Shown piece by piece: positions 1 to 64,000 of a DNA stretch of 64,000 bases (position 1 is its first letter; every line of letters begins with the position of its first letter). Made by a program: the position numbers and the translations under genes. A model generated the notes under the pieces. It worked only from the letters and a program-made list of their open reading frames with translations. It ran no database searches and was not told the DNA's origin. This DNA is from Nocardia sp. (GTDB taxonomy: Bacteria > Actinomycetota > Actinomycetes > Mycobacteriales > Mycobacteriaceae), in NCBI GenBank assembly GCA_014360565.1, contig JACIXH010000002.1, positions 1 through 64,000 on the forward strand, in the 5' to 3' direction.

Positions 1-299
1 GACGGGCATCTCGAACTGATTAGCCGCTCATGTTCGATTGTCCACCGAAGATCCGACCGCCTGCCACCGGACAGTGTCGCGTACACACTGATAGGTACCG
101 ACGACGGCTGGAGACCAGGTGACGCGGACCCCAACGGCTGTGGACGAGCGGCGCGCTAGCAGAGGAGGGTTGGGGCGAATTCTTGGGGTTCTCTTGTCGA
201 TTGTCGACGGCGCGTGAATACTGACCCCCGCGTGGCATCTGAAATCTGACCCCCTTGGTCGGTCACCCTGACTCAAACCGAGCCAGGGAGGACGAAGGG

Positions 300-1544
300 A
301 TGCTAGCCGTGGAAGATTGGGCTGAGATTCGTCGTTTGCACCGGTCAGAGGGTGTTCCGATCAAAGCGATCGCCCGGCTGATGGGCGTTTCCCGCAACAC
401 CGTGCGCGCCGCCCTGGCCTCGGACAGGCCACCGAAATACCAGCGACCCGCCAAAGGCTCGATCGTCGACATGGTTGAGCCGCAGATCCGCGAGTTGCTC
501 AAGGTCTATCCCACGATGCCCGCGACGGTGATCGCCGAGAGGATCGGCTGGACCCGCTCGATCCGGGTGCTGTCGAACCGGGTCGCTGATCTGCGCCCGG
601 CGTATTTGCCTCCGGACCCGGCGTCGCGGACCGCCTATGTCGCCGGTGAGATCGCCCAGTGTGATTTCTGGTTCCCGCCGATCGAGTTGCCTGTCGGGTT
701 CGGGCAGGTCCGCGGCCCGAAACAGCTACCGGTGTTGACGATGGTGGCGGGCTATTCACGCTGGTTGATGGCGATGCTGATCCCGACCCGGCATGCCGAA
801 GACCTCTTCGCCGGGTGGTGGACTCATATCCACCGATTAGGTGCGGTGCCAAGGGTTTTGGTGTGGGACGGCGAGGGAGCGATCGGCCGGTGGCGCGGTG
901 GCCGCAGCGAACTGACCGCCGATTGCCAAGCGTTCCGAGGAACGTTGGGCGCGAAGGTGATCGTCTGCAAGCCAGCCGACCCCGAAGCGAAAGGCATGAT
1001 CGAACGCGCTCACGATTATCTCGAGCGGTCGTTCCTGCCGGGCCGAACATTCACCGGCCCAAACGATTTCAACGACCAGCTCGGTGAATGGCTCGGGTTG
1101 GTGAACGCTCGACCGCGGCGCGCGCTGGGATGCGCGCCGACCGACCGGATCACCGGCGACCGCCAAGCGATGCTGACGTTGCCGCCGATCGCACCGGAAA
1201 CCGGGTGGCGGCGATCAGCCCGGTTGCCGCGCGATCACTACATCAGGTTCGATTCCAACGACTACTCGGTGCACCCGTCGGTGATCGGTCGCCGCATCGA
1301 GATCGTCGCCGACCTGCACCAGGTGCGGGTGTTCTGCGAGGGCAGGGTGGTCGCCGATCACGAACGGATGTGGGCATGGCATCAAACCCTGTCCGACCCC
1401 GACCATGTCGAGGCAGCGAAGATGTTGCGGCGCAGCAGGATCGGTGTCATCCGACCGGGCGTAGAACCGCAGGTCGAACAGCGGTCTTTGACCGACTATG
1501 ACACCGCGCTGGGCATCATCGATATCGAAGGCGGGGTGGCGTGA
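300..1544 (+). CDS. istA: IS21 family transposase IstA
   Basis: N-terminal HTH (IKAIARLMGVSRNTVRAAL), DDE integrase region (AGEIAQCDFW, VLVWDGEGAIG, DPEAKGMIERAHDYLE); overlaps istB start; start chosen at ATG 300. Confidence 0.95.
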   Translation: MLAVEDWAEIRRLHRSEGVPIKAIARLMGVSRNTVRAALASDRPPKYQRPAKGSIVDMVEPQIRELLKVYPTMPATVIAERIGWTRSIRVLSNRVADLRPAYLPPDPASRTAYVAGEIAQCDFWFPPIELPVGFGQVRGPKQLPVLTMVAGYSRWLMAMLIPTRHAEDLFAGWWTHIHRLGAVPRVLVWDGEGAIGRWRGGRSELTADCQAFRGTLGAKVIVCKPADPEAKGMIERAHDYLERSFLPGRTFTGPNDFNDQLGEWLGLVNARPRRALGCAPTDRITGDRQAMLTLPPIAPETGWRRSARLPRDHYIRFDSNDYSVHPSVIGRRIEIVADLHQVRVFCEGRVVADHERMWAWHQTLSDPDHVEAAKMLRRSRIGVIRPGVEPQVEQRSLTDYDTALGIIDIEGGVA

Positions 1545-2362
1545 TGACCGCGAGAGCCCGATCCTCCACCACGAAATCCTCCACCACGACAAGAGATTTC
1601 GCTGCTGAGTTGAACTTCTTGACTCGGGCGTTGAAGGCGCCGTCGTTGCGCGAGGCCGCGCAACGGCTACCCGAACGCGCCCGCGCCGAGAACTGGACCC
1701 ACGAAGAGTTCCTCGTCGCTTGCCTGCAGCGAGAGGTCTCGGCCCGTGAGTCCCACGGCGGCGAAGGCCGGATCCGGTCGGCTCGGTTTCCTTACCGGAA
1801 GTCGTTGGAAGAGTTCGACTTCGATCACTCCCGCGGCTTGAAACGCGACGTGATCGCCCATCTGGGGACCCTGGACTTCGTCACCGCGAAGGAGAACGTG
1901 GCATTCCTGGGCCCACCAGGAACGGGGAAAACGCATTTGGCGATCGGGTTGGCGATCCGCGCGTGTCAGGCGGGGCACCGGGTCGCGTTCGCGACCGCGG
2001 CCGAGTGGGTTGCCCGTCTGGCCGAGGCCCACCACGCGGGCCGGTTGCAGGCCGAGTTGATCAAACTCGGCCGTTACCCGCTGCTCGTGGTCGACGAGGT
2101 GGGCTATATCCCGTTCGAGAACGAGGCCGCGAACCTGTTCTTCCAGCTGGTGTCCTCGCGTTACGAACGCGCCTCGCTGATCGTGACGAGCAACAAGGTC
2201 TTCGGTCGGTGGGGCGAGGTCTTCGGCGACGACGTCGTCGCCGCGGCCATGATCGACCGCCTCGTCCATCACGCCGAGGTCATCGCCCTCAAAGGTGACA
2301 GCTACCGGCTCAAGGACCGTGACCTCGGTCGCGTTCCTTCTGCCGGCACAACTGAAGACTGA
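1541..2362 (+). CDS. istB: IS21 helper ATPase IstB
   Basis: Walker A GPPGTGKTHLAIGLA, Walker B LLVVDEVGYIPF, typical IstB sequence. Confidence 0.95.
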   Translation: MMTARARSSTTKSSTTTRDFAAELNFLTRALKAPSLREAAQRLPERARAENWTHEEFLVACLQREVSARESHGGEGRIRSARFPYRKSLEEFDFDHSRGLKRDVIAHLGTLDFVTAKENVAFLGPPGTGKTHLAIGLAIRACQAGHRVAFATAAEWVARLAEAHHAGRLQAELIKLGRYPLLVVDEVGYIPFENEAANLFFQLVSSRYERASLIVTSNKVFGRWGEVFGDDVVAAAMIDRLVHHAEVIALKGDSYRLKDRDLGRVPSAGTTED

Positions 2363-2515
2363 AACCATCAACCCAGCCGACGGGGTGGTCCAGATTCATT
2401 TGCCGTCAGGTGGTCCGGATTGGCGTGCTGTTGACATTACTCGGGATGGCGCATCAGAGGGGCACACACGACGACCATCACCCCCACGTCGTCGAGCGGC
2501 TGATCGCCCAGTCTT

Positions 2516-3292
2516 TCACCGAGAATCTGCGCAGGGCAGCAGGACCTGTGCGAGGTCGTTGATATGCGTGGCGTCGGGGACGGCTCGGCGACAGGATTCC
2601 TCCAACTGCCCAGAGCAGAGGTGAATACCAGGCCAGCTGCCCGCGCGCGCCAACGCCATGTCGGACTCGATGCTGTCCCCAATCACGCCACACACCGACA
2701 AGCCGTTGCGGCGCAGCCGCTTCTGGATGAGATTCACGACGGGTGGTGAAGCCTTGGTGCTACCGATCTCGCCGGAGATGAAAACCTCGCCGAACAGATC
2801 GGTCATGCCGAGCAACGACAACTTTTCCCTCTGCAGTGACGACGACCCGTGGGTTGCCAACCAAAGCTGATGTGTGGCAGCGAGTCTGGACAGCACGTCA
2901 ACGGCTCCGCTGACCGGCACGACCGAGGAACGCCGGATCCGCGCGTACTGGACGTCGAGTTCCTCGGCGGTGATATCGGTACGGCGACCGAGACCATCGA
3001 GCGTTTCCTGCCAGACCCGCAGCCGATACCGCTGCCCTTCATCGGCGATATCGGCCCGTTCAGTACCGAAATCGGTCCACAACGCTTCCCAAGAACTGAC
3101 ACCAGTCATCGCGGGCAGTTGCCGACAATGTGTGCCCCGCCAGCATCGTCGCGCGTTCTCGAGGATCGTCGGTCCGAGAGAGGGAGCGTCGAGCAGGTCG
3201 GCGATCTGCCGCACGGCCGCATCTCGGGCAGCTACGTCGGCGATCAACGTGTCATCGAGATCAAAGATCACGACAGGCAAATCGCTGACCAC
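2516..3292 (-). CDS. HAD family hydrolase
   Basis: Motif I VIFDLDDTLIAD, motif II LATHGSSS, C-terminal GVIGDSIESDMALARAG; GTG start assumed. Confidence 0.85.
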   Translation of the reverse strand: MVSDLPVVIFDLDDTLIADVAARDAAVRQIADLLDAPSLGPTILENARRCWRGTHCRQLPAMTGVSSWEALWTDFGTERADIADEGQRYRLRVWQETLDGLGRRTDITAEELDVQYARIRRSSVVPVSGAVDVLSRLAATHQLWLATHGSSSLQREKLSLLGMTDLFGEVFISGEIGSTKASPPVVNLIQKRLRRNGLSVCGVIGDSIESDMALARAGSWPGIHLCSGQLEESCRRAVPDATHINDLAQVLLPCADSR

Positions 3293-3478
3293 TACGTTCC
3301 TCCTGCAAAAGTTGTGGCTCGGAGCAGGGCCGACTGCTGGCGGGGGCACCTACATTGTGCGCCATGCCCGTGCACCGTCGATTCACGAGCCCGCCCCCCC
3401 AGCCCACGTGGGTCGGGCGCCAGGGTGAATGAATCAGACATGACTGATGCTCTCTGGTTGTGAAGGGCAGATCGGCTC

Positions 3479-3629
3479 GAAAACTGCTCAGGCGCTGCAC
3501 GCCCTCGCCCAACGCCACCGTTCCGCGGTCGAAACTCCGTGACGCGTCTACGAGGCGGTTACCACGGACACACGGTGGTAACCGTGCCTGGCCGGACCTG
3601 TTGGTTTCCCCACGCCAGTGCATTCTGAG
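3479..3629 (+). pseudogene. Frameshifted remnant homologous to the small ORF at 16595-16810
   Basis: Encodes GGYHGHTVVTVPGRTC out of frame with an upstream RHRSAVETP stretch; near-identical DNA to 16580-16640 (minus). Confidence 0.5.
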
Positions 3630-4134
3630 ACCAGAAGTCCAGGCTCTCCGGCGATGAACACTGATCTCCGGGGAAAGGCGGCGCCGCCGTCCCGACCCAC
3701 GCGGTGCGCAGCAAGCGCGCCCCCTTTTCGTCAGGCTCTTCGAGCACCGTGGTGACCAGCGAGCAAGGCCACGGATCGCGCGAGCAGTTGAACACCGAAT
3801 ACACGTCGCGGCCCGTCCGCTGGGCGTAGACGATCCGGTCACCTGATCGGATGGGCACCAGATCCGAGGTCCCCACGATGTAGCCGGCATCGGACGTGTT
3901 CACGCGCGGCCCACCCACGATAGACATTCGGCCCAGCACCAGCGCGGTCGCCTCCAGCAAGCCAGGCGTATCAGCGAAATGGGTTGCCGCGTGCGAGCCG
4001 ACGGGGTCGTAGGTCACCGCGACACCATCGCGGGAACGGCACAGCAACCGGGGCACCGACATCGCGCTCCTCTGTGCGATCGTGCCCGGGTCTGGCTCAT
4101 CGGGATGGGCGTCGACCAGCAGCGAGTCAGACAT
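3559..4134 (-). CDS. Hypothetical protein
   Basis: Long ORF, ATGTCTGA overlap with the upstream ORF. Confidence 0.6.
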   Translation of the reverse strand: MSDSLLVDAHPDEPDPGTIAQRSAMSVPRLLCRSRDGVAVTYDPVGSHAATHFADTPGLLEATALVLGRMSIVGGPRVNTSDAGYIVGTSDLVPIRSGDRIVYAQRTGRDVYSVFNCSRDPWPCSLVTTVLEEPDEKGARLLRTAWVGTAAPPFPGDQCSSPESLDFWSQNALAWGNQQVRPGTVTTVCPW

Positions 4135-4378
4135 CGCGCTCCTCACGCTCATCGCGCTTCTTGCGGGCCTGGCGGACGTGGTAGTTCAGGAAGCCATCGA
4201 CAGCCTGGGGGGTGACGCCGACCAAGCGCGCCATCCACGACGTTCCCCTGCCCGACGCCCGCAGCTTCACTCCCGCTGCGCGCCGGCGCTCGCGAGCGGC
4301 GGCGAGCTTCTTGTCGAGTCGGACCGTCTCCGCATGCGCCGCCTTGAACTCGGCCACCAGCTCATCTTCGGACTCCAC
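4127..4378 (-). CDS. Small HTH-like protein
   Basis: 83 aa; basic with HTH-like MARLVGVTPQAVDGFLNYHVRQARKKR; translationally coupled to the 3559-4134 ORF. Confidence 0.6.
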   Translation of the reverse strand: MESEDELVAEFKAAHAETVRLDKKLAAARERRRAAGVKLRASGRGTSWMARLVGVTPQAVDGFLNYHVRQARKKRDEREERDV

Positions 4379-4518
4379 GTCATCCTCGTTTCAGGTACCC
4401 GACAGATCACCGGCCGCCGGGATCATTGGCCACAACACAGGATTCATCGTCAGCTCACGGCGCCGCGTCCGGTACGGGTTCGGGGCCTCACTGCGACGCA
4501 GCCTTCCCCACAACATAC

Positions 4519-4587
4519 TTCAAGGCAGTCTTGAAATGTCGATGTCGAGGCTATACGATCAGTTCACTGTTTCAAGACAGTCTTGAA
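4519..4587. promoter_or_regulatory. Twin palindromic operator around a putative promoter
   Basis: TTCAAGGCAGTCTTGAA (4519-4535) and perfect dyad TTCAAGAC-A-GTCTTGAA (4571-4587), 52 bp centre to centre; TTGAAA (4531) and TATACG (4552) could be -35/-10. Confidence 0.7.
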
Positions 4588-4628
4588 CTACTGGACTGGT
4601 TCACACGACTCTGACATCGGAGAACACC

Positions 4629-4838
4629 ATGACCACCACCGTCGCCTGCCTCCACTGCACCGACCGGCTCCGCCCCGCCGGACGCGGCGCGTTCCCCACC
4701 GCCCCGGTCCACGTCGGCACCGGCGACACCGCCTGCCACAACCGCCGCGACGACACCGCCGAGGCCGATCTGTGGGGCATCCAGCCCACCCTGGGCACCG
4801 ACTGGCTGTTCGAGCGCCACCCCGACTACACCTCCTGA
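4629..4838 (+). CDS. Small CxxC protein
   Basis: 69 aa, ACLHC ... ACHNR; first ORF downstream of the twin operator. Confidence 0.65.
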   Translation: MTTTVACLHCTDRLRPAGRGAFPTAPVHVGTGDTACHNRRDDTAEADLWGIQPTLGTDWLFERHPDYTS

Positions 4839-4871
4839 CCGCCGAACCCCACACAGCAGAAGGGATTCCAG

Positions 4872-5204
4872 GTGAACAACGACACCACCCTCGAAAAGGT
4901 CGGCACCGATCGACTGCGCCCCGGCGACGTCCTCGTCGACGACCGCCCGCGACTTGTGATCGACCGCCCCATCGACACCATCTCCCTGCCCACCGGCACC
5001 GTGTTCCGCACCTGCGCGCGCATCGACAACTGGAGCGAGCTGGTCGACGACGCCCGCGCGAACGACGCCGACGGAATCGTCAACAGCGCAGCGCAGTTCA
5101 TCACCCGCCGCACCGGTCACGACGACGAGCACCGCTGGACCATCCAAGGCAACGCCATGGCCACCTGGTGGCGCGAAACCACCCCCACAACGCTGCCGCG
5201 CTAG
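4872..5204 (+). CDS. Hypothetical protein
   Basis: 110 aa ORF, co-directional cluster, high GC third-position bias. Confidence 0.65.
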   Translation: MNNDTTLEKVGTDRLRPGDVLVDDRPRLVIDRPIDTISLPTGTVFRTCARIDNWSELVDDARANDADGIVNSAAQFITRRTGHDDEHRWTIQGNAMATWWRETTPTTLPR

Positions 5205-5375
5205 TTGTTTGCCTCGCGCCCGGCCAGACCGGACGCGGAACTGACCACTAGAGCCCCAACCCCACGCACCCGCCGGTGCGCCCACCGCGCTCACACCGTC
5301 CTGGCCACCCTGCCCGCACTCGGTCATAGCACCGCCCGGCACCGCGTTCCCACACCGCACCCCAAGGAGATCCGC

Positions 5376-6347
5376 ATGCCCACCATCGATATCCGCCGTC
5401 ACGGCAACGACATCCTCATCCCCTACGGCACCTTGACCCAGCTCGCCGGACACACCATCACCAACGACCATCTCGACCGGCTCGCCGACCGCGCCCTGCC
5501 GAACAGCAGCCTGCGCAACGTCCTTGGCACCGTGCTCGACTCCCTGCTCACTCCCGACGAGTTCAACCAGGTCCACGAGGAACTGGGTGACCCGTTCGCC
5601 GGGCAGGCCCCGCCCCGGGCGCCCGCTCCATGCGAGGGCCGCGACGCCGCTGTCCTGGCCGCGCTGCGCGCGATCCAGATCGAGCACGACGGCGAACCAT
5701 TCATCGTCGGCGACTCCGACGCCGCGACCGCCCGCGACCTCGCCTACCTCGATCGGCTCATCGAAGCCCTGGACCTCGGCGGCGACGAGGCACCCGCTCC
5801 CACCCCGCAGTACAACCCCGACCAGCACAATCTCTACCGAGCCCTGCTGGAGACCGCTCGAGCACACGTCGGACTCGACGTCGACGCACTCACCCAGATC
5901 CATGGGCTGGTCGCGGCCCTGACACCCGACACCGGCCAGCCCGAGTGCGACTGCCCTGCCGAAGCACGCCACCTGATCTCCCACGTCTGGGTGCCCCACC
6001 AGCAGACCTGCCCGCACGCCGAACCCCGCGTCTGGATCTGGGCGATCGGGGGCGTCCCGCGCACCGGCATCCTGGCCCGCTACGCCCAGACCTGGAAAGA
6101 ACTGCGCGCCAACGGCACCGAGGCCCTCGCCGAGCTCAGCACCGAGCTGCGGACCTGGGACGGCCACCGCGCCACCGTCACCATCAGCGAGGACCACACC
6201 AGCGCGTTCTGGGAGGACTACAAGTTCCGCGCCGACCGCGAATCCACCACCGTCCGCATCCGCGTTCCCGCCGAGGACGACGGCGACGACGGGGACGAGG
6301 ACGAGGACGAGGACGGCTTCTGGCCCGACGAGCACGACGAGCTCTGA
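5376..6347 (+). CDS. Hypothetical protein with acidic C-terminus
   Basis: ATG after AAGGAGA RBS; 323 aa; C-terminal DDGDDGDEDEDEDG. Confidence 0.75.
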   Translation: MPTIDIRRHGNDILIPYGTLTQLAGHTITNDHLDRLADRALPNSSLRNVLGTVLDSLLTPDEFNQVHEELGDPFAGQAPPRAPAPCEGRDAAVLAALRAIQIEHDGEPFIVGDSDAATARDLAYLDRLIEALDLGGDEAPAPTPQYNPDQHNLYRALLETARAHVGLDVDALTQIHGLVAALTPDTGQPECDCPAEARHLISHVWVPHQQTCPHAEPRVWIWAIGGVPRTGILARYAQTWKELRANGTEALAELSTELRTWDGHRATVTISEDHTSAFWEDYKFRADRESTTVRIRVPAEDDGDDGDEDEDEDGFWPDEHDEL

Positions 6348-6438
6348 GCACGCCGAGGACGGGCGGGGCCGAAACCTACTGCGGCCCCGCCCCTTTCACC
6401 CCCACCTACCCAACCTGACACCGCCGGAGGCCGCCGCG

Positions 6439-7461
6439 ATGCACACAGAAGCCACCTTGACCAGCGGTGATGACATGTCCCCCGTGTGGCTTGCCGCGGC
6501 GTCCGTCGCCGAGCACTCGCCGACCCCGTGGACCCGCAGCCACGACGATCTCGATCCGGCGCGGCGGATGACGTTCTATCTGGGCACCGGCCACCCCCAC
6601 CACCTCAACACCTCTGGGGTGCCACTGTTCTTGTCCGCGGCCGCGCTCGCCCGCTACCGCGGCCGGGGTGAAAGGTTCCCCATCCGGATGACCGGCGGCG
6701 CGCCGTGGGCCGGTGACAGCGGCGCCTACGCCGCCCTCATCCTCTCCGCCAACCCCAACGGGCACCCCTGGACCGCCCACCCCGACGACTACGGCGCCCT
6801 GTGGACCCGGCTCATCGACAGCATCGGACCACCCGACTTCGTCGGCATACAGGACCTGCCCTGCGAAGCACAGTGCCTGGCGCGCACCGGCGCGACCGTG
6901 GCCGAACAGTTCCCGCACGTGCCGTGGCTGCGCACCCTTCAAGGCTGGCACCCCGACGACTATGTCGACCACTACCTGATGTACCTCCAAGCCGGAGTCT
7001 CGATGACCGGGGAGACCGTCGGCATCGGCAGCGTGTGCCGCCGCGGCTCCCAGCACGCCGTCGCCGAGGTCGTCGAAACCCTCGCCCCACTCGGCATGCG
7101 ACTGCACGGCTTCGGCCTCTCCTTGGGAGCACTGCGCCTCATCGGACATCAGTTGTCCAGCAGCGACACCCAAGGGTGGTCCTATACCGCGCGCCGCCAA
7201 CACATCCGGCTACCCGGCTGCACCCACACCACCCGCCCAGACCCCGTCACCGGCACGCGCACCCCGACCGACTGCCGCAACTGCATCCGCTGGGCACGCG
7301 CCTACCGCGAACGCGCCCTCGACGCCGTCCGCCACGCAGCCGCCACCGCAGCCGCGCGCACCACCACGGCGCCGACGGTCGTCGCCAGCGACCCGGCCAC
7401 GCAATGCCGCGCCGTCGCCCGGCCGCGGCCTGGGTCCCGAGCTATCACCGCGCCGATCTGA
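6439..7461 (+). CDS. TGT-superfamily (queuine tRNA-ribosyltransferase/DpdA-like) protein
   Basis: FYLGTGHPHHL, WAGDSGAYAALIL (TGT DSGG-like motif), PDFVGIQDLPCE, VGIGSVCRRG, C-terminal Cys cluster GCTHTT...DCRNCIRW. Confidence 0.7.
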   Translation: MHTEATLTSGDDMSPVWLAAASVAEHSPTPWTRSHDDLDPARRMTFYLGTGHPHHLNTSGVPLFLSAAALARYRGRGERFPIRMTGGAPWAGDSGAYAALILSANPNGHPWTAHPDDYGALWTRLIDSIGPPDFVGIQDLPCEAQCLARTGATVAEQFPHVPWLRTLQGWHPDDYVDHYLMYLQAGVSMTGETVGIGSVCRRGSQHAVAEVVETLAPLGMRLHGFGLSLGALRLIGHQLSSSDTQGWSYTARRQHIRLPGCTHTTRPDPVTGTRTPTDCRNCIRWARAYRERALDAVRHAAATAAARTTTAPTVVASDPATQCRAVARPRPGSRAITAPI

Positions 7462-7917
7462 CCACCTGCCGACCTCGAAATCATCGACGAGAAGGGCCAA
7501 CACACCGGATGAATACACCGACGACCAGCTGATCGTCCGGACTCCCGGCGGACCGGGAACGGCCGCCGAGCTGGCCCGGCAGATCATCGATTACAACATC
7601 GGCAACGCCGTCGAACGCCTCGCCTCCTCCTGCCCCGAGGAAGACGCACGACAGCAGCAACTGAGTCGACGAAACCGCGCCGCAGCCCTGCGATCACGTC
7701 ACGGCAGTTCGGGAACCGACTCCTCGACAAGCTGATAACCGATCATCTGCAACCCTTCCGTCGTTGACAGAGCCAGCGGCGGCCCACCCGGGTCGCTCGT
7801 CGCCATCACCCACACCGAACCGAACACCCCGACGAGGCCGGCGAGGCCGAGCGCCGGGCACATGTGGCCTACCTCTACGACAACTTCCCCGACAGTCCCT
7901 TGAAAGGAAATCCTGAG

Positions 7918-8442
7918 ATGAACTACAACACCGCCGAAAACGTCCACCTCGCCGCCGATGTCGTGCTGCTGGCCGAGCACCCGACCACCGGCGCGCTGCA
8001 CGTTTTGCTGATCGAGCGCGGGAAGGACCCGTTTCAGGGTCGGTGGGCTCTGCCCGGCGGCCATGTCGATAGCCGGGAGACGTTCCAGGCTGCCGCGTTC
8101 CGCGAGCTGACCGAGGATACCGGGATCGACATCGCCCAGCTCGAGCAGGTAGGTGTGTACGACGACCCCGAGCGCGACCCGCGGGGCAGGTACATCGGGG
8201 TTGCATTCGTGGCTGTGCTCGACCACATGCCCACCCCCACCGCCGGAGACGACGCACGCACCGCCGAGTGGGTCATGGCCTCGAACGCACTTCGGCAATC
8301 TGACCGTCTCGCGTTCGATCACGCCCAGATTCTCGCCGATGCAATGGCGCAGGTCGGACATCTCACGAGGACTCGCACCACCAACATCGCGAGCGGGTCT
8401 GCCCGCGTTGGACAGCAGGTCGGCATCCAATTCCGCTTCTGA
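7918..8442 (+). CDS. Nudix hydrolase
   Basis: Nudix box GGHVDSRETFQAAAFRELTEDTGI; start after GAAAGGAAATCCTGAG. Confidence 0.92.
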   Translation: MNYNTAENVHLAADVVLLAEHPTTGALHVLLIERGKDPFQGRWALPGGHVDSRETFQAAAFRELTEDTGIDIAQLEQVGVYDDPERDPRGRYIGVAFVAVLDHMPTPTAGDDARTAEWVMASNALRQSDRLAFDHAQILADAMAQVGHLTRTRTTNIASGSARVGQQVGIQFRF

Positions 8443-8459
8443 CATACACCCACACCTAC

Positions 8460-8875
8460 ATGCCCCGCTGTCTGTCTGTGCACCGACCTGCTCGACCGCG
8501 TCGCCGAACGCGGCCTCTGGCCCGACGCCAAACGCCGCTGGTGCACTTCGGATTTCAAGCGCGGCCCCCTGCGCACCGTGCTCACCCGGCTTGTCGGCGA
8601 TCTCCGCGACGGCGGCCTGGTCGAGCGGCCCGTACGCGTGCTGTCGGTCATGGGCATGCGCGCGCAGGAATCACCCGCCCGCCGCCGACTCGGCCCCTTC
8701 AGCCACGACGGCACTGATCCGCGCCGCGCAACTGCGCCCCGAGCTCGCTGCCGACTACGCCGCGGTCGAAGCCCGCATCGGGCACCGCTTCCGCCAAGAC
8801 CTGCCGATGGCCGACATCATCGCTACCGCCGAAACCACCGCTCCCACAACAGCAATCGCGAGCTGGACGGCCTGA
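8460..8875 (+). pseudogene. Truncated phosphoadenosine phosphosulfate (PAPS) reductase-family gene
   Basis: CTDLLDRVAERGLWPDAKRRWCTSDFKRGPLRTVLTRL...VRVLSVMGMRAQESPAR, then a shifted frame ALIRAAQLRPELAADYAAVEARIGHRFRQDLPMADI; N-terminal ATP-pyrophosphatase part and a central segment missing. Confidence 0.65.
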
Positions 8876-9100
8876 CCGAACGGAGACGACCGTGACGATC
8901 TACCTCCGACCCGTACGGAAAGACGGACTGACCAGGACTCATGACACGTCCCCCGCGAATCTGATCCCGGCTCATCGTCGGGTCGCGTGCGAAGGCACTG
9001 CCCTTCGTTCTTTCCCAGCGTTGAATGTCGGTGGCTCCGAGGAGACTTCGTGTCGCAACGCCGAAACAGCTGCACCTCACTGCAACGAACGGAGGAAGTC

Positions 9101-10489
9101 GTGACCGGCATCGTGTCTATCGACATCGAGCCAGGTGGTCCCGCGACACCGGTGGGATACCTCGGCATATGCGAAATCGGCCCCGACTGCACCGTGGGCT
9201 CCCCAGCGCTGATCCGGTTCCGCACTCCGCTCTACCAAGGATCCTGGGAAGAATGGACCACATCCTGCGAAGAAGACCTCCAAGCAGTCCACTCCATGCG
9301 GTCCGAGACCGAAGTCGAGCAGCTTCGAGGCCGGTGGGACATCAGCTCCGAGATCGAACATCACAACCGGCTGTTCGGATTCTCCCCCCTGCCCGACCCC
9401 TTCGATCAGGCTGAGTTCCGGCGCCCGGAACCTGAACCATTCCGGCAGGTCTGGGCAGAACTCGGTCCCCGGCTCACCGGGAAGACCCTCACCGCCTACA
9501 ACGCCGGCTACGACAAGGCCGTGCTCAAGCTCCTGCTACATCTCACTGACCCCAACCTCCCGACCACCAACCACAGGTGGATAGACGGCCTTGCCGTGGC
9601 CCGCCACTACAAGTACTGGGAAGGCCGCTACGGCTCTCCGACAGAAATGCTGAGACGAGAGCTGTTCGAAAAGGACAAATACAGTGAGAGTGACATCGAA
9701 TACTACGATCTAGGTTTCGAGGACGAGTACCTCGAAAAGTGTCGTCAACAGCAACTCGCGCAAGAGGCGTTCGGAACAGTCATCGAATACCAGGGTGGAC
9801 GACTTCAAGACGTTGCCATTCGGCTGGACCTGTTCACCAGCGATCAAGCACGACTACGTGCACTCGCACATCGCGAATGGGGCATCGGGAACAAGGCACT
9901 ACTGCACGACGCCGCCGATGACGCCTGGGCTAACGCAGAAATCATTGCCACAGCGCTGCGCACCGAAGGACTCCCGGTATCGGCCGAAGGACTCACCGTA
10001 TTCGATGCCCTCCTCGTCGACCCCGACCCCAGTGACTATCCGGCGCACCAATCTCACCTGGCAGAAATCGAGCCGATCGAACCCGTCTGTGCACAGTTCC
10101 TGACCAACCGCGCACAAGCACAGATTGATCGCTGTATCCGCCGGATCTGTGGAATTCAACTCAGCCCTGAGCAATGGACCGAGGTCTACACGGTATGGGA
10201 GGCCGCTGCCCGCTGGCGCGTACGGCTTGCCGGCGTCAGCGAATCGGAACAAGGTGCCGCATTAGCGGACGAAGCCAATCACTTGATCCAGGCGTCGCAC
10301 TCCGTGCTCCGGGCACATCAACGCGGAAGAGTTTACGCAAATGCCCTGTCGAACTGGCTGGAAGCGAACCGAAAGCAGCTCACCTTCCAGGGGCACACCG
10401 CCGAGCAGATCGAAGTCGAGATCAACCGACTCTGCGACGAGGAAGAACACAGTCGTGTCGAGCGACGGCGCCGAACGCACAAACGCTAA
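9101..10489 (+). CDS. DEDDh-type (DnaQ-like) 3'-5' exonuclease domain protein
   Basis: VSIDIEPGG (Exo I), GKTLTAYNAGYDKAVL (Exo II), LLHDAADDAWANAEIIATAL (Exo III); GTG start after GGAGGAAG. Confidence 0.65.
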   Translation: MTGIVSIDIEPGGPATPVGYLGICEIGPDCTVGSPALIRFRTPLYQGSWEEWTTSCEEDLQAVHSMRSETEVEQLRGRWDISSEIEHHNRLFGFSPLPDPFDQAEFRRPEPEPFRQVWAELGPRLTGKTLTAYNAGYDKAVLKLLLHLTDPNLPTTNHRWIDGLAVARHYKYWEGRYGSPTEMLRRELFEKDKYSESDIEYYDLGFEDEYLEKCRQQQLAQEAFGTVIEYQGGRLQDVAIRLDLFTSDQARLRALAHREWGIGNKALLHDAADDAWANAEIIATALRTEGLPVSAEGLTVFDALLVDPDPSDYPAHQSHLAEIEPIEPVCAQFLTNRAQAQIDRCIRRICGIQLSPEQWTEVYTVWEAAARWRVRLAGVSESEQGAALADEANHLIQASHSVLRAHQRGRVYANALSNWLEANRKQLTFQGHTAEQIEVEINRLCDEEEHSRVERRRRTHKR

Positions 10490-10746
10490 TCCACAACCCA
10501 CCGAACTTACTGCCCCACCGTACGGACGACCAGATTGAACGGCACCGAGTGGTCGATATCGACGTCGACGAGCGCCACCCCTCGTGGGCGGCGAGCGCGC
10601 GAGCGTAGTTGCGCCACAGCGCGGTCCGCAGCGCCACGACCCGATCGAAGTGAGCCAGCTGGACCCGGCCGACAGCGGCGTGGACGGCTGACAGGTGATA
10701 GGGCAGGCCGGATCCGTCGACGCGGTAATCGAGGAATGCTGCGCCG

Positions 10747-10799
10747 AATGCCGGGCACGGCTCGGGCCGACGCGGTCAGCCCCGCCGCTCACTCTATCC
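10747..10799. repeat. Direct repeat copy A (partner 16430-16482)
   Basis: GCCGGGCACGGCTCGGGCCGACGCGGTCAGCCCCGCCGCTCACTCTATC. Confidence 0.75.
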
Positions 10800-10946
10800 C
10801 CCACACGCGCCGAACACCGTCGACGCCAGCGTGTTCGGGGTCGCGGTCAGCGCCCACCGGCTCGGCGATAGCGTGACCGGCATGATGCGCGGCGGCGATC
10901 ATGGTGCGGGCCTAGACTCCATTGCCGAAGAGGAAGGCGGTTTGGC

Positions 10947-11813
10947 ATGCAGCTGTTCGAGCGGCTCAACCAACGCGACATCCGTGTGGAGTCAACTGTG
11001 CCGACCACCGCACCGCTGACGTTTCGTGACTTCCGCCGCGCGGCCCGCGACAGCGTCCGGGTGGCGGCACACGACTGCGCCGCATGGATGGCAGGCGACC
11101 TCGACCAGTGGGCCTCCGAGGCCGACCACAATCCCTTGGACCTTGTCGGTCCGCTACGGCCTCCGTTTGACTCGATGTGGATCGAGTGGTCGTTCCCAGA
11201 CTGGTCTGCCACGGACGGTACGTGTTTCGCGGCCTGGGTCACCGCTGACGAACCGCATGCCAACGCTCCTGCTGGGGCCGTGCAGGAGCTGACCATCGTC
11301 GTGCTCCGCGCCAAGAAGACTGTTGCCCAGTACACCCCGGTGTGGACGTTCATCTCAGTCGACGAGCACGGCAGAGCGCTGAGTGTCGCCAACAACGTCG
11401 ACCCGAATAGCCGCCTAGCCGGCCAAGCACGGTCGTGGGCGTTGCCTGCGTGCGCGGCGATCGGATTCATGAACTGCCGAAACATTCAGGTCACCGAGAT
11501 CGCACCCGGCCCCCGGCGGGCGCGTTCATCGAACTCTGCGCGGGGCACCGCCAAAAAGCCCAATCAGCTCTCCCACCACGTCATCCAGTTGCCCAGCACA
11601 AGCCAACCTCGCAACCTCACCCAGGCCCGCGAATCTGCTGGCGCTGCGATTCCGCTCCATGTCGTCCGGGGCCACTTCAAGACGTTCACAACCGAAGCCC
11701 CGCTCCTCGGCAAACATGTCGGTACCTATTGGTGGCACCCGACGATCCGCGGGCTGCGCGATCACGGCGCAACGGAAACCAGTTATCGGGTCGGGCCCTC
11801 CCTCACTGGATAA
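10947..11813 (+). CDS. Hypothetical protein
   Basis: 288 aa ORF with clear coding bias. Confidence 0.7.
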   Translation: MQLFERLNQRDIRVESTVPTTAPLTFRDFRRAARDSVRVAAHDCAAWMAGDLDQWASEADHNPLDLVGPLRPPFDSMWIEWSFPDWSATDGTCFAAWVTADEPHANAPAGAVQELTIVVLRAKKTVAQYTPVWTFISVDEHGRALSVANNVDPNSRLAGQARSWALPACAAIGFMNCRNIQVTEIAPGPRRARSSNSARGTAKKPNQLSHHVIQLPSTSQPRNLTQARESAGAAIPLHVVRGHFKTFTTEAPLLGKHVGTYWWHPTIRGLRDHGATETSYRVGPSLTG

Positions 11814-12035
11814 TCGATGTGTGACCCGTCGCGGTTCCCGGCGGTGCTGCCGATCCTCTGCGGTACTGCCCTCGCGCGCGGCGCGAATCCGCGCCACCCC
11901 TACTGCGGGCCAGCCTGCCCGGCGCCCGTGCACGCCCGCAAACGCATCTACGGCCAACTGATGGTCGATGGTCGCACCCTGGTCACCGGTGTTTCTGCTG
12001 AGTTCGTAGCAGCTTTGTCGGTAGGTTAGCCGACC

Positions 12036-12701
12036 ATGAATCCCGCCGAAGTGTTCGACGCCGACGCCCAACACACGATCGCCTGGGTGAACTCCCACGC
12101 CGACCAGCTCCGGCAGCTCCCGAATCTTCCCGTCCCTATCCGGTTCGCCCACGCGATGAACGCCTTCACCGCGATCGGCGTGGGAGCGTCCCTGCTCTAC
12201 CGGACAACCGAGGACGAGGCCGAGGAACGCCAGCACTGGCACGTCGTCGAAATCGGCGACGACGCACCCGATCACCTCGACAACGGTGTCGGACCAACGG
12301 TCGCCCGCCGCTACTGCTACGCCGAAGATCAGACGCTGCCGCCCGGACTGTCCATGCCTGACGGCCTCACCCCGGCGGCGCGAACCCAGCTTCGACGAGC
12401 GGCGCGAGACACCGCCTCCGCGCTGAAAGATCTGCTGCACGCCATCTCAGCTGACGGCTCCGTGCCTCCTGGCCTGCGCCAGATCGCCACGGACACCGTC
12501 CACGCCGCGGACCTGGTCTCAGCGTTGTATGACGACGATCCCCGCAAAGCGCGGCTCGTCTGCGAAACCCTGCCCGCAGCACAAGAAGCGCGGCACGACC
12601 AGCTCGAACAGTACTTCGATGCACTCACCTTCGGCGGCGTCTACGAACCAACCGAGGAACGAATCATGGCATTGGCCAAGGAGTCCGGCTTTCCGCGCTG
12701 A
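12036..12701 (+). CDS. Hypothetical protein
   Basis: 221 aa ORF, coding bias. Confidence 0.7.
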   Translation: MNPAEVFDADAQHTIAWVNSHADQLRQLPNLPVPIRFAHAMNAFTAIGVGASLLYRTTEDEAEERQHWHVVEIGDDAPDHLDNGVGPTVARRYCYAEDQTLPPGLSMPDGLTPAARTQLRRAARDTASALKDLLHAISADGSVPPGLRQIATDTVHAADLVSALYDDDPRKARLVCETLPAAQEARHDQLEQYFDALTFGGVYEPTEERIMALAKESGFPR

Positions 12702-12748
12702 ACCCGGACCCTCCATGAATTAATCGTCGCGGTCGCAGACGGATTCGG

Positions 12749-13621
12749 TCACCTGAGCTCATGGCGGATGCGGTCGCGTTCGATGCGTTCCCGGCCCAAG
12801 ACCTGCCGACCGATCTCGGGGTCACGGTGGGCGTGGATCCGGGCGTGCACGATCGCGGCCAGGACATCCGGCGCCAAGGCCTCGGCCTGGGTGGTGGTCC
12901 CGGTGAAGGACCGGTGGTCGCTGGCCTTGGCCGGCGCGGTCGGCAGCCGGTAGGTGCGGACCTGTTCCTCGGTGACCGCGACCCGCTCGAACTCCACCAC
13001 CGCACCCTCGGACGCGGCGAACGCGCGCACGTCCTCGGCCAGCGCGGTGAACATGTGCTCCCCGCTGGGATCACGGTCACCGACGTGCAGAACCCGGGTG
13101 GGCACAGTGCGGGTTCCCGCGCGGACCGCGGCGTCGTGTTTGCCGGTCAAGCCGTCGAACCCGCCACCGGAAAAGCAGCCGATCCCGTAGCCCGCGCCGA
13201 TGCGAGCCAACTGCGGCACCATCCCCGCGGTCTCGCACCACAACTCGAGGACGACCGGCTGTCCGGCCTGGCGGTCGAGGCGGTAGGTCGCCGCGGCCGC
13301 GTCGACCTGGTCCCAGAAGTCGCCGGGCCCTGTGTAGGCGGTCGGGGCCGCGACCGCGATCTGGGTGTCGTCCCGGATCACCGTCCATGCGATCCGGCCC
13401 GCGCGTCGCGCCATGGCCAGGTACTCGCACAACCGCTTATAGTCCTGCTCGGTCTTGTCCACGACACCGTCGCCGAGCAGCACGTAGAACAGTTGCCGCA
13501 CCGACAGCGGCAGGTGATCGCGGTAGCGGTCCACGACATCGTCGACCGCGCCGAGCACCCGCAGGGTTTCTCGGTGGGGCCGCCAACCCGGTTGGGGTCC
13601 CCGAGGTCGTTTGTTCGGCAT
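12749..13621 (-). CDS. Toprim-domain protein resembling topoisomerase VI subunit A/Spo11
   Basis: N-terminal SVRQLFYVLLGDGVVDKTEQDYKRLCEYLAMARRAG plus Toprim VVLELWCETAG (E) and VLHVGDRDPSGEHM (DxD). Confidence 0.65.
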   Translation of the reverse strand: MPNKRPRGPQPGWRPHRETLRVLGAVDDVVDRYRDHLPLSVRQLFYVLLGDGVVDKTEQDYKRLCEYLAMARRAGRIAWTVIRDDTQIAVAAPTAYTGPGDFWDQVDAAAATYRLDRQAGQPVVLELWCETAGMVPQLARIGAGYGIGCFSGGGFDGLTGKHDAAVRAGTRTVPTRVLHVGDRDPSGEHMFTALAEDVRAFAASEGAVVEFERVAVTEEQVRTYRLPTAPAKASDHRSFTGTTTQAEALAPDVLAAIVHARIHAHRDPEIGRQVLGRERIERDRIRHELR

Positions 13622-13813
13622 CTCGCACCGCCACTGATCGGGTTCTCTGCTTCCAGAGTCCGCCTGGTCGTCCTAACGCTCAAGGCCCGGAACCGCGCCC
13701 AACCAGCGCTAAGACCAAGACCAGGATCAGGATCGTGTTTACCGCGGTAAACGCCAGGAAGGTCGCCGAGCATGCGCCGTCCGGCACGCCGACCGGGCAC
13801 GGTCTTGGTTCGG

Positions 13814-14107
13814 TTACAGGTGTCGGTCGATGTCCATGCGTTGGTGCAGAATGCGCACGACGTCGACGATCCCTTCGGCGGTGAGCCGGTAATAGACGGT
13901 GTGCGAGCCGGCGGGGAGTTTGCGGTATCCGGCCCGGATCTCATCGCACGGCTGACCGATACGGGGGTTCGCCGCGGCGCGCTCGATGACGTGTTGGAGC
14001 TCGCGCACGTAGGTCTCGGCCTGATCGGCGTCCCAACGCTCACAGGTGAATTCCCAGATCGCCGCGACATCTTGCTGGGCGGCCGGGGAGAGAAGATACT
14101 CGGTCAC
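13814..14107 (-). CDS. parE: Type II toxin ParE/RelE superfamily
   Basis: YLLSPAAQQDVAAIWEFTCERWDADQAETYVRELQ ... GYRKLPAGSHTVYYRL ... VVRILHQRMD. Confidence 0.9.
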   Translation of the reverse strand: MTEYLLSPAAQQDVAAIWEFTCERWDADQAETYVRELQHVIERAAANPRIGQPCDEIRAGYRKLPAGSHTVYYRLTAEGIVDVVRILHQRMDIDRHL

Positions 14108-14373
14108 CGGTGCCCAGAGGCGTCGGCGCGTTTGCTCGCGATGAAGGAATCGAAGTCGAAAGCGGTCGACGGGCCGCTGCTCTCGCCGTCGATGAGCGCG
14201 CCACGCAACGCGGCCAGCTGAGTCTCATGGTTCTCGAGCATCCGCAGCGCGGAACGGACGACGTCACTGGCCGATCCATACCGGCCCGAGGCGACCTCGG
14301 CGGCGATGAACCGACTGTAGTGTTCGTCCAAGCTGAACGAGGTGTTCTTGCCCATGAACTGCATGATACCAAT
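14104..14373 (-). CDS. parD: Type II antitoxin ParD family
   Basis: MGKNTSFSLDEHYSRFIAAEVASGRYGSASDVVRSALRMLE; 4-bp overlap with parE; exact start uncertain (annotated to 14412 in the ORF track). Confidence 0.88.
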   Translation of the reverse strand: MGIMQFMGKNTSFSLDEHYSRFIAAEVASGRYGSASDVVRSALRMLENHETQLAALRGALIDGESSGPSTAFDFDSFIASKRADASGHR

Positions 14374-14383
14374 CTTTGGTATC
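14365..14383. promoter_or_regulatory. parDE operator candidate
   Basis: Perfect dyad GATACCAA-TCT-TTGGTATC at the parD start. Confidence 0.7.
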
Positions 14384-14478
14384 ACTGTCTGGGGGTGAGG
14401 CAGCAGCCGCACGGCCGGGTTGTCGGGCCGTCAGGTCGACAGATCGGGCAGATGCAACGCGCAGTGCGCGGGTGGGTC

Positions 14479-15033
14479 CTACAGCGTCCCGAACCGCTGG
14501 ACACTGCGAGGATTTCCGTCCGCGTCTAACGGCTCCACGATCGGATCGTCACCATCCCAGGCCACGGCGCACGTGATGTCGGTGCCCCACGCTCGCCAGC
14601 CGTGCATGCCGGAGTCGAAATATCCGGACAGTTCGACGGCCTTGATCAGGCTGGGCAGTCCGTCGTCGGCGGTCTCGAGGATGTCGAGCACCGGGTAGGC
14701 GCCCAGCACCGCGTAGCCAGGACGCACGACATGGGTGAGCCAACGGCGGGTGACGAGGTAGATCAGGTACGGGGTTTCGCCGGTCTCGGCCTTCCAGGTG
14801 AAGATCGAGCTGGCCTCACCGGTGAACGACTCACGGTTAGCGATGACGGTCATCGGTACCGGCGGAACCCGCGATGGATCATGGCCAGGGTTTGCCGTGA
14901 ACGGCTGGATCCGGGCCAGAGAGCGATTTCGCTTCCGCTCGCGCTCGACCTGGCGGGTGAACGCGTTCACGATGAGAGCACTGACATGCTCGCCGATCTC
15001 GCGCCTGGCATCTGCCACTTTCACCGCCACCAA
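14479..15033 (-). CDS. Hypothetical protein
   Basis: 184 aa ORF, same strand as the next ORF, coding bias. Confidence 0.7.
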   Translation of the reverse strand: MVAVKVADARREIGEHVSALIVNAFTRQVERERKRNRSLARIQPFTANPGHDPSRVPPVPMTVIANRESFTGEASSIFTWKAETGETPYLIYLVTRRWLTHVVRPGYAVLGAYPVLDILETADDGLPSLIKAVELSGYFDSGMHGWRAWGTDITCAVAWDGDDPIVEPLDADGNPRSVQRFGTL

Positions 15034-15037
15034 GTGT

Positions 15038-16294
15038 TCACGATAGCTCGCGCCGTGGAACCGCCGAAACTACAGCGTCGCCTAGATGATTGCGCGGATC
15101 GAGTGCGTCACGGATGGTCGGAATAGCCGCAGTCAACACAAATTCCACGTCGAGATCATCGAGGTCGCAGTCGAGCATGTCGATCCACGGCGCCAATTCG
15201 AATGACTCCATCACATGCCACGGGCCACGATGGGACGGGCGCTGCGCGCTGTGGGTAAGGAAAGCGACCGCGTACGCAATCGCGGCCCGCCACACCCGCT
15301 CCAGGGCAACCGCATCGAGCTCCTCACACTCCTCGCCATATCCGCTCATTTCCTCGGCGCAGTGGGCGCGGGTCAGGGCACGCAGGTGCGGGTGGGCTCG
15401 GTCGATGGCTTCGCAGATCCGGGCCAGGTGTGCTCCGCACCCGAGTTCAGCCAACGCCGCAGGGCGCTGATCGGCTGGGGGCAACCAGATCCACATCGCG
15501 CCGGGATCGCCCCAGCACTCCCGCGGCTCGAACAACGATCCCGACATCCGCCACTGCCTGGTCAGCCACGTATGGAAATCGCGGCCGCCGAGACAACCGA
15601 GTAGGGCTCGCGGGCCGGCCCAACCTGCCTCCACGGCCACACTGACCGAGTCGGCCTGGTCGATCTGGAAGGCGAGTTTGGCCGGATGCGCCCTGAACAA
15701 ATCGCCGTCGAACACACACGCCGGGCATGTCCGCACCGCACTGTCGCCAGGTTCGAACAGGGCCGACGCCGGGTAGCGGTCCCCGCATATCCCGCACTCG
15801 GTCTCGGCACGGGTCTGGGTATGGTCTCGCTGGCGGGCTTGGCCAACCACACGGTCGATCTCGTCGATGATGCCCGCCACGTCACTGCTGTTGACGATGT
15901 GGTGGGCATCGAGTCCCGCCACGCGGCCGAGTTCTTCGTCGTAGTCGGTAACCAGCGGCGCCCAGACCAGGACACGCAGGGGCGTGGTCAAGTCGAACAG
16001 GTCCGGGTCGTCGGGGTGCTCATCGCCGCTCACGTAATCGGGCTCGGTGGCGCGTTCGACAGAGATCGTGGCGGGCCCGGCATACAAGTGAAGCCCCATC
16101 GCTTGGGGGACGGGTTCGATCTGGACGGGCCACCCCGCCGCCCGCAACCCGGCGGCCAACTCCTCGTAGAGGTCGCTCGCCAAACGAACACTGCCTGCTG
16201 AATTGTCGAGGGTGTGGGCCGCGTCGAGGTAGGTTCTGCCGGTCGAGGCGGCGTGTTCGCGAACCGCCTTCTTGCGCCAGTAGTCGCGTGTCAT
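15038..16294 (-). CDS. Hypothetical protein with zinc-ribbon-like Cys pairs
   Basis: MTRDYWRKKAVREHAASTGRTYLDAAHTLD start; CGICG ... CPAC. Confidence 0.7.
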   Translation of the reverse strand: MTRDYWRKKAVREHAASTGRTYLDAAHTLDNSAGSVRLASDLYEELAAGLRAAGWPVQIEPVPQAMGLHLYAGPATISVERATEPDYVSGDEHPDDPDLFDLTTPLRVLVWAPLVTDYDEELGRVAGLDAHHIVNSSDVAGIIDEIDRVVGQARQRDHTQTRAETECGICGDRYPASALFEPGDSAVRTCPACVFDGDLFRAHPAKLAFQIDQADSVSVAVEAGWAGPRALLGCLGGRDFHTWLTRQWRMSGSLFEPRECWGDPGAMWIWLPPADQRPAALAELGCGAHLARICEAIDRAHPHLRALTRAHCAEEMSGYGEECEELDAVALERVWRAAIAYAVAFLTHSAQRPSHRGPWHVMESFELAPWIDMLDCDLDDLDVEFVLTAAIPTIRDALDPRNHLGDAVVSAVPRRELS

Positions 16295-16429
16295 CGCCAA
16301 TGTCCTTGTCCGGCACGTTCTCCCACGCTCGGCGCCAAGTTCGTTATTGGGCACGACGAGTCCAGTTTGTTCCGCGCGATCACAGACCTTGACCGTGAAA
16401 TCTCACCCGGTGACGGCGTGGGCGTCAAT

Positions 16430-16482
16430 GTCGGGCACGGCACGGGCCGACGCGGTCAGCCCCGCCGCGCACTCTATCGCAA
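16430..16482. repeat. Direct repeat copy B (partner 10747-10799)
   Basis: GTCGGGCACGGCACGGGCCGACGCGGTCAGCCCCGCCGCGCACTCTATC. Confidence 0.75.
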
Positions 16483-16524
16483 CACACCGGCCACACGCCG
16501 AGCGCGGCGAGCGCGGCGCGTTCG

Positions 16525-16559
16525 TCGCCGTAGCGGCCAGGGGGTAGCCGCTACGGCGA
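16525..16559. terminator. Strong hairpin, putative terminator
   Basis: TCGCCGTAGCGGC-cagggggta-GCCGCTACGGCGA, 13-bp perfect stem. Confidence 0.5.
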
Positions 16560-16594
16560 TAGGGTGACCGGCGTGAACGACGGGCGTGGGGAAA

Positions 16595-16810
16595 TCAACA
16601 GGTCCAGCCGGACACGGTGACCACCGTATGTCCGTGGTAGCCACCTTGTAGAAGCGTTTCGAGTTCGGCCACCGAACGCGCGGTGGCCGACCGGGATGAA
16701 ATCCGGTGGGGCGGCTCGGTTGTGGCGCGTACTCTGTCGGCGATGTACAGCCCGACGACCTCTTCGGAGGTCCCAGCTAGGATCGCGCGACGAGCCTTCC
16801 GGCGAAGCAA
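16595..16810 (-). CDS. Small hypothetical protein
   Basis: 71 aa; C-terminus LLQGGYHGHTVVTVSGWTC shared with the degraded copy near 3.5 kb. Confidence 0.5.
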   Translation of the reverse strand: MLRRKARRAILAGTSEEVVGLYIADRVRATTEPPHRISSRSATARSVAELETLLQGGYHGHTVVTVSGWTC

Positions 16811-16960
16811 TCGCTGCGGGTCCTGGGAGAGATGTTCCCGGCCGAAACCCCCGAGACGCTACTGGGACCGCCCCAGGCCGACCACGCGCCGCCACCGGCG
16901 AACCACAACGACTTCTCCGCTCGCCCGGGTGCGCGGCGAACTTGCACAAGCGGTAGGCCG

Positions 16961-17377
16961 ATGACCGACCGCCCGATTCCGCCCGTCTGCACCGCCGAAG
17001 ACGCCGTGCGAGAAGCTGTTGCAGCGGAAATGCAACTCCTCGACCCAGCGGTTCGGCGCTCGCGCGAACGTGCCGAAGCGCTGCTAGATCCGGAATTCGT
17101 GGAGGTCGGCGCGTCAGGTCGACAGTGGGATCGTTCCCACATGCTGGCCGAGCTGCCGACGATGACAGGCGCGAACAACAACGAACAGGTCGAGGTTTCC
17201 GCTCTTCGTGGTGTTCTGCTGGCCCCTGGCCTCGTACACCTGACCTACGAAACCCATCGCGACGGGCGACACGTTCTGCGATGCTCGCTGTGGCGCAAAA
17301 ACAACGCGGCCGCCGAATGGCGAATGTACTACCACCAGGGCACCCCAGCACCTGCCTCCGAATCGTTCGCTCCGTGA
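16961..17377 (+). CDS. NTF2-like/DUF4440-type small protein
   Basis: AVREAVAAEMQLLDPAVRRSRERAEALLDPEFVEVGASGRQWDR ... HLTYETHRDGRHVLRCSLWRK. Confidence 0.75.
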   Translation: MTDRPIPPVCTAEDAVREAVAAEMQLLDPAVRRSRERAEALLDPEFVEVGASGRQWDRSHMLAELPTMTGANNNEQVEVSALRGVLLAPGLVHLTYETHRDGRHVLRCSLWRKNNAAAEWRMYYHQGTPAPASESFAP

Positions 17378-17504
17378 CGACACGGGACTCAGCGGCCGAC
17401 GCCACAAGCTCCATCGCAGCGAGACCCATCCGGCCCGGTGTTCGTGGTCCACGCCACCAGGCCGTCGTGCCCGGACCACGCAGGCCTGGTGTTCAAGTGC
17501 GCTC

Positions 17505-18173
17505 CTACGTCTCGCTGAGGTGGCCAGTGTCGTTGTGTTGCAGCAGGGTCCATCGGTAGCCGTCGTCAGGGCGAGTCCAAGCCAATGGTTGCTTCTCCCA
17601 GATCGTGATGCCGCCGTTGTGGGCAGCGAACGCCGCCGTTGCGCGGGTCGCGGTGGACAGGTTGAGGAACAGATACGTTGCGGCAGTGATTGTTTCGCCG
17701 TGGGCTATGACTAAGACGGTGCCTTCGGGATGCCGTTCGAGGATCGCGGCGAGAGCAGCGCGGGCACGGTCCAGGAAGGCCGCCCAGGTTTCCGCGCCGG
17801 GCGCGATCGGCCGGTGGGGCCGAAGCGCAGGACTATCGCCGAAGTCCGCGACGACGCTGGTCCAGGGTCTCCCGTCGGCCTGCGCGTAATCGGGCTCTCT
17901 CAGGTCGGTCTCGACGCTGATCGGCAACCCGAGCTGCTCGGCGATGATGTCGGCGGTTTCTCGGGTTCTGGGCAGCGGGCTCGTGTAGGCGGCGGTGATC
18001 GGCTCGATGGCGTGCTCGGCGCGCAGCCTTGCGGCAAGCCGGGCTGCCTGGTCGCGGCCGAGGTCGGTGAGACCGGTGCAGCCCCGTGGCCCGCCGACAA
18101 TGGCAGCGACGTTGCAGTGCGCCTGACCGTGGCGGACCAGGATGAGTCGGGCGAAGCTCATGAAGACCTGCAC
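17505..18173 (-). CDS. Histidine phosphatase family protein
   Basis: LILVRHGQAHCN, SPLPRTRETADII, VLVIAHGETI. Confidence 0.92.
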   Translation of the reverse strand: MQVFMSFARLILVRHGQAHCNVAAIVGGPRGCTGLTDLGRDQAARLAARLRAEHAIEPITAAYTSPLPRTRETADIIAEQLGLPISVETDLREPDYAQADGRPWTSVVADFGDSPALRPHRPIAPGAETWAAFLDRARAALAAILERHPEGTVLVIAHGETITAATYLFLNLSTATRATAAFAAHNGGITIWEKQPLAWTRPDDGYRWTLLQHNDTGHLSET

Positions 18174-19288
18174 ATTCCGCGGTCGATGACCTGCTGATAG
18201 AGCCGAACGCAGCGCGTGGCGTGCGCGGCGGCGCTGAACCGGTGCGCTCGTCGGCAGGCTTGGTCGGCGAATTCTGTGGCGGTCGATCCCTTCGTGACGA
18301 TCATGTCGAGCGCTGCTGCGAGCGCGACGGGGTCGTTGGCGGGAACGACGTAGCCCGCGTCGCCAATGAGTTCGGCCATGTTGGCGACATCGGTGGCGAT
18401 GACGGGCACATTGTGAGCGAGGTAGTCGGCGATGGCTCCGCTGCCTTGAAAGCTCGGGTGGTCCCGGTAGGGGAACACCCCGGCGGCACTGGCGCGAATC
18501 AGGGCAGCGCGACCGGCGGCGTCGACGTACTCGGCGACGACGGTGAACTCGGTGACACCGATTCGCACGGGCTTGCCGGGTGAAACAGCAGCGGTAGGTG
18601 CGGTGGCGTCATCCCAGAATTGGCCCGCCACAACGACCCTGACGGGCTGGCGCATCAACCGAAGAGCTGCGGTGAGCAGCCCGGCGTCCTTCCATGGGGC
18701 CGCGAACCCGTAGAGGCTGATTACGGGCAGCCCGTGCGGCACGTGTAAAGCGGCGGCGAGGGCTGGAGATGGGCTCGGCAGCGTGCCATCAGGGATCGTG
18801 GTAGGCAGCCAGGCGACCTGACCACTACACAGGGCGGGACTGGTGACAGCCAGTCGGGCTTCGGCGTGCTGGCCGAAGTAGACGTACCCGTCCGCGCCCG
18901 TAATCTGTTCTCGCACAACGCGGTGCCACCGCGCATGGGGCACATGGTCACGAAACAGGGTCGGGTCGAGAGTGTGGATGTGGTAGACGATCGGGGGCCG
19001 CGAACGGCGGGGCCAGAAGGCGGCGACGAGATGGTCGATCTCGAGGTTTCCCGCGTGCAGTGCCACCACGTCATAGGCTGCGGGGTCGATCTGGTCGGCC
19101 AGTGCACGGGCCGAGGCCACGATGCGCTCGATCGACCAGAATCGTTGACTGTCCTGGTCATAGGGAATGGCGGTCGAACCGTGTCGGTCGACCAGGACAC
19201 CGATCTCGCGCAGCCCGGTGGTGAGGGCGTCGAGGTAGGGCGGCAGGCTGCCTCCCGGATGGTTCGGGCCGAGAATCAAGACTCGCAT
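18158..19288 (-). CDS. GT4-like glycosyltransferase
   Basis: GPNHPGGSLPPYLDALTTGLREIG N-terminus; FPYRDHPSFQGSGAIADYLAHNVPVIATDVANMAELIGDAGYVVPANDP. Confidence 0.85.
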   Translation of the reverse strand: MRVLILGPNHPGGSLPPYLDALTTGLREIGVLVDRHGSTAIPYDQDSQRFWSIERIVASARALADQIDPAAYDVVALHAGNLEIDHLVAAFWPRRSRPPIVYHIHTLDPTLFRDHVPHARWHRVVREQITGADGYVYFGQHAEARLAVTSPALCSGQVAWLPTTIPDGTLPSPSPALAAALHVPHGLPVISLYGFAAPWKDAGLLTAALRLMRQPVRVVVAGQFWDDATAPTAAVSPGKPVRIGVTEFTVVAEYVDAAGRAALIRASAAGVFPYRDHPSFQGSGAIADYLAHNVPVIATDVANMAELIGDAGYVVPANDPVALAAALDMIVTKGSTATEFADQACRRAHRFSAAAHATRCVRLYQQVIDRGMCRSS

Positions 19289-19291
19289 TGG

Positions 19292-20437
19292 TCATGCTTT
19301 CGATTGCGTTGTCCGGTGTGAGTGCAACGTCTGGTAGGTCGCGAGGGTTTGCGATGCGGACCTGCCCCATTCGAGTGCGGCCGGGAGGACGCCGCTGGGC
19401 TGCGCGAGTTGGTTGAGGCGAGCACGAATGTCTTGTCCGGTGCGATAGGTGTATCCGCCGCCGGCGGCGAGCAGTTCCGGGGCGGTGCCCAGGTCAGCAG
19501 GTAGCAGGACTGGTGTGCCGCAAGCGAGCGCCTCGGCGATGGCCAGACCGAAGCCTTCCCACCTCGAGGTCGACAGCAGGTAGTCCGCAGCGCGGTAGAA
19601 GCTGGGCAGGTCGGCATCGGACAGATCGCGCAGGATCGTCACGTTAGTTTCGGTGCCGGTCAGGGTGATCGGTGTCAGCGCCGGGGCGTGGCCGAGCAGA
19701 ACGGTGATGTGGGCGCAGTCGGCGAGCTCGCGGGCGAGCCGTTCGAGGTGATCCCAGCCTTTCATCGGCGTGGTCTTGCCGACCCACACCAATCGGTGTC
19801 GCCGACCTGGCGGATCGGTCCAGGGTGGCGGCGCAGTGAGTTCGTCGTCCAGCCGACGACTGGTAGTGATGCGGCCCTCGGACCCGAGAGTGATCCGCTC
19901 TCCGCTGGTAGGTGGGCAGATCGGCCCGGCTCGGAACCGTTTCCGGTCGACGCCGTTGGCGATCACGCGCGGTCGGGCAATGCCGTAGGCGGCGGCGAGA
20001 TCTGCGGCGGCGAATTCGCTGACCGCCACGACGATGTCGGCGACGCGTAGCAGTTCGTGCTCGGTGGTGATCAGGCGCGGCCACGCGCGCATGGTGGCGG
20101 CCGGCAGATCGCCGCGGATCAGGACCGGTGCCCTGTCCTGAGCGGGAAGGCCCAGGTATTCGAGAGTTTCAGCTTCCCAGGACGAGGACTCCACCACATC
20201 CGGCCGCAGCGCCACCAATGCCTCGGACACCGCCCGGCGGTGGGCGGTCAGCTCCTCGGTGCGCGGCAACGTCACAATGCGAATACCGGTCTCGAACAAT
20301 GGATGTGGCGTGTGTTGGGTGATCAGAGTGACCTCGTGACCGGCGTCGCGTAGAAGAGGGGCCAGCGCACGGTAGAGAGTGCAGATGCCCCCGCGCCCGA
20401 TCGAGTGCAGGTCTCGGTGGACGATCGCGATGTGCAT
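19292..20437 (-). CDS. GT4-family glycosyltransferase
   Basis: HSIGRGGICTLYRALAPLLRDAGHEVTLIT; STSRWEGFGLAIAEALACGTPVLLP. Confidence 0.93.
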   Translation of the reverse strand: MHIAIVHRDLHSIGRGGICTLYRALAPLLRDAGHEVTLITQHTPHPLFETGIRIVTLPRTEELTAHRRAVSEALVALRPDVVESSSWEAETLEYLGLPAQDRAPVLIRGDLPAATMRAWPRLITTEHELLRVADIVVAVSEFAAADLAAAYGIARPRVIANGVDRKRFRAGPICPPTSGERITLGSEGRITTSRRLDDELTAPPPWTDPPGRRHRLVWVGKTTPMKGWDHLERLARELADCAHITVLLGHAPALTPITLTGTETNVTILRDLSDADLPSFYRAADYLLSTSRWEGFGLAIAEALACGTPVLLPADLGTAPELLAAGGGYTYRTGQDIRARLNQLAQPSGVLPAALEWGRSASQTLATYQTLHSHRTTQSKA

Positions 20438-20443
20438 CGTCGT

Positions 20444-21322
20444 CTACCGCCGATCGTGGAGGCTGGCGCGAACCGCCTCCCATTGCGGTTCGATCAACGC
20501 CAGCCTGGAGGTGCGGAACTCGCCGTCGTCGAGCTCGGTGTGCAGACGTAGTTCGCGCGAGAGCACCATTGCCTGGTTCAGCAAGAACGGTGTCTCGATG
20601 TCGGTCTCGGCCACGATCGCTTCGATGCTCGATTGTGCGCCGGGTGTGCTTGCCAGCAGGGTGTGGAGCATTGCGAGGTCGAACCCTGCCGCGAAGAGCC
20701 CGGTGAACTCGAAATCGACTGGGACACAGCTGCCGTCTTCGGTGATCAGCAGGTTCGACGGCAGTGGGTCGCCGTGCGCGACCGCGTCGATGGGTCCGAC
20801 GGCGGCGATCAGTCGATGAAGTGCGATTCGGTCGTCATCGTCGAAGATCCCGATCCGGTGGTAGCGCTCGACCCGATCCGGGTAGTCGAACACAGGCGAC
20901 AGTGCTCCCGGTGGTGGGTTCCATGCGCCGAATCCGAGCAGGGTGTTCACGGTCGCGTCGAATACCGCCGGGGTGATCGGGTCGATTGGGTATCTCTCAG
21001 TGTCCACGACGCGGCCGGGGATGTGTTCGATGACAATGACCCGGCCGTTCGCGGCGTGGATCAGTTCCGGTACCCGCGTCGGGGGCGGAAATATCTCGAA
21101 CGCCCGGTAGATGCCGATCTCGTGGCCGAATTTGTTGTGCCAGAACGTCTCATCGGTCAGGCACACCTTGATGACGGCCGCTCGGCCATGATAGTCGCCG
21201 ACGACCAGCAGGGATTTGTCGGTGGCGCGCAGAACGCGACCGGCCGTGACATCCGCGCCGAGTTCCTCGGTGAGTTTTGCAGTGGCGGTATCGAGATCAA
21301 GCGGTGCGCCGCTCATCGGCAT
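20444..21322 (-). CDS. Aminoglycoside phosphotransferase-like kinase
   Basis: Catalytic AHGDPLPSNLLITEDGSCVPVDFEFTG. Confidence 0.85.
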   Translation of the reverse strand: MPMSGAPLDLDTATAKLTEELGADVTAGRVLRATDKSLLVVGDYHGRAAVIKVCLTDETFWHNKFGHEIGIYRAFEIFPPPTRVPELIHAANGRVIVIEHIPGRVVDTERYPIDPITPAVFDATVNTLLGFGAWNPPPGALSPVFDYPDRVERYHRIGIFDDDDRIALHRLIAAVGPIDAVAHGDPLPSNLLITEDGSCVPVDFEFTGLFAAGFDLAMLHTLLASTPGAQSSIEAIVAETDIETPFLLNQAMVLSRELRLHTELDDGEFRTSRLALIEPQWEAVRASLHDRR

Positions 21323-22262
21323 CCTCCCCGGTCGCTGTGATGATGTCGGTCAATCGCTCGATCAGATCGGTCTCGGCGTCGGGTTCGCGCCAGGCATGGG
21401 CGAGCGCATGGATCGACTGCTGGTAGTAGTGCGGGTTCAGCAGTCCACCGGCAGTGAGCTGGCCGAGCACCTGCCAGTACATGATGGAGGTGTAGAGCCG
21501 GAATCGGTGGGATCTGTCTGTGCTGGTCGGCCATCGGTTCCACATCCGGCGGACCAGCGCGCCGAAGCGCGCCATCGCGGCGGCGTTGTCGGCTACCGCG
21601 CCGATCATGCTGCCCGTCGCAGGGAGCCGGTGGTAGATCACCGTCGGCGCTGCGCATCGCGCGATGCGGTAGCCGTGCTCGCGGGTCAACCGCAGCCAGA
21701 AATCCCAGTCCTCGATCGCGGGCAACCCTGGATCGAAGCGGGCCGTCCCGGCGCGGGGCGACCGCAGGACCGCGGCATGGACGGGAAACAGGTTGCACGC
21801 CTCCAACAACACCGGGTCGAACGCAGCATCCCACGGGGTCGTGGCCGCAAGTATGGGCCCGATCGCGGTGCTCGGGTGGATTCGATGTTCGGCGACCAGG
21901 CACGTGGTGGCGACCGCGTCGATTCCCGATTCCAGGGCGGCCAGGGCGGTAGAGAGGTGGTCGGGCAGGAAGAGGTCGTCGTCGTCGAGAAACGCGACAT
22001 AGCTTCCGCGCGCGCGCTCGATGCCGGTGTTGCGGGCGCACGGAAGGCCACGGCGATGGGGATGGCTGATCAACTGGGTCGCCAATCCCCGGTCGCGGGC
22101 ATCCTGCACCACGTCCTCGACCGGGGAGCCTCCATCGTTGACCACGATGACTTCGATTTCGTGCAGGTCGACTCCGCGTTGGGCGGCGATGCTCGCCAAC
22201 GCCTGCCCCACCTCGGCGGGCCGGTCGAGCGTCGGCACGATCACGCTCACGATCGGGTCCAT
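21297..22262 (-). CDS. GT2-family glycosyltransferase
   Basis: IVSVIVPTLDRPAEVGQALASIAAQ, SYVAFLDDDDLFLPDH. Confidence 0.92.
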   Translation of the reverse strand: MDPIVSVIVPTLDRPAEVGQALASIAAQRGVDLHEIEVIVVNDGGSPVEDVVQDARDRGLATQLISHPHRRGLPCARNTGIERARGSYVAFLDDDDLFLPDHLSTALAALESGIDAVATTCLVAEHRIHPSTAIGPILAATTPWDAAFDPVLLEACNLFPVHAAVLRSPRAGTARFDPGLPAIEDWDFWLRLTREHGYRIARCAAPTVIYHRLPATGSMIGAVADNAAAMARFGALVRRMWNRWPTSTDRSHRFRLYTSIMYWQVLGQLTAGGLLNPHYYQQSIHALAHAWREPDAETDLIERLTDIITATGEDADERRTA

Positions 22263-23275
22263 GCCGTCACCCCCGAATCGGACTCGTCGGCGAGCCAGTC
22301 CAACAACGGGCCCAGCTGGCCGCGATGGCGCCACTGCACGATCCGCGAGCAGGCTGCGAGGTCAGTCAACAGACCCCGGGAGTCGTGGGCGTAGTCGTCG
22401 CGACTCCGTTCACGGCGGGGAAGATAGCGGGTGTTGAGGTCCGGATCGAAAACCCAGTCGAACCGGACATGCGGCCACAGCGCCGCTGCCGGATCTCCCA
22501 CGTGCGCTGGAACACTCACGTCACCATTGGGCCCGTAGCCAGCGAGCACCACGGTGACGTCGCGTTGCCCCAAAGCGGTGTGCACCGGGTTGGGCTGTCC
22601 GAGGCGCGCGAAGGTGAACAGCAGCCTGCGGTCGCGCCCGTACCGTGCGAGCCGAGGCATCTTGCGGAAAGCGTCGATGTCGACTCCCTCGTTCTCCCAT
22701 GGCTCACCGAGTCGATCCTCGTAGTCGAGATAGGTGCCGATCTTGATCGGGATCGGCGTGGGTAGCGACGTGATGACCAGACCGTCGGTGCCGCGGTAGA
22801 GGATCAGATGATCGTTGGACAGGTACTGGTATCCCCGTGTCAGCGCGGCATTGAGCGCCAGGGTGGTTTTGCCGCTGCCCTTGTCGCCGATCACGAGGAT
22901 CACCCTGTTGTCGTCGGCGACCGCCGACGCGTGCAGCATGGTGTAGCGGCGGGCCTCGCAATAGTCGAGCAGCAGCTCCCGGATCGCCTTACGGGTCGTG
23001 ATCGCCAGGTCGCGTTCGTTTGTCGAGTGGATCGTCAATACCCGGCCCGCTGGGTCGGCCCGGTAGCCGACCTTCCACGGTGTCAACGCCATGTCCGGCT
23101 CCGGCGTCCGTGACCTGGCGCGAATCGTCCAGGCCGCCGGGTACTCGGCTGGGCCACCGCCGGTGACCTGATAGAACTCGCGCAAATACCGGACCAAGTC
23201 GACGTGGTCGGTTTCGAGGGCAACCGTGACCGTTCCCAGGTCGATACCGAACGTGCGCCAGGTGCTACTGCTCAT
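22247..23275 (-). CDS. HPr kinase-like P-loop protein
   Basis: TMLHASAVADDNRVILVIGDKGSGKTTLALNAALTRGYQYLSNDHLIL; ATG at 23275. Confidence 0.8.
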   Translation of the reverse strand: MSSSTWRTFGIDLGTVTVALETDHVDLVRYLREFYQVTGGGPAEYPAAWTIRARSRTPEPDMALTPWKVGYRADPAGRVLTIHSTNERDLAITTRKAIRELLLDYCEARRYTMLHASAVADDNRVILVIGDKGSGKTTLALNAALTRGYQYLSNDHLILYRGTDGLVITSLPTPIPIKIGTYLDYEDRLGEPWENEGVDIDAFRKMPRLARYGRDRRLLFTFARLGQPNPVHTALGQRDVTVVLAGYGPNGDVSVPAHVGDPAAALWPHVRFDWVFDPDLNTRYLPRRERSRDDYAHDSRGLLTDLAACSRIVQWRHRGQLGPLLDWLADESDSGVTAWTRS

Positions 23276-24198
23276 GCGTCTGCTCCCATCGCTGATCGGG
23301 CCAGTCCAGCTATTCCCTCGGCCAAGCCGATCCGAGGCGCCCAGTCCAAAACTGCTGCGGCCTTGTCGATCCGCAGGCACATCCGCTCGATGCCGCCTGG
23401 AACCGAACTCACCGAACTCGGTGCCGCCTCGCGTTCGGTGACATCGCGAACCATCGAGTGAATTTCGGCCACACTGGTCTCGATGCCGCTGCCGATGTTC
23501 ACCCGGCCCGCCGGCGCGGACACGCACGCGTGTACGACTGCTGCGGCGACATCCTGCACGTGGACGAAGTCTCTGGTCGGGAATCCGTTGCCGTGCAATA
23601 CAGATGGCTGACTGGCGGCGGTATCGGCGAGGAAGCGGCTGATCACTCCTGCCCGGTCTGGAGCTTGGCCAGGCCCGTAGACATTTCCCAGAATCAGCGA
23701 TGTTGATGGCAATCTGTCCTGGTCCGAGAACCACTCGACGTAGCTGAGCGCGGCGGCCTTGCTCATGCCGTACGGATTGGTCGGCACCGGCCGGTGTTCC
23801 TCGGAGACCGGAAGATCGGTTGTCGCACCGTAGATCGCCGACGACGCTGCGAAGACCAGCAGCTCGACACCGGCTTCCGCTGCGGCCTCGGCGACGGCGA
23901 TCGTGCCGCACACGTTGACCTCGGCGTCGGTTTCAGGGTGGCGGATAGCCGCCGAGACCAGTACCTGGGCTGCGAGGTGAATGACGATGTGCGGGGCGAA
24001 GTCTCGAATGAGATCAACGAATCGCCCCGAGCGGACATCGCACAACTCCATGCGCGGCGGCGACCGGCGCCCTGGTGGCGGCCCTACGAGGTCGACTGAC
24101 ATTACCTCCGCACCGACCTCGCTCAGCAGGTCGACCACTGCCGAGCCGATGAACCCGCTCCCGCCGGTCACCAACACTCGTCGGTCGAGGGTCGACAT
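23272..24198 (-). CDS. NAD-dependent epimerase/dehydratase (extended SDR)
   Basis: VLVTGGSGFIGSAVVDLL, YGMSKAAALSY; ATGA overlap with the HPr kinase-like gene; alternative upstream starts possible. Confidence 0.92.
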   Translation of the reverse strand: MSTLDRRVLVTGGSGFIGSAVVDLLSEVGAEVMSVDLVGPPPGRRSPPRMELCDVRSGRFVDLIRDFAPHIVIHLAAQVLVSAAIRHPETDAEVNVCGTIAVAEAAAEAGVELLVFAASSAIYGATTDLPVSEEHRPVPTNPYGMSKAAALSYVEWFSDQDRLPSTSLILGNVYGPGQAPDRAGVISRFLADTAASQPSVLHGNGFPTRDFVHVQDVAAAVVHACVSAPAGRVNIGSGIETSVAEIHSMVRDVTEREAAPSSVSSVPGGIERMCLRIDKAAAVLDWAPRIGLAEGIAGLARSAMGADA

Positions 24199-24383
24199 CT
24201 TCGCGGGACTCTGCGGCCTGATGATCCTTGGCAGTGTGCGCATTCGGCTCTCCTCCCACCCTGAGACAGCCCGGGACAAAGCGAACCGCGCGGGTGAACG
24301 CGCATGTCGTTGCCTCGATGTGCGGTGCTCGGAAGCTGTGCACGGGCTACCTGGATCTCACACGGTACCCACCAATCTAGGGG

Positions 24384-24440
24384 TTGTCCACCAGGTGGAT
24401 AGGTACTAGGTGGTGGGGGGCTTGCGGATATCCACTAGCA
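24384..24440. promoter_or_regulatory. Candidate GntR operator in the divergent promoter
   Basis: TCCACC-A-GGTGGA dyad at 24387-24399, repeated GTGGATA/TATCCAC (24395, 24429), inside the divergent intergenic region. Confidence 0.5.
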
Positions 24441-24459
24441 ATCCGGTAGCGTCTTTGCT

Positions 24460-25215
24460 ATGCCCAAAAAGCCCGAATACCTCTCGATCGCAGACACGCT
24501 GCGAGCCGAAGTGCTCGCCGGCGACTACGACGCCGCGCCACTTCCAGGCAACGGCGAGGTCGCTGAACGCTTCGACGTCAACATGAAGACCGCCGGACGA
24601 GCTGTGCAACAACTGGTCGCCGAAGGCTTGGTGATCGCTCGGCCCGGGCTACGAGCGGTCCCCACCCCGCCCGAACTGCGCGGCACTCGGTGGCCGATGA
24701 ACGGTCGCTATGCCCGTGCCCGCGCCGCGCGCGGACTGGTCTTCGCCGGTGACGTCAGCGGCAACGTCCGCAAGGACACCGTCAGCCGCGAATGGGCACC
24801 CGCCCCACTGCAGATCGCGCACCTGCTCGGCGTCAAAGAAGGCGCACGGGTTATGCGCCGCAACAGCCGCACCTTCATCGACGACGTCGCGACCGAGGAC
24901 ACGATCCTGTTCTTCCCGGAAGCGATCGCCGCAGCCGCTCCCGAACTCGAAACCGCCGACCGCATTCAGGTCGTCGCCCTCATCGAAGACGCCGGGCACA
25001 CCGTGACGCGAACCGCCAACGAGATCCGAGCCCGACACGCCACCACCTCCGAGCAGGAACTGTTCGGCATCGACGCGAACAACATCGTCATCGAACACAT
25101 CCACGGAACCTACGGCGCCACAGGCGAACCGCTCGAAGCCGTCATCAACGTTCGACCCGCTCAAGGCGGCGTCATCACCTTCGACACATACGAAGCACCG
25201 CTCGACAACGAATAG
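24460..25215 (+). CDS. GntR family transcriptional regulator
   Basis: YLSIADTLRAEVLAGDYDAAPLPGNGEVAERFDVNMKTAGRAVQQLVAEGLVIARPGLRA winged HTH; UTRA-like C-terminus. Confidence 0.92.
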   Translation: MPKKPEYLSIADTLRAEVLAGDYDAAPLPGNGEVAERFDVNMKTAGRAVQQLVAEGLVIARPGLRAVPTPPELRGTRWPMNGRYARARAARGLVFAGDVSGNVRKDTVSREWAPAPLQIAHLLGVKEGARVMRRNSRTFIDDVATEDTILFFPEAIAAAAPELETADRIQVVALIEDAGHTVTRTANEIRARHATTSEQELFGIDANNIVIEHIHGTYGATGEPLEAVINVRPAQGGVITFDTYEAPLDNE

Positions 25216-25227
25216 AAGGAGACCCCG

Positions 25228-25929
25228 ATGTCCACCTCCACCACCGCGGTCAGAAACCGGCTGGCTATCGCCCTGGACACCAGCGATCTGGACACCGCGG
25301 TGTCCATCGCCAAAGCTGTGCAACCCGACATCGGCGTCGCCAAAGTCGGACTCCAACTATTCAGCGCGGCCGGACGCGACGCCGTGCGCGCCATCCAGGA
25401 CATCGGCATGGACGTCTTCCTCGACGTCAAACTGCACGACATCCCCAACACCGTCTACGGAGCCAGCACCGTTCTCGGGGCCCTCGGCGTCCAATTCCTG
25501 ACCGTGCACGCAGGCGGCGGAACTGCCATGCTCGAAGCTGCAGTGAAGGGACTGAGCGAAGGCGCGAGCAACGCCGGGTTTGCAGCGCCGACCGTGCTCG
25601 CGGTCACCGTGCTGACCAGCGCGCCCGACGCATCACCGGAACTGCTCAACGAGCGACTGGCCGCCGCTGTCGCAGCAAACTGCGGTGGCGTCGTCTGCGC
25701 GGCCAGCGACCTGTCCGTCATCCGCGCCACGGCACCCGAGATCCTGACCGTCGTTCCCGGAATCCGCCCGGCCGGTGGCGCAGTCCACGACCAACAGCGC
25801 GTCGCAACACCGACCGAAGCGATTCGCAGTGGCGCAAGCATTCTCGTCCTTGGCCGGGCAATCACCGGCGCAGATGACCCCGCCGAAGCAGCGAAGACCA
25901 TCGCCTCAGAAGTCGCACAGGCGAGCTGA
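25228..25929 (+). CDS. pyrF-like: Orotidine 5'-phosphate decarboxylase-family protein
   Basis: FLDVKLHDIPNTV (DxKxxD) and VPGIRPAGGAVHDQQRVATPTEAIRSGASILVLGRAIT. Confidence 0.9.
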   Translation: MSTSTTAVRNRLAIALDTSDLDTAVSIAKAVQPDIGVAKVGLQLFSAAGRDAVRAIQDIGMDVFLDVKLHDIPNTVYGASTVLGALGVQFLTVHAGGGTAMLEAAVKGLSEGASNAGFAAPTVLAVTVLTSAPDASPELLNERLAAAVAANCGGVVCAASDLSVIRATAPEILTVVPGIRPAGGAVHDQQRVATPTEAIRSGASILVLGRAITGADDPAEAAKTIASEVAQAS

Positions 25930-25970
25930 TCGAGCTGATCGAGCTGATCGAGCTGATCGAGCTGATCGAG
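25923..25970. repeat. 9-bp tandem repeat GAGCTGATC, 5 copies plus partial
   Basis: Read directly; overlaps the pyrF-like stop codon. Confidence 0.95.
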
Positions 25971-26007
25971 CCATGCTGATCGTCGAGCGCTCGACGATCA
26001 GCATGGC
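25970..26007. terminator. 38-bp perfect palindrome
   Basis: GCCATGCTGATCGTCGAGCGCTCGACGATCAGCATGGC. Confidence 0.75.
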
Positions 26008-26080
26008 TTCGAAATTCTGCCAAAGTTCAAGCCACGGCACGGCGTTGGGCTCGCGCGACACCAGGAACGGGGAAGCCGGT

Positions 26081-26578
26081 ATGCCAGAAATCGAGTCAAA
26101 CAGCGAGTCGATCGACTACCTCGAGGATCCGATCGGCGCCGCGCGGCGGGGCACCAACCCAACCGTGATCGGCCGGATGCGCAGCGGCTGGGCAGTCATG
26201 GGCAGCACCCAGCACCTGCCCGGGTACTGCATACTCATGCACGACGGAAACGCTGACCAGCTCACCGAACTACCGCGGGCCGACCGCCTCACCTTCATAC
26301 AAGACCTGGTGCTCCTCGGCGAAGCAGTCGAGCGCGCATGCCGAGCCACAGACCCAGACTTTCTCCGCATCAACTACGAAGTCCAAGGCAACCAGTGGCA
26401 ACACCTACACGGCCACATCCACGCCCGCTACCAGTGGGAACCCGACCACCTACGAATAGGCCCGGTCGCGCTCTACGGACTTGACCGCGAGGCACCCGAA
26501 CACCGACTCGGATCCAGGCACGACCCGCTGCGGGCAGCCATATCGACTGCACTTCAAGAAGTAGTAGCTGAGCGCTGA
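26081..26578 (+). CDS. HIT family protein
   Basis: QHLHGHIHARY HIT motif; RBS-like GGAACGGGG upstream. Confidence 0.85.
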   Translation: MPEIESNSESIDYLEDPIGAARRGTNPTVIGRMRSGWAVMGSTQHLPGYCILMHDGNADQLTELPRADRLTFIQDLVLLGEAVERACRATDPDFLRINYEVQGNQWQHLHGHIHARYQWEPDHLRIGPVALYGLDREAPEHRLGSRHDPLRAAISTALQEVVAER

Positions 26579-26762
26579 AACGTCCAGAGCCACCTGCCAA
26601 TTGCCCAGACCGAATCCTCGGCCACCACGTTGCTGCACCCGGTCCACATTGGAAGTCCACCAATGAGAAGTTCGTCGCCGGGCATCGCTGCAAAGGCGTG
26701 TCGCAAACCACTAAAGACCTAACGGTAGGGTTGATGCGGCCCGCACCAGAAGGAGTTCGTCG

Positions 26763-27020
26763 TTGCTACCACATTGGGATGACCACCGCATTATGGAGGA
26801 CCTCGACGCGTGGTGTGAGAAGCATCGGGAAACCGTCGGCGAATTCGATCGATTCGAAGCACGTGAGCGGGTCAAGCTCGCGCTTGTAGAGTCGCTGCTG
26901 TACGACCGTAACGGCCCGGAAAACAACATTCTGGTTCGAATGACCGAACAGAACGAAGAACGCGACGCCGACATCGACTCACAAGCGCGTAAATTGTTCA
27001 GCGGCGAACAGCCGACCTGA
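26763..27020 (+). CDS. Small hypothetical protein
   Basis: 85 aa; GAAGGAGT RBS-like sequence upstream. Confidence 0.6.
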   Translation: MLPHWDDHRIMEDLDAWCEKHRETVGEFDRFEARERVKLALVESLLYDRNGPENNILVRMTEQNEERDADIDSQARKLFSGEQPT

Positions 27021-27083
27021 CGAATCACTCGCGGCGGGCGAGCTAAGAGAACAAGCCCGCGACCGCGTCGCTGACGCGCTACA

Positions 27084-27683
27084 TCAGCTCGAAATGGTCT
27101 CGTCGTCCAATCGGCTAGATGTATCCGCCTGCACTTGATCCGATCCGCCTGCGATACGCACAGAGCCGACTACAGGCCCGAACACTCGCCACCTGTCGAC
27201 ATGGTCGAGCGACACGAATAGGTTCTTGCCCTTGCCCTCTCGCGAACCGTCCTTCAGAAACTCCGGACGAAAGTGTGCGTTGATGCCATCGGCCGGGACC
27301 AAATAGATCGTGGGCTTTTGCGTCGTGGCCGTCACGACACCGTCCGCGGCGATGTCAAATCGGGAATACCCATGGAAGTACACCAGCGCGTAATGCGTCA
27401 CATACTCAACGCGTGCCTCCACATCACGACCCGCGCCCATGAACCCGAGACTCGGCACCTTAATCCCGGTCGGCCCCCATGTCTCTTTCAGAAAGGCTCG
27501 TTTGCAATCGACAGTGATGTCGGACCAGCGAACGTCGACCGGGTTCCGACCGCCGATCCAGCTACAACCACTGAAATCCTGCTGCTTCCCATACGCCGCA
27601 ACGACTGCCTCGGCAAGGACCCCGTCGCCATCTATGCGAGCGGGCCAATCGACAGCCGTGTCAAACTCCAGGTAATCCGTCAC
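27084..27683 (-). CDS. Putative restriction-endonuclease-like protein
   Basis: VRWSDITVDCKRAF (possible (D/E)xK), YALVYFHGYSRFDI, IYLVPADGINAHF, LDHVDRWRVFG; fold call tentative. Confidence 0.45.
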   Translation of the reverse strand: MTDYLEFDTAVDWPARIDGDGVLAEAVVAAYGKQQDFSGCSWIGGRNPVDVRWSDITVDCKRAFLKETWGPTGIKVPSLGFMGAGRDVEARVEYVTHYALVYFHGYSRFDIAADGVVTATTQKPTIYLVPADGINAHFRPEFLKDGSREGKGKNLFVSLDHVDRWRVFGPVVGSVRIAGGSDQVQADTSSRLDDETISS

Positions 27684-28160
27684 AGCGCGCGCCCTCTTTC
27701 AACCTCGTGGTCAACACAGCAGCCAGAGACTACGGGGCAGGTCCGACACCAACCCCGTTCCGTCCGAACCCTGCAGCACGACGACTGGACTTGGCGCGGA
27801 AGTCGATAGCCGGGGACGCGCGGGCTCGGTGCCGAACACCGACTGCGAACGATTTCCGCGGACGCCGGCCAGACAGCTCTGCGCCTACTTCAACAGTCGT
27901 CATCGGTGTCGCGCGCCTGCGCCGTGACCGCTGACGCCTGCTGCTGCGCCTGCTACACCAGTCAGGCTGGAGACATGAAAATTGCGGGACGGCATTGGAC
28001 GCGGCAAGCCGCGCGCTAGGCACACAGGCTGTGGGTTGCTGAAATAAATAGCGTTCTACCTGCGTATTTGTGCGACAATGGACGGGTATGTGCGGGAGAT
28101 CGCGTCGAGCTGGGCTGCGTTGATCCCCAACACGTCGGGCCGGTTGAGGAGGTGCGGAAC

Positions 28161-29882
28161 GTGGCTTTGCAGATCGCGGAGAACTTCTCCTTGCCACCGG
28201 AAATGGTGACCGAAACGCTGGTCGTGCTGGCCAAACGCGGTGCGGGGAAAACCTACGCCGCGTCGGTGCTGGCCGAGGAGATGATCGGTGCTGGCTTGCC
28301 GGTATGCGTGATCGACCCCCTCGGGGTGTGGTGGGGACTGCGATCAGCCGCCGACGGCGACGGACCCGGGTTGCCGGTCACCATCCTCGGCGGTGACCAC
28401 GCAGACCTCGACCTGCCGCCCGATTCCGGTATCGCTGTCGCTGACCTGATCGTCGAGAAACCTCTTCCACTCGTTGTGGACCTGTCGCGGTTCTCGAAAA
28501 CCCAGCAGCGGCACTGGGTGACCGAATATTTCGAACACCTGTTTCGTCGCAATCGCGAACCGCTGCACATCATCATCGACGAAGCCGACCTGTTCGCCCC
28601 ACAACGTGCGACCGCCGGCCAAGCCCGGCTGCTCGGCGCCTACGACGACATCCAGCGCCGCGGCCGCGCCAAAGGGATCGGCACAACCAGCATCACCCAG
28701 CGCGCCGCCACGCTGCACAAGGACATTTTGTCCCAGGCCGAAATGCTGATCGCGTTACGTATGACCGGCACCCACGACATCGGCGCGATCGACGAATGGG
28801 TGCGCGTGCACGCCGAGCCCGAGCAAGCGAACCAGGTAAAAGCCAGCCTGCCCTCCCTGCCCGTCGGCACCGCCTGGGTGTGGTCACCAGGCTGGCTCGA
28901 CATCCTGACCAACATCCAAGTCCGGCGCCGCCACACCTTCGACTCCTCGGCGACACCGAAGCAAGGTCGAGTCCAGATCCAGCCCACCTCATTCGCCCCT
29001 GTCGACGCCGCCGATCTCGACCGAGTACGCGACCATCTGGGCGCCCCCACCGCACCCGACACCGCCGCCAGCCCACAGTTGCAGCAGCGAATCCGGCACC
29101 TGCAGAACAAACTCGACGACCTACGGGCGCGCCCACCCCGCGTCGAGCGCATCGAGGTCCCCGTCCTCGGCGACGCCGACCGCGCACTGCTGGCCGAGAC
29201 CGCCGACCAGCTCGAAGCCCTCACCACGATGATCCGCAGCACCCTGACCTCGGTCACACCCCAGACACTGCCCACCGCATCGCCCATCACCTCACCCGTT
29301 GCGCCCACTCCCGCACCGGACGCAGTCGGCAACGGTCACCAGCCCGCGGCCATCGTGGTCGAGGATCGGACCGAGACCGGTGCGTTGAAGGCCGGCGCGC
29401 GCAAGATGCTCGACGTGCTGGCCCGCCAGTACCCGCTCCAGATCACCCGCGCCCAGCTGGCGAGCTTGGCAGGGCTCAAGGCCAGCGGCGGCACTTTCAA
29501 CACCTACTTCTCCACCTTGCGCCGAGCTGGGCTCATCGATCTCTACGGAAAACTGGTGTGCCTCAACGACCGCGGCCTCGCCCACGTCGGGAAAGCCGCC
29601 ACCAGCACCCCCATGACCAGCGCCGAGATCCGCACACAATGGGAATCGGTCCTGCGTGCCGGTGCACGCACCATGCTCAACGTCGTTATCGACCGCTGGC
29701 CCGAAACCATCACCCGCGCCGAACTGGCCGCCCACGCCGAACTCGAACCCACCGGCGGAACGTTCGGCACCTACCTGTCCAAGCTACGCACCAACGGACT
29801 CATCGACGTCGACGGCGACACCATTCGCGCCAACCAGGTCTTCTTCCTCGACCACTCCACGGCGGCGCCCCCGACCCGCTGA
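28161..29882 (+). CDS. HerA/FtsK-like ATP-binding protein with two C-terminal wHTH repeats
   Basis: VLAKRGAGKTYAASVLAEEM, LHIIIDEADLFAPQR, GTTSITQRAATLHKDILSQAEMLIALR; tandem ARKMLDVLARQYPLQITRAQLA.. / ARTMLNVVIDRWPETITRAELA.. repeats; GTG start chosen after GAGGAGG. Confidence 0.85.
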   Translation: MALQIAENFSLPPEMVTETLVVLAKRGAGKTYAASVLAEEMIGAGLPVCVIDPLGVWWGLRSAADGDGPGLPVTILGGDHADLDLPPDSGIAVADLIVEKPLPLVVDLSRFSKTQQRHWVTEYFEHLFRRNREPLHIIIDEADLFAPQRATAGQARLLGAYDDIQRRGRAKGIGTTSITQRAATLHKDILSQAEMLIALRMTGTHDIGAIDEWVRVHAEPEQANQVKASLPSLPVGTAWVWSPGWLDILTNIQVRRRHTFDSSATPKQGRVQIQPTSFAPVDAADLDRVRDHLGAPTAPDTAASPQLQQRIRHLQNKLDDLRARPPRVERIEVPVLGDADRALLAETADQLEALTTMIRSTLTSVTPQTLPTASPITSPVAPTPAPDAVGNGHQPAAIVVEDRTETGALKAGARKMLDVLARQYPLQITRAQLASLAGLKASGGTFNTYFSTLRRAGLIDLYGKLVCLNDRGLAHVGKAATSTPMTSAEIRTQWESVLRAGARTMLNVVIDRWPETITRAELAAHAELEPTGGTFGTYLSKLRTNGLIDVDGDTIRANQVFFLDHSTAAPPTR

Positions 29883-29922
29883 CTACGGCGCGTCATCGCA
29901 CCCACCGCCGACCATCCACAAA

Positions 29923-29954
29923 TACTGCATTGTGCAGTACTGCATAATGCAGTA
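29923..29954. promoter_or_regulatory. Two overlapping dyads upstream of the 29965 ORF
   Basis: TACTGCA-TTG-TGCAGTA (29923-29939) overlapping TACTGCA-TAA-TGCAGTA (29938-29954). Confidence 0.75.
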
Positions 29955-29964
29955 CTGTTGCTAC

Positions 29965-30504
29965 ATGAGCGCCGCACACTTCGACCACACCGAAGCCCGA
30001 AACACTTTGCGCGAGCGCGGCATCACCGACTGCGACCACTTCCTCGCCAAGTCGCTGCTCACTGCCACCGAAGCGGCCATCGTCCTCGGCGTGAAGAACG
30101 CCCGCACCGCCCGCGACACCCTCAACCGCTGGGGCATCGAATCCGTCGGCCGCGGCTCTGGCCGCACCGGCGAGAGCCTCTACCCCGCCGACCTCGTCTG
30201 GGGTGGACAGCTCAGCCCGCTTCGCCGCGGGCGCACGAAGAACCCCAACCACACCTTGGAGATCCCCCTGACCGCAGTACTAGAAGCCCCCACCACCTGG
30301 TACGCCGACCACAGCACCCTCGTCGGCTTCGCCCACATCCTCACCGCCGCCGACTGGCTCACCACCACCACCGACGTCATCGACTACTTCGACAAGCCGT
30401 GGAAATGGGGCGAACAACACGCCCAGTGGGCCGCAGCCGGGCGACCCGAACCCGACACCGACGGCTGGCAGTTACTGCTCGACAGCCCCTTCGGGGAGCA
30501 GTAG
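29965..30504 (+). CDS. Hypothetical HTH-like protein
   Basis: LTATEAAIVLGVKNARTARDTLNRWGIESVGRG. Confidence 0.7.
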   Translation: MSAAHFDHTEARNTLRERGITDCDHFLAKSLLTATEAAIVLGVKNARTARDTLNRWGIESVGRGSGRTGESLYPADLVWGGQLSPLRRGRTKNPNHTLEIPLTAVLEAPTTWYADHSTLVGFAHILTAADWLTTTTDVIDYFDKPWKWGEQHAQWAAAGRPEPDTDGWQLLLDSPFGEQ

Positions 30505-30578
30505 CCCAGTCGTGCCCAGTCGCAACACCGATCCCGCGCACCCACCCGACCCAACACCGGCGAACGGAATCAACAGCC

Positions 30579-30944
30579 ATGAGCAACGTCTTCACTCTCG
30601 TCCTCACCCACCGCGCCTATCAGGTGGGGAATCAATTCGCCCTGAACACCTTCGGGCAGCCCCTCCTGCATCCTGACAACCTGTCGCACCAGCAGGCAGC
30701 CGAAGTGGCCCTCGGGCTCGCCCAGGTCGACGCCGAAGGCTCGCATCTGCGCGACACCGGTAGAACAGTCGCCCACAGCGACATGGACGGCGACGAGGCC
30801 ACCAAAGGCGCGATCGACCAAGCTCTGCGCACGCATCGCGACGCCGTCCTCACTTCCGACATCCACATCATCGTCAAGCCCACCTGGCTCGAACGCCTGC
30901 GTGGACACAAACACCTCGAACTCCACTGGCAACCAACCCCCTGA
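30579..30944 (+). CDS. Hypothetical protein
   Basis: 121 aa ORF. Confidence 0.6.
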   Translation: MSNVFTLVLTHRAYQVGNQFALNTFGQPLLHPDNLSHQQAAEVALGLAQVDAEGSHLRDTGRTVAHSDMDGDEATKGAIDQALRTHRDAVLTSDIHIIVKPTWLERLRGHKHLELHWQPTP

Positions 30945-31067
30945 GCACAGCGATCCGGCGCGACAACCACATTCGGGTCGATCGGCGTTCCCGGCGACAG
31001 AATGTTCGTAACCGCTGTTCGCGGTGAATAGTCGGCACGAAAGACAGCCGGGCAACGAGGGAGACCG

Positions 31068-32087
31068 ATGAGCACCCCGAATCGCAAGCAGCGGCGGTCG
31101 ATGGCCGCGGCGGCGCGCAAGAACGCTCGATCGACGACGACCGTCACACGGCCAGCGGTAGATGACGAAGGTGTTGTCCCCGAGGTAGGCAACATCATGA
31201 CGTTCGAATCGGGGCCGATCACACTGGCGGTGAAGTGCACTGGAATTCGGCAAGATTGGTTGCGGGGAACGGCGCTATTCGACTTTGTACCCCTCGAGTC
31301 GACGGTGCATCCTGTGCCACTTCGGTTTCCTGCACCGTTGGTGGAGCACTCGACTGATAGCGGTAAGGCGATTACTCACCATTGGGAGAAGCTGACCTAC
31401 CTGTTCGAGTTGCCAGATCCCGCCGCGTTTCCGGCCATGACGATTTCAGCGGATGACCGGCGGCTGATGGAGCACTTCATCCAGACGTGTGAGGAGTTGG
31501 CAGGGTTTTCCGCGATTGCCCACGACGACCAGCTGATCGTGCGGATGCGAGACGGTCAAGATTGGACCGTCGAGGCGAACTTGCCGAACAAGGAGGCGTT
31601 CGTGGCCGCCTCAGTGTCGTTTCGTCAGCTGCAATCGGGCCAGGAAGAGGCATCGTTCGACAAGATCAAAGGGCGACTGTTCCAATCGCTCGCGAAGCTG
31701 CCCTCCGATCAGCAAGAGAATGTGCGCGTGGTTCTCACACAGTGGTCGCAAGCCCGTGCTGATTTGATGAACCACACCCTGAATACGCTGGTGTGCCGCA
31801 AAGTGACGAACGCGACCGAGAACGACCCGGTGAGCTTTCGAGGAATCCGTCCCGAGGAGTTGATCCTGACCTACAACTATGGCGGGACAATCCATTTCGG
31901 AACTCGTCGAGACGCGCTCGTGGATCTGACCAAGGACCCTGGCGACAAGGCGTACCACACCTACGCCTGCATGGTGTCGATCGCAGGGCTAAGCCATCTG
32001 TTCTTCGGTTTCGCAGTGTTGCTGAAAGCCGCGCTCGGACACCGATCAACGGCGCGAGTGGTTCATGCCCGCGAGCTGGGACTGTGA
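31068..32087 (+). CDS. Hypothetical protein
   Basis: 339 aa ORF after GAGGGAGACCG RBS. Confidence 0.75.
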   Translation: MSTPNRKQRRSMAAAARKNARSTTTVTRPAVDDEGVVPEVGNIMTFESGPITLAVKCTGIRQDWLRGTALFDFVPLESTVHPVPLRFPAPLVEHSTDSGKAITHHWEKLTYLFELPDPAAFPAMTISADDRRLMEHFIQTCEELAGFSAIAHDDQLIVRMRDGQDWTVEANLPNKEAFVAASVSFRQLQSGQEEASFDKIKGRLFQSLAKLPSDQQENVRVVLTQWSQARADLMNHTLNTLVCRKVTNATENDPVSFRGIRPEELILTYNYGGTIHFGTRRDALVDLTKDPGDKAYHTYACMVSIAGLSHLFFGFAVLLKAALGHRSTARVVHARELGL

Positions 32088-32088
32088 C

Positions 32089-32385
32089 TCAACTGCCGGT
32101 GGTGATGACCCAATCAGGCTGGTACGCAGGGAATTTAGTACGCAGCATCTCCGGATCCAGCTCCACGCGTCCGGCCTCCTTGGTCAGCATCTCAGCATAT
32201 GCTGCGTCCGCGGTGAAGAACGTGAACTTCTTCGTCGTGCCGTTGTCGTCGTGCTCGTAGACAAAGAGCGCGCCGTACAACCCGTCTGCTGAATCGCCTA
32301 GCTGTCGCAGCTCGTCGAGGACCTCCGCCTCGATCAGGCGCCCGTTGAGAATCGCGTAGCCGATGATGGTCATGCCTGCTGCCAT
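32089..32385 (-). CDS. Hypothetical protein
   Basis: 98 aa ORF convergent with 31068-32087. Confidence 0.55.
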   Translation of the reverse strand: MAAGMTIIGYAILNGRLIEAEVLDELRQLGDSADGLYGALFVYEHDDNGTTKKFTFFTADAAYAEMLTKEAGRVELDPEMLRTKFPAYQPDWVITTGS

Positions 32386-32629
32386 GCAGGCAGGGTATGA
32401 CCTTCATGGGCGGATGGGAATTCTGGTGGGAGGTTTGCAGCGAATAGTGGCAATTCCCTTGCCGCACAAGGCGGCGGGGACCGAGCAGATGCAGCAGCGT
32501 GAGCTCGATATCGAGTTGCTCGCAGTCATCACGAGCCGTTGCACTCGATGAGGTGGGCGACGGTGTCGATTACGGTGATCAGGTAGCCAAATCAAGACCA
32601 CGGCCGAAACAACCTGGAGCACAGTCGAT

Positions 32630-33157
32630 ATGGACGACAGCCCGGCAGCAGTTCCGGCACCGCAAGACCGGCGCAAGTGGTGCGAGCGGTGTGGAAGTCT
32701 CGACGACGTACGGATGTTCCGGGCATCGGGCGGGAAGTTCTCGAGTGCGAAAGCGTGGCTGTGCGAATCCTGTACCACCGGCCTGTGGCGAGCGCTGCGA
32801 CTGATCGTGGCTAATCAGCCCCTCACCGTCGATCCCACCCTGGTCACCCCACTACCGCCGCTGCCCGAGTTCCCCGACGACCGAGGCGAACAACCACTGT
32901 TCAGCGAGGGCCAGCGCGTGATCCCGGCCGGCCGCAACGACCCCCGCATGCCCACCTGGACAGGCGGCGCCGACCTCGCCCCCGAACCCGCTACCGTGGA
33001 ATCGGCTCGACGGTGGTGGGGCAAAGATGATGACCTCGCCGACCTGTGGGTCTACAACATCCGCACGTCAACGGGTGCCGTGACCACCCCCCAGACTGCC
33101 TACCAACTGATCAACCTCGGCGACCGCCCTGGCCGCCGCATACGTTGGATGCCGTGA
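32630..33157 (+). CDS. Hypothetical protein with Cys pairs
   Basis: WCERCG ... LCESC; overlaps the next start. Confidence 0.65.
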   Translation: MDDSPAAVPAPQDRRKWCERCGSLDDVRMFRASGGKFSSAKAWLCESCTTGLWRALRLIVANQPLTVDPTLVTPLPPLPEFPDDRGEQPLFSEGQRVIPAGRNDPRMPTWTGGADLAPEPATVESARRWWGKDDDLADLWVYNIRTSTGAVTTPQTAYQLINLGDRPGRRIRWMP

Positions 33158-33555
33158 CCCACCGCAGCCGCCTGTGCCACATCGTGATCGACGTCGACGA
33201 CCTCGACCGCGCCACCACGTTCTGGTGCCAAGCCCTCGCCGCCACCGAGGAGACGATCAGCGACAACAGCCAACGTATCTACCGTCGACTACGGCTGCCC
33301 GACACCGAGGTCCGGCTGCTGCTGCAGGCGACCACGGACTGCAAATCGGCCAAATCCCGCATGCACCTCGATATCGAAACCGACGACCTCGACGCCGAAG
33401 TCCGCAGACTCGAAGCACTCGGAGCCGTTCGCTACGACCACCAGCGCGAGCGCGGATTCGAATTCTGGGTCCTCCAAGACCCCTGGCGCAACGAATTTTG
33501 CGTGCTGCCCACCGAATTCCCGACGCTGCTGTCCCAGCGGCCCACATGGGCCTAG
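33154..33555 (+). CDS. VOC/glyoxalase family protein
   Basis: LCHIVIDVDDLDRATTFWCQAL ... FEFWVLQDPWRNEFCVLPTEFP; GTG start. Confidence 0.85.
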   Translation: MTHRSRLCHIVIDVDDLDRATTFWCQALAATEETISDNSQRIYRRLRLPDTEVRLLLQATTDCKSAKSRMHLDIETDDLDAEVRRLEALGAVRYDHQRERGFEFWVLQDPWRNEFCVLPTEFPTLLSQRPTWA

Positions 33556-33649
33556 CTGATCGCACCGGATTTCGACGACAGCCTGCCAGAGTCTGGTCCT
33601 GGCACTCTACATTTACCGGTACCGCTGAACTCTGAAGGAGAGAATCCCT

Positions 33650-34213
33650 ATGGCCCCCAAAGGCACCTCCGCCCCCCGATACGACCAACAGTTCAAAGTC
33701 ACTGTCCTGGAAGCTCTACAGCAACACCTCCAGGGCGCCGACAGCGCGAACGCGGCAATCTCAGCCACCGCGGCACAGTTCGCCAACCATGTTGGTGGTG
33801 GCCCATCGCCCTCCACCGTCCGCAATTGGGGTGAGGCTGCCAGAGTGGTCGAAGCGCCCGCCAAACGCACCAAATCCGTCGACAAGCCCAAGCGCAAGTA
33901 CCGGAATGCTGTTCGCGCCGACAGCCCCGTCACCACACCGGGGCTGCGCGATGTCGAAAACGTCACCGCCGCGCCAATGCCTACTGAAGCTCTCGCCGCC
34001 GAGCCTATCGACATCGATGCCGTGCGATCTGAGGCCACCGCGCCGCTGCTTGAGACCTTGGCCGAAAAGGACGTCGAGATCGAACGGTTGTCCGACCTCG
34101 TCAGCCGCTCCGATATCGATTTGATCGGTCGCATCAAGGAACTCGAGCAGGAGCTGGCACTGCTGAGGCCCCTCGTCGAGCTGTACTTGCACAAGCAGCG
34201 GCCCAGTAACTAG
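33650..34213 (+). CDS. Hypothetical coiled-coil protein with transposase-OrfA-like N-terminus
   Basis: YDQQFKVTVLEALQQHLQ..., C-terminal coiled coil ELEQELALLRPLVELYLHK. Confidence 0.6.
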   Translation: MAPKGTSAPRYDQQFKVTVLEALQQHLQGADSANAAISATAAQFANHVGGGPSPSTVRNWGEAARVVEAPAKRTKSVDKPKRKYRNAVRADSPVTTPGLRDVENVTAAPMPTEALAAEPIDIDAVRSEATAPLLETLAEKDVEIERLSDLVSRSDIDLIGRIKELEQELALLRPLVELYLHKQRPSN

Positions 34214-34284
34214 TCGTCGTGGGCCGGTGACGTCGGCTCGCACAATCAGGGGTTCACCGCGCACCAGAGAGAGAGGTACAGGGC

Positions 34285-34566
34285 TTGAGCGAGACCACTC
34301 TCGACCCGATCGCAGGCGCGCGGCGGCACTACCAAGCGCTGTGGGACCAGTCCCGCCGGTCTGTGGGACCTGCGGGACTCGTTCGGGTACTTCATCGGAT
34401 GCACGAAGCAGCCGTCGAGGACGAACTCGGAACCAGAATCAGCCAGGTCTCGGACTGTTCCTGTGGCCCGTCGACACTCACGACCTTGGGCACCGACGAC
34501 CGACCTCCTCCAGGCAGCAGCCAGATCCACAGCTGCGGCACAACGACCAGCGCGAGCGGCCGATGA
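34285..34566 (+). pseudogene. Degraded paralogue of the 46844-47298 ORF
   Basis: SETTLDPIAGARRHYQALWDQSR matches SETAIDPIADARQHYQDIWDQSR, then the frame is lost. Confidence 0.6.
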
Positions 34567-35345
34567 ACGGCATCGCTGTCAGCGCCGCGCACCAGACGAT
34601 TTCCGTCGTCACCGCCGCGCACCGGCCGGATCCGCAACACCTCGCGGCCGCCTACCGCTCCCTGGTGGACCAGCAACTTCCCCCGATGTGGCAATGGCAG
34701 TGGGTCATCCACGGCGACGCCGACGACCTGACCAGCCTGCCCGACGTCGTCCGGGACGACCCCCGAGTGTCGATCGGCTTCTCACGGCGCCGCGGCGGGC
34801 CGGGTGTCGCTCGCACCACCGCGCTGGCACGCGCCCATGGCGCCCTGATTCGCACCCTCGACGTCGATGACATGCTCGTCAGCGACTCCCTCGCCGCCGC
34901 GATCGAGATCCTCACCGTCCACCCCGATGTCGGGTGGACGACCTGCCCACTGTTGGACCTGCACCCCGATGGCAGCCACCACGCCTACGACCAGGAGCCG
35001 CCCCCGGGCCGTAGCGAGCGCAGGTCACTCGCTGCCAGCTGGAGCGCCGACCCGCGCGCCCAACGGATTCACCCCTCAACCCTCACTCTTCGCCGGGAAC
35101 TGGTGATCGCGCTGGGAGGATGGATGGGGCTCGAAGTCTCCGAGGACCAGGGTCTGCTCCTGGCCGCTGACGCCGTGAGCCCCGGCTACCACCTCGACCG
35201 GGTCGGGCTGATCCGGCGCCACCACGATCAGCAGATGACCCGCGCCCCTGACTTCGGCGCCGACGTCGCCGCGCTGCGGGGACTGCTGGCCGAACGCGCG
35301 GCACTGCTGGGCGCCTGGACGCCGGGCTCACCACCGCCGCGGTGA
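34563..35345 (+). CDS. GT2-like glycosyltransferase
   Basis: ISVVTAAHRPDPQHLAAAYRSLVDQ, GPGVARTTALARAHGALIRTLDVDDML, YHLDRVGLIRRHHDQQMT. Confidence 0.8.
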   Translation: MNGIAVSAAHQTISVVTAAHRPDPQHLAAAYRSLVDQQLPPMWQWQWVIHGDADDLTSLPDVVRDDPRVSIGFSRRRGGPGVARTTALARAHGALIRTLDVDDMLVSDSLAAAIEILTVHPDVGWTTCPLLDLHPDGSHHAYDQEPPPGRSERRSLAASWSADPRAQRIHPSTLTLRRELVIALGGWMGLEVSEDQGLLLAADAVSPGYHLDRVGLIRRHHDQQMTRAPDFGADVAALRGLLAERAALLGAWTPGSPPPR

Positions 35346-35349
35346 GCGA

Positions 35350-35958
35350 TCACGCCAGGCCGCGTGACCAGCGACGGACGTCCGGCTCGATCTCGTCGAA
35401 GAACAGGGTCTTGGCGCGGGTGTAGTCGTCGTAGTCGACATCACCGCCAAATCGCTCCGCGAGGATGCGCTTGTGGGCCCCGTAGCGGGCGGCCTCAGCC
35501 GGGTGCGCACACAACCAGTCCCGCAACAGCAGCACCCATTCGGCGAACGGGGAATCCAGCCGGCGGATGTGCAGAATCGCCGCTTCTGACGGTGAATGGA
35601 ACAGCCGCTTGTCGTACAAGCTTGGCTCCGCGGGCATGCCGGGCCGCGGAATATCGTGGTGCACACCAGGTGAGTCCGGCCTGGCACCGAACGCCGACAC
35701 GAACCCCGTCGGCGCCAGCACCTCGGACAGGACGGTCAGCGGTGCCAGCACCGGCAACTGCACCTGCAGATCAACAATCGGCTTCGCCACCAGATCCGGC
35801 ACCGCGGTCGAACCGATATGCTCGGCCACCAACACCCCGTCGGGATCGAGCCCGGCCAGCGCGGCCCGCACCTCTACGAGCAGCCGCCCGGCGCGCACCG
35901 GCCAGTGCGGGTCGTAGTCCACCAGCACCGCCGGACCCGGCCTACCAGCGGGGCTCAA
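35350..35958 (-). CDS. GrpB family protein (nucleotidyltransferase superfamily)
   Basis: VLVDYDPHWP ... EHIGSTAVPDLVAKPIVDLQVQLP. Confidence 0.88.
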   Translation of the reverse strand: MSPAGRPGPAVLVDYDPHWPVRAGRLLVEVRAALAGLDPDGVLVAEHIGSTAVPDLVAKPIVDLQVQLPVLAPLTVLSEVLAPTGFVSAFGARPDSPGVHHDIPRPGMPAEPSLYDKRLFHSPSEAAILHIRRLDSPFAEWVLLLRDWLCAHPAEAARYGAHKRILAERFGGDVDYDDYTRAKTLFFDEIEPDVRRWSRGLA

Positions 35959-36181
35959 CCGCGGCCGGAACTGTCACTGGACCACGCAGTTCGCGTGCCC
36001 TCCTCGCCACGAAGAAGAACGCTATTGGCACCACCGCGATCAGCACAGCAACGGTCATTGAACCGGATTGCGCAGCATGTACGGCACCACGAACGCCACC
36101 GTCGGCCAGTGCGCCGAACAACAACGCATGCGCCAGCTCGGCGCGTCGGGGCGTGTGCATGTTCGTTGCCTCCCTAGCCAA
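35942..36181 (-). CDS. Small membrane protein
   Basis: One hydrophobic segment MTVAVLIAVVPIAFFFVARRAR. Confidence 0.5.
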   Translation of the reverse strand: MAREATNMHTPRRAELAHALLFGALADGGVRGAVHAAQSGSMTVAVLIAVVPIAFFFVARRARELRGPVTVPAAVEPRW

Positions 36182-36428
36182 TTCGACCCACCCTATCGTC
36201 GCAGGGCGCTCGAACTGGCCGGCTCAGCCGAGGAGTGCAGCGGGCGGGCACTGTGGGTCGGCCGCGGCGGCGGCCAGTGCCGAACATCCAATGCGACCAT
36301 GGGGCCCACATCGGCGCGTCTCGGTGGAATTCAGACGGACAGCAGATTCCCTTCACGCGGGCCGCTACCAGCGACAACGACATGTCCCCCACCGCTCTCG
36401 CTGGCGCGGGAATGAATCTGCTGACCGC

Positions 36429-36932
36429 TCATCGTCTGTCAATGGAGGCGCAGTGGTCGACCCACGGCTGCAGCGCCTCCTGCCATGTCGTGCCATGGGA
36501 GAACATCGGCGCGGTGAACGGGTTAGCGGCGGGATCCCATGTCAGCCCCCAGGTGAACCCTTTCGGGAGGTCGACACGCCAGATCGCGCCCTCGCGGCCG
36601 CCCTGGACCACCCGGACACAGTCCGTGGTGATGCGCTCGGTGAGGATCTGAGCGTGCCGGAACTCCTCCCGCCGCTTCTCGGCGTAATACCAGCTGTAGT
36701 CGGCGTTGCCGATCTGGCGGGCCAAGCGACGGTTTCGCGCCTTCATGATGTTGCGGCGCCGGCCTCTCGCTGCGATCAGTTTGTGGCGCGAGTACCGACC
36801 GTTCTCGTCAGGGCTGACGCCGAGGATGTCGGTGCCGACGTTGGCCGGATGTCGGCCGACCAGGCGCGCTGCCGTCGCGTGATCGAGGAATTGGTCGGTA
36901 GTCGATTCAGAGGTCATCGCGTGTTCCTTCAC
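36429..36932 (-). CDS. Hypothetical protein
   Basis: 167 aa ORF; HTH-like N-terminus LDHATAARLVGRHPANVGTDILGV. Confidence 0.65.
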   Translation of the reverse strand: MKEHAMTSESTTDQFLDHATAARLVGRHPANVGTDILGVSPDENGRYSRHKLIAARGRRRNIMKARNRRLARQIGNADYSWYYAEKRREEFRHAQILTERITTDCVRVVQGGREGAIWRVDLPKGFTWGLTWDPAANPFTAPMFSHGTTWQEALQPWVDHCASIDRR

Positions 36933-37235
36933 AGCTGGTTGGTCGCATAGACAGTGGGACCACGTCCTCGATGGGAGTCAGTCCATTGATCGGCCAATAG
37001 AGCCTGCGAAATTGCAAGCCCTGTTTGACGCGAATGAACCCGGCGCGAAGTCCTGGGCAATGAAGGGCGGGCGCGAACGCCCGCGAAGGTGAAGCGAAGT
37101 GCGGTCGAACCGCGTTGGATCCAGCCGAAGCAGGTTGAAATCCTCTCCGATTGTAGACCAGAGGCCTACACGCGTTCGGTGAAACCTGCCCGATGCCGCG
37201 GCGGTTTGCTATGTCGCGTGGGCGTGCCCCGATGA

Positions 37236-37640
37236 TCAATCCGTGAGCGACGGGATGTGCGCGACTTCCCACCGATTGCCGTCGAAGTCGGTCACGAACA
37301 CCGCCCAATATCCCTTCGAATAGTCCGAATATTCCCGGGGTTCGTGAACAACGGGAAACCCGCCGGCCACGACCACCTGGTGGACCTGCTCGACAATGCC
37401 GCGGTCCTCGACCTCGACTGCGAGATGCTGCAACCCGGGACGACCGTGAGTGTGGGGGCGGCTGTCCTCGCCTTCGACCGCGTAGAGCAAAACCTCCGGT
37501 GACAACGCCGAGCCCTTCCAGACCTGCAGCCTGTCACCGCAGTATTCGAGCGCGTAGCCCAGCAGGGGCAAGACCGCGGCGTAGAACGGTGCCGACTTGT
37601 CGAGGTCGATCGTAAGGGCCAGGTGATGCAACTTGGGCAC
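37236..37640 (-). CDS. VOC family protein
   Basis: PKLHHLALTIDLDKSAPFYAAVLPLLGY ... YWAVFVTDFDGNRWEVAHIP; GTG start. Confidence 0.87.
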   Translation of the reverse strand: MPKLHHLALTIDLDKSAPFYAAVLPLLGYALEYCGDRLQVWKGSALSPEVLLYAVEGEDSRPHTHGRPGLQHLAVEVEDRGIVEQVHQVVVAGGFPVVHEPREYSDYSKGYWAVFVTDFDGNRWEVAHIPSLTD

Positions 37641-37709
37641 GAGCAAATCCCTTCCGAGAACGTGCGGATAAGCAGAACCTGTCGGTGGTCGACGGCACAA
37701 TCAGCGCAA

Positions 37710-38412
37710 TGCCGAAGGGGGCCACAGACTATGGTGCACGATCCACCGACGATCCCGCCGACGCCGACGATCAGACTGCGGACCCTATGCGGGATACCTT
37801 CGCCCGCGTCCACCCCACCCGTTCCTGCGGACGCTGAACCCGCGGCGGGTCTACCACCGATGGAAGACCCAGCGTGCCATCAGGTATCAGCCTTACGGCC
37901 CGCTGATCACCGAGGGCGCAGCCACCGACATTCGCTCGATCACCCTGTACCACCGCGACCTGGGCGACTGGCCAGCCGGGAAAATCAACTACTTGATCTG
38001 CCATCCATGCCGCCGCGCTTTTGTCGGCAACATCGACGTGAACCCAGGTTTGCAGGGGCAGAGCGTCGCCACCGGCGTGCTGGCCCATATCCGCAAACAG
38101 ATCCCCGGCTACACCTGGCTCACCAACCGTCACATGCCCGGCGCGAAGTCGTTCTGGCAGTTGATCGCCGAGCGCACCGGCGAGGACTACGCCGACACCG
38201 AACCAGCGCACACCTGCGAGCACATGGCGTTGTTCTGGTACCGCGGCCCGACACGGGCGGCCACACGCAACAACGTGTCCGATCGGCAAACGCGACGCCG
38301 GTCGGGCCAACACCCAGCGGTGAACCGCCTGTCCAGCGGGACCAAGCCGGGCCGCGCGACACCAACCGACTCGCGCACCCCCGGCGACCACGGTGATCAT
38401 GTAGGAGAGTAG
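37710..38412 (+). pseudogene. Frameshifted GNAT-like acetyltransferase, paralogue of 53675-54283
   Basis: HPFLRTLNPRRVYHRWK...LDVNPGLQGQSVATGVLAHIRKQIPGYTWLTNRHMPGAKSFW homologous to the downstream copy, but the N-terminal part lies in other frames. Confidence 0.65.
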
Positions 38413-38635
38413 GCAGGCCGTCGAGATCAGGCCGCTGATCGCCAGACCCCGTCGCAAGCGCAAGCGCCGCCACCACGGCGATCCGCCGTTCGAGGTTCGA
38501 ACCACGATGAGAAGCCCGGACCGCTCACTGCTTGGCCACGGCAACCGCGAAGAACTCTGTGACACCGCGGGAGGGGCATCGGACGGTGGCAGACTTGATC
38601 GCACTGTCTCGGTCGATCGTGGGAAGGCGGCAACG

Positions 38636-39782
38636 TTGCGGGTAGCGATCGCAGGTGGTGGTACCGGAGGGCACGTGTTCCCCGCGCTCGCTGTGGCGCG
38701 CGAATTACGAGCCGGATCCGACCCAGCGCATGTGCTGTGGCTCGGTCAGGCGGACTCGCTCGAGCAGCGGACCGCGGCCGACGACAACATCGACTTCAGC
38801 GCAGTGGCCGTGGGGAAACTGCGCCGGGACCGCAACCCGCTGCGGATGCTCACCCGCGCCAACGCCACCGACATGGCGCGGGTACCGATCGGGGGTGGCC
38901 CAAGCCGTGCGCCGATTGCGCGCATTCGCCCCCGACGTCGTGCTGACCACCGGCGGCTATGTCGCTGTCCCGGTCGGGGTGGCCGCTCGCGTGCTGCGGA
39001 TTCCGCTGGTGGTGCATGAACAGACCGTCGGGTTGGGCCTAGCCAACAGGGTGCTCGCGCGGGCCGCGACAAAGGTGGCGGTGACCTCGGAGGCGACAGT
39101 CGCGGCACTGGGGCCTCGGGCCGCAGCCGGCGTGGTGGTCACCGGCAACCCAGTCCGCGAGTCCGTGCTCGCCGGCAGCGGCCAGGCGGCGCTCGAGCGG
39201 TTCGGGAACGAGTTCGACCGCGAGCTGCCGACGGTCCTGGTGACCGGGGGCGCCCAAGGCGCTCGGCAGATCAACACTGCCGTCGCCGAGGCACTGGAGT
39301 CGCTGCTGGGACAGGCCAACATGATTCACCAGGCCGGTGCCGCCGATTTTCCGGCGTTGCAGAGCACCGCGACGGGGTTGCCCGGCGATCTGGCTGGGCG
39401 CTACTTCGTCACCGACTTCGTCGACGGAGCCGGGATGGCCGACGCGTTGGCGCTGGCTGATGTCGTGGTGTGCCGCGCCGGTGCGGGCACGATCGCTGAG
39501 CTGACCGCACTGGGTAAGCCCGCGGTCCTGGTACCGCTGGCATCGTCGGCAGGTGGGGAGCAGGCGAAAGCAGCGCGACTGCTCGAGCAGGCCGGTGCCG
39601 CAATCACGGTCTCGGGCACCGTGACCGGGCACAGTCTCGGCGCGGCTGTCACCGGGCTGCTGGCAGATCCGGACGCCCGTGCCCGGCTGGGCAAGGCCGC
39701 ACGGGAGCTCGGGCGCCCGGACGCGGGAGCGCGGCTGGCCCGGCTGGTCGGTGCCGTCGCGACTGACGAACCGGTCACCTAG
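38636..39782 (+). pseudogene. murG-like: MurG-like GT28 glycosyltransferase interrupted by a frameshift
   Basis: RVAIAGGGTGGHVFPALAVARELR in one frame, then APDVVLTTGGYVAVPVGVAARVLRIPLVVHEQTVGLGLANRVLA ... VVVCRAGAGTIAELTALGKPAVLVPL in another; junction at GGGGG 38891-38895. Confidence 0.8.
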
Positions 39783-39806
39783 CCGCGCGGACTGTACGGC
39801 GTCGGG

Positions 39807-40313
39807 TCAGATCCAGTAGGAACAGATGCCATCGTCACTTTCGGCGCACACAGTGCCACCACACGCCTGAATGACCCCGCGCGAACCAACGTTGTCGATA
39901 CGACAGGTCAGAAGTGCCGGATTGATGCCGAGATCTGTTGCCAGTCTTAGTGTTTGGCGAAGTATTTCTGTCCCGTGCCCGAGTCTGCGGTAGCGGGGAG
40001 CGACGATATAGCCGACGTGCCCGCCCCACCGGGCCAGTTGCTCGGTAAGCCGGTGGCGGATATCGCTGCTGCCCACCAGCACGCCGCCACCGAGGTCAGC
40101 GACGAGGAACGTATACGGCACCGCGCCTTCGGCCAAGCCCTCCCCTGCACGCGCATTGTCCTGGACGAGAAGGTACTCCGACCAGGCCATACCTGGCCGG
40201 TAGTCCTTGGCGAAGACAGTGCCGTCCTGTGTGATCGCCGACCGGAGTTCGAGAAAGGCTGGCTCGTCACCTGGCCCGAGCGGGCGCACGATCAAGTGCT
40301 CGGCGGTGGTCAT
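39807..40313 (-). CDS. GNAT family N-acetyltransferase
   Basis: LIVRPLGPGDEPAFLELR ... GHVGYIVAPRYRRLGHGTEILRQTL. Confidence 0.9.
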   Translation of the reverse strand: MTTAEHLIVRPLGPGDEPAFLELRSAITQDGTVFAKDYRPGMAWSEYLLVQDNARAGEGLAEGAVPYTFLVADLGGGVLVGSSDIRHRLTEQLARWGGHVGYIVAPRYRRLGHGTEILRQTLRLATDLGINPALLTCRIDNVGSRGVIQACGGTVCAESDDGICSYWI

Positions 40314-40485
40314 GGGTTCGATGCTGAGTCGGCGAGCCAGCGCGCGCAACCCAATTTCGGCACGGTGACCTCTAGTTTCTCGACTCTAGAGCCTCGAACC
40401 CCCTGTGTAGCCTGCACTTTCAGCGTCACCCCGCCCGGCCACACCGGACCGACGCGGCGGCGGCGTACAGCCGAAGGAGGATCGC

Positions 40486-40773
40486 GTGAGCACTGCACCA
40501 ACGCCCGGAAACGGGCAGGTCTTCGCCTACTACCAGCCGGTGACCGACGGGATGGCGGTGAAGAAATCCACCGCGCCGCCGGAATGGCTCGAACCAGACA
40601 ACACCACGCTCGCCTGCACGGAGTGCGGGTGGAGTCTGCGGCCCGGCGCGAACGGTGACCGTGCCCGGTACAACATTCCCGACCCATCCACACCCCAGGA
40701 GCTGCGCCTGTTCTGCGGGCCGTGCTGCAACGACGGCGCCGACGAGATGGATCGCCTCACCGGCGACCAGTAG
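40486..40773 (+). CDS. Small Cys-pair protein
   Basis: LACTECGW ... LFCGPCC; GTG start after GAAGGAGGA. Confidence 0.6.
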   Translation: MSTAPTPGNGQVFAYYQPVTDGMAVKKSTAPPEWLEPDNTTLACTECGWSLRPGANGDRARYNIPDPSTPQELRLFCGPCCNDGADEMDRLTGDQ

Positions 40774-40937
40774 ACCCGACACGCCCGCACAAGGTTGTTT
40801 GCGCTGGTCACGCGGGCGGGTAGCGTGATCGACGCCCCAATTGAGTTGGGGACCAGCGCAATCGAGGAAGGTCGGTCCCGGTCGTAGGTCGGCCGGGCCA
40901 GGCTTTGCCTGTCCTTCCACGTGACGCCCGGCACCCG

Positions 40938-40965
40938 CCGCTGATCACAGGCCGGTGATCAGCGG
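40938..40965. terminator. Hairpin between convergent genes
   Basis: CCGCTGATCAC-AGGCCG-GTGATCAGCGG. Confidence 0.65.
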
Positions 40966-40971
40966 ATCAGG

Positions 40972-41514
40972 TCATCGACCGGGCGTAGTGACAAATCGCG
41001 CGATAGCGTCCAAGCCTGGGTTGTATCCGTCGGTGGTGTCGACGGTCATCTGCTCGACATCCATTTTCACCGGCACGAACGAGTCGGCGGAGCGGGTGCC
41101 GGTGGCGATCTCGGCGATGAGGCCGGTGTCGTTGTGTGCGCGCCGATGCGGATCGTGCTCGACACGGTAGGTGATCCGGTCGTAGAGCACGTGCTGTGGC
41201 GCGGTGCAGTGGATGATGCGGATCTGCGCGAGCTCGGCCAAACCGATGAGAGCAGGACGCCAGAGCTTGTCCTGGAACGCCGCTTCGGCGACCGCGCTGA
41301 CACCACCACGGGCCAGCACGGTCAGCACATCGAAGAACACGTGGAGGACGGGAATGTCGAGGTCGTCGAAGTCACCGTCGCGAGGCACGGTGGCTGCGAC
41401 CATGCCTTGTTTGATCTCGTCGCGGATGATCGCCGGGATGCCGACGCGCTCGGCAAGGGCGTGGGCGAGCGTGGACTTGCCCGATCCAGGTGGACCGCTC
41501 ACGACGGCGATCAC
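40972..41514 (-). CDS. P-loop small-molecule kinase-like protein
   Basis: VIAVVSGPPGSGKSTLAHALAERVGIPAIIRDEIKQGM; overlaps the upstream methyltransferase stop. Confidence 0.85.
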   Translation of the reverse strand: MIAVVSGPPGSGKSTLAHALAERVGIPAIIRDEIKQGMVAATVPRDGDFDDLDIPVLHVFFDVLTVLARGGVSAVAEAAFQDKLWRPALIGLAELAQIRIIHCTAPQHVLYDRITYRVEHDPHRRAHNDTGLIAEIATGTRSADSFVPVKMDVEQMTVDTTDGYNPGLDAIARFVTTPGR

Positions 41515-42377
41515 GTGCGCGACGGGTCTGGGGTGCGGCCGAGGATGTAGTAGTGCGCGATCGACTCCTGCAGCTGTCCGGAAGGCTCGAAGTCGAGCAA
41601 CTGTGCTCGAAGATCCTTCTCGAATTGTTCTGCGAGAGCGGGGTCCTGGCGAATCTGGGTGGCGTAAGAGGTCGACCACAGAAATCCGAGGAACTCGTCC
41701 ACCGTCCACACGTGCGGTGTCGGGAACTGGTCCTCGGTGACGTCGAGGAACCCGGCCTCCCTGAGGATCTCTTCGTGGGTGCGCCGCGGAGAGACGCTGC
41801 TGTCGACGGCCGCTGGCGACGTACTCGCCGGGCGTCCCGGTTCGCCGGACCATCGAGCCACCACGTCGACGGCGATCGCTTGCCACGGTTCGGTTCCACT
41901 CCACGGTGTACTGCTGCCCACAATCGCCAGACAACCACCTGGATCCAGCCACTGACCGGCGCGTTCGGCGATCAGGCCTCGGTCGAGGCGATGGAAGGCA
42001 TTGCCGATCGTGACCAACTGCGCCGGGGCGGTGACCACCGGATCCTCGGCTCTGCCGACGCTCCAGTCGATATTGGTCGCGCCCGATTCGACGGCTTTGC
42101 GGCGACCGACCTCGACCATGTCGGGCTCGAGGTCAACCGCCTGGACATGGGTGAACCGATCGTGCAGCGGAATCGCGATTTCGCCTGTGCCGCAGGCAAG
42201 GTCGATGAGGAGGCCACCGCCTTGCCCTGTCCGAGCGAGTAGGTCCTCGAACAGGGACACAGGGTAAGCGGGGCGGTACTGGGAGTAGTACTCCGCCGTC
42301 CCGCGAAACAGATCCTCGCGGTAGCCGGGCTGCACAGGCCAGCTCGGCGGAGTCGACGCAGACGACGAGGTCCCGGA
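41511..42377 (-). CDS. Class I SAM-dependent methyltransferase
   Basis: LLIDLACGTGEIAIPLHDRFTHVQAVDLEPDMVEVGRR; start MSGTSSS approximate. Confidence 0.87.
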   Translation of the reverse strand, partial: SGTSSSASTPPSWPVQPGYREDLFRGTAEYYSQYRPAYPVSLFEDLLARTGQGGGLLIDLACGTGEIAIPLHDRFTHVQAVDLEPDMVEVGRRKAVESGATNIDWSVGRAEDPVVTAPAQLVTIGNAFHRLDRGLIAERAGQWLDPGGCLAIVGSSTPWSGTEPWQAIAVDVVARWSGEPGRPASTSPAAVDSSVSPRRTHEEILREAGFLDVTEDQFPTPHVWTVDEFLGFLWSTSYATQIRQDPALAEQFEKDLRAQLLDFEPSGQLQESIAHYYILGRTPDPSRT

Positions 42378-42509
42378 CATATTGTCATCATTCCTTACGG
42401 TCGTGATCGGATCCCTTGGGTTTACCGAAGGAGCCGCAGAGGCCGAGACCGAAAGCAACTTTGCATAAACGCTTGCAATGTTGCTAGTTCATTTGCTTCT
42501 ATTGCTGAT

Positions 42510-44309
42510 ATGACGATGTCGACCGATCTGATGACCGCGCAAGACGCCGCCGAGAGGATCGGCTGCACTCACCAGCGCGTCAAACAGCTCGTCCAAGAAG
42601 GCCGACTCGCACAGCCGATTCGGATCAACGCACGAATCCATCTGCACCGGCGCGCCGATATCGAGGTCTACCGCGATGTCGCGGCGGGCCGCGAGATCAC
42701 CCTGGTCGCCTCACTGCTGCCCGACGCCGAACAACCACTGCGCCGCACCGTCGACCTGCTCATCGACCGCCCCACCGGCTGGCCGGGCAGCGTCACCTGG
42801 CAGCACGTGCGCGTGTTCTCCGGCCACGTCGGCGAGACCGAACGGACCGTCGTCGTGCTCTCGACCCTGCACGCCAGCACGAACATGCTCTACAACGACA
42901 TCCGTGACATCGCCGCCCAACTCAACCAAACCGTGTTGGCCGGACGGGGCCGCGACGCGGTCTGGATCGTCTACATCCAACGCACCGAACACCAACGCCC
43001 CCGCATCGAAAACGCCGTCCTACGCACCGCGATCCCCCGCACCAGCACAGCGCGCAATTTTCTGCGACGACCCACGGTCAGCGCCAGCACCGCATGGGAA
43101 CCCGATGACCCGAGCTTCCATCCCCTCGACTCCCTGCACGAAGTCGACCGGCTCATCGGGGCACCGCTGGAAACCTTTCCCGGCGAGTCCTACACGATCG
43201 AAACCGTCGACCGATGGCAGCACGCCCGAGCGACCGGACCGAGCGGACCGGTGCCATTCCTCGTCGACCCCTACGAGTTCCGCCTCTACGCCGATGCCCT
43301 TCATCTACTGGCCCGCAAACCTAACGACCGGGCACAGACCGCCCGATTCGGTGAGCGCGCGCTGGCAGACCTGCTCCGTGGGCGCGACGCCGGATTCCGG
43401 CATTCCCGCCCCCAGGACCGAACATGGCTGGCGCGCGAAATACGCGACCGCGCACGCAATCTCCCGCTCGACCTCGACGAGGACCATCTGGCCGTGGCCA
43501 TGACCGCTGTCGAGCTCACCGACGCCGACCAAGCCGCGATCGAAGCCGCCGGAGCGCCGCTAACCATCGCCCAACTCCCCACCGCGCTGACCGAACTGCG
43601 CCAGTGGGCCGAGGACACCGATGAATTCGCCGACAACCCCGACCCACAACTCCATGACGCGATCAGCCGCGCCGTCGACGCGGTGATCTTTACTTTGCGT
43701 GCCGAAAGGATCGAAGCACCCATGCCGTCGATTCCCGAGCCCCTCGTCGCCGACGTGCGCGGACAGGTCGGCCAACGCTTCCTCGACCAAATCAGCTGGG
43801 AACCAGCAGGAGCACGCCGCGGCCGCCGGCACCGCAAACTCGCCGCCTCGCTCATCGGCGGTGAAACCGCACGATTCGGCCTTGACCTCGACGGCAACCT
43901 CATCGCCCAACGACCACACAGGCCCGAGACAATCGCCGCCGAATGGCCCGACCATTGCGACAGCGAACTCTGGCACCGCGCGACGCGCATCATCGCCGAC
44001 AACGAGGACAAACCCGGCGCGATCGCGGTCTTCCTCGAAGCCCCGGACGGACTGCACCTGCTTCCCCGCGGCAACACCAACCGCCACAACGGTTGGCAGT
44101 TCGGCTACGGCGGCTCCTCGCCCGGCCACCTCGCCGCGTCCATCCTCGCCAACGTTACCCACCACCACGGCGAACTCCACGACGACGAACTCGAATACGA
44201 CCGGCGGCATGCACTGAGTCGCTGGCTCGACCTCGAAACCGAACGCCCCACCGATCATCTCCGCATCGACCTGGCTGAACTGCGCACCCGCAGCGACACC
44301 GAAAACTAA
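42510..44309 (+). CDS. Large protein with excisionase-like N-terminal HTH
   Basis: MTAQDAAERIGCTHQRVKQLVQEGRLAQPIRINARIHLHRRADIEVYR; 599 aa. Confidence 0.75.
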   Translation: MTMSTDLMTAQDAAERIGCTHQRVKQLVQEGRLAQPIRINARIHLHRRADIEVYRDVAAGREITLVASLLPDAEQPLRRTVDLLIDRPTGWPGSVTWQHVRVFSGHVGETERTVVVLSTLHASTNMLYNDIRDIAAQLNQTVLAGRGRDAVWIVYIQRTEHQRPRIENAVLRTAIPRTSTARNFLRRPTVSASTAWEPDDPSFHPLDSLHEVDRLIGAPLETFPGESYTIETVDRWQHARATGPSGPVPFLVDPYEFRLYADALHLLARKPNDRAQTARFGERALADLLRGRDAGFRHSRPQDRTWLAREIRDRARNLPLDLDEDHLAVAMTAVELTDADQAAIEAAGAPLTIAQLPTALTELRQWAEDTDEFADNPDPQLHDAISRAVDAVIFTLRAERIEAPMPSIPEPLVADVRGQVGQRFLDQISWEPAGARRGRRHRKLAASLIGGETARFGLDLDGNLIAQRPHRPETIAAEWPDHCDSELWHRATRIIADNEDKPGAIAVFLEAPDGLHLLPRGNTNRHNGWQFGYGGSSPGHLAASILANVTHHHGELHDDELEYDRRHALSRWLDLETERPTDHLRIDLAELRTRSDTEN

Positions 44310-44349
44310 CCCCCGAACAGCGCCAGATCGTCGGTCACCTCGGCCGCGC

Positions 44350-44742
44350 TCACCGTGACCTGACGATGATGTAGCACCCTGATATCTCCTGGAATGCGAT
44401 TGCCGCGGAGATGCTTTCGTCGTCCAGATCGGTGCCTTCGGGCACGACAACCAGCTTGTCGTCGTCATCTCCGGTGCGGTGGATCACTGCCACACAAACC
44501 CCGGACGCGGTCTCGAGCGGTTCGGTCTCGCCGAGGAAGTAGCCATCGAGCTCATCACCATCAGGTGCCATGGTCCCAGCGACGAACCCATAGTTGGCCT
44601 CGTAGCGAAAGCCGTGAACTGGATGGCGGCTATTTAGTGGCCGGTCGATCGTCAATTCCACCGACCGACCCAGAAAGCGTCGGGCCATCTGCAACGACAC
44701 GGAATCGTTGCTGGTAGGAGAATCGTCGGCGCCGCTGCTCAT
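44350..44742 (-). CDS. Inorganic pyrophosphatase-like protein
   Basis: VELTIDRPLNSRHPVHGFRYEANYGFVAGTMAPDGDELDGYFLG. Confidence 0.75.
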   Translation of the reverse strand: MSSGADDSPTSNDSVSLQMARRFLGRSVELTIDRPLNSRHPVHGFRYEANYGFVAGTMAPDGDELDGYFLGETEPLETASGVCVAVIHRTGDDDDKLVVVPEGTDLDDESISAAIAFQEISGCYIIVRSR

Positions 44743-44779
44743 CGCCCCGAGCATAGCGGCGGGTCGGACAGACCTGGCA

Positions 44780-45643
44780 TCACCGGCTGACGGTGAACCT
44801 CCGGATGGTGTTGAGGGCAATCAATGCTGCCAGTCGGGCACCGAGAAAGCCGATCGCAGCCGGTAGCAGGACCCGCTTCCAGCCGGTGCGCGTGCGGGCG
44901 TAGAAGATTACCGCGCTGCGGTGGTGTTGCCACAGCGACTTGTTGCGGCGGAAGCGACTCGATCGACCGCCGTGGTGGGTAACCCACGCAGGACCGGAAA
45001 GCACGGTTCGGTAGCCACGCTGATGCAGACGCCAGGCGAGATCAGCGTCTTCGAGATACATCCAGTACGCGGTGTCGAAGCCGCCCATCTCCTCCCATAA
45101 GGGTCGGCGAATCATCAAACAGCAGCCTGAAACCCAGTCCACGACCTGGTCGGCATCGGGGTTGCCGAATGCCTCACCGAAATACTCGCGGCTCGCGGCA
45201 TTTCCCGGGCGCAAGGCACCCATGATCGCGTGGCGGGCGGCGGTGGCCGTCGACGGGAATCGGCGGCCGTTGGGGTAGGGCTTGCCGTCGGTAATGATGC
45301 GGGTGCCGACTTCACCGATCTGGTGATCGTCGAGGGTCTCGCGCATCGCTTCGAGACACTTCGCATCGCCGAGCACGGCGTCGGGATTGAGCAGGGCGAC
45401 GTAGTCGCCGGCGCCTCGTGCGGCGGCCTGATTGACCGCGGCAGCGAACCCGATATTGGTCGGGTTGGCGATCGGCTCGATACCCAGGGCACGGGCGACA
45501 GCGAGGGTGTCGTCGGTGGAGGCGTTGTCGATGACGGTGATCGTGACGTCGGCGTGCACTGATTGGGTCCGCACCGATTCGACCGACGCGGGCAGCAGGT
45601 CTGCGCTGTTGAAGGTGAGGATGATGAGGTCGATGCTGCTCAT
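44780..45643 (-). CDS. GT2-family (rhamnosyltransferase-like) glycosyltransferase
   Basis: IDLIILTFNSADLLPASVESV, VIDNASTDDTLAVARAL, FDTAYWMYLEDADLAWRLHQRGY. Confidence 0.92.
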   Translation of the reverse strand: MSSIDLIILTFNSADLLPASVESVRTQSVHADVTITVIDNASTDDTLAVARALGIEPIANPTNIGFAAAVNQAAARGAGDYVALLNPDAVLGDAKCLEAMRETLDDHQIGEVGTRIITDGKPYPNGRRFPSTATAARHAIMGALRPGNAASREYFGEAFGNPDADQVVDWVSGCCLMIRRPLWEEMGGFDTAYWMYLEDADLAWRLHQRGYRTVLSGPAWVTHHGGRSSRFRRNKSLWQHHRSAVIFYARTRTGWKRVLLPAAIGFLGARLAALIALNTIRRFTVSR

Positions 45644-45732
45644 CGGTGGCAAATCTCCTCGATGTCGCTGGCGAAGGTCCTGGGGGCCGCGGCGGACCGT
45701 ACCAGTTTCGAAGCCCTCGGGCGTGCGCAACA

Positions 45733-45826
45733 CAGTGACCGGGCACAGTATCGACGCGGCTGTCACCGGGCTGCGGGCATATCCGGACGCCCGCGCCACG
45801 GCTGGGCAAGACCGCCCGGGGTCTGG
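45733..45826 (+). pseudogene. murG-like C-terminal remnant
   Basis: gtgaccgggcacagtatcgacgcggctgtcaccgggctgcgggcatatccggacgcccgcgcc closely matches 39619-39680. Confidence 0.75.
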
Positions 45827-45873
45827 CCTGCCTGGCAAATTCGGGAGCGAGTTCGGCGTGCGGGGTGGAGTGT

Positions 45874-46458
45874 CTACAGATCTCCGAGGGTCAGCTGTCC
45901 GGGCCCTGGCACGTGCCGGGTCTTGGACTCGCGTTTGCTGTACAAGCGGCACACGCCGAGGATCGTGGTGGGTGGTCGGTTGCGATAGTTCAACCTTCGG
46001 CCGTCCACGGTCGAATGGCCCTCGGCTGCATTGCAATTGCGGCAAAGCCAACCACGTACAAGCCCGGTTTTATGGTCGTGGTCGAGCACCATGCCCCAGT
46101 GCCCGCCCTTGTCCCAGGGTTCCGCGCAGATCGCACACCGGCCGTCCTGCCATTGGTAGATCGCTGTCGGAGTTGCCCAGTATCCGCCGTCAGGCACCGA
46201 CCAGAACCAGCATGCAGGCCACAGCGCGGGTAGCCACCGATCGACGAAAACCCGTGCTCCCTCCCGCATGAGCTTCGCTGTCTCTCGCTCTTGCTTACTC
46301 AGGTGCCGGTAGCAAGCCGGTGTCCCGACGGCCGCGCGGCCGGTGCAACCGACTCCCCGATCACACTGCGCTTCCAGGTCCGCCCGGACCAGCGACCACG
46401 CCGCAAGAACTTGGTTTACGAATTCAGGTGTCACTGGCCGGAACCTACGCCCGAACAC
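45874..46458 (-). CDS. Endonuclease VII-like (HNH) protein
   Basis: CAICAEPW ... MVLDHDHKTGLVRGWLCRNCNAAEG. Confidence 0.88.
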   Translation of the reverse strand: MFGRRFRPVTPEFVNQVLAAWSLVRADLEAQCDRGVGCTGRAAVGTPACYRHLSKQERETAKLMREGARVFVDRWLPALWPACWFWSVPDGGYWATPTAIYQWQDGRCAICAEPWDKGGHWGMVLDHDHKTGLVRGWLCRNCNAAEGHSTVDGRRLNYRNRPPTTILGVCRLYSKRESKTRHVPGPGQLTLGDL

Positions 46459-46583
46459 CGACGAACTACCGCCGAAGCCGTAGCCCTGATCACACTGGAC
46501 GCGCCGCCCAGTGGCCGCTCATACGTTCGATAACCTCATATGTGCGCAGGCACAGGACCTGCCACGAGCGGTAGGAGCAAGAC

Positions 46584-46769
46584 GTGGACATCGACATCAC
46601 CGGCGCCGAGGTCTACGTCGAAACCGCCGACCCCCCGGTGGCCGGCGGCGCCTGGTACATCCAACCCGACAACACCGTGGTCTACGAGCGCCCCAATGGC
46701 GAACGCGGCAAATCGACCATCGCCGCCGAGACACTCAGGTCACGACCGGCCTGGAAACGCCAGTCCTGA
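46584..46769 (+). CDS. Small hypothetical protein
   Basis: 61 aa ORF. Confidence 0.5.
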   Translation: MDIDITGAEVYVETADPPVAGGAWYIQPDNTVVYERPNGERGKSTIAAETLRSRPAWKRQS

Positions 46770-46843
46770 CAACAACCGCAACCAACTGCTTGCCCCACAC
46801 GGCCGCCGACCCCGGCTGCCACATACCAAGGAGGCACAGGATT

Positions 46844-47298
46844 TGAGCGAGACCGCAATCGACCCGATCGCAGACGCACGCCAGCACTACCAAGACATCT
46901 GGGACCAATCCCGAGGACTGTGGGACCTGCGACCCTGGTTCGAACACCTGATGGCGCCGGAAACAGCCATGGAATGGCTCGGCTCCGACACGGTCCCTAT
47001 CTCGGAGCTGTTCCTGTGGCCGCCGATCCTCACCGCGCTGGACCGCGAGGAGCTCCCGCTCGACGACATCGCCCTCTTCGCTCGCATCAACCCAACCCCC
47101 GAACTCACCGCCCTGTTCATCGAGGTCCGTGACGGCCAATGGAAATACCGCCCCGCCGAGCTGGTCGCTCGATTCACCGAACTCACCATCACCGAGCCTA
47201 TGAAGGCCCTGCTCGAACAGTGCCTGCGCTTCTCCCCTGAATTCCAGGCCGCAGCGGCCAACGCGCGCAAGCTGTACGAGGCCGAGCAGCGACCTTGA
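46844..47298 (+). CDS. Hypothetical protein
   Basis: TTG start after AAGGAGG; 151 aa; paralogous remnant at 34285. Confidence 0.65.
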
Positions 47299-47413
47299 CG
47301 TGACGGCGGCATCCGATCCGCAACCCATCCATCAAACAGTGAAGTGGCACCTCTCATTGCCGTCAACGAGTGTTTGCCGCGACTCACGCGCGCTGCCGGG
47401 GCAACATGGTCGG

Positions 47414-48031
47414 ATGACAATTCCTGCGAATGCTCCACGGCCTCTACCGTTTTCGTCGATTGCGTTGACCTCGCTGCGGCAGCTCGCGACGGTGGCGACA
47501 AGCGGGGTGACGATCATCTGCGGGTTCCCGGCATCGGGAAAATCCACGGCGACACGGTTTCTGGCCGACCTGGTGGATCCTGTCGTGCTGGACAAAGATA
47601 CCTTCGCGCCGCGGCTCGAGGAATCGGTGATGTCGGAATTGAACGGCAGCCCCTTCGACCGCGACAGCGACCTCTACCGCCGGGTCGTCGCCCCACACGT
47701 CTACTCGGCTCTGCTGAGTCACGCGGTAAGGGTCGGGGCTCGCTGCCCGGTCCTCGTCGATGCCCCGTTCCTGGGGCACGTCCGAGCCGCCGCGGACAGC
47801 GGCGTGCTCCTCTCCGACTACATCCGATCAGTCACCGAGACTACTGATGTCGAGATCCGGACGGCGTGGGTGAACACCGACACCGCCCGGATCCGAGAGC
47901 GCATGGTCGAGCGCGGCGCCGACCGAGATCAGCCCAAGCTCACGGCCTGGGACGACTACCGCACCGCGGTGCTGGACTCGGGGTTGGCACAGCAAGGCCC
48001 GGCCGTCGTCGACCACGTCGTCGCGAACTGA
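47414..48031 (+). CDS. P-loop AAA/kinase-like protein
   Basis: VTIICGFPASGKSTATRFLADLVDPVVLDKDTF. Confidence 0.85.
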   Translation: MTIPANAPRPLPFSSIALTSLRQLATVATSGVTIICGFPASGKSTATRFLADLVDPVVLDKDTFAPRLEESVMSELNGSPFDRDSDLYRRVVAPHVYSALLSHAVRVGARCPVLVDAPFLGHVRAAADSGVLLSDYIRSVTETTDVEIRTAWVNTDTARIRERMVERGADRDQPKLTAWDDYRTAVLDSGLAQQGPAVVDHVVAN

Positions 48032-48444
48032 ACTTTCCGAGGAGGCAGGTCACCCAGCGGCGGCGCACGGCCCTGTGGTCGCTATAGCTCTGGGTGGGCG
48101 CGATCTGGAGCGCGGTGGGCACTCACGTTCCATCTCGCTCACCGTCGTGGCGATGCCAACAAACCACTCAGACACGCTGACTACGTTGATGATTCGCTCG
48201 AACCAGCGCCAACATCTGACGCGTTGATCGAGCACCATGCTGAACTGCTCTTCGATCGAGGTTGGGACGGCCGCAATCGCACCCGCCCAGATGCAGGTCG
48301 ACTGCGGCCGCCGCCGCATCTATCTCGGCCATCGTCTATTCGCCGAACATCGGGAAGGACCGCCCGGTCAGGACGTGTGCTATCAGCGAGGGCACCGACC
48401 CCTCCCCTGGCATGTTCAACGTCAGCGGCCCAGCGAGAACGAAG

Positions 48445-48966
48445 TCAGCGACCGTGCGCGGCGCACGAACCGCGGCCGCCGGTTGCAATCGCGCAGCGCT
48501 GCCCGTTGGGTTTCAACGCACCGCATTGCAGCTCGGGCGCATGGATATGGCAAAGGTTTCGTCCGGGAAGCGCCCCGATGTTGCACGGACGACCAGACTT
48601 TGTGGCTCCAACACAACGCACGCTGGTGTGATCACGGGTGTCGATGGCTGCTTCGAGTTCCTTGTTGTGCTGGGCAGCGACGCGGTGGCCGTGCCGCGAC
48701 TGTGCTTGTCGACCCCGTTCGGCGTCATCTAGATCGGCCGGGGTCATACCGGCATAGGGTTCCTCGCCCTTGATCCAGCACCCGGCGGCATAGGCGGCGA
48801 TCCCGTCCCGACTTTGCGAGTGCAGCCATCCGATCTTGCCTAGCCCACGGAACGCCAGATCGTAGGGCTCCTGGTCAGGTTCCCGCTCGACATGGTGCGC
48901 GATGTACTCCACTGCGGCGCGGGCCAACTGCGCGCGTTCTGGAATAGTTGGTTTGCGACGGGACAT
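48445..48966 (-). CDS. Hypothetical protein with tandem Cys/His C-terminal motif
   Basis: RCVGATKSGRPCNIGALPGRNLCHIH followed by QCGALKPNGQRCAIATGGRGSCAAH. Confidence 0.7.
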   Translation of the reverse strand: MSRRKPTIPERAQLARAAVEYIAHHVEREPDQEPYDLAFRGLGKIGWLHSQSRDGIAAYAAGCWIKGEEPYAGMTPADLDDAERGRQAQSRHGHRVAAQHNKELEAAIDTRDHTSVRCVGATKSGRPCNIGALPGRNLCHIHAPELQCGALKPNGQRCAIATGGRGSCAAHGR

Positions 48967-49307
48967 CCTCGCACCGTAAAGGCCGAGCGCCGAAACCTCG
49001 TTTCGAATCGCCAGATCGATCCGATGCCTCCTCAGACGATGCCCGGGTTCGGCGCTCAGAACCGAACGGTTGACCGGACCGCCGTTTCGCCGTCGATGAG
49101 GCGGCCGGCAATCCACGGAGCTGCGTCTGGCGGTCCTCGAACAGGCGCATGCGATGTCAGTACGAGGTTCCCTGGCCCTACACGGTCTCCCGGCAGCTAC
49201 CGCAGGGCCGCCTTCTGGGGTGCATCGGGGCAAGGGCCAGGGAACCGATCGCAGGGAGCAGTGGATGCGCCAACGTGAATGCTGTAGCGAGACATAGAAT
49301 CTCCCGC

Positions 49308-51101
49308 GTGACCGAGACTTCCGAATCGCGGACTGGCATCGAAGCTCTGTCGGCTCTCGTCCCCACCGTCATTCCCGACGATGTGGCCGATCCGGAGCTC
49401 GTGACGATCGGCGAACGCTACTGGTCCATAGACGGGTTCGCCGAAGAATTCGGGACGCCGATATGGAGTGAGAAGGTCCGCGATATCGACACCCAAGAGT
49501 GGGGTCAGCAGCCCCACTCCGTCGCCGCAGCAGGGGTGCGAGCAGTCGTTCCGGGGCGAACATGCCCCGGATGCGCTGGGCCGCTCAGCCTCACGTCTCG
49601 ATCCGCGTTCGCGCAACTGTGCATCGGCAACCCACCCGACTGCGTCGAGTGCACTCCCTCGCTGCTGCGTGCGATCCAAACGGTCATCGACCCCGCACGC
49701 AAAGCAGGAAGAGACGCGGCCAGGATCAAAAGACAGGCCGCACAAGTGCGCGACGACGCGCGCGATCGGTGGCACCAGATCCAACAAGAGGTTCTCGACG
49801 AGCAATACGGGGCAGCGTTCCCCTCGCCCGAACGGCTGCTACCCGATACTGGAGTGCGAGAACAGATCGCCGCGTTGGCACTGCTGCGGTACGCCCCCAG
49901 CACCGCGCCGATCGAGCCGGTCGCAGATTGGCCAGAGCCCTGGCACCCCGACCGACACAAGGTTGTCGAGCTCCTGGGGGACTTGGTGGACACGGACCTG
50001 GTACGCATCGCGGCTTCTAGCCCTGCGGCCGCGTTTGTATGGGTGCACGAGAGTTTCGATGCCGCACGGCGGATTGCCAATGGTGATCTCGACACGTTGC
50101 CGACACCGCAACTCACCGGCTCGTACTATCCGACCAAGGTCTTCTTCTACGTGCCCGGCGGAAGCAGCCCAGAAGCCGCCGCGCAACGCCTTGATGCCCA
50201 GCTTGTGGCTGCGCTCAACCCCGCCACCATGACCACAGATCGTCGCATCGAACTGCTGGATGTGGTTGCCGAGCTCCTCGCCGCTGAAGCAGCGCGCTAC
50301 CTCAACGATCAGCTCAAAGAGCACAATCTGCCCGCAGTCCCGGTGAACCAGCAAGCCAGAATGTGGGCCGCGATCGAAAGACTCGTCGAGCACAGGTCCC
50401 TGGGCGAGATCTACAGCCTCGTGTGGAAATCCGCCCGCATAGCTGCCGTGGCTGCGCAGAAGAATCCGCAGGCTCGGCGAGAGAACATGAGTACGCACGC
50501 GGTCAACCGGTTGGAGTCCCTTGCCAAGCGCGCAGTCTCCGAGCCTGGGTGGGAGATCAATCCGTTCGACGAGGTCTCCGGTGTCGGTCACGGACTCGCC
50601 GCGATGACTCGCACGCTGTTCTTCACCATTCTCGATAGCGACCCGTTGCGAACAACGTGCCTGCAGGTCGTGGTGAACCTACCCGCGCCCGTAGACGAGA
50701 CGTCGGTCGACGAGCCCCTCGCCCCGAGCGTGCATGACGACGAACGCGCACAGACTCTCGCGTGGCTGCACGCCCACCCTGACACTTGGAATCCCGACGA
50801 GGTTCTTACCGCCCTCGATGCCATCGTGGCTTCCCCTGAAGATGGCCCGGTATGGGTGTTCGAAGCGACGGTGGTCGCTCGTGGAGCGGGCGATCTGCGT
50901 GATCTCTTCACGCAGATCGCGCCGACTGTCGGCATGAGGAATGCGGCACTGTCGGTCCTGGCCGCAACAGCTATGCTCGCCGACCCACTCGTTGTCGGTG
51001 GCGGCGAATCACTCGCAGTCGGGGAGGTACTCTTCCGCCGGTTGAGCTTTTTGCTTCTCAGCCGACCGGACGACGCTGTCGAAGACGACCCGCACATATA
51101 G
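49308..51101 (+). CDS. Large hypothetical protein
   Basis: 598 codons, GTG start, Cys pairs CPGC...CVEC. Confidence 0.7.
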   Translation: MTETSESRTGIEALSALVPTVIPDDVADPELVTIGERYWSIDGFAEEFGTPIWSEKVRDIDTQEWGQQPHSVAAAGVRAVVPGRTCPGCAGPLSLTSRSAFAQLCIGNPPDCVECTPSLLRAIQTVIDPARKAGRDAARIKRQAAQVRDDARDRWHQIQQEVLDEQYGAAFPSPERLLPDTGVREQIAALALLRYAPSTAPIEPVADWPEPWHPDRHKVVELLGDLVDTDLVRIAASSPAAAFVWVHESFDAARRIANGDLDTLPTPQLTGSYYPTKVFFYVPGGSSPEAAAQRLDAQLVAALNPATMTTDRRIELLDVVAELLAAEAARYLNDQLKEHNLPAVPVNQQARMWAAIERLVEHRSLGEIYSLVWKSARIAAVAAQKNPQARRENMSTHAVNRLESLAKRAVSEPGWEINPFDEVSGVGHGLAAMTRTLFFTILDSDPLRTTCLQVVVNLPAPVDETSVDEPLAPSVHDDERAQTLAWLHAHPDTWNPDEVLTALDAIVASPEDGPVWVFEATVVARGAGDLRDLFTQIAPTVGMRNAALSVLAATAMLADPLVVGGGESLAVGEVLFRRLSFLLLSRPDDAVEDDPHI

Positions 51102-51106
51102 GCGAT

Positions 51107-51472
51107 CGATGTTCGACGACCTCGACTGTGCGACGCGGTTCTGATGCCGAGCCCTCGGCGCCACCGAGGAAACGAACATCGAGCAGAGCCAACGGATATA
51201 CCGCCGACTCCAGATGCCTGACACCGACGTCCGGATACTGCTCCAAGCGACCACCGACCCCCAAGTCGTCCAAATCCCGGATGCACCTCGACATCGAGAC
51301 CGACGATGCCGACGCCGAGGACACGCCAGACTCGAAGCGCTCGGTGCCGTGAGCGTCGATCACCAGCAAGAACGCGGGTTGGAATTCTGGGTCCTCCAGG
51401 ATCCCTGGAAGAACGAATTCTGCGTGCTCCACGCAGAATTCGCGGCACTACTATCTGACCGGCCAGCGTGAC
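51107..51472 (+). pseudogene. Frameshifted VOC/glyoxalase paralogue of 33154-33555
   Basis: QRIYRRLQMPDTDVRILLQATTD / SRMHLDIETDDADAE / RLEALGAVSVDHQQERGLEFWVLQDPWKNEFCVL spread over different frames. Confidence 0.8.
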
Positions 51473-51531
51473 AGTAGCCGGTCTCGCCGAGACGGCAGGC
51501 GCGCCTTGACCTGCCGTCCGGCGGCATCGGC

Positions 51532-52257
51532 TCAGCTGGGGATTGCCGCCGGCGGCAACCGCGGATCGGTCGACGCGGTGAGCAGTGCAGCGGCGAACAC
51601 CGAGTGCGCGGTACGGGCGGCGTCGAGCAGCCACACCACCGGCGCGAATTCACCGGCGGTAATGAGAATCTCGTCGACTCGACGGCCAGCGGTGTCGACA
51701 TCGGTCTCGACGTGCGCGGCGAGCTCGCCCACGTGGATCGAAGGCACCGGGATCGGCGCGCTCGCGTGAAGGAGCGACTCCACGCTCGCAGGGTCGAGGC
51801 GATCCGCGTCGATGACTGTGTGGCGAATACACCAGCTCGGACATCCAGAGGCATCCAGCGGCTCGTCGGCCGCGTCGATCAACTCGCCCAGTGCGGCGTG
51901 CACAACCGCGGCCTCGGACAAGGTCCACCACAGGTCGCCCTCGACTCCGGCATGCACCACGACATCGATCGTGCTTGTCGCCGGGAGCGCGTCGATCGTC
52001 GCACTGAGCTGGATCGCGGTGTCCCCACCCGCTTCGGAGCGGCCGACCGGGACCGAGACCCCGTTGTGGACGGCAAATCCGGTGTCGGCCGGATCCAGCC
52101 CATCACCTTCGTGAAATCGGTGCTCGACACACCAGGCCGGGCACAACGTCAGCTCATCCGGTGTGCCGACCACCATGTGCCGGGCGGCCGCATAGGACAG
52201 GTTCAGGGCCGCTTTGCGGGATCGGGCACGTTGTTTGCGGCGCGCGTTGGAAGTCAT
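51532..52257 (-). CDS. Duplicated CPxWC-domain protein (DUF6907-like)
   Basis: CPAWCVEHRFHEGD and CPSWCIRHTVIDAD. Confidence 0.65.
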   Translation of the reverse strand: MTSNARRKQRARSRKAALNLSYAAARHMVVGTPDELTLCPAWCVEHRFHEGDGLDPADTGFAVHNGVSVPVGRSEAGGDTAIQLSATIDALPATSTIDVVVHAGVEGDLWWTLSEAAVVHAALGELIDAADEPLDASGCPSWCIRHTVIDADRLDPASVESLLHASAPIPVPSIHVGELAAHVETDVDTAGRRVDEILITAGEFAPVVWLLDAARTAHSVFAAALLTASTDPRLPPAAIPS

Positions 52258-52642
52258 CAGACCATCTCTCCGGCAGCGTCCCGCGTCCCCCGCCAGGTGA
52301 ATATGACTGGCCAACAGCGTCTCTCGGCGCGATCCGCGCCCGAAGGGCGGACCTTGTTCCGGATCGTAGCCGGGAGCACGCGGGGCTCGGATCGGCTCGG
52401 AATCAGGCGGGCGCTACTGCATCCAATACTGTAGCTGTCCACGACCTCGCGCTGACGCGTCCGCGGTAAACTTCTCTGCGGCACGGTTACGCGTGCCCGC
52501 TCCGAGCCGCGACGGCCCACGCCCGCCCGCGGCAGCGAAGACAAGGTTCCCGCCCGAATCGCGTAGCAGCAGCGACAACGCCAGGTCATCCAAGTACCCC
52601 GGCGGGATCGGGCGTGGGACATCCCGCGAGACGGAGCTCACG

Positions 52643-53587
52643 ATGACTCGCAACCGCCGCACCAAGGCCAAGGTCCGCAGCCACCAGGCCCAGACTGATA
52701 CCCCGTACATGGTCGCGCGCCGCCAACTCAACATCCCCGCCGCCCCAGCCGGGACCGAAATACCTTCCAGCTCTTCGCAGCTCCTTCCGCCGCTGCGGCC
52801 CTGGACGACGTGGACCTATTGCAAATTCTGGACAGGTATCGCTGCCGAGCACGGCCCGCTAATGGCGGTCACGGTCAGCTCCGGCCCACGGTGGTGGGAG
52901 CTCGATGATGTGGTTCGAAAGGCTTGCGGGGCACTGCAGGACCGGCCCACCGAGGAACGAGATCTATGGATCGGGAATTTGAGCGGTTACTCGGTGACCA
53001 AGCGCGAGCATCTGCCCGGCGTGCTCGAAGGGATGAGAGCGGCCGGCGCGCTGTCGCGATTGACCGTTCGTGAAATCCCCGACGGCTCCCGGTGCGACCA
53101 CGCACGCTGCCGTCGCCGCCGCGGCGAGCCCGTCCGGCGGCGCCCGGCGACGACGCCGCCTTCCATCCCGCAGATCAACTCCGCGGCCCTCGGGCCGATG
53201 CTGACCTTGGCGAAGGTGATGGAACAGAACCCAGCGCTCAACTGCTCCGGTATCGGCGTGTACCGCGAGCCGGGTAGCACCCTCGCGCAGCACCGCGCTG
53301 CGCTCGAGGAGGAACGACGCGCACTCACCAACCACGAGGCCGCGATCATGAACATCGCGGCCTTGCTGCGAGACAACATCCGCCCGATCAAATCCACCCC
53401 CATCGGCTCCTACGACATGAAACACGTGGTGCAGAGAGCGATCGGCTCCTACGTGTCCAACGGTGACCTCATCGCTGCCGCCCTCATTGCGAAATACCCG
53501 TACCGGCACATCGATGGCCCGAACGTTGAGCTCGGGATGAGCCAGCGCGATGTGAACAGGCTCAGAAACGTCAGGCCGCGCACGTAG
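52643..53587 (+). CDS. Hypothetical protein
   Basis: 314 aa; N-terminal RRTKAKVRSHQAQTDTPYMVARRQL. Confidence 0.7.
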   Translation: MTRNRRTKAKVRSHQAQTDTPYMVARRQLNIPAAPAGTEIPSSSSQLLPPLRPWTTWTYCKFWTGIAAEHGPLMAVTVSSGPRWWELDDVVRKACGALQDRPTEERDLWIGNLSGYSVTKREHLPGVLEGMRAAGALSRLTVREIPDGSRCDHARCRRRRGEPVRRRPATTPPSIPQINSAALGPMLTLAKVMEQNPALNCSGIGVYREPGSTLAQHRAALEEERRALTNHEAAIMNIAALLRDNIRPIKSTPIGSYDMKHVVQRAIGSYVSNGDLIAAALIAKYPYRHIDGPNVELGMSQRDVNRLRNVRPRT

Positions 53588-53674
53588 AACTCAGCCGTGC
53601 TCCCCGAGAAGATGCGGATGAGCAGAACCTGTCGGTGACCGAGGGCACAATCGGCGCAATGCCGAAGGGGGCCA

Positions 53675-54283
53675 ATGACTATGGTGGGTGAACACACCGA
53701 CAGCGATTCTGCAGACGTCGATGAGCAGGCCGAGGATGTGTACGCGCAGTACCTGCGGCCACCTCCATCCCACCCGTTTTTGCGGGCGCTGAACCCGCAG
53801 AGACGATACCGACGATGGAAAACCCTGCGCACCATCAGGTTCGAGGCCTTCGGCCCGCCGATCACCGCAGGTGCCGCCACCGACGTCCGCTCGATCACGC
53901 TGTACCACCGCGACCGAGACGGCTGGCCGGTCGGGAAGGTCAGCTATTTGATTTGCCACCACTGCCGCCGCGCCTTCATCGGCAACCTCGACGTGAACCC
54001 GAGCCTGCAGGGACAAGGCATCGCAACCCGCGTGCTGGCCGACATACGCAAGCAGATCCCCGGCTACACCTGGCTCACCAGCCGCCATATGCCCACGGCG
54101 AAGTCGTTCTGGCTGCTGATGGCCGAACGCACCGGCGAGGACTACGCCGACACCGAACCCGATCACACCTGCGAGCACATGGCTCCATTCTGGCGCGGCG
54201 GCGCGACCTGGGCGAACACCGACAGCAACGACAACCCGACAGGCCGACGAAGGCCCCGACGGCCCGAACCCAGCGCCTGGTGA
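53675..54283 (+). CDS. GNAT-like acetyltransferase
   Basis: LDVNPSLQGQGIATRVLADIRKQIPGYTWLTSRHMPTAKSFWLLM. Confidence 0.75.
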   Translation: MTMVGEHTDSDSADVDEQAEDVYAQYLRPPPSHPFLRALNPQRRYRRWKTLRTIRFEAFGPPITAGAATDVRSITLYHRDRDGWPVGKVSYLICHHCRRAFIGNLDVNPSLQGQGIATRVLADIRKQIPGYTWLTSRHMPTAKSFWLLMAERTGEDYADTEPDHTCEHMAPFWRGGATWANTDSNDNPTGRRRPRRPEPSAW

Positions 54284-54362
54284 AGCTCCACAACCAGGCT
54301 GGTGACAGCGAAATCCATTGCCGAAACACCCATTCGGCACAGTCGAACAGGAGGGCCGCCCC

Positions 54363-55799
54363 ATGTCGCAGTGGGAGATCGACAAACTGAACTACGACGA
54401 GCTGAGCCAGGAATTCGGCGCCGATCGGCGATGGCTGCGCGAACCGGGATTCCCCGACAGCCACCGCGACGCCGACGGACAGCCCCGCTGGCACGCGGAT
54501 CAGGTATGGGCATGGCTGGCTGCACACGCCCCCGACGCCGCCGCCGTGGTGCCGTTGCAATATTGGCCACGCGGAGACGCGGTCTACCAGCAAGCACGTG
54601 AGATCAAGGACGCAGTGGTCCAAGACTGGTCGGTGCACGGCATCGTGCTGCGGCTGCTGTGGCCCACCGTGCTCACGCTCTGGGGCGACCGACTGGCCGC
54701 CGAAGCATCCACCCTGGTCCCGCAGGTGCCGCGGGTGATCCGGATCCGCTCGGACTTCGGGTTCCGCGGGCCGACGTTGGCGGTCCACGACGAGCACGGC
54801 ACCATCCTCGAGTCCGTCAAACCGGTCTGGCCGGAGCTCGCGTTGCTCCTGGGCGGACGGGCACCATATTGGCCCGACGGACTCCGCGACACAGCCGCGA
54901 TGCGCCAGTGGCAACCCGGCGATCCGACGGCCATCGTGTCGGTCACCGGCGCGCAACCGGACCCGGCGCCGCTGTTGCGGCTGGCCGACACCTTGCCCGA
55001 CACCACCACCGCCCACGCCGTGCTGGTCAATCTCGCCCATGGCTCGTTGTGCCGCGCGAGCAACGACGTCGCCGAGACGGTCAAGGAGATGGCCGCAGAC
55101 CCGAACAGGGCGCAGTGGACTGTCTTGGCCGCGACCAATCCGCCGGCACCCGAACCCGTCGAGCTCAACGACGTCGTGCTGCGCGACGGGTGGCTCAGCG
55201 TCACCGCGCGCACCGACACCCTCGCTCACGAGGCCGTTCTCGCGGTCCTCGCCTCCGGACACACCGACGGATTCCCGTACACCGCCGCCGAACGTGTCGA
55301 CCCCAGCGCTGGACTCGGCGTCGAATGGGCTGCCCGCCTACTCCCCACCGCCCCCAGCGCCGGCTTCCAAATCCTCTACGGGCATCTGGCCCCCGGCGAA
55401 GAAGCCACGATCACCGACTACCTGACCGACCCGGCCACCGACGCGCCCGCAGTCCGCCTGGCCTCGGGCGACATCGTTGCCGCCGTCCCCCATCGACTGC
55501 CGACGACCAGCGCGCTGGCCGCGCTCACCCTCGACAAACCGATCTGGGTCCGCCTGGCCGACGGAACCATCCACTTCGTCCCGCGCCGCGACGCCCCGGG
55601 AATCAACTGGGGCTATCGAGGCAGCGGCACCAGCACCCTCGCCCAGCTCATCGCCGACTTGCTCGACGACATCACCGCCCCCGCCCCCGAGCGGTTCACC
55701 AGCGACAGCCCCGGACTCGAGAAACTGCTGACCACCGACTGGCCCCACAACACCACCTTCGCCCGCGACCAGCTCGACACCGCCCACCAACAGCGGTAA
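54363..55799 (+). CDS. Hypothetical protein
   Basis: 478 aa, ATG after GGAGGGCC, strong coding bias. Confidence 0.75.
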   Translation: MSQWEIDKLNYDELSQEFGADRRWLREPGFPDSHRDADGQPRWHADQVWAWLAAHAPDAAAVVPLQYWPRGDAVYQQAREIKDAVVQDWSVHGIVLRLLWPTVLTLWGDRLAAEASTLVPQVPRVIRIRSDFGFRGPTLAVHDEHGTILESVKPVWPELALLLGGRAPYWPDGLRDTAAMRQWQPGDPTAIVSVTGAQPDPAPLLRLADTLPDTTTAHAVLVNLAHGSLCRASNDVAETVKEMAADPNRAQWTVLAATNPPAPEPVELNDVVLRDGWLSVTARTDTLAHEAVLAVLASGHTDGFPYTAAERVDPSAGLGVEWAARLLPTAPSAGFQILYGHLAPGEEATITDYLTDPATDAPAVRLASGDIVAAVPHRLPTTSALAALTLDKPIWVRLADGTIHFVPRRDAPGINWGYRGSGTSTLAQLIADLLDDITAPAPERFTSDSPGLEKLLTTDWPHNTTFARDQLDTAHQQR

Positions 55800-55855
55800 C
55801 CCAGCCCCGCACAGGCGTTCAACTTCAGAACCGGCCCAGGTGAGGGGAGCTCAGC

Positions 55856-57259
55856 ATGGCGAAGGTCGTCGTTGTTGGTGGTGGGATCGCGGGGCTTGCC
55901 GTCGCGCTGTTCCTGGGACGGCGCGGCCACGACATCACGGTGCTGGAAAAGGAACGCCGAAGCGCCGGAGTGGATCTCGACGAAGACTTCTTCGGTTGGC
56001 GGCGCCCCAGCGTGCCTCAGGCCGTGCAACCGCATACGTTGCACGCCCCGGTGCGCACGGTGCTGCGCGCTCGAGCTCCCGACGTCTACGCCGCGATGAT
56101 CGAGCTCGGCGCACAAGAACACCACGCCTTCGACCCGTTTCCGCACCGACCGGTACCGAAGCCAGGTGATGAGGATCTGGTGACGGTGCGCGCCCGCCGC
56201 ATCGTCGTCGAGCACGCACTCGCCGTCGCGGTAGGCCACCAACACCGCGTCCGGACCTCGCACGGAGCAACACCGTCCGGGCTACGAATCGACCGCGCAA
56301 CCCGCGCGCTACGCGTCACCGGTGTCGTCTGCGATCACACGGTGGTGCCTGCGGATCTGGTCATCGACGCCGCGGGACGGCGTTCGCCGATCCCGAGATG
56401 GCTGGTCGAAGCTGGTGTGCGCGCACCGGAAACGCGAAGCCACCGCACCAACATCGCCTACTTCTGCCGGTGGTACCGGCGCCGCCCCAACGATGTCCGC
56501 CAGCCCGAACCCGCGGTCACCGGCTCGTCGACGCCATTCGCGCGCGGCGGCGTATTCCCCAGCGACAACGGCATCTTCGCGGTTCACCTGCTGGTCTCAA
56601 CTCGCGATCCCACGAGGGCCGCGCTGCGTGACCCTGCGACGTTCGAAGCCGTCGCGCGACGATTTCCCGGCTGCCGCGAGTGGCTCGATCTCGACAGCGA
56701 CCCTGTCAGCGACGTGCACGCCATGGCCGGATTGGACAACCGCACCACCTGCCTTGTCGCCGACGGTGAGCCGATCGTCACCGGTCTGCTCACCGTCGGT
56801 GACGCCGCGATGCACACCAACCCCACCCTCGGACTGGGCATTCCACAGGCACTGCTGTCAGCACAATGGGTGGCCGACCACGTCGATCACGTCTCCGACA
56901 CCGACCTCGCCGTGGCGCATCACCGCTGGAACAGCAAGACACTGCTTCCCTGGTTCGAACATCAGGTCCGCACGGACGCACTGAACGAGGCCCGCCTCGG
57001 CGGGAGCGCCGAGCAGCAGCCCGACGACCGTTCCGCAGCAGTCGCGGCAGCAGCGCCCTGGTGCGCGAGGGACGACCCCCAGGTGATGCGCGCGCACGCA
57101 CGCGTACGTCATCTGATGGAACTCCCCGATGTCGCCTATGCCGACCCTGAAGTCGAACAGCGTGTCCTGCGTTGGCTCGCCACCCATCCCAACGTCTCGG
57201 GACCGACCGGTCCGAGCCGTCTCCACTGGGAACTGCTCACCGGCGGCGGATCGAGCTGA
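55856..57259 (+). CDS. FAD-dependent oxidoreductase
   Basis: VVVVGGGIAGLAVALFLGRRGHDITVLEKERR; LLTVGDAAMHTNPTLGLGIPQAL. Confidence 0.9.
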   Translation: MAKVVVVGGGIAGLAVALFLGRRGHDITVLEKERRSAGVDLDEDFFGWRRPSVPQAVQPHTLHAPVRTVLRARAPDVYAAMIELGAQEHHAFDPFPHRPVPKPGDEDLVTVRARRIVVEHALAVAVGHQHRVRTSHGATPSGLRIDRATRALRVTGVVCDHTVVPADLVIDAAGRRSPIPRWLVEAGVRAPETRSHRTNIAYFCRWYRRRPNDVRQPEPAVTGSSTPFARGGVFPSDNGIFAVHLLVSTRDPTRAALRDPATFEAVARRFPGCREWLDLDSDPVSDVHAMAGLDNRTTCLVADGEPIVTGLLTVGDAAMHTNPTLGLGIPQALLSAQWVADHVDHVSDTDLAVAHHRWNSKTLLPWFEHQVRTDALNEARLGGSAEQQPDDRSAAVAAAAPWCARDDPQVMRAHARVRHLMELPDVAYADPEVEQRVLRWLATHPNVSGPTGPSRLHWELLTGGGSS

Positions 57260-57324
57260 TCTGCTACCTCTCGTTGTCGGTACCCGCTGCTACCGTCACG
57301 CGCCGACGACGAGGAGGCTCCCCC

Positions 57325-57807
57325 ATGTCCCTACCGATCAGCTACATCACCGAGGACGCCACCACACCCACCGGTGACGGGCCGAAGATCATCGCCCACA
57401 TCGTCAATGACGCCGGACGCTGGGGCCGCGGGTTCGTCACCGCCATATCGCATCGGTGGCCAGAATCAGAACAGTCCTATCGGCGTTGGCACCGCGACCG
57501 CATCGCCAATGACTTCGCCCTCGGCGCCGTCCAACTCGTCGCTGTCGACGACGATCTCCACGTCGCCAACATGATCGGGCAGCACGGCATCCGGACCTCG
57601 CGCGCCACGACCGCACCGATCCGCTACGATGCCCTCGGCCGCTGCCTGTCCAGCCTCTCCTCCACCGCGAGCACCCTCGGCGCGACAGTCCACATGCCAC
57701 GGATCGGCACAGGCCTGGCCGGAGGAGTCTGGGACCAGATCGAGCCGCTGATCACCGACAGGCTGTGCGGCAACGGCGTCGCGGTCACCGTCTACGACTG
57801 GCCCTGA
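57325..57807 (+). CDS. Macro domain protein (TARG1/ALC1-like)
   Basis: IIAHIVNDAGRWGRGFVTAISHRWP, VHMPRIGTGLAGGVWDQIEPLI. Confidence 0.85.
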   Translation: MSLPISYITEDATTPTGDGPKIIAHIVNDAGRWGRGFVTAISHRWPESEQSYRRWHRDRIANDFALGAVQLVAVDDDLHVANMIGQHGIRTSRATTAPIRYDALGRCLSSLSSTASTLGATVHMPRIGTGLAGGVWDQIEPLITDRLCGNGVAVTVYDWP

Positions 57808-57956
57808 CACTCAGACGAATGCCTGTGTGCGCCACCAGAACACCCCGTGCAGCTCGACCTCGCACTGCACAACAGAACGTGCCGAGTTTGTCGGTCCCCA
57901 GGTTCATGCTGAATCCAGCGCGACCAACAGAAACGACACGCCACCGGAGGATCGAC

Positions 57957-58487
57957 ATGGGACAGCATCCAGGCCAGAACAACGACCAAGACTACTTCGA
58001 CAAGCACTTCATCCACGTGTTCGGCATGTCCCCCGGTCAGGCCAATTCCTCACCGATCTGGAACAACTACATCAGGCCGTTCGTCGACCCGTTCCTCGAC
58101 GACCGCGACCTCGGCCGGTACAGCCACGAGGAAGAATTGCACGAACTCGTCCAACAAGCATGGGCCGACGCCGGTGTGGACAACGACCTCACCCTCCACC
58201 ACGAGTACCAGCTGTCAGAAGGAACATCCCAGGCACAAGGAAGCCGAATCGACTACCTGGCAGTCTTCGACGATCAGCACACGGTCGGGATCGAGGTCAA
58301 AGCCGAAGGCAGCTGGCACTACGCCGAGAAGATCCACGAACAGCTCGAGCGCTACGCCGAAACCGGCGCGGTCAACACGATGCTGCTGCTGACCACCGAC
58401 CCGGAGCTGACCGAAATCGACTGGCCCCGACACCTCGAGGTGCCGTTGTTCATCGTCGAGCTGGCCGGCCGCCGAGGTCGGCTGTAG
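57957..58487 (+). CDS. PD-(D/E)XK nuclease superfamily protein
   Basis: SRIDYLAVFDDQHTVGIEVKAEGSWHYAEKIHEQLERYAE (D-x11-ExK). Confidence 0.7.
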   Translation: MGQHPGQNNDQDYFDKHFIHVFGMSPGQANSSPIWNNYIRPFVDPFLDDRDLGRYSHEEELHELVQQAWADAGVDNDLTLHHEYQLSEGTSQAQGSRIDYLAVFDDQHTVGIEVKAEGSWHYAEKIHEQLERYAETGAVNTMLLLTTDPELTEIDWPRHLEVPLFIVELAGRRGRL

Positions 58488-58749
58488 ACCGGCGGCGCTC
58501 GAAGATTCGGGCGCCGACGCGGTCGTTGGTTTCCTGTCGGTACCACCGGCTAGAGTGCGAATCCGTCAGCCGCTTCGCGCGTGGCTGCTCCCGTCGAGTT
58601 CGCGTCCCACGCCGCAACTCGTGGGGAGGAAGGTTCGCTCGAACCGCGGCGAAAAGCGTTGACCTGCACCGGTAGTTGTCCTCGTCGGAGTCTCGATCGT
58701 GGTACCGCGAACAGGGCGTGGGATGTTCGCGGGGACAAGGCCACCGATC

Positions 58750-60171
58750 ATGACCAACACCTACCTGCGAGACGCCGCCCGCCGCCGCGCCGCCCGCTAC
58801 GGCGGCTCCTACCAACGCGCCCTGCAAGCCCTCACCCGCTACGACACCCCACGCAACGCCGATGCCCCACCACGCAACCCGGCGGGGATCGACTGGACTC
58901 CCCTGCACGGCGTGGAAGTCGCCTTCGACAACGGGATCCACCAACTGCGCGGTGTCGTCCTGCCTCCCGACGGCGTGCGCCCCGGCACCGACATCCTGCG
59001 CGTCGCGGTCACCACCGGCCACACCGGGCTGGCCCCGGCCGAAGTCACCTACCTCGATGCCCGCCGCTGGACCATTTCCCCGATGCCCGCCGACGTCGAT
59101 CGGCGGCATCTACCCTCACGACGGCTCACCCGCGGTGCGCGCGGATTGCCGCTCTACCGCTACGGCGACCTCCCGGCCGCGGCGCTGGCCACCCGTACCA
59201 TGCTGCGCCAGCAATACCGGTCCCGTCCCGCCGAAGACCAGGCACCGATCGCCGAGTTGTTCATCCGCCGCGACTACTACGACCTCTACACCATCGACGA
59301 CGCGGTCGCGCTCCGCGCGCTTACGCCAGCTCGCCACGCCGTCTGGATCGCCGCCCGCACCTGCTCACGCTGCCGTGAACAATCACCGCGCCCGTTCCAG
59401 CAACTACGCGACGGCAACCACTACTGCCCATCCTGCTACCCCCTTGCGGCAGACGACTGGTGGAACACCCGCCTGCAGACCATGCAGACCGGCGCGATCG
59501 ACTGGGCTCGCGCCCTCACCACCGACCCCCGTGCCGTGCTGATCAACGTCATCGACGCCACCGTGTCCCGGGTTATCGTCACCGACATCGCCAGCGGCAC
59601 CACCCTGCACGATCACAACGTCTGTTGGTCCCACCAGCTCGACGACCCTGCCGAACTGACCTGGCTGCCCGAAGACGAACGCCACGCCGCCGCCCAAGCC
59701 ATCAGCCCCGCCACACTCGGCGAACTTCTGGCGCCACTGCGTCACCGCCGAATCCTCGCCTGGCGTAACACCAGCCGCGGGCTTCACCGCATGGCCTACC
59801 GCATCCCGGAACTGCCGCTGCCCGACCCGTGGTCATCGCCCAGCGCCGACGACTGCGAACGCTGGTACAGCTACTGGCTGCACCAGCCCGCCTACCAATT
59901 CAACAATCGGCAGTGGACATGGGCGACGGACTGCTTCACCACGCTCGCACTGCTCGGCCGTCCCCCGATACCCCTCGAGGAAGTGGCCTGGACAGCGGCA
60001 CACGACCACCTGCCCACTCAAGCCCGCGCCGACATCGCACAGCTACACCGAATGGCCGCCGGCCTGCCCGGCCCCGAAGACATCGAGGAAACCCAAGCCA
60101 CGCCGACCTCCCCGTGTCATGTCCACATCCGTCCCGACGATCTCGACCAGCAGGCCCAACAGCAGGGCTGA
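58750..60171 (+). CDS. Hypothetical zinc-ribbon-like protein
   Basis: CSRCRE...HYCPSC; N-terminal LRDAARRRAARYGGSYQRALQAL. Confidence 0.72.
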   Translation: MTNTYLRDAARRRAARYGGSYQRALQALTRYDTPRNADAPPRNPAGIDWTPLHGVEVAFDNGIHQLRGVVLPPDGVRPGTDILRVAVTTGHTGLAPAEVTYLDARRWTISPMPADVDRRHLPSRRLTRGARGLPLYRYGDLPAAALATRTMLRQQYRSRPAEDQAPIAELFIRRDYYDLYTIDDAVALRALTPARHAVWIAARTCSRCREQSPRPFQQLRDGNHYCPSCYPLAADDWWNTRLQTMQTGAIDWARALTTDPRAVLINVIDATVSRVIVTDIASGTTLHDHNVCWSHQLDDPAELTWLPEDERHAAAQAISPATLGELLAPLRHRRILAWRNTSRGLHRMAYRIPELPLPDPWSSPSADDCERWYSYWLHQPAYQFNNRQWTWATDCFTTLALLGRPPIPLEEVAWTAAHDHLPTQARADIAQLHRMAAGLPGPEDIEETQATPTSPCHVHIRPDDLDQQAQQQG

Positions 60172-60213
60172 ATCGCCGACTTCGATGCGCCACAGCCGGA
60201 CTAGCCTGTGCCC

Positions 60214-60660
60214 ATGACAACGACGGCTCCGCACAGCGCGATGACGGCGCGCTCCGAGGTCGACGCCCTAGCTGACGACCTCGAAGCGTTGCTGGCCGCC
60301 CTGCGCCATGGCCGCAACCTCGGCCTGGAGGTCACCGCCCCAGTCCAGCTCGTGCAAGCGTGCCGTGACCTGATCACAGAAGCCGACGACCCCCCTCACG
60401 ACACACGAGATCGACCCAGTGTTCGCGCAACTGCCCCTGCGCCGCGCAATCTGGCACCTCATCTGCCCGGCGAGCAATTCACCGCCACCGACGTGACCGA
60501 CCGCCTCGACACGCGGGGGCGCCTGGTCACACCAGCAAAAGTCAGCAACGCCCTCGGCTACTGGGTGGACCGGTCACGACTGACCCGCATCAGCAAAGGC
60601 CACTACCACTACCCCGGTTCAGCGTCCCCCGACGAGATCGAACCCACCCCGGCGCCATAG
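60214..60660 (+). CDS. Hypothetical protein with wHTH-like C-terminus
   Basis: FTATDVTDRLDTRGRLVTPAKVSNALGYWVDRSRLTRISKGHYHYP. Confidence 0.6.
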   Translation: MTTTAPHSAMTARSEVDALADDLEALLAALRHGRNLGLEVTAPVQLVQACRDLITEADDPPHDTRDRPSVRATAPAPRNLAPHLPGEQFTATDVTDRLDTRGRLVTPAKVSNALGYWVDRSRLTRISKGHYHYPGSASPDEIEPTPAP

Positions 60661-60786
60661 ATCGCCGAAGCCAGCCCGAATACCGCTTCTACCAGCCGAA
60701 ACGACACGTCCCTGCCAAGGCAGGATCCGGCGCGCTCGCCGACGGCGCTGCATTCGAACCCCGCCACAACCAGCGCGGAGCCGGGA

Positions 60787-61329
60787 TCACTTCGGCAGGA
60801 CCGAATCCGCGTACGCGCCCGCGTACGCACCAGCGACGCCACCAGCCGCCGCGCCCAACGCGACGCCCGCCGCGGTAGCGGGAAGCAGGAACAGCACCCC
60901 ACCAGCGGCCATACCGACGCCGAGACCGATCGCACCGCCGACCACGCAGCCCGGACCCGGGGCGACGGTGCAGCCGATCGCGCCACCGATGAGACCGGCA
61001 GCGGCCGAGGTCGCGATGAACGGCACAGCAGCGACCGCAGCACCCGCGGCGCCACCGAACCCGCCACCGAGCAACGTGCCCTCGATCACGCCGAAGGTCA
61101 CGGCATCGCTGGTCGGGCGGCCGTCGACGAACGGCTCCGGCACGCCAGGCAGCACGGGCAGGGTGGGCAGACCAGGCAGCACAGGTTCCGGCTGGTCGAT
61201 CGCCGCGGCCGATGCCTGCACCGGCGCCAGTTCCGAGGGTGCGGCCGAGGCGATCCCCGCGGCGGCCGTTCCGATGGCGATCGGCAGCGCGAGCACCATG
61301 GCGCGCTGCCCCCAGGTCGTGATGATCAC
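60787..61329 (-). CDS. Secreted/membrane Gly-Ala-rich protein
   Basis: Signal-like MVLALPIAIGTAAAGIASAAP, Gly-zipper-like hydrophobic segments. Confidence 0.75.
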   Translation of the reverse strand: MIITTWGQRAMVLALPIAIGTAAAGIASAAPSELAPVQASAAAIDQPEPVLPGLPTLPVLPGVPEPFVDGRPTSDAVTFGVIEGTLLGGGFGGAAGAAVAAVPFIATSAAAGLIGGAIGCTVAPGPGCVVGGAIGLGVGMAAGGVLFLLPATAAGVALGAAAGGVAGAYAGAYADSVLPK

Positions 61330-61665
61330 AAGAATTCCCTTTCAGCGGCCCGCCCGCGCACGGCGAGCAGGCCTGTCAACGGGCCGACTCCCTTCGACCC
61401 GTTGCACACTCCAGCACACTGGTAGCAATCCACAAAATATCTCTGACCGGCACCGATCTATGCAGGTAAGGCCCGTTCACAGCGCTGTCCCGGCGGCGAG
61501 CGGGCGATCTGCATCCCAGTCATGGCGAACACCCTGTCGGCGATGTGTCCAGCGTCACCACATCAGAGGACCGGTGACGACGAACTCCCCGAGCTCACGA
61601 CAGGGCAACCTTCATTCGGACGGAATCAGATACCTCGCCCGCGCAACGATGCCACCATCACCACC

Positions 61666-62085
61666 ATGCGCGACCACATCCACGACGGCGCCCGATGGCT
61701 CCCCGAGCACCACGACGACATCGACGGCAACCTGCTCGGCAAGGTCTTCGGCGCCGCACTCGATCAGTGCCGAACCTGCGAAGAGACGATGCTGGCCGAG
61801 CTCAGCGAAAACTCTTCCACCACAGAGCATCTGCTCGAACTCGCCTGCACAGCGGTCATCGGGACCCTCGGCGGACTCCCGAACGACCTCGTCGACATCG
61901 CCGCCGAGCGCAGTCCTGTGCCAATCGAGTTCCGGCGCGCTGCACTGACCTTCGTCCACAACGACCGCCCGGCCCTCACCGCGCTATGCCATCAGATGAC
62001 GCCCGCCCAACGCCACGCCGCCAGCCGCACCGCCACCGCTCTGTACACCGGCGAAGCCCGCGCAGGAAATATCCAACCAACCTGA
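61666..62085 (+). CDS. Hypothetical protein
   Basis: 140-codon ORF. Confidence 0.55.
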   Translation: MRDHIHDGARWLPEHHDDIDGNLLGKVFGAALDQCRTCEETMLAELSENSSTTEHLLELACTAVIGTLGGLPNDLVDIAAERSPVPIEFRRAALTFVHNDRPALTALCHQMTPAQRHAASRTATALYTGEARAGNIQPT

Positions 62086-62333
62086 CGGGCCGACCTCTGG
62101 GACCAGGTCAGCGAGGCCGCGTCCTATCGACTTGGCCCTCGTGGCCCGGCGACCGCCAAGCAGCTGCCTTTTGATCCTGGCCTAGTCGGACCGGTTTCGA
62201 CTGCTTCATTTTGTAATCGGGTTGGTTCCCCGAGCCAACTACGAGCAGCGATGCAGATGTCTCCACTACGATTGCAGTCCATAGTTTCTCGAAACCCCAG
62301 CGCGCCAGCACCATCCAGACGAAGGCTCGAGGA

Positions 62334-62825
62334 ATGTTCCTATCCCACCACCGCCTTGCCACCGCGAGCACCACCGAGGCTATCGGTGAGATCGTGCTCC
62401 AGCGACGATTGTCGCTCCGGATCCTGGTCGCGACGATCATCGCGCAGATGGCCTGGCTGGGTGCGAGCATCTGCTGGAGCGTCCCCGCCGACGCCGACAT
62501 CTCCGACTACATGAGCGGCTTCGGCGTCGCGCTGTTCGGCGCCGGAGTATTGGGCGTCTGCGCCTACACCCACGACATCTCGGTCGACCGCGAGATGGCC
62601 CAAACCGGCAAGGTAGCCGCGATCGGTGCCGCTGTCTCCGTTCTGGTTGCCGTGGCCACCCTCGTCAACACCATCGGCCACCTCTCGGCGGCGGCGATGT
62701 TCGCGAATGTCGTCGTCTTACTGGCGGTCCCACTCACGTTCTGGGCCGCCCTTCTGGTGAGCACGCACTGCTACGCCCTGGTGCAACACGAGATCGCGGC
62801 CGCCGAGGACCGCAGCAATCAGTAG
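62334..62825 (+). CDS. Membrane protein
   Basis: Four hydrophobic segments. Confidence 0.65.
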   Translation: MFLSHHRLATASTTEAIGEIVLQRRLSLRILVATIIAQMAWLGASICWSVPADADISDYMSGFGVALFGAGVLGVCAYTHDISVDREMAQTGKVAAIGAAVSVLVAVATLVNTIGHLSAAAMFANVVVLLAVPLTFWAALLVSTHCYALVQHEIAAAEDRSNQ

Positions 62826-62866
62826 CCGGCGGCGACGACGACCGGATGCCAGTCACTCCGGTGCGC

Positions 62867-63244
62867 TCAATCCCGCTGTTCACCGTCCCGATCGATGAGT
62901 TGGCGCTCGGCTTGTTCCAGTAGAGCGCGCGCGGAGACTTCGGCGTCTTCTCGGTCTTGAGCGCTCGGCCCTTCCCCATCACCCCCGCGTCGTTGCCACG
63001 CCTGTTCCGCCAATTGTCGAGCGTGCTGCTCGGCCTCGACCTCCAGGTACTGCCGGGCAAGTTCGGTGCGGGCCTTGGCTGCCTCTTCCGGATGTTCGCG
63101 CTCCCAGTCGGATTCGGCCCGGCACGCCTCAGCCAGCAGGCGTGATCGGCATGCTTTCGCGATCCAGCCCGAGATGTCCTCTCCAGCCGAGTGCCGAACC
63201 TGTGCCAGGAGCGTGTCATCGAGCGAAATCGTCATAGCCGCCAT
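62867..63244 (-). CDS. CopG/RHH-like antitoxin-type protein
   Basis: MTISLDDTLLAQVRHSAGEDISGWIAKACRSRLL. Confidence 0.55.
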   Translation of the reverse strand: MAAMTISLDDTLLAQVRHSAGEDISGWIAKACRSRLLAEACRAESDWEREHPEEAAKARTELARQYLEVEAEQHARQLAEQAWQRRGGDGEGPSAQDREDAEVSARALLEQAERQLIDRDGEQRD

Positions 63245-63408
63245 GCCCGACAACGATAGGGCCCGCCTCATCGCACTGTCCGCAATTCTCCGGGTCACGT
63301 CCGACCACAACCACGCGTAATGACCGCGACGGGAGAACCGTGGCTGGCCAGCTCGATCACCGCGGACAACACGCTACTGCGCGGGTCTGGTTGGCATAGG
63401 CTGACCAG

Positions 63409-64000
63409 ATGAACGTGGCTGACCTGAATCACGCACCGGCGGTGTCTATTTCAGTGCGAGCCATATACTGGCTCGGCCACCAACTCACCTGCCCCACCTG
63501 CGAGGCCAGCGACCGCTGGGACTTGCACTCGGGACCTCACCCAGGCATCGAAGGACACCTCGCGACGGCGAGCTGTAGCAGCGGCCACGACATCCACCAC
63601 CCGCTCATCTATCCCTGGCTGGTTCGTACCGTCGCACAGTGGTCGAGCACGCCAGCGCCCGCGCGACACCCACTCCTGGCAAGTACGACTGGTCAATGGC
63701 CGCGTCAGGACATGCAATATCAGCTCAACGGCAAACTGAAAGAGTGGGCTCCGCACTGGCTCACCACCGACGGGGCCGCGACCTACCACCATTGGGACGT
63801 GCCCGGCCCGGTCCAGTGGGCACGCGAGTGGCCCGAGCTGGTGGCCGCGAGAGAGAAGCTGAACCAGGTCAACGCATGGTTGCGCGACACCGACCACTCC
63901 GACAGTTCGTTCTCTTTCTACAGCTCCTGGGGCGATGACCCTGTGCGCACCCGCGTGGAGATCGACGAATTCCCACCCGACGTCGTCGAGCACATCCCCG
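63409..64000 (+). CDS. Hypothetical protein, truncated by window end
   Basis: Open frame from ATG 63409 (MNVADLNHAPAVSISVRAIYWLGHQLTCPTCEASDRWDL...) with no stop to 64000; absent from the supplied ORF track because it lacks a stop. Confidence 0.65.
   Translation, partial: MNVADLNHAPAVSISVRAIYWLGHQLTCPTCEASDRWDLHSGPHPGIEGHLATASCSSGHDIHHPLIYPWLVRTVAQWSSTPAPARHPLLASTTGQWPRQDMQYQLNGKLKEWAPHWLTTDGAATYHHWDVPGPVQWAREWPELVAAREKLNQVNAWLRDTDHSDSSFSFYSSWGDDPVRTRVEIDEFPPDVVEHIP

Follow-up and report, generated by a model that had tools for sequence, protein, structure and literature searches.

A lone DpdA-family gene on a plasmid-like Nocardia replicon and the possible import of its base

Where lone DpdA enzymes obtain their base is a long-standing question; the largest phage group analysed by Hutinet 2019 carries dpdA without synthesis genes (PMC6884629). 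The same question is raised by a gene at positions 6439–7461 (forward strand) of a 64,000-nucleotide stretch of Nocardia DNA, hereafter the window. A preliminary description had seen motifs of the TGT superfamily in the 340-residue product, suggested a relationship to DpdA and proposed that three upstream open reading frames might be its partners. We have considered whether the product is a DpdA, whether this copy is likely to be active and from where its base might come.

Membership of the DpdA family, a suggestion of the preliminary description, is supported by curated profiles and by the conserved catalytic aspartates described below. The protein matches the Pfam DpdA family PF23859 with 123.9 bits (E 8e-36; curated cut-off 27) and phrog_1279, labelled 'queuine tRNA-ribosyltransferase', at 3.7e-38, with no match among the NCBIfam and PADLOC models. 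The TGT profile PF01702 does not match it, the sole match in the genome being the chromosomal TGT on contig C387. Phage records with relatives number 398 (390 from Mycobacterium phages) and plasmid records 56, most of the latter from actinobacteria; a DpdA match occurs in 20 of 152 genomes of the genus. Orthologues in five other Nocardia genomes (L034–L038) share 55–58% identity over the aligned protein and are missing residues 1–43, an N-terminal extension in the window protein. The gene, with a GGAGG ribosome-binding site 8 nt 5' of the ATG, adds one more member to the singleton DpdA group, here on a bacterial replicon.

The motifs reported earlier are all in place: GDSGAY (residues 92–97; 6712–6729, forward strand), FVGIQDLPCE (residues 134–143) and VGIGSVCRRG (residues 194–203), as is the C-terminal cysteine cluster, C261-H263…C279-C282 (7219–7284, forward strand). 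An alignment of 16 diverse DpdA members shows D93, G151, H223 and D243 of the window protein to be invariant. The kinship with TGT had been said to fall if the catalytic aspartate were not conserved; D93 and D243 are each present in 16 of 16 sequences. Asp243, in SSSDTQGW (7165–7167, forward strand), is the putative nucleophile, and is followed by Thr in a column where Ser is nearly invariant. Asp93 of GDSGAY, which aligns locally and weakly in hhalign with DSGGF of TGT, would be the counterpart of the substrate-binding/acid aspartate of that enzyme (FTDSGGF). By this analogy, D93 and D243 would be the equivalents of the catalytic aspartate pair in TGT enzymes. The four residues of the Cys/His cluster are invariant in the window protein and the five Nocardia orthologues, occur in most other relatives and probably form a zinc site.

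The correspondence of the Asp and Cys motifs with those of bacterial TGT is one that we infer. The hhalign comparison of DpdA with TGT was not significant and gave two short motif-level matches in register, at DSGGF and the Cys cluster, with weak scores. A single-sequence AlphaFold2 model reached a pLDDT of 32, too low for the fold to be read, and PDB sequence searches returned chance matches or none. Besides having no PF01702 match, the window protein differs from bacterial TGT in being shorter and in its proposed DNA substrate.

One feature of this copy bears on its activity. The segment HQQATLENYLYLSE of the orthologues is absent between A155 and E156 (nucleotides 6903/6904), that is, between the DLPCE and LQG motifs. 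Relative to other members this is a 42-nt (14-residue) in-frame gap with its junction at 6904–6906 (forward strand), identified from alignments and from the interruption of the Pfam DpdA genome match at profile positions 105/127. Every other canonical full-length relative compared keeps the 14 residues, and among these proteins the gap is unique to the window copy. By analogy with the TGT-like barrel, the missing segment is probably most of one helix, preceding the LQG strand, which leaves the activity of the window protein uncertain. The gap weakens the claim of activity, not that of homology.

The window gene might then have lost its activity through recent damage: a deletion of 42 nt, perhaps between short repeats, would have taken out the barrel helix and left a decaying passenger that came from a phage or an integrative element; the repeat-mediated origin is a guess. 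Such decay would fit a gap seen in no canonical full-length relative compared, and would also fit the pattern at conserved columns: of 66 that are kept by at least 80% of other members, the window protein departs at 12 (three of them deletion gaps), against 1–5 for the five close orthologues. Nor is there reassurance from genome G099, where a closely matching region is 98.5% identical over 16.8 kb; its dpdA differs from the window gene by one synonymous base and, because of this single difference, carries no information on later selection. The reading frame, ribosome-binding site, both aspartates and the Cys cluster are nevertheless intact, the branch leading to the window protein does not exceed the sister branches in length and the number of deleted nucleotides is divisible by three. 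We judge outright inactivation to be less likely than not, although serious enough to keep in mind, and the copy may be a weakened one. Our preference, which is only a little firmer than an even chance, is for a singleton DpdA, a DNA guanine transglycosylase of the TGT superfamily on a plasmid-like replicon, that would use a base imported by the host.

The replicon looks plasmid-like from its sequence. The window lies on a contig of 112 kb from a Nocardia-like genome, the top DNA matches being Nocardia plasmids. Genes of plasmid or phage type, such as one for a HerA-type ATPase, occur on this contig; elsewhere on it, open reading frames resemble, by eye, a polymerase and an ATP-dependent ligase. 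A GntR–pyrF pair at 24460–25929, with about 86% identity to plasmids of Nocardia farcinica, supports a plasmid origin. A transposase gene pair at the left edge of the window (255–2362), as read from the sequence, resembles an IS21-type element. In L034–L037 the orthologous dpdA lies in elements that open with a MazE-like gene followed by an integrase-type gene (Pfam assignments from L035), and a weakly methyltransferase-like open reading frame is positioned 3' of dpdA. The DpdA proteins of L034–L038 share the motifs of the window protein but keep the helix that it lacks. Pairwise dN/dS values of 0.14–0.26 among the Nocardia orthologues indicate purifying selection.

The preliminary description placed dpdA in a small regulated cluster, and this holds in part. 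Three co-directional open reading frames do precede the gene, all on the forward strand and coding-like in GC3 (0.96, 0.90 and 0.89, respectively): ORF A (4629–4838; 69 residues), with a weak match to phrog_30869, ORF B (4872–5204; 110 residues), which belongs to phrog_10286, and ORF C (5376–6347 from its own ATG; 323 residues), with an acidic C-terminus. Upstream of ORF A are two operator-like 17-bp palindromes, TTCAAGGCAGTCTTGAA at 4519–4535 and TTCAAGACAGTCTTGAA at 4571–4587, located by a palindrome search; they share the form TTCAAGRCAGTCTTGAA, and the chance expectation for two such palindromes in 64 kb is 0.01. A sigma-70-like promoter, TTGAAA-17-TACGAT (4531–4559, forward strand), recognized from a consensus match alone, is placed between them. 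Palindromes that flank a promoter-like pair in this position make joint regulation of ORFs A, B, C and dpdA plausible.

A partnership of these frames with dpdA finds no support. None of the three adjoins dpdA in any of the five Nocardia orthologues. ORF B has its relatives among genes of Omegavirus-type mycobacteriophages and on two plasmids, and shares about 43% identity with a gene located close to the genome end in such phages (Baka gp241), while ORF C has no relatives in the profile families or plasmids. Conserved partnership was therefore rejected, and it is plausible from the sequence that ORFs A–C share with dpdA just a promoter region.

Comparison with better-known systems narrows the options. 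In dpd islands (DpdA–K, Salmonella Montevideo type) DpdA is likewise the base-inserting enzyme, but no dpdB, dpdC or restriction gene was found beside the window dpdA (neighbouring genes were profile-scanned; elsewhere in the window, selected genes), and a dpd-island reading was rejected for want of the island genes. DpdA is required for 7-deazaguanine in the DNA of phage CAjan, where the modification blocks restriction (PMC6884629). CAjan, 9g and Rosebush, whose DpdA reaction is presumed to be the same as that of the window protein, encode FolE, QueD, QueE and QueC (PMC6884629); none of these is detectable in the window genome (85% complete). A reading on the lines of these preQ0-pathway phages was rejected, since QueC and QueD were not found over cut-off genome-wide in this 85% complete assembly.

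The absence of preQ0 genes, remarked on earlier for the window, extends to the genome in an assembly that is 85% complete. QueD, QueA and QueF were not detected in it and nothing exceeded either cut-off for QueC. Weak QueC matches of 21–22 bits, below the cut-offs, were taken to be another ATP-pyrophosphatase because most Nocardia give the same short match at profile positions 4–56. In genome G099, scored as 100% complete, QueA and QueF are likewise absent and no QueC match exceeds the cut-off. The host does possess a single TGT and a single transporter for queuosine precursors (VUT/YhhQ), encoded by adjacent genes on a different contig from dpdA; no transporter gene lies beside the window dpdA. 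Given this pair and no detectable synthesis genes, any 7-deazaguanine base would have to be imported. Most of the DpdA proteins in the genus would similarly depend on import, as VUT is present in 151 of 152 genomes and a full-score QueC in six of 152; such a QueC accompanies the DpdA match in two of 20 genomes (G024 and G138). Most Actinomycetota in a gut data set lack QueA and QueG/QueH and are predicted queuine importers (PMC11130926). The specificity pocket of the host TGT, GGALEK, does not settle the identity of the base: published pockets are GG[LS][AS]G for queuine and GGLAVG for preQ1 (PMC11570991), and it fits neither. Queuine would be the most likely import, with preQ1 or preQ0 possible.

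Genes of this kind are found next to such a transporter on other mobile elements. A plasmid search with the VUT protein of one dpdA neighbourhood as the query matched 14 records, and in nine of these a DpdA- or TGT-like gene adjoins VUT or lies no more than about 0.5 kb away; with a query from a linked pair the sample is biased to similar VUT proteins, so this fraction is no estimate for all mobile VUT genes. The linked plasmids are those of Nocardia NBC_01377, Embleya, four Streptomyces (QHH-9511, S. janthinus, NBC_01304 and 11x1), Shinella zoogloeoides, Rhizobium ACO-34A and Azospirillum. Neighbourhoods were read in four of the remaining five, THAF40 being the fifth: VUT adjoins a 7-cyano-7-deazaguanine synthase gene in two, a third is a dpd island that carries queC, queD and queE, and the fourth showed nothing. 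The same linkage occurs in five of six phage records inspected (StevieRay, phiLM21, RHph_N3_2, RHph_X2_30 and Pam5), the sixth, the unannotated scaffold MT837598, having no DpdA-like gene near VUT. Three DpdA-like groups are paired with VUT in this way: PF23859/phrog_1279, phrog_887 and phrog_15826. The last, listed as of unknown function, is a VUT-linked short DpdA-like family of about 190–215 residues without the Cys cluster (L057:5455–6102, L060:4501–5070 and L061:4517–5089); its StevieRay member is annotated as DpdA-like. YhhQ was correlated with no phage group in Hutinet 2019 (PMC6884629) and is present in about 9% of dpd islands (PMC11888242). The recurrence of dpdA-like/transporter pairs across plasmids and phages suggests that lone DpdA enzymes take their base from outside; the window gene is one case of a lone DpdA, perhaps a weakened one.

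These pairs also bear on whether singleton DpdA proteins have changed function, acting on another nucleic acid such as tRNA or exchanging plain guanine, with no 7-deazaguanine placed in DNA. Singleton DpdA proteins form clusters of their own, the DNA of phage Orion is unmodified and functional divergence has been raised (Hutinet 2019; PMC6884629); the host, for its part, already owns a TGT for tRNA. Mycobacteriophage singletons (phrog_1279; Oscar gp44, Milly gp42 and Orion) are of the same Pfam and PHROG family as the window protein, at about 33–35% identity over 77–81% of the protein, and no preQ0 genes were detected beside Oscar gp44 or in the window. The window protein differs in its plasmid-like bacterial replicon, its 14-residue gap and its N-terminal extension. 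The hosts differ also: that of the window has the transporter and TGT, whereas M. smegmatis is without both. The Orion DNA with no detectable 7-deazaguanine came from M. smegmatis, which is without Q genes (PMC6884629). Since the catalytic Asp pair is kept and related DpdA-like genes recurrently adjoin a queuosine-precursor transporter, which indicates a 7-deazaguanine substrate, we consider a change of function improbable.

For an active DpdA supplied by import, we infer the chemistry, substrate, DNA target and benefit as follows, by analogy with characterized DpdA and TGT. Asp243 would attack C1' of the deoxyribose of a DNA guanine, while D93 and D139 would bind the 7-deazaguanine to be inserted, so that bases would be exchanged without lasting strand breakage. 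The base would enter through the chromosomal YhhQ/VUT transporter encoded beside TGT, which normally would feed tRNA, and the likely benefit would be that modified replicon DNA withstands host restriction. A bolder and distinctly speculative extension, to which we give little weight, is that a singleton DpdA and a linked transporter together make up, on mobile elements, a minimal system that hypermodifies DNA by salvage alone; in a host that lacks QueA and QueF, such as this one, queuine itself would be imported and become deoxyqueuosine in DNA. Hutinet 2019 looked for deoxyqueuosine in the DNA of seven viruses and did not detect it (PMC6884629). With the transporter present and the synthesis genes mostly absent, Nocardia would offer a natural test host for imported queuine, preQ1 or preQ0 in DNA.

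Some further features of the neighbourhoods deserve mention. On Roseobacter-group plasmids (L070:1143–2995 and L071:1143–2995), genes for a PfkB kinase, a 7-cyano-7-deazaguanine synthase and VUT follow one another; the short segment examined there showed no DpdA-like gene. PAPS-reductase-type PP-loop genes are near several DpdA-like genes (L076:671–3022, L047:6001–7922, L048:5995–9150 and L055:1–76), and in Rhizobium ACO-34A one is directly 5' of the DpdA-like/VUT pair; such genes could be a partner or merely common on mobile elements. The DpdA of the Nocardia NBC_01377 plasmid (L042:6022–7287), encoded beside VUT, has an extra C-terminal helix-turn-helix-like region.
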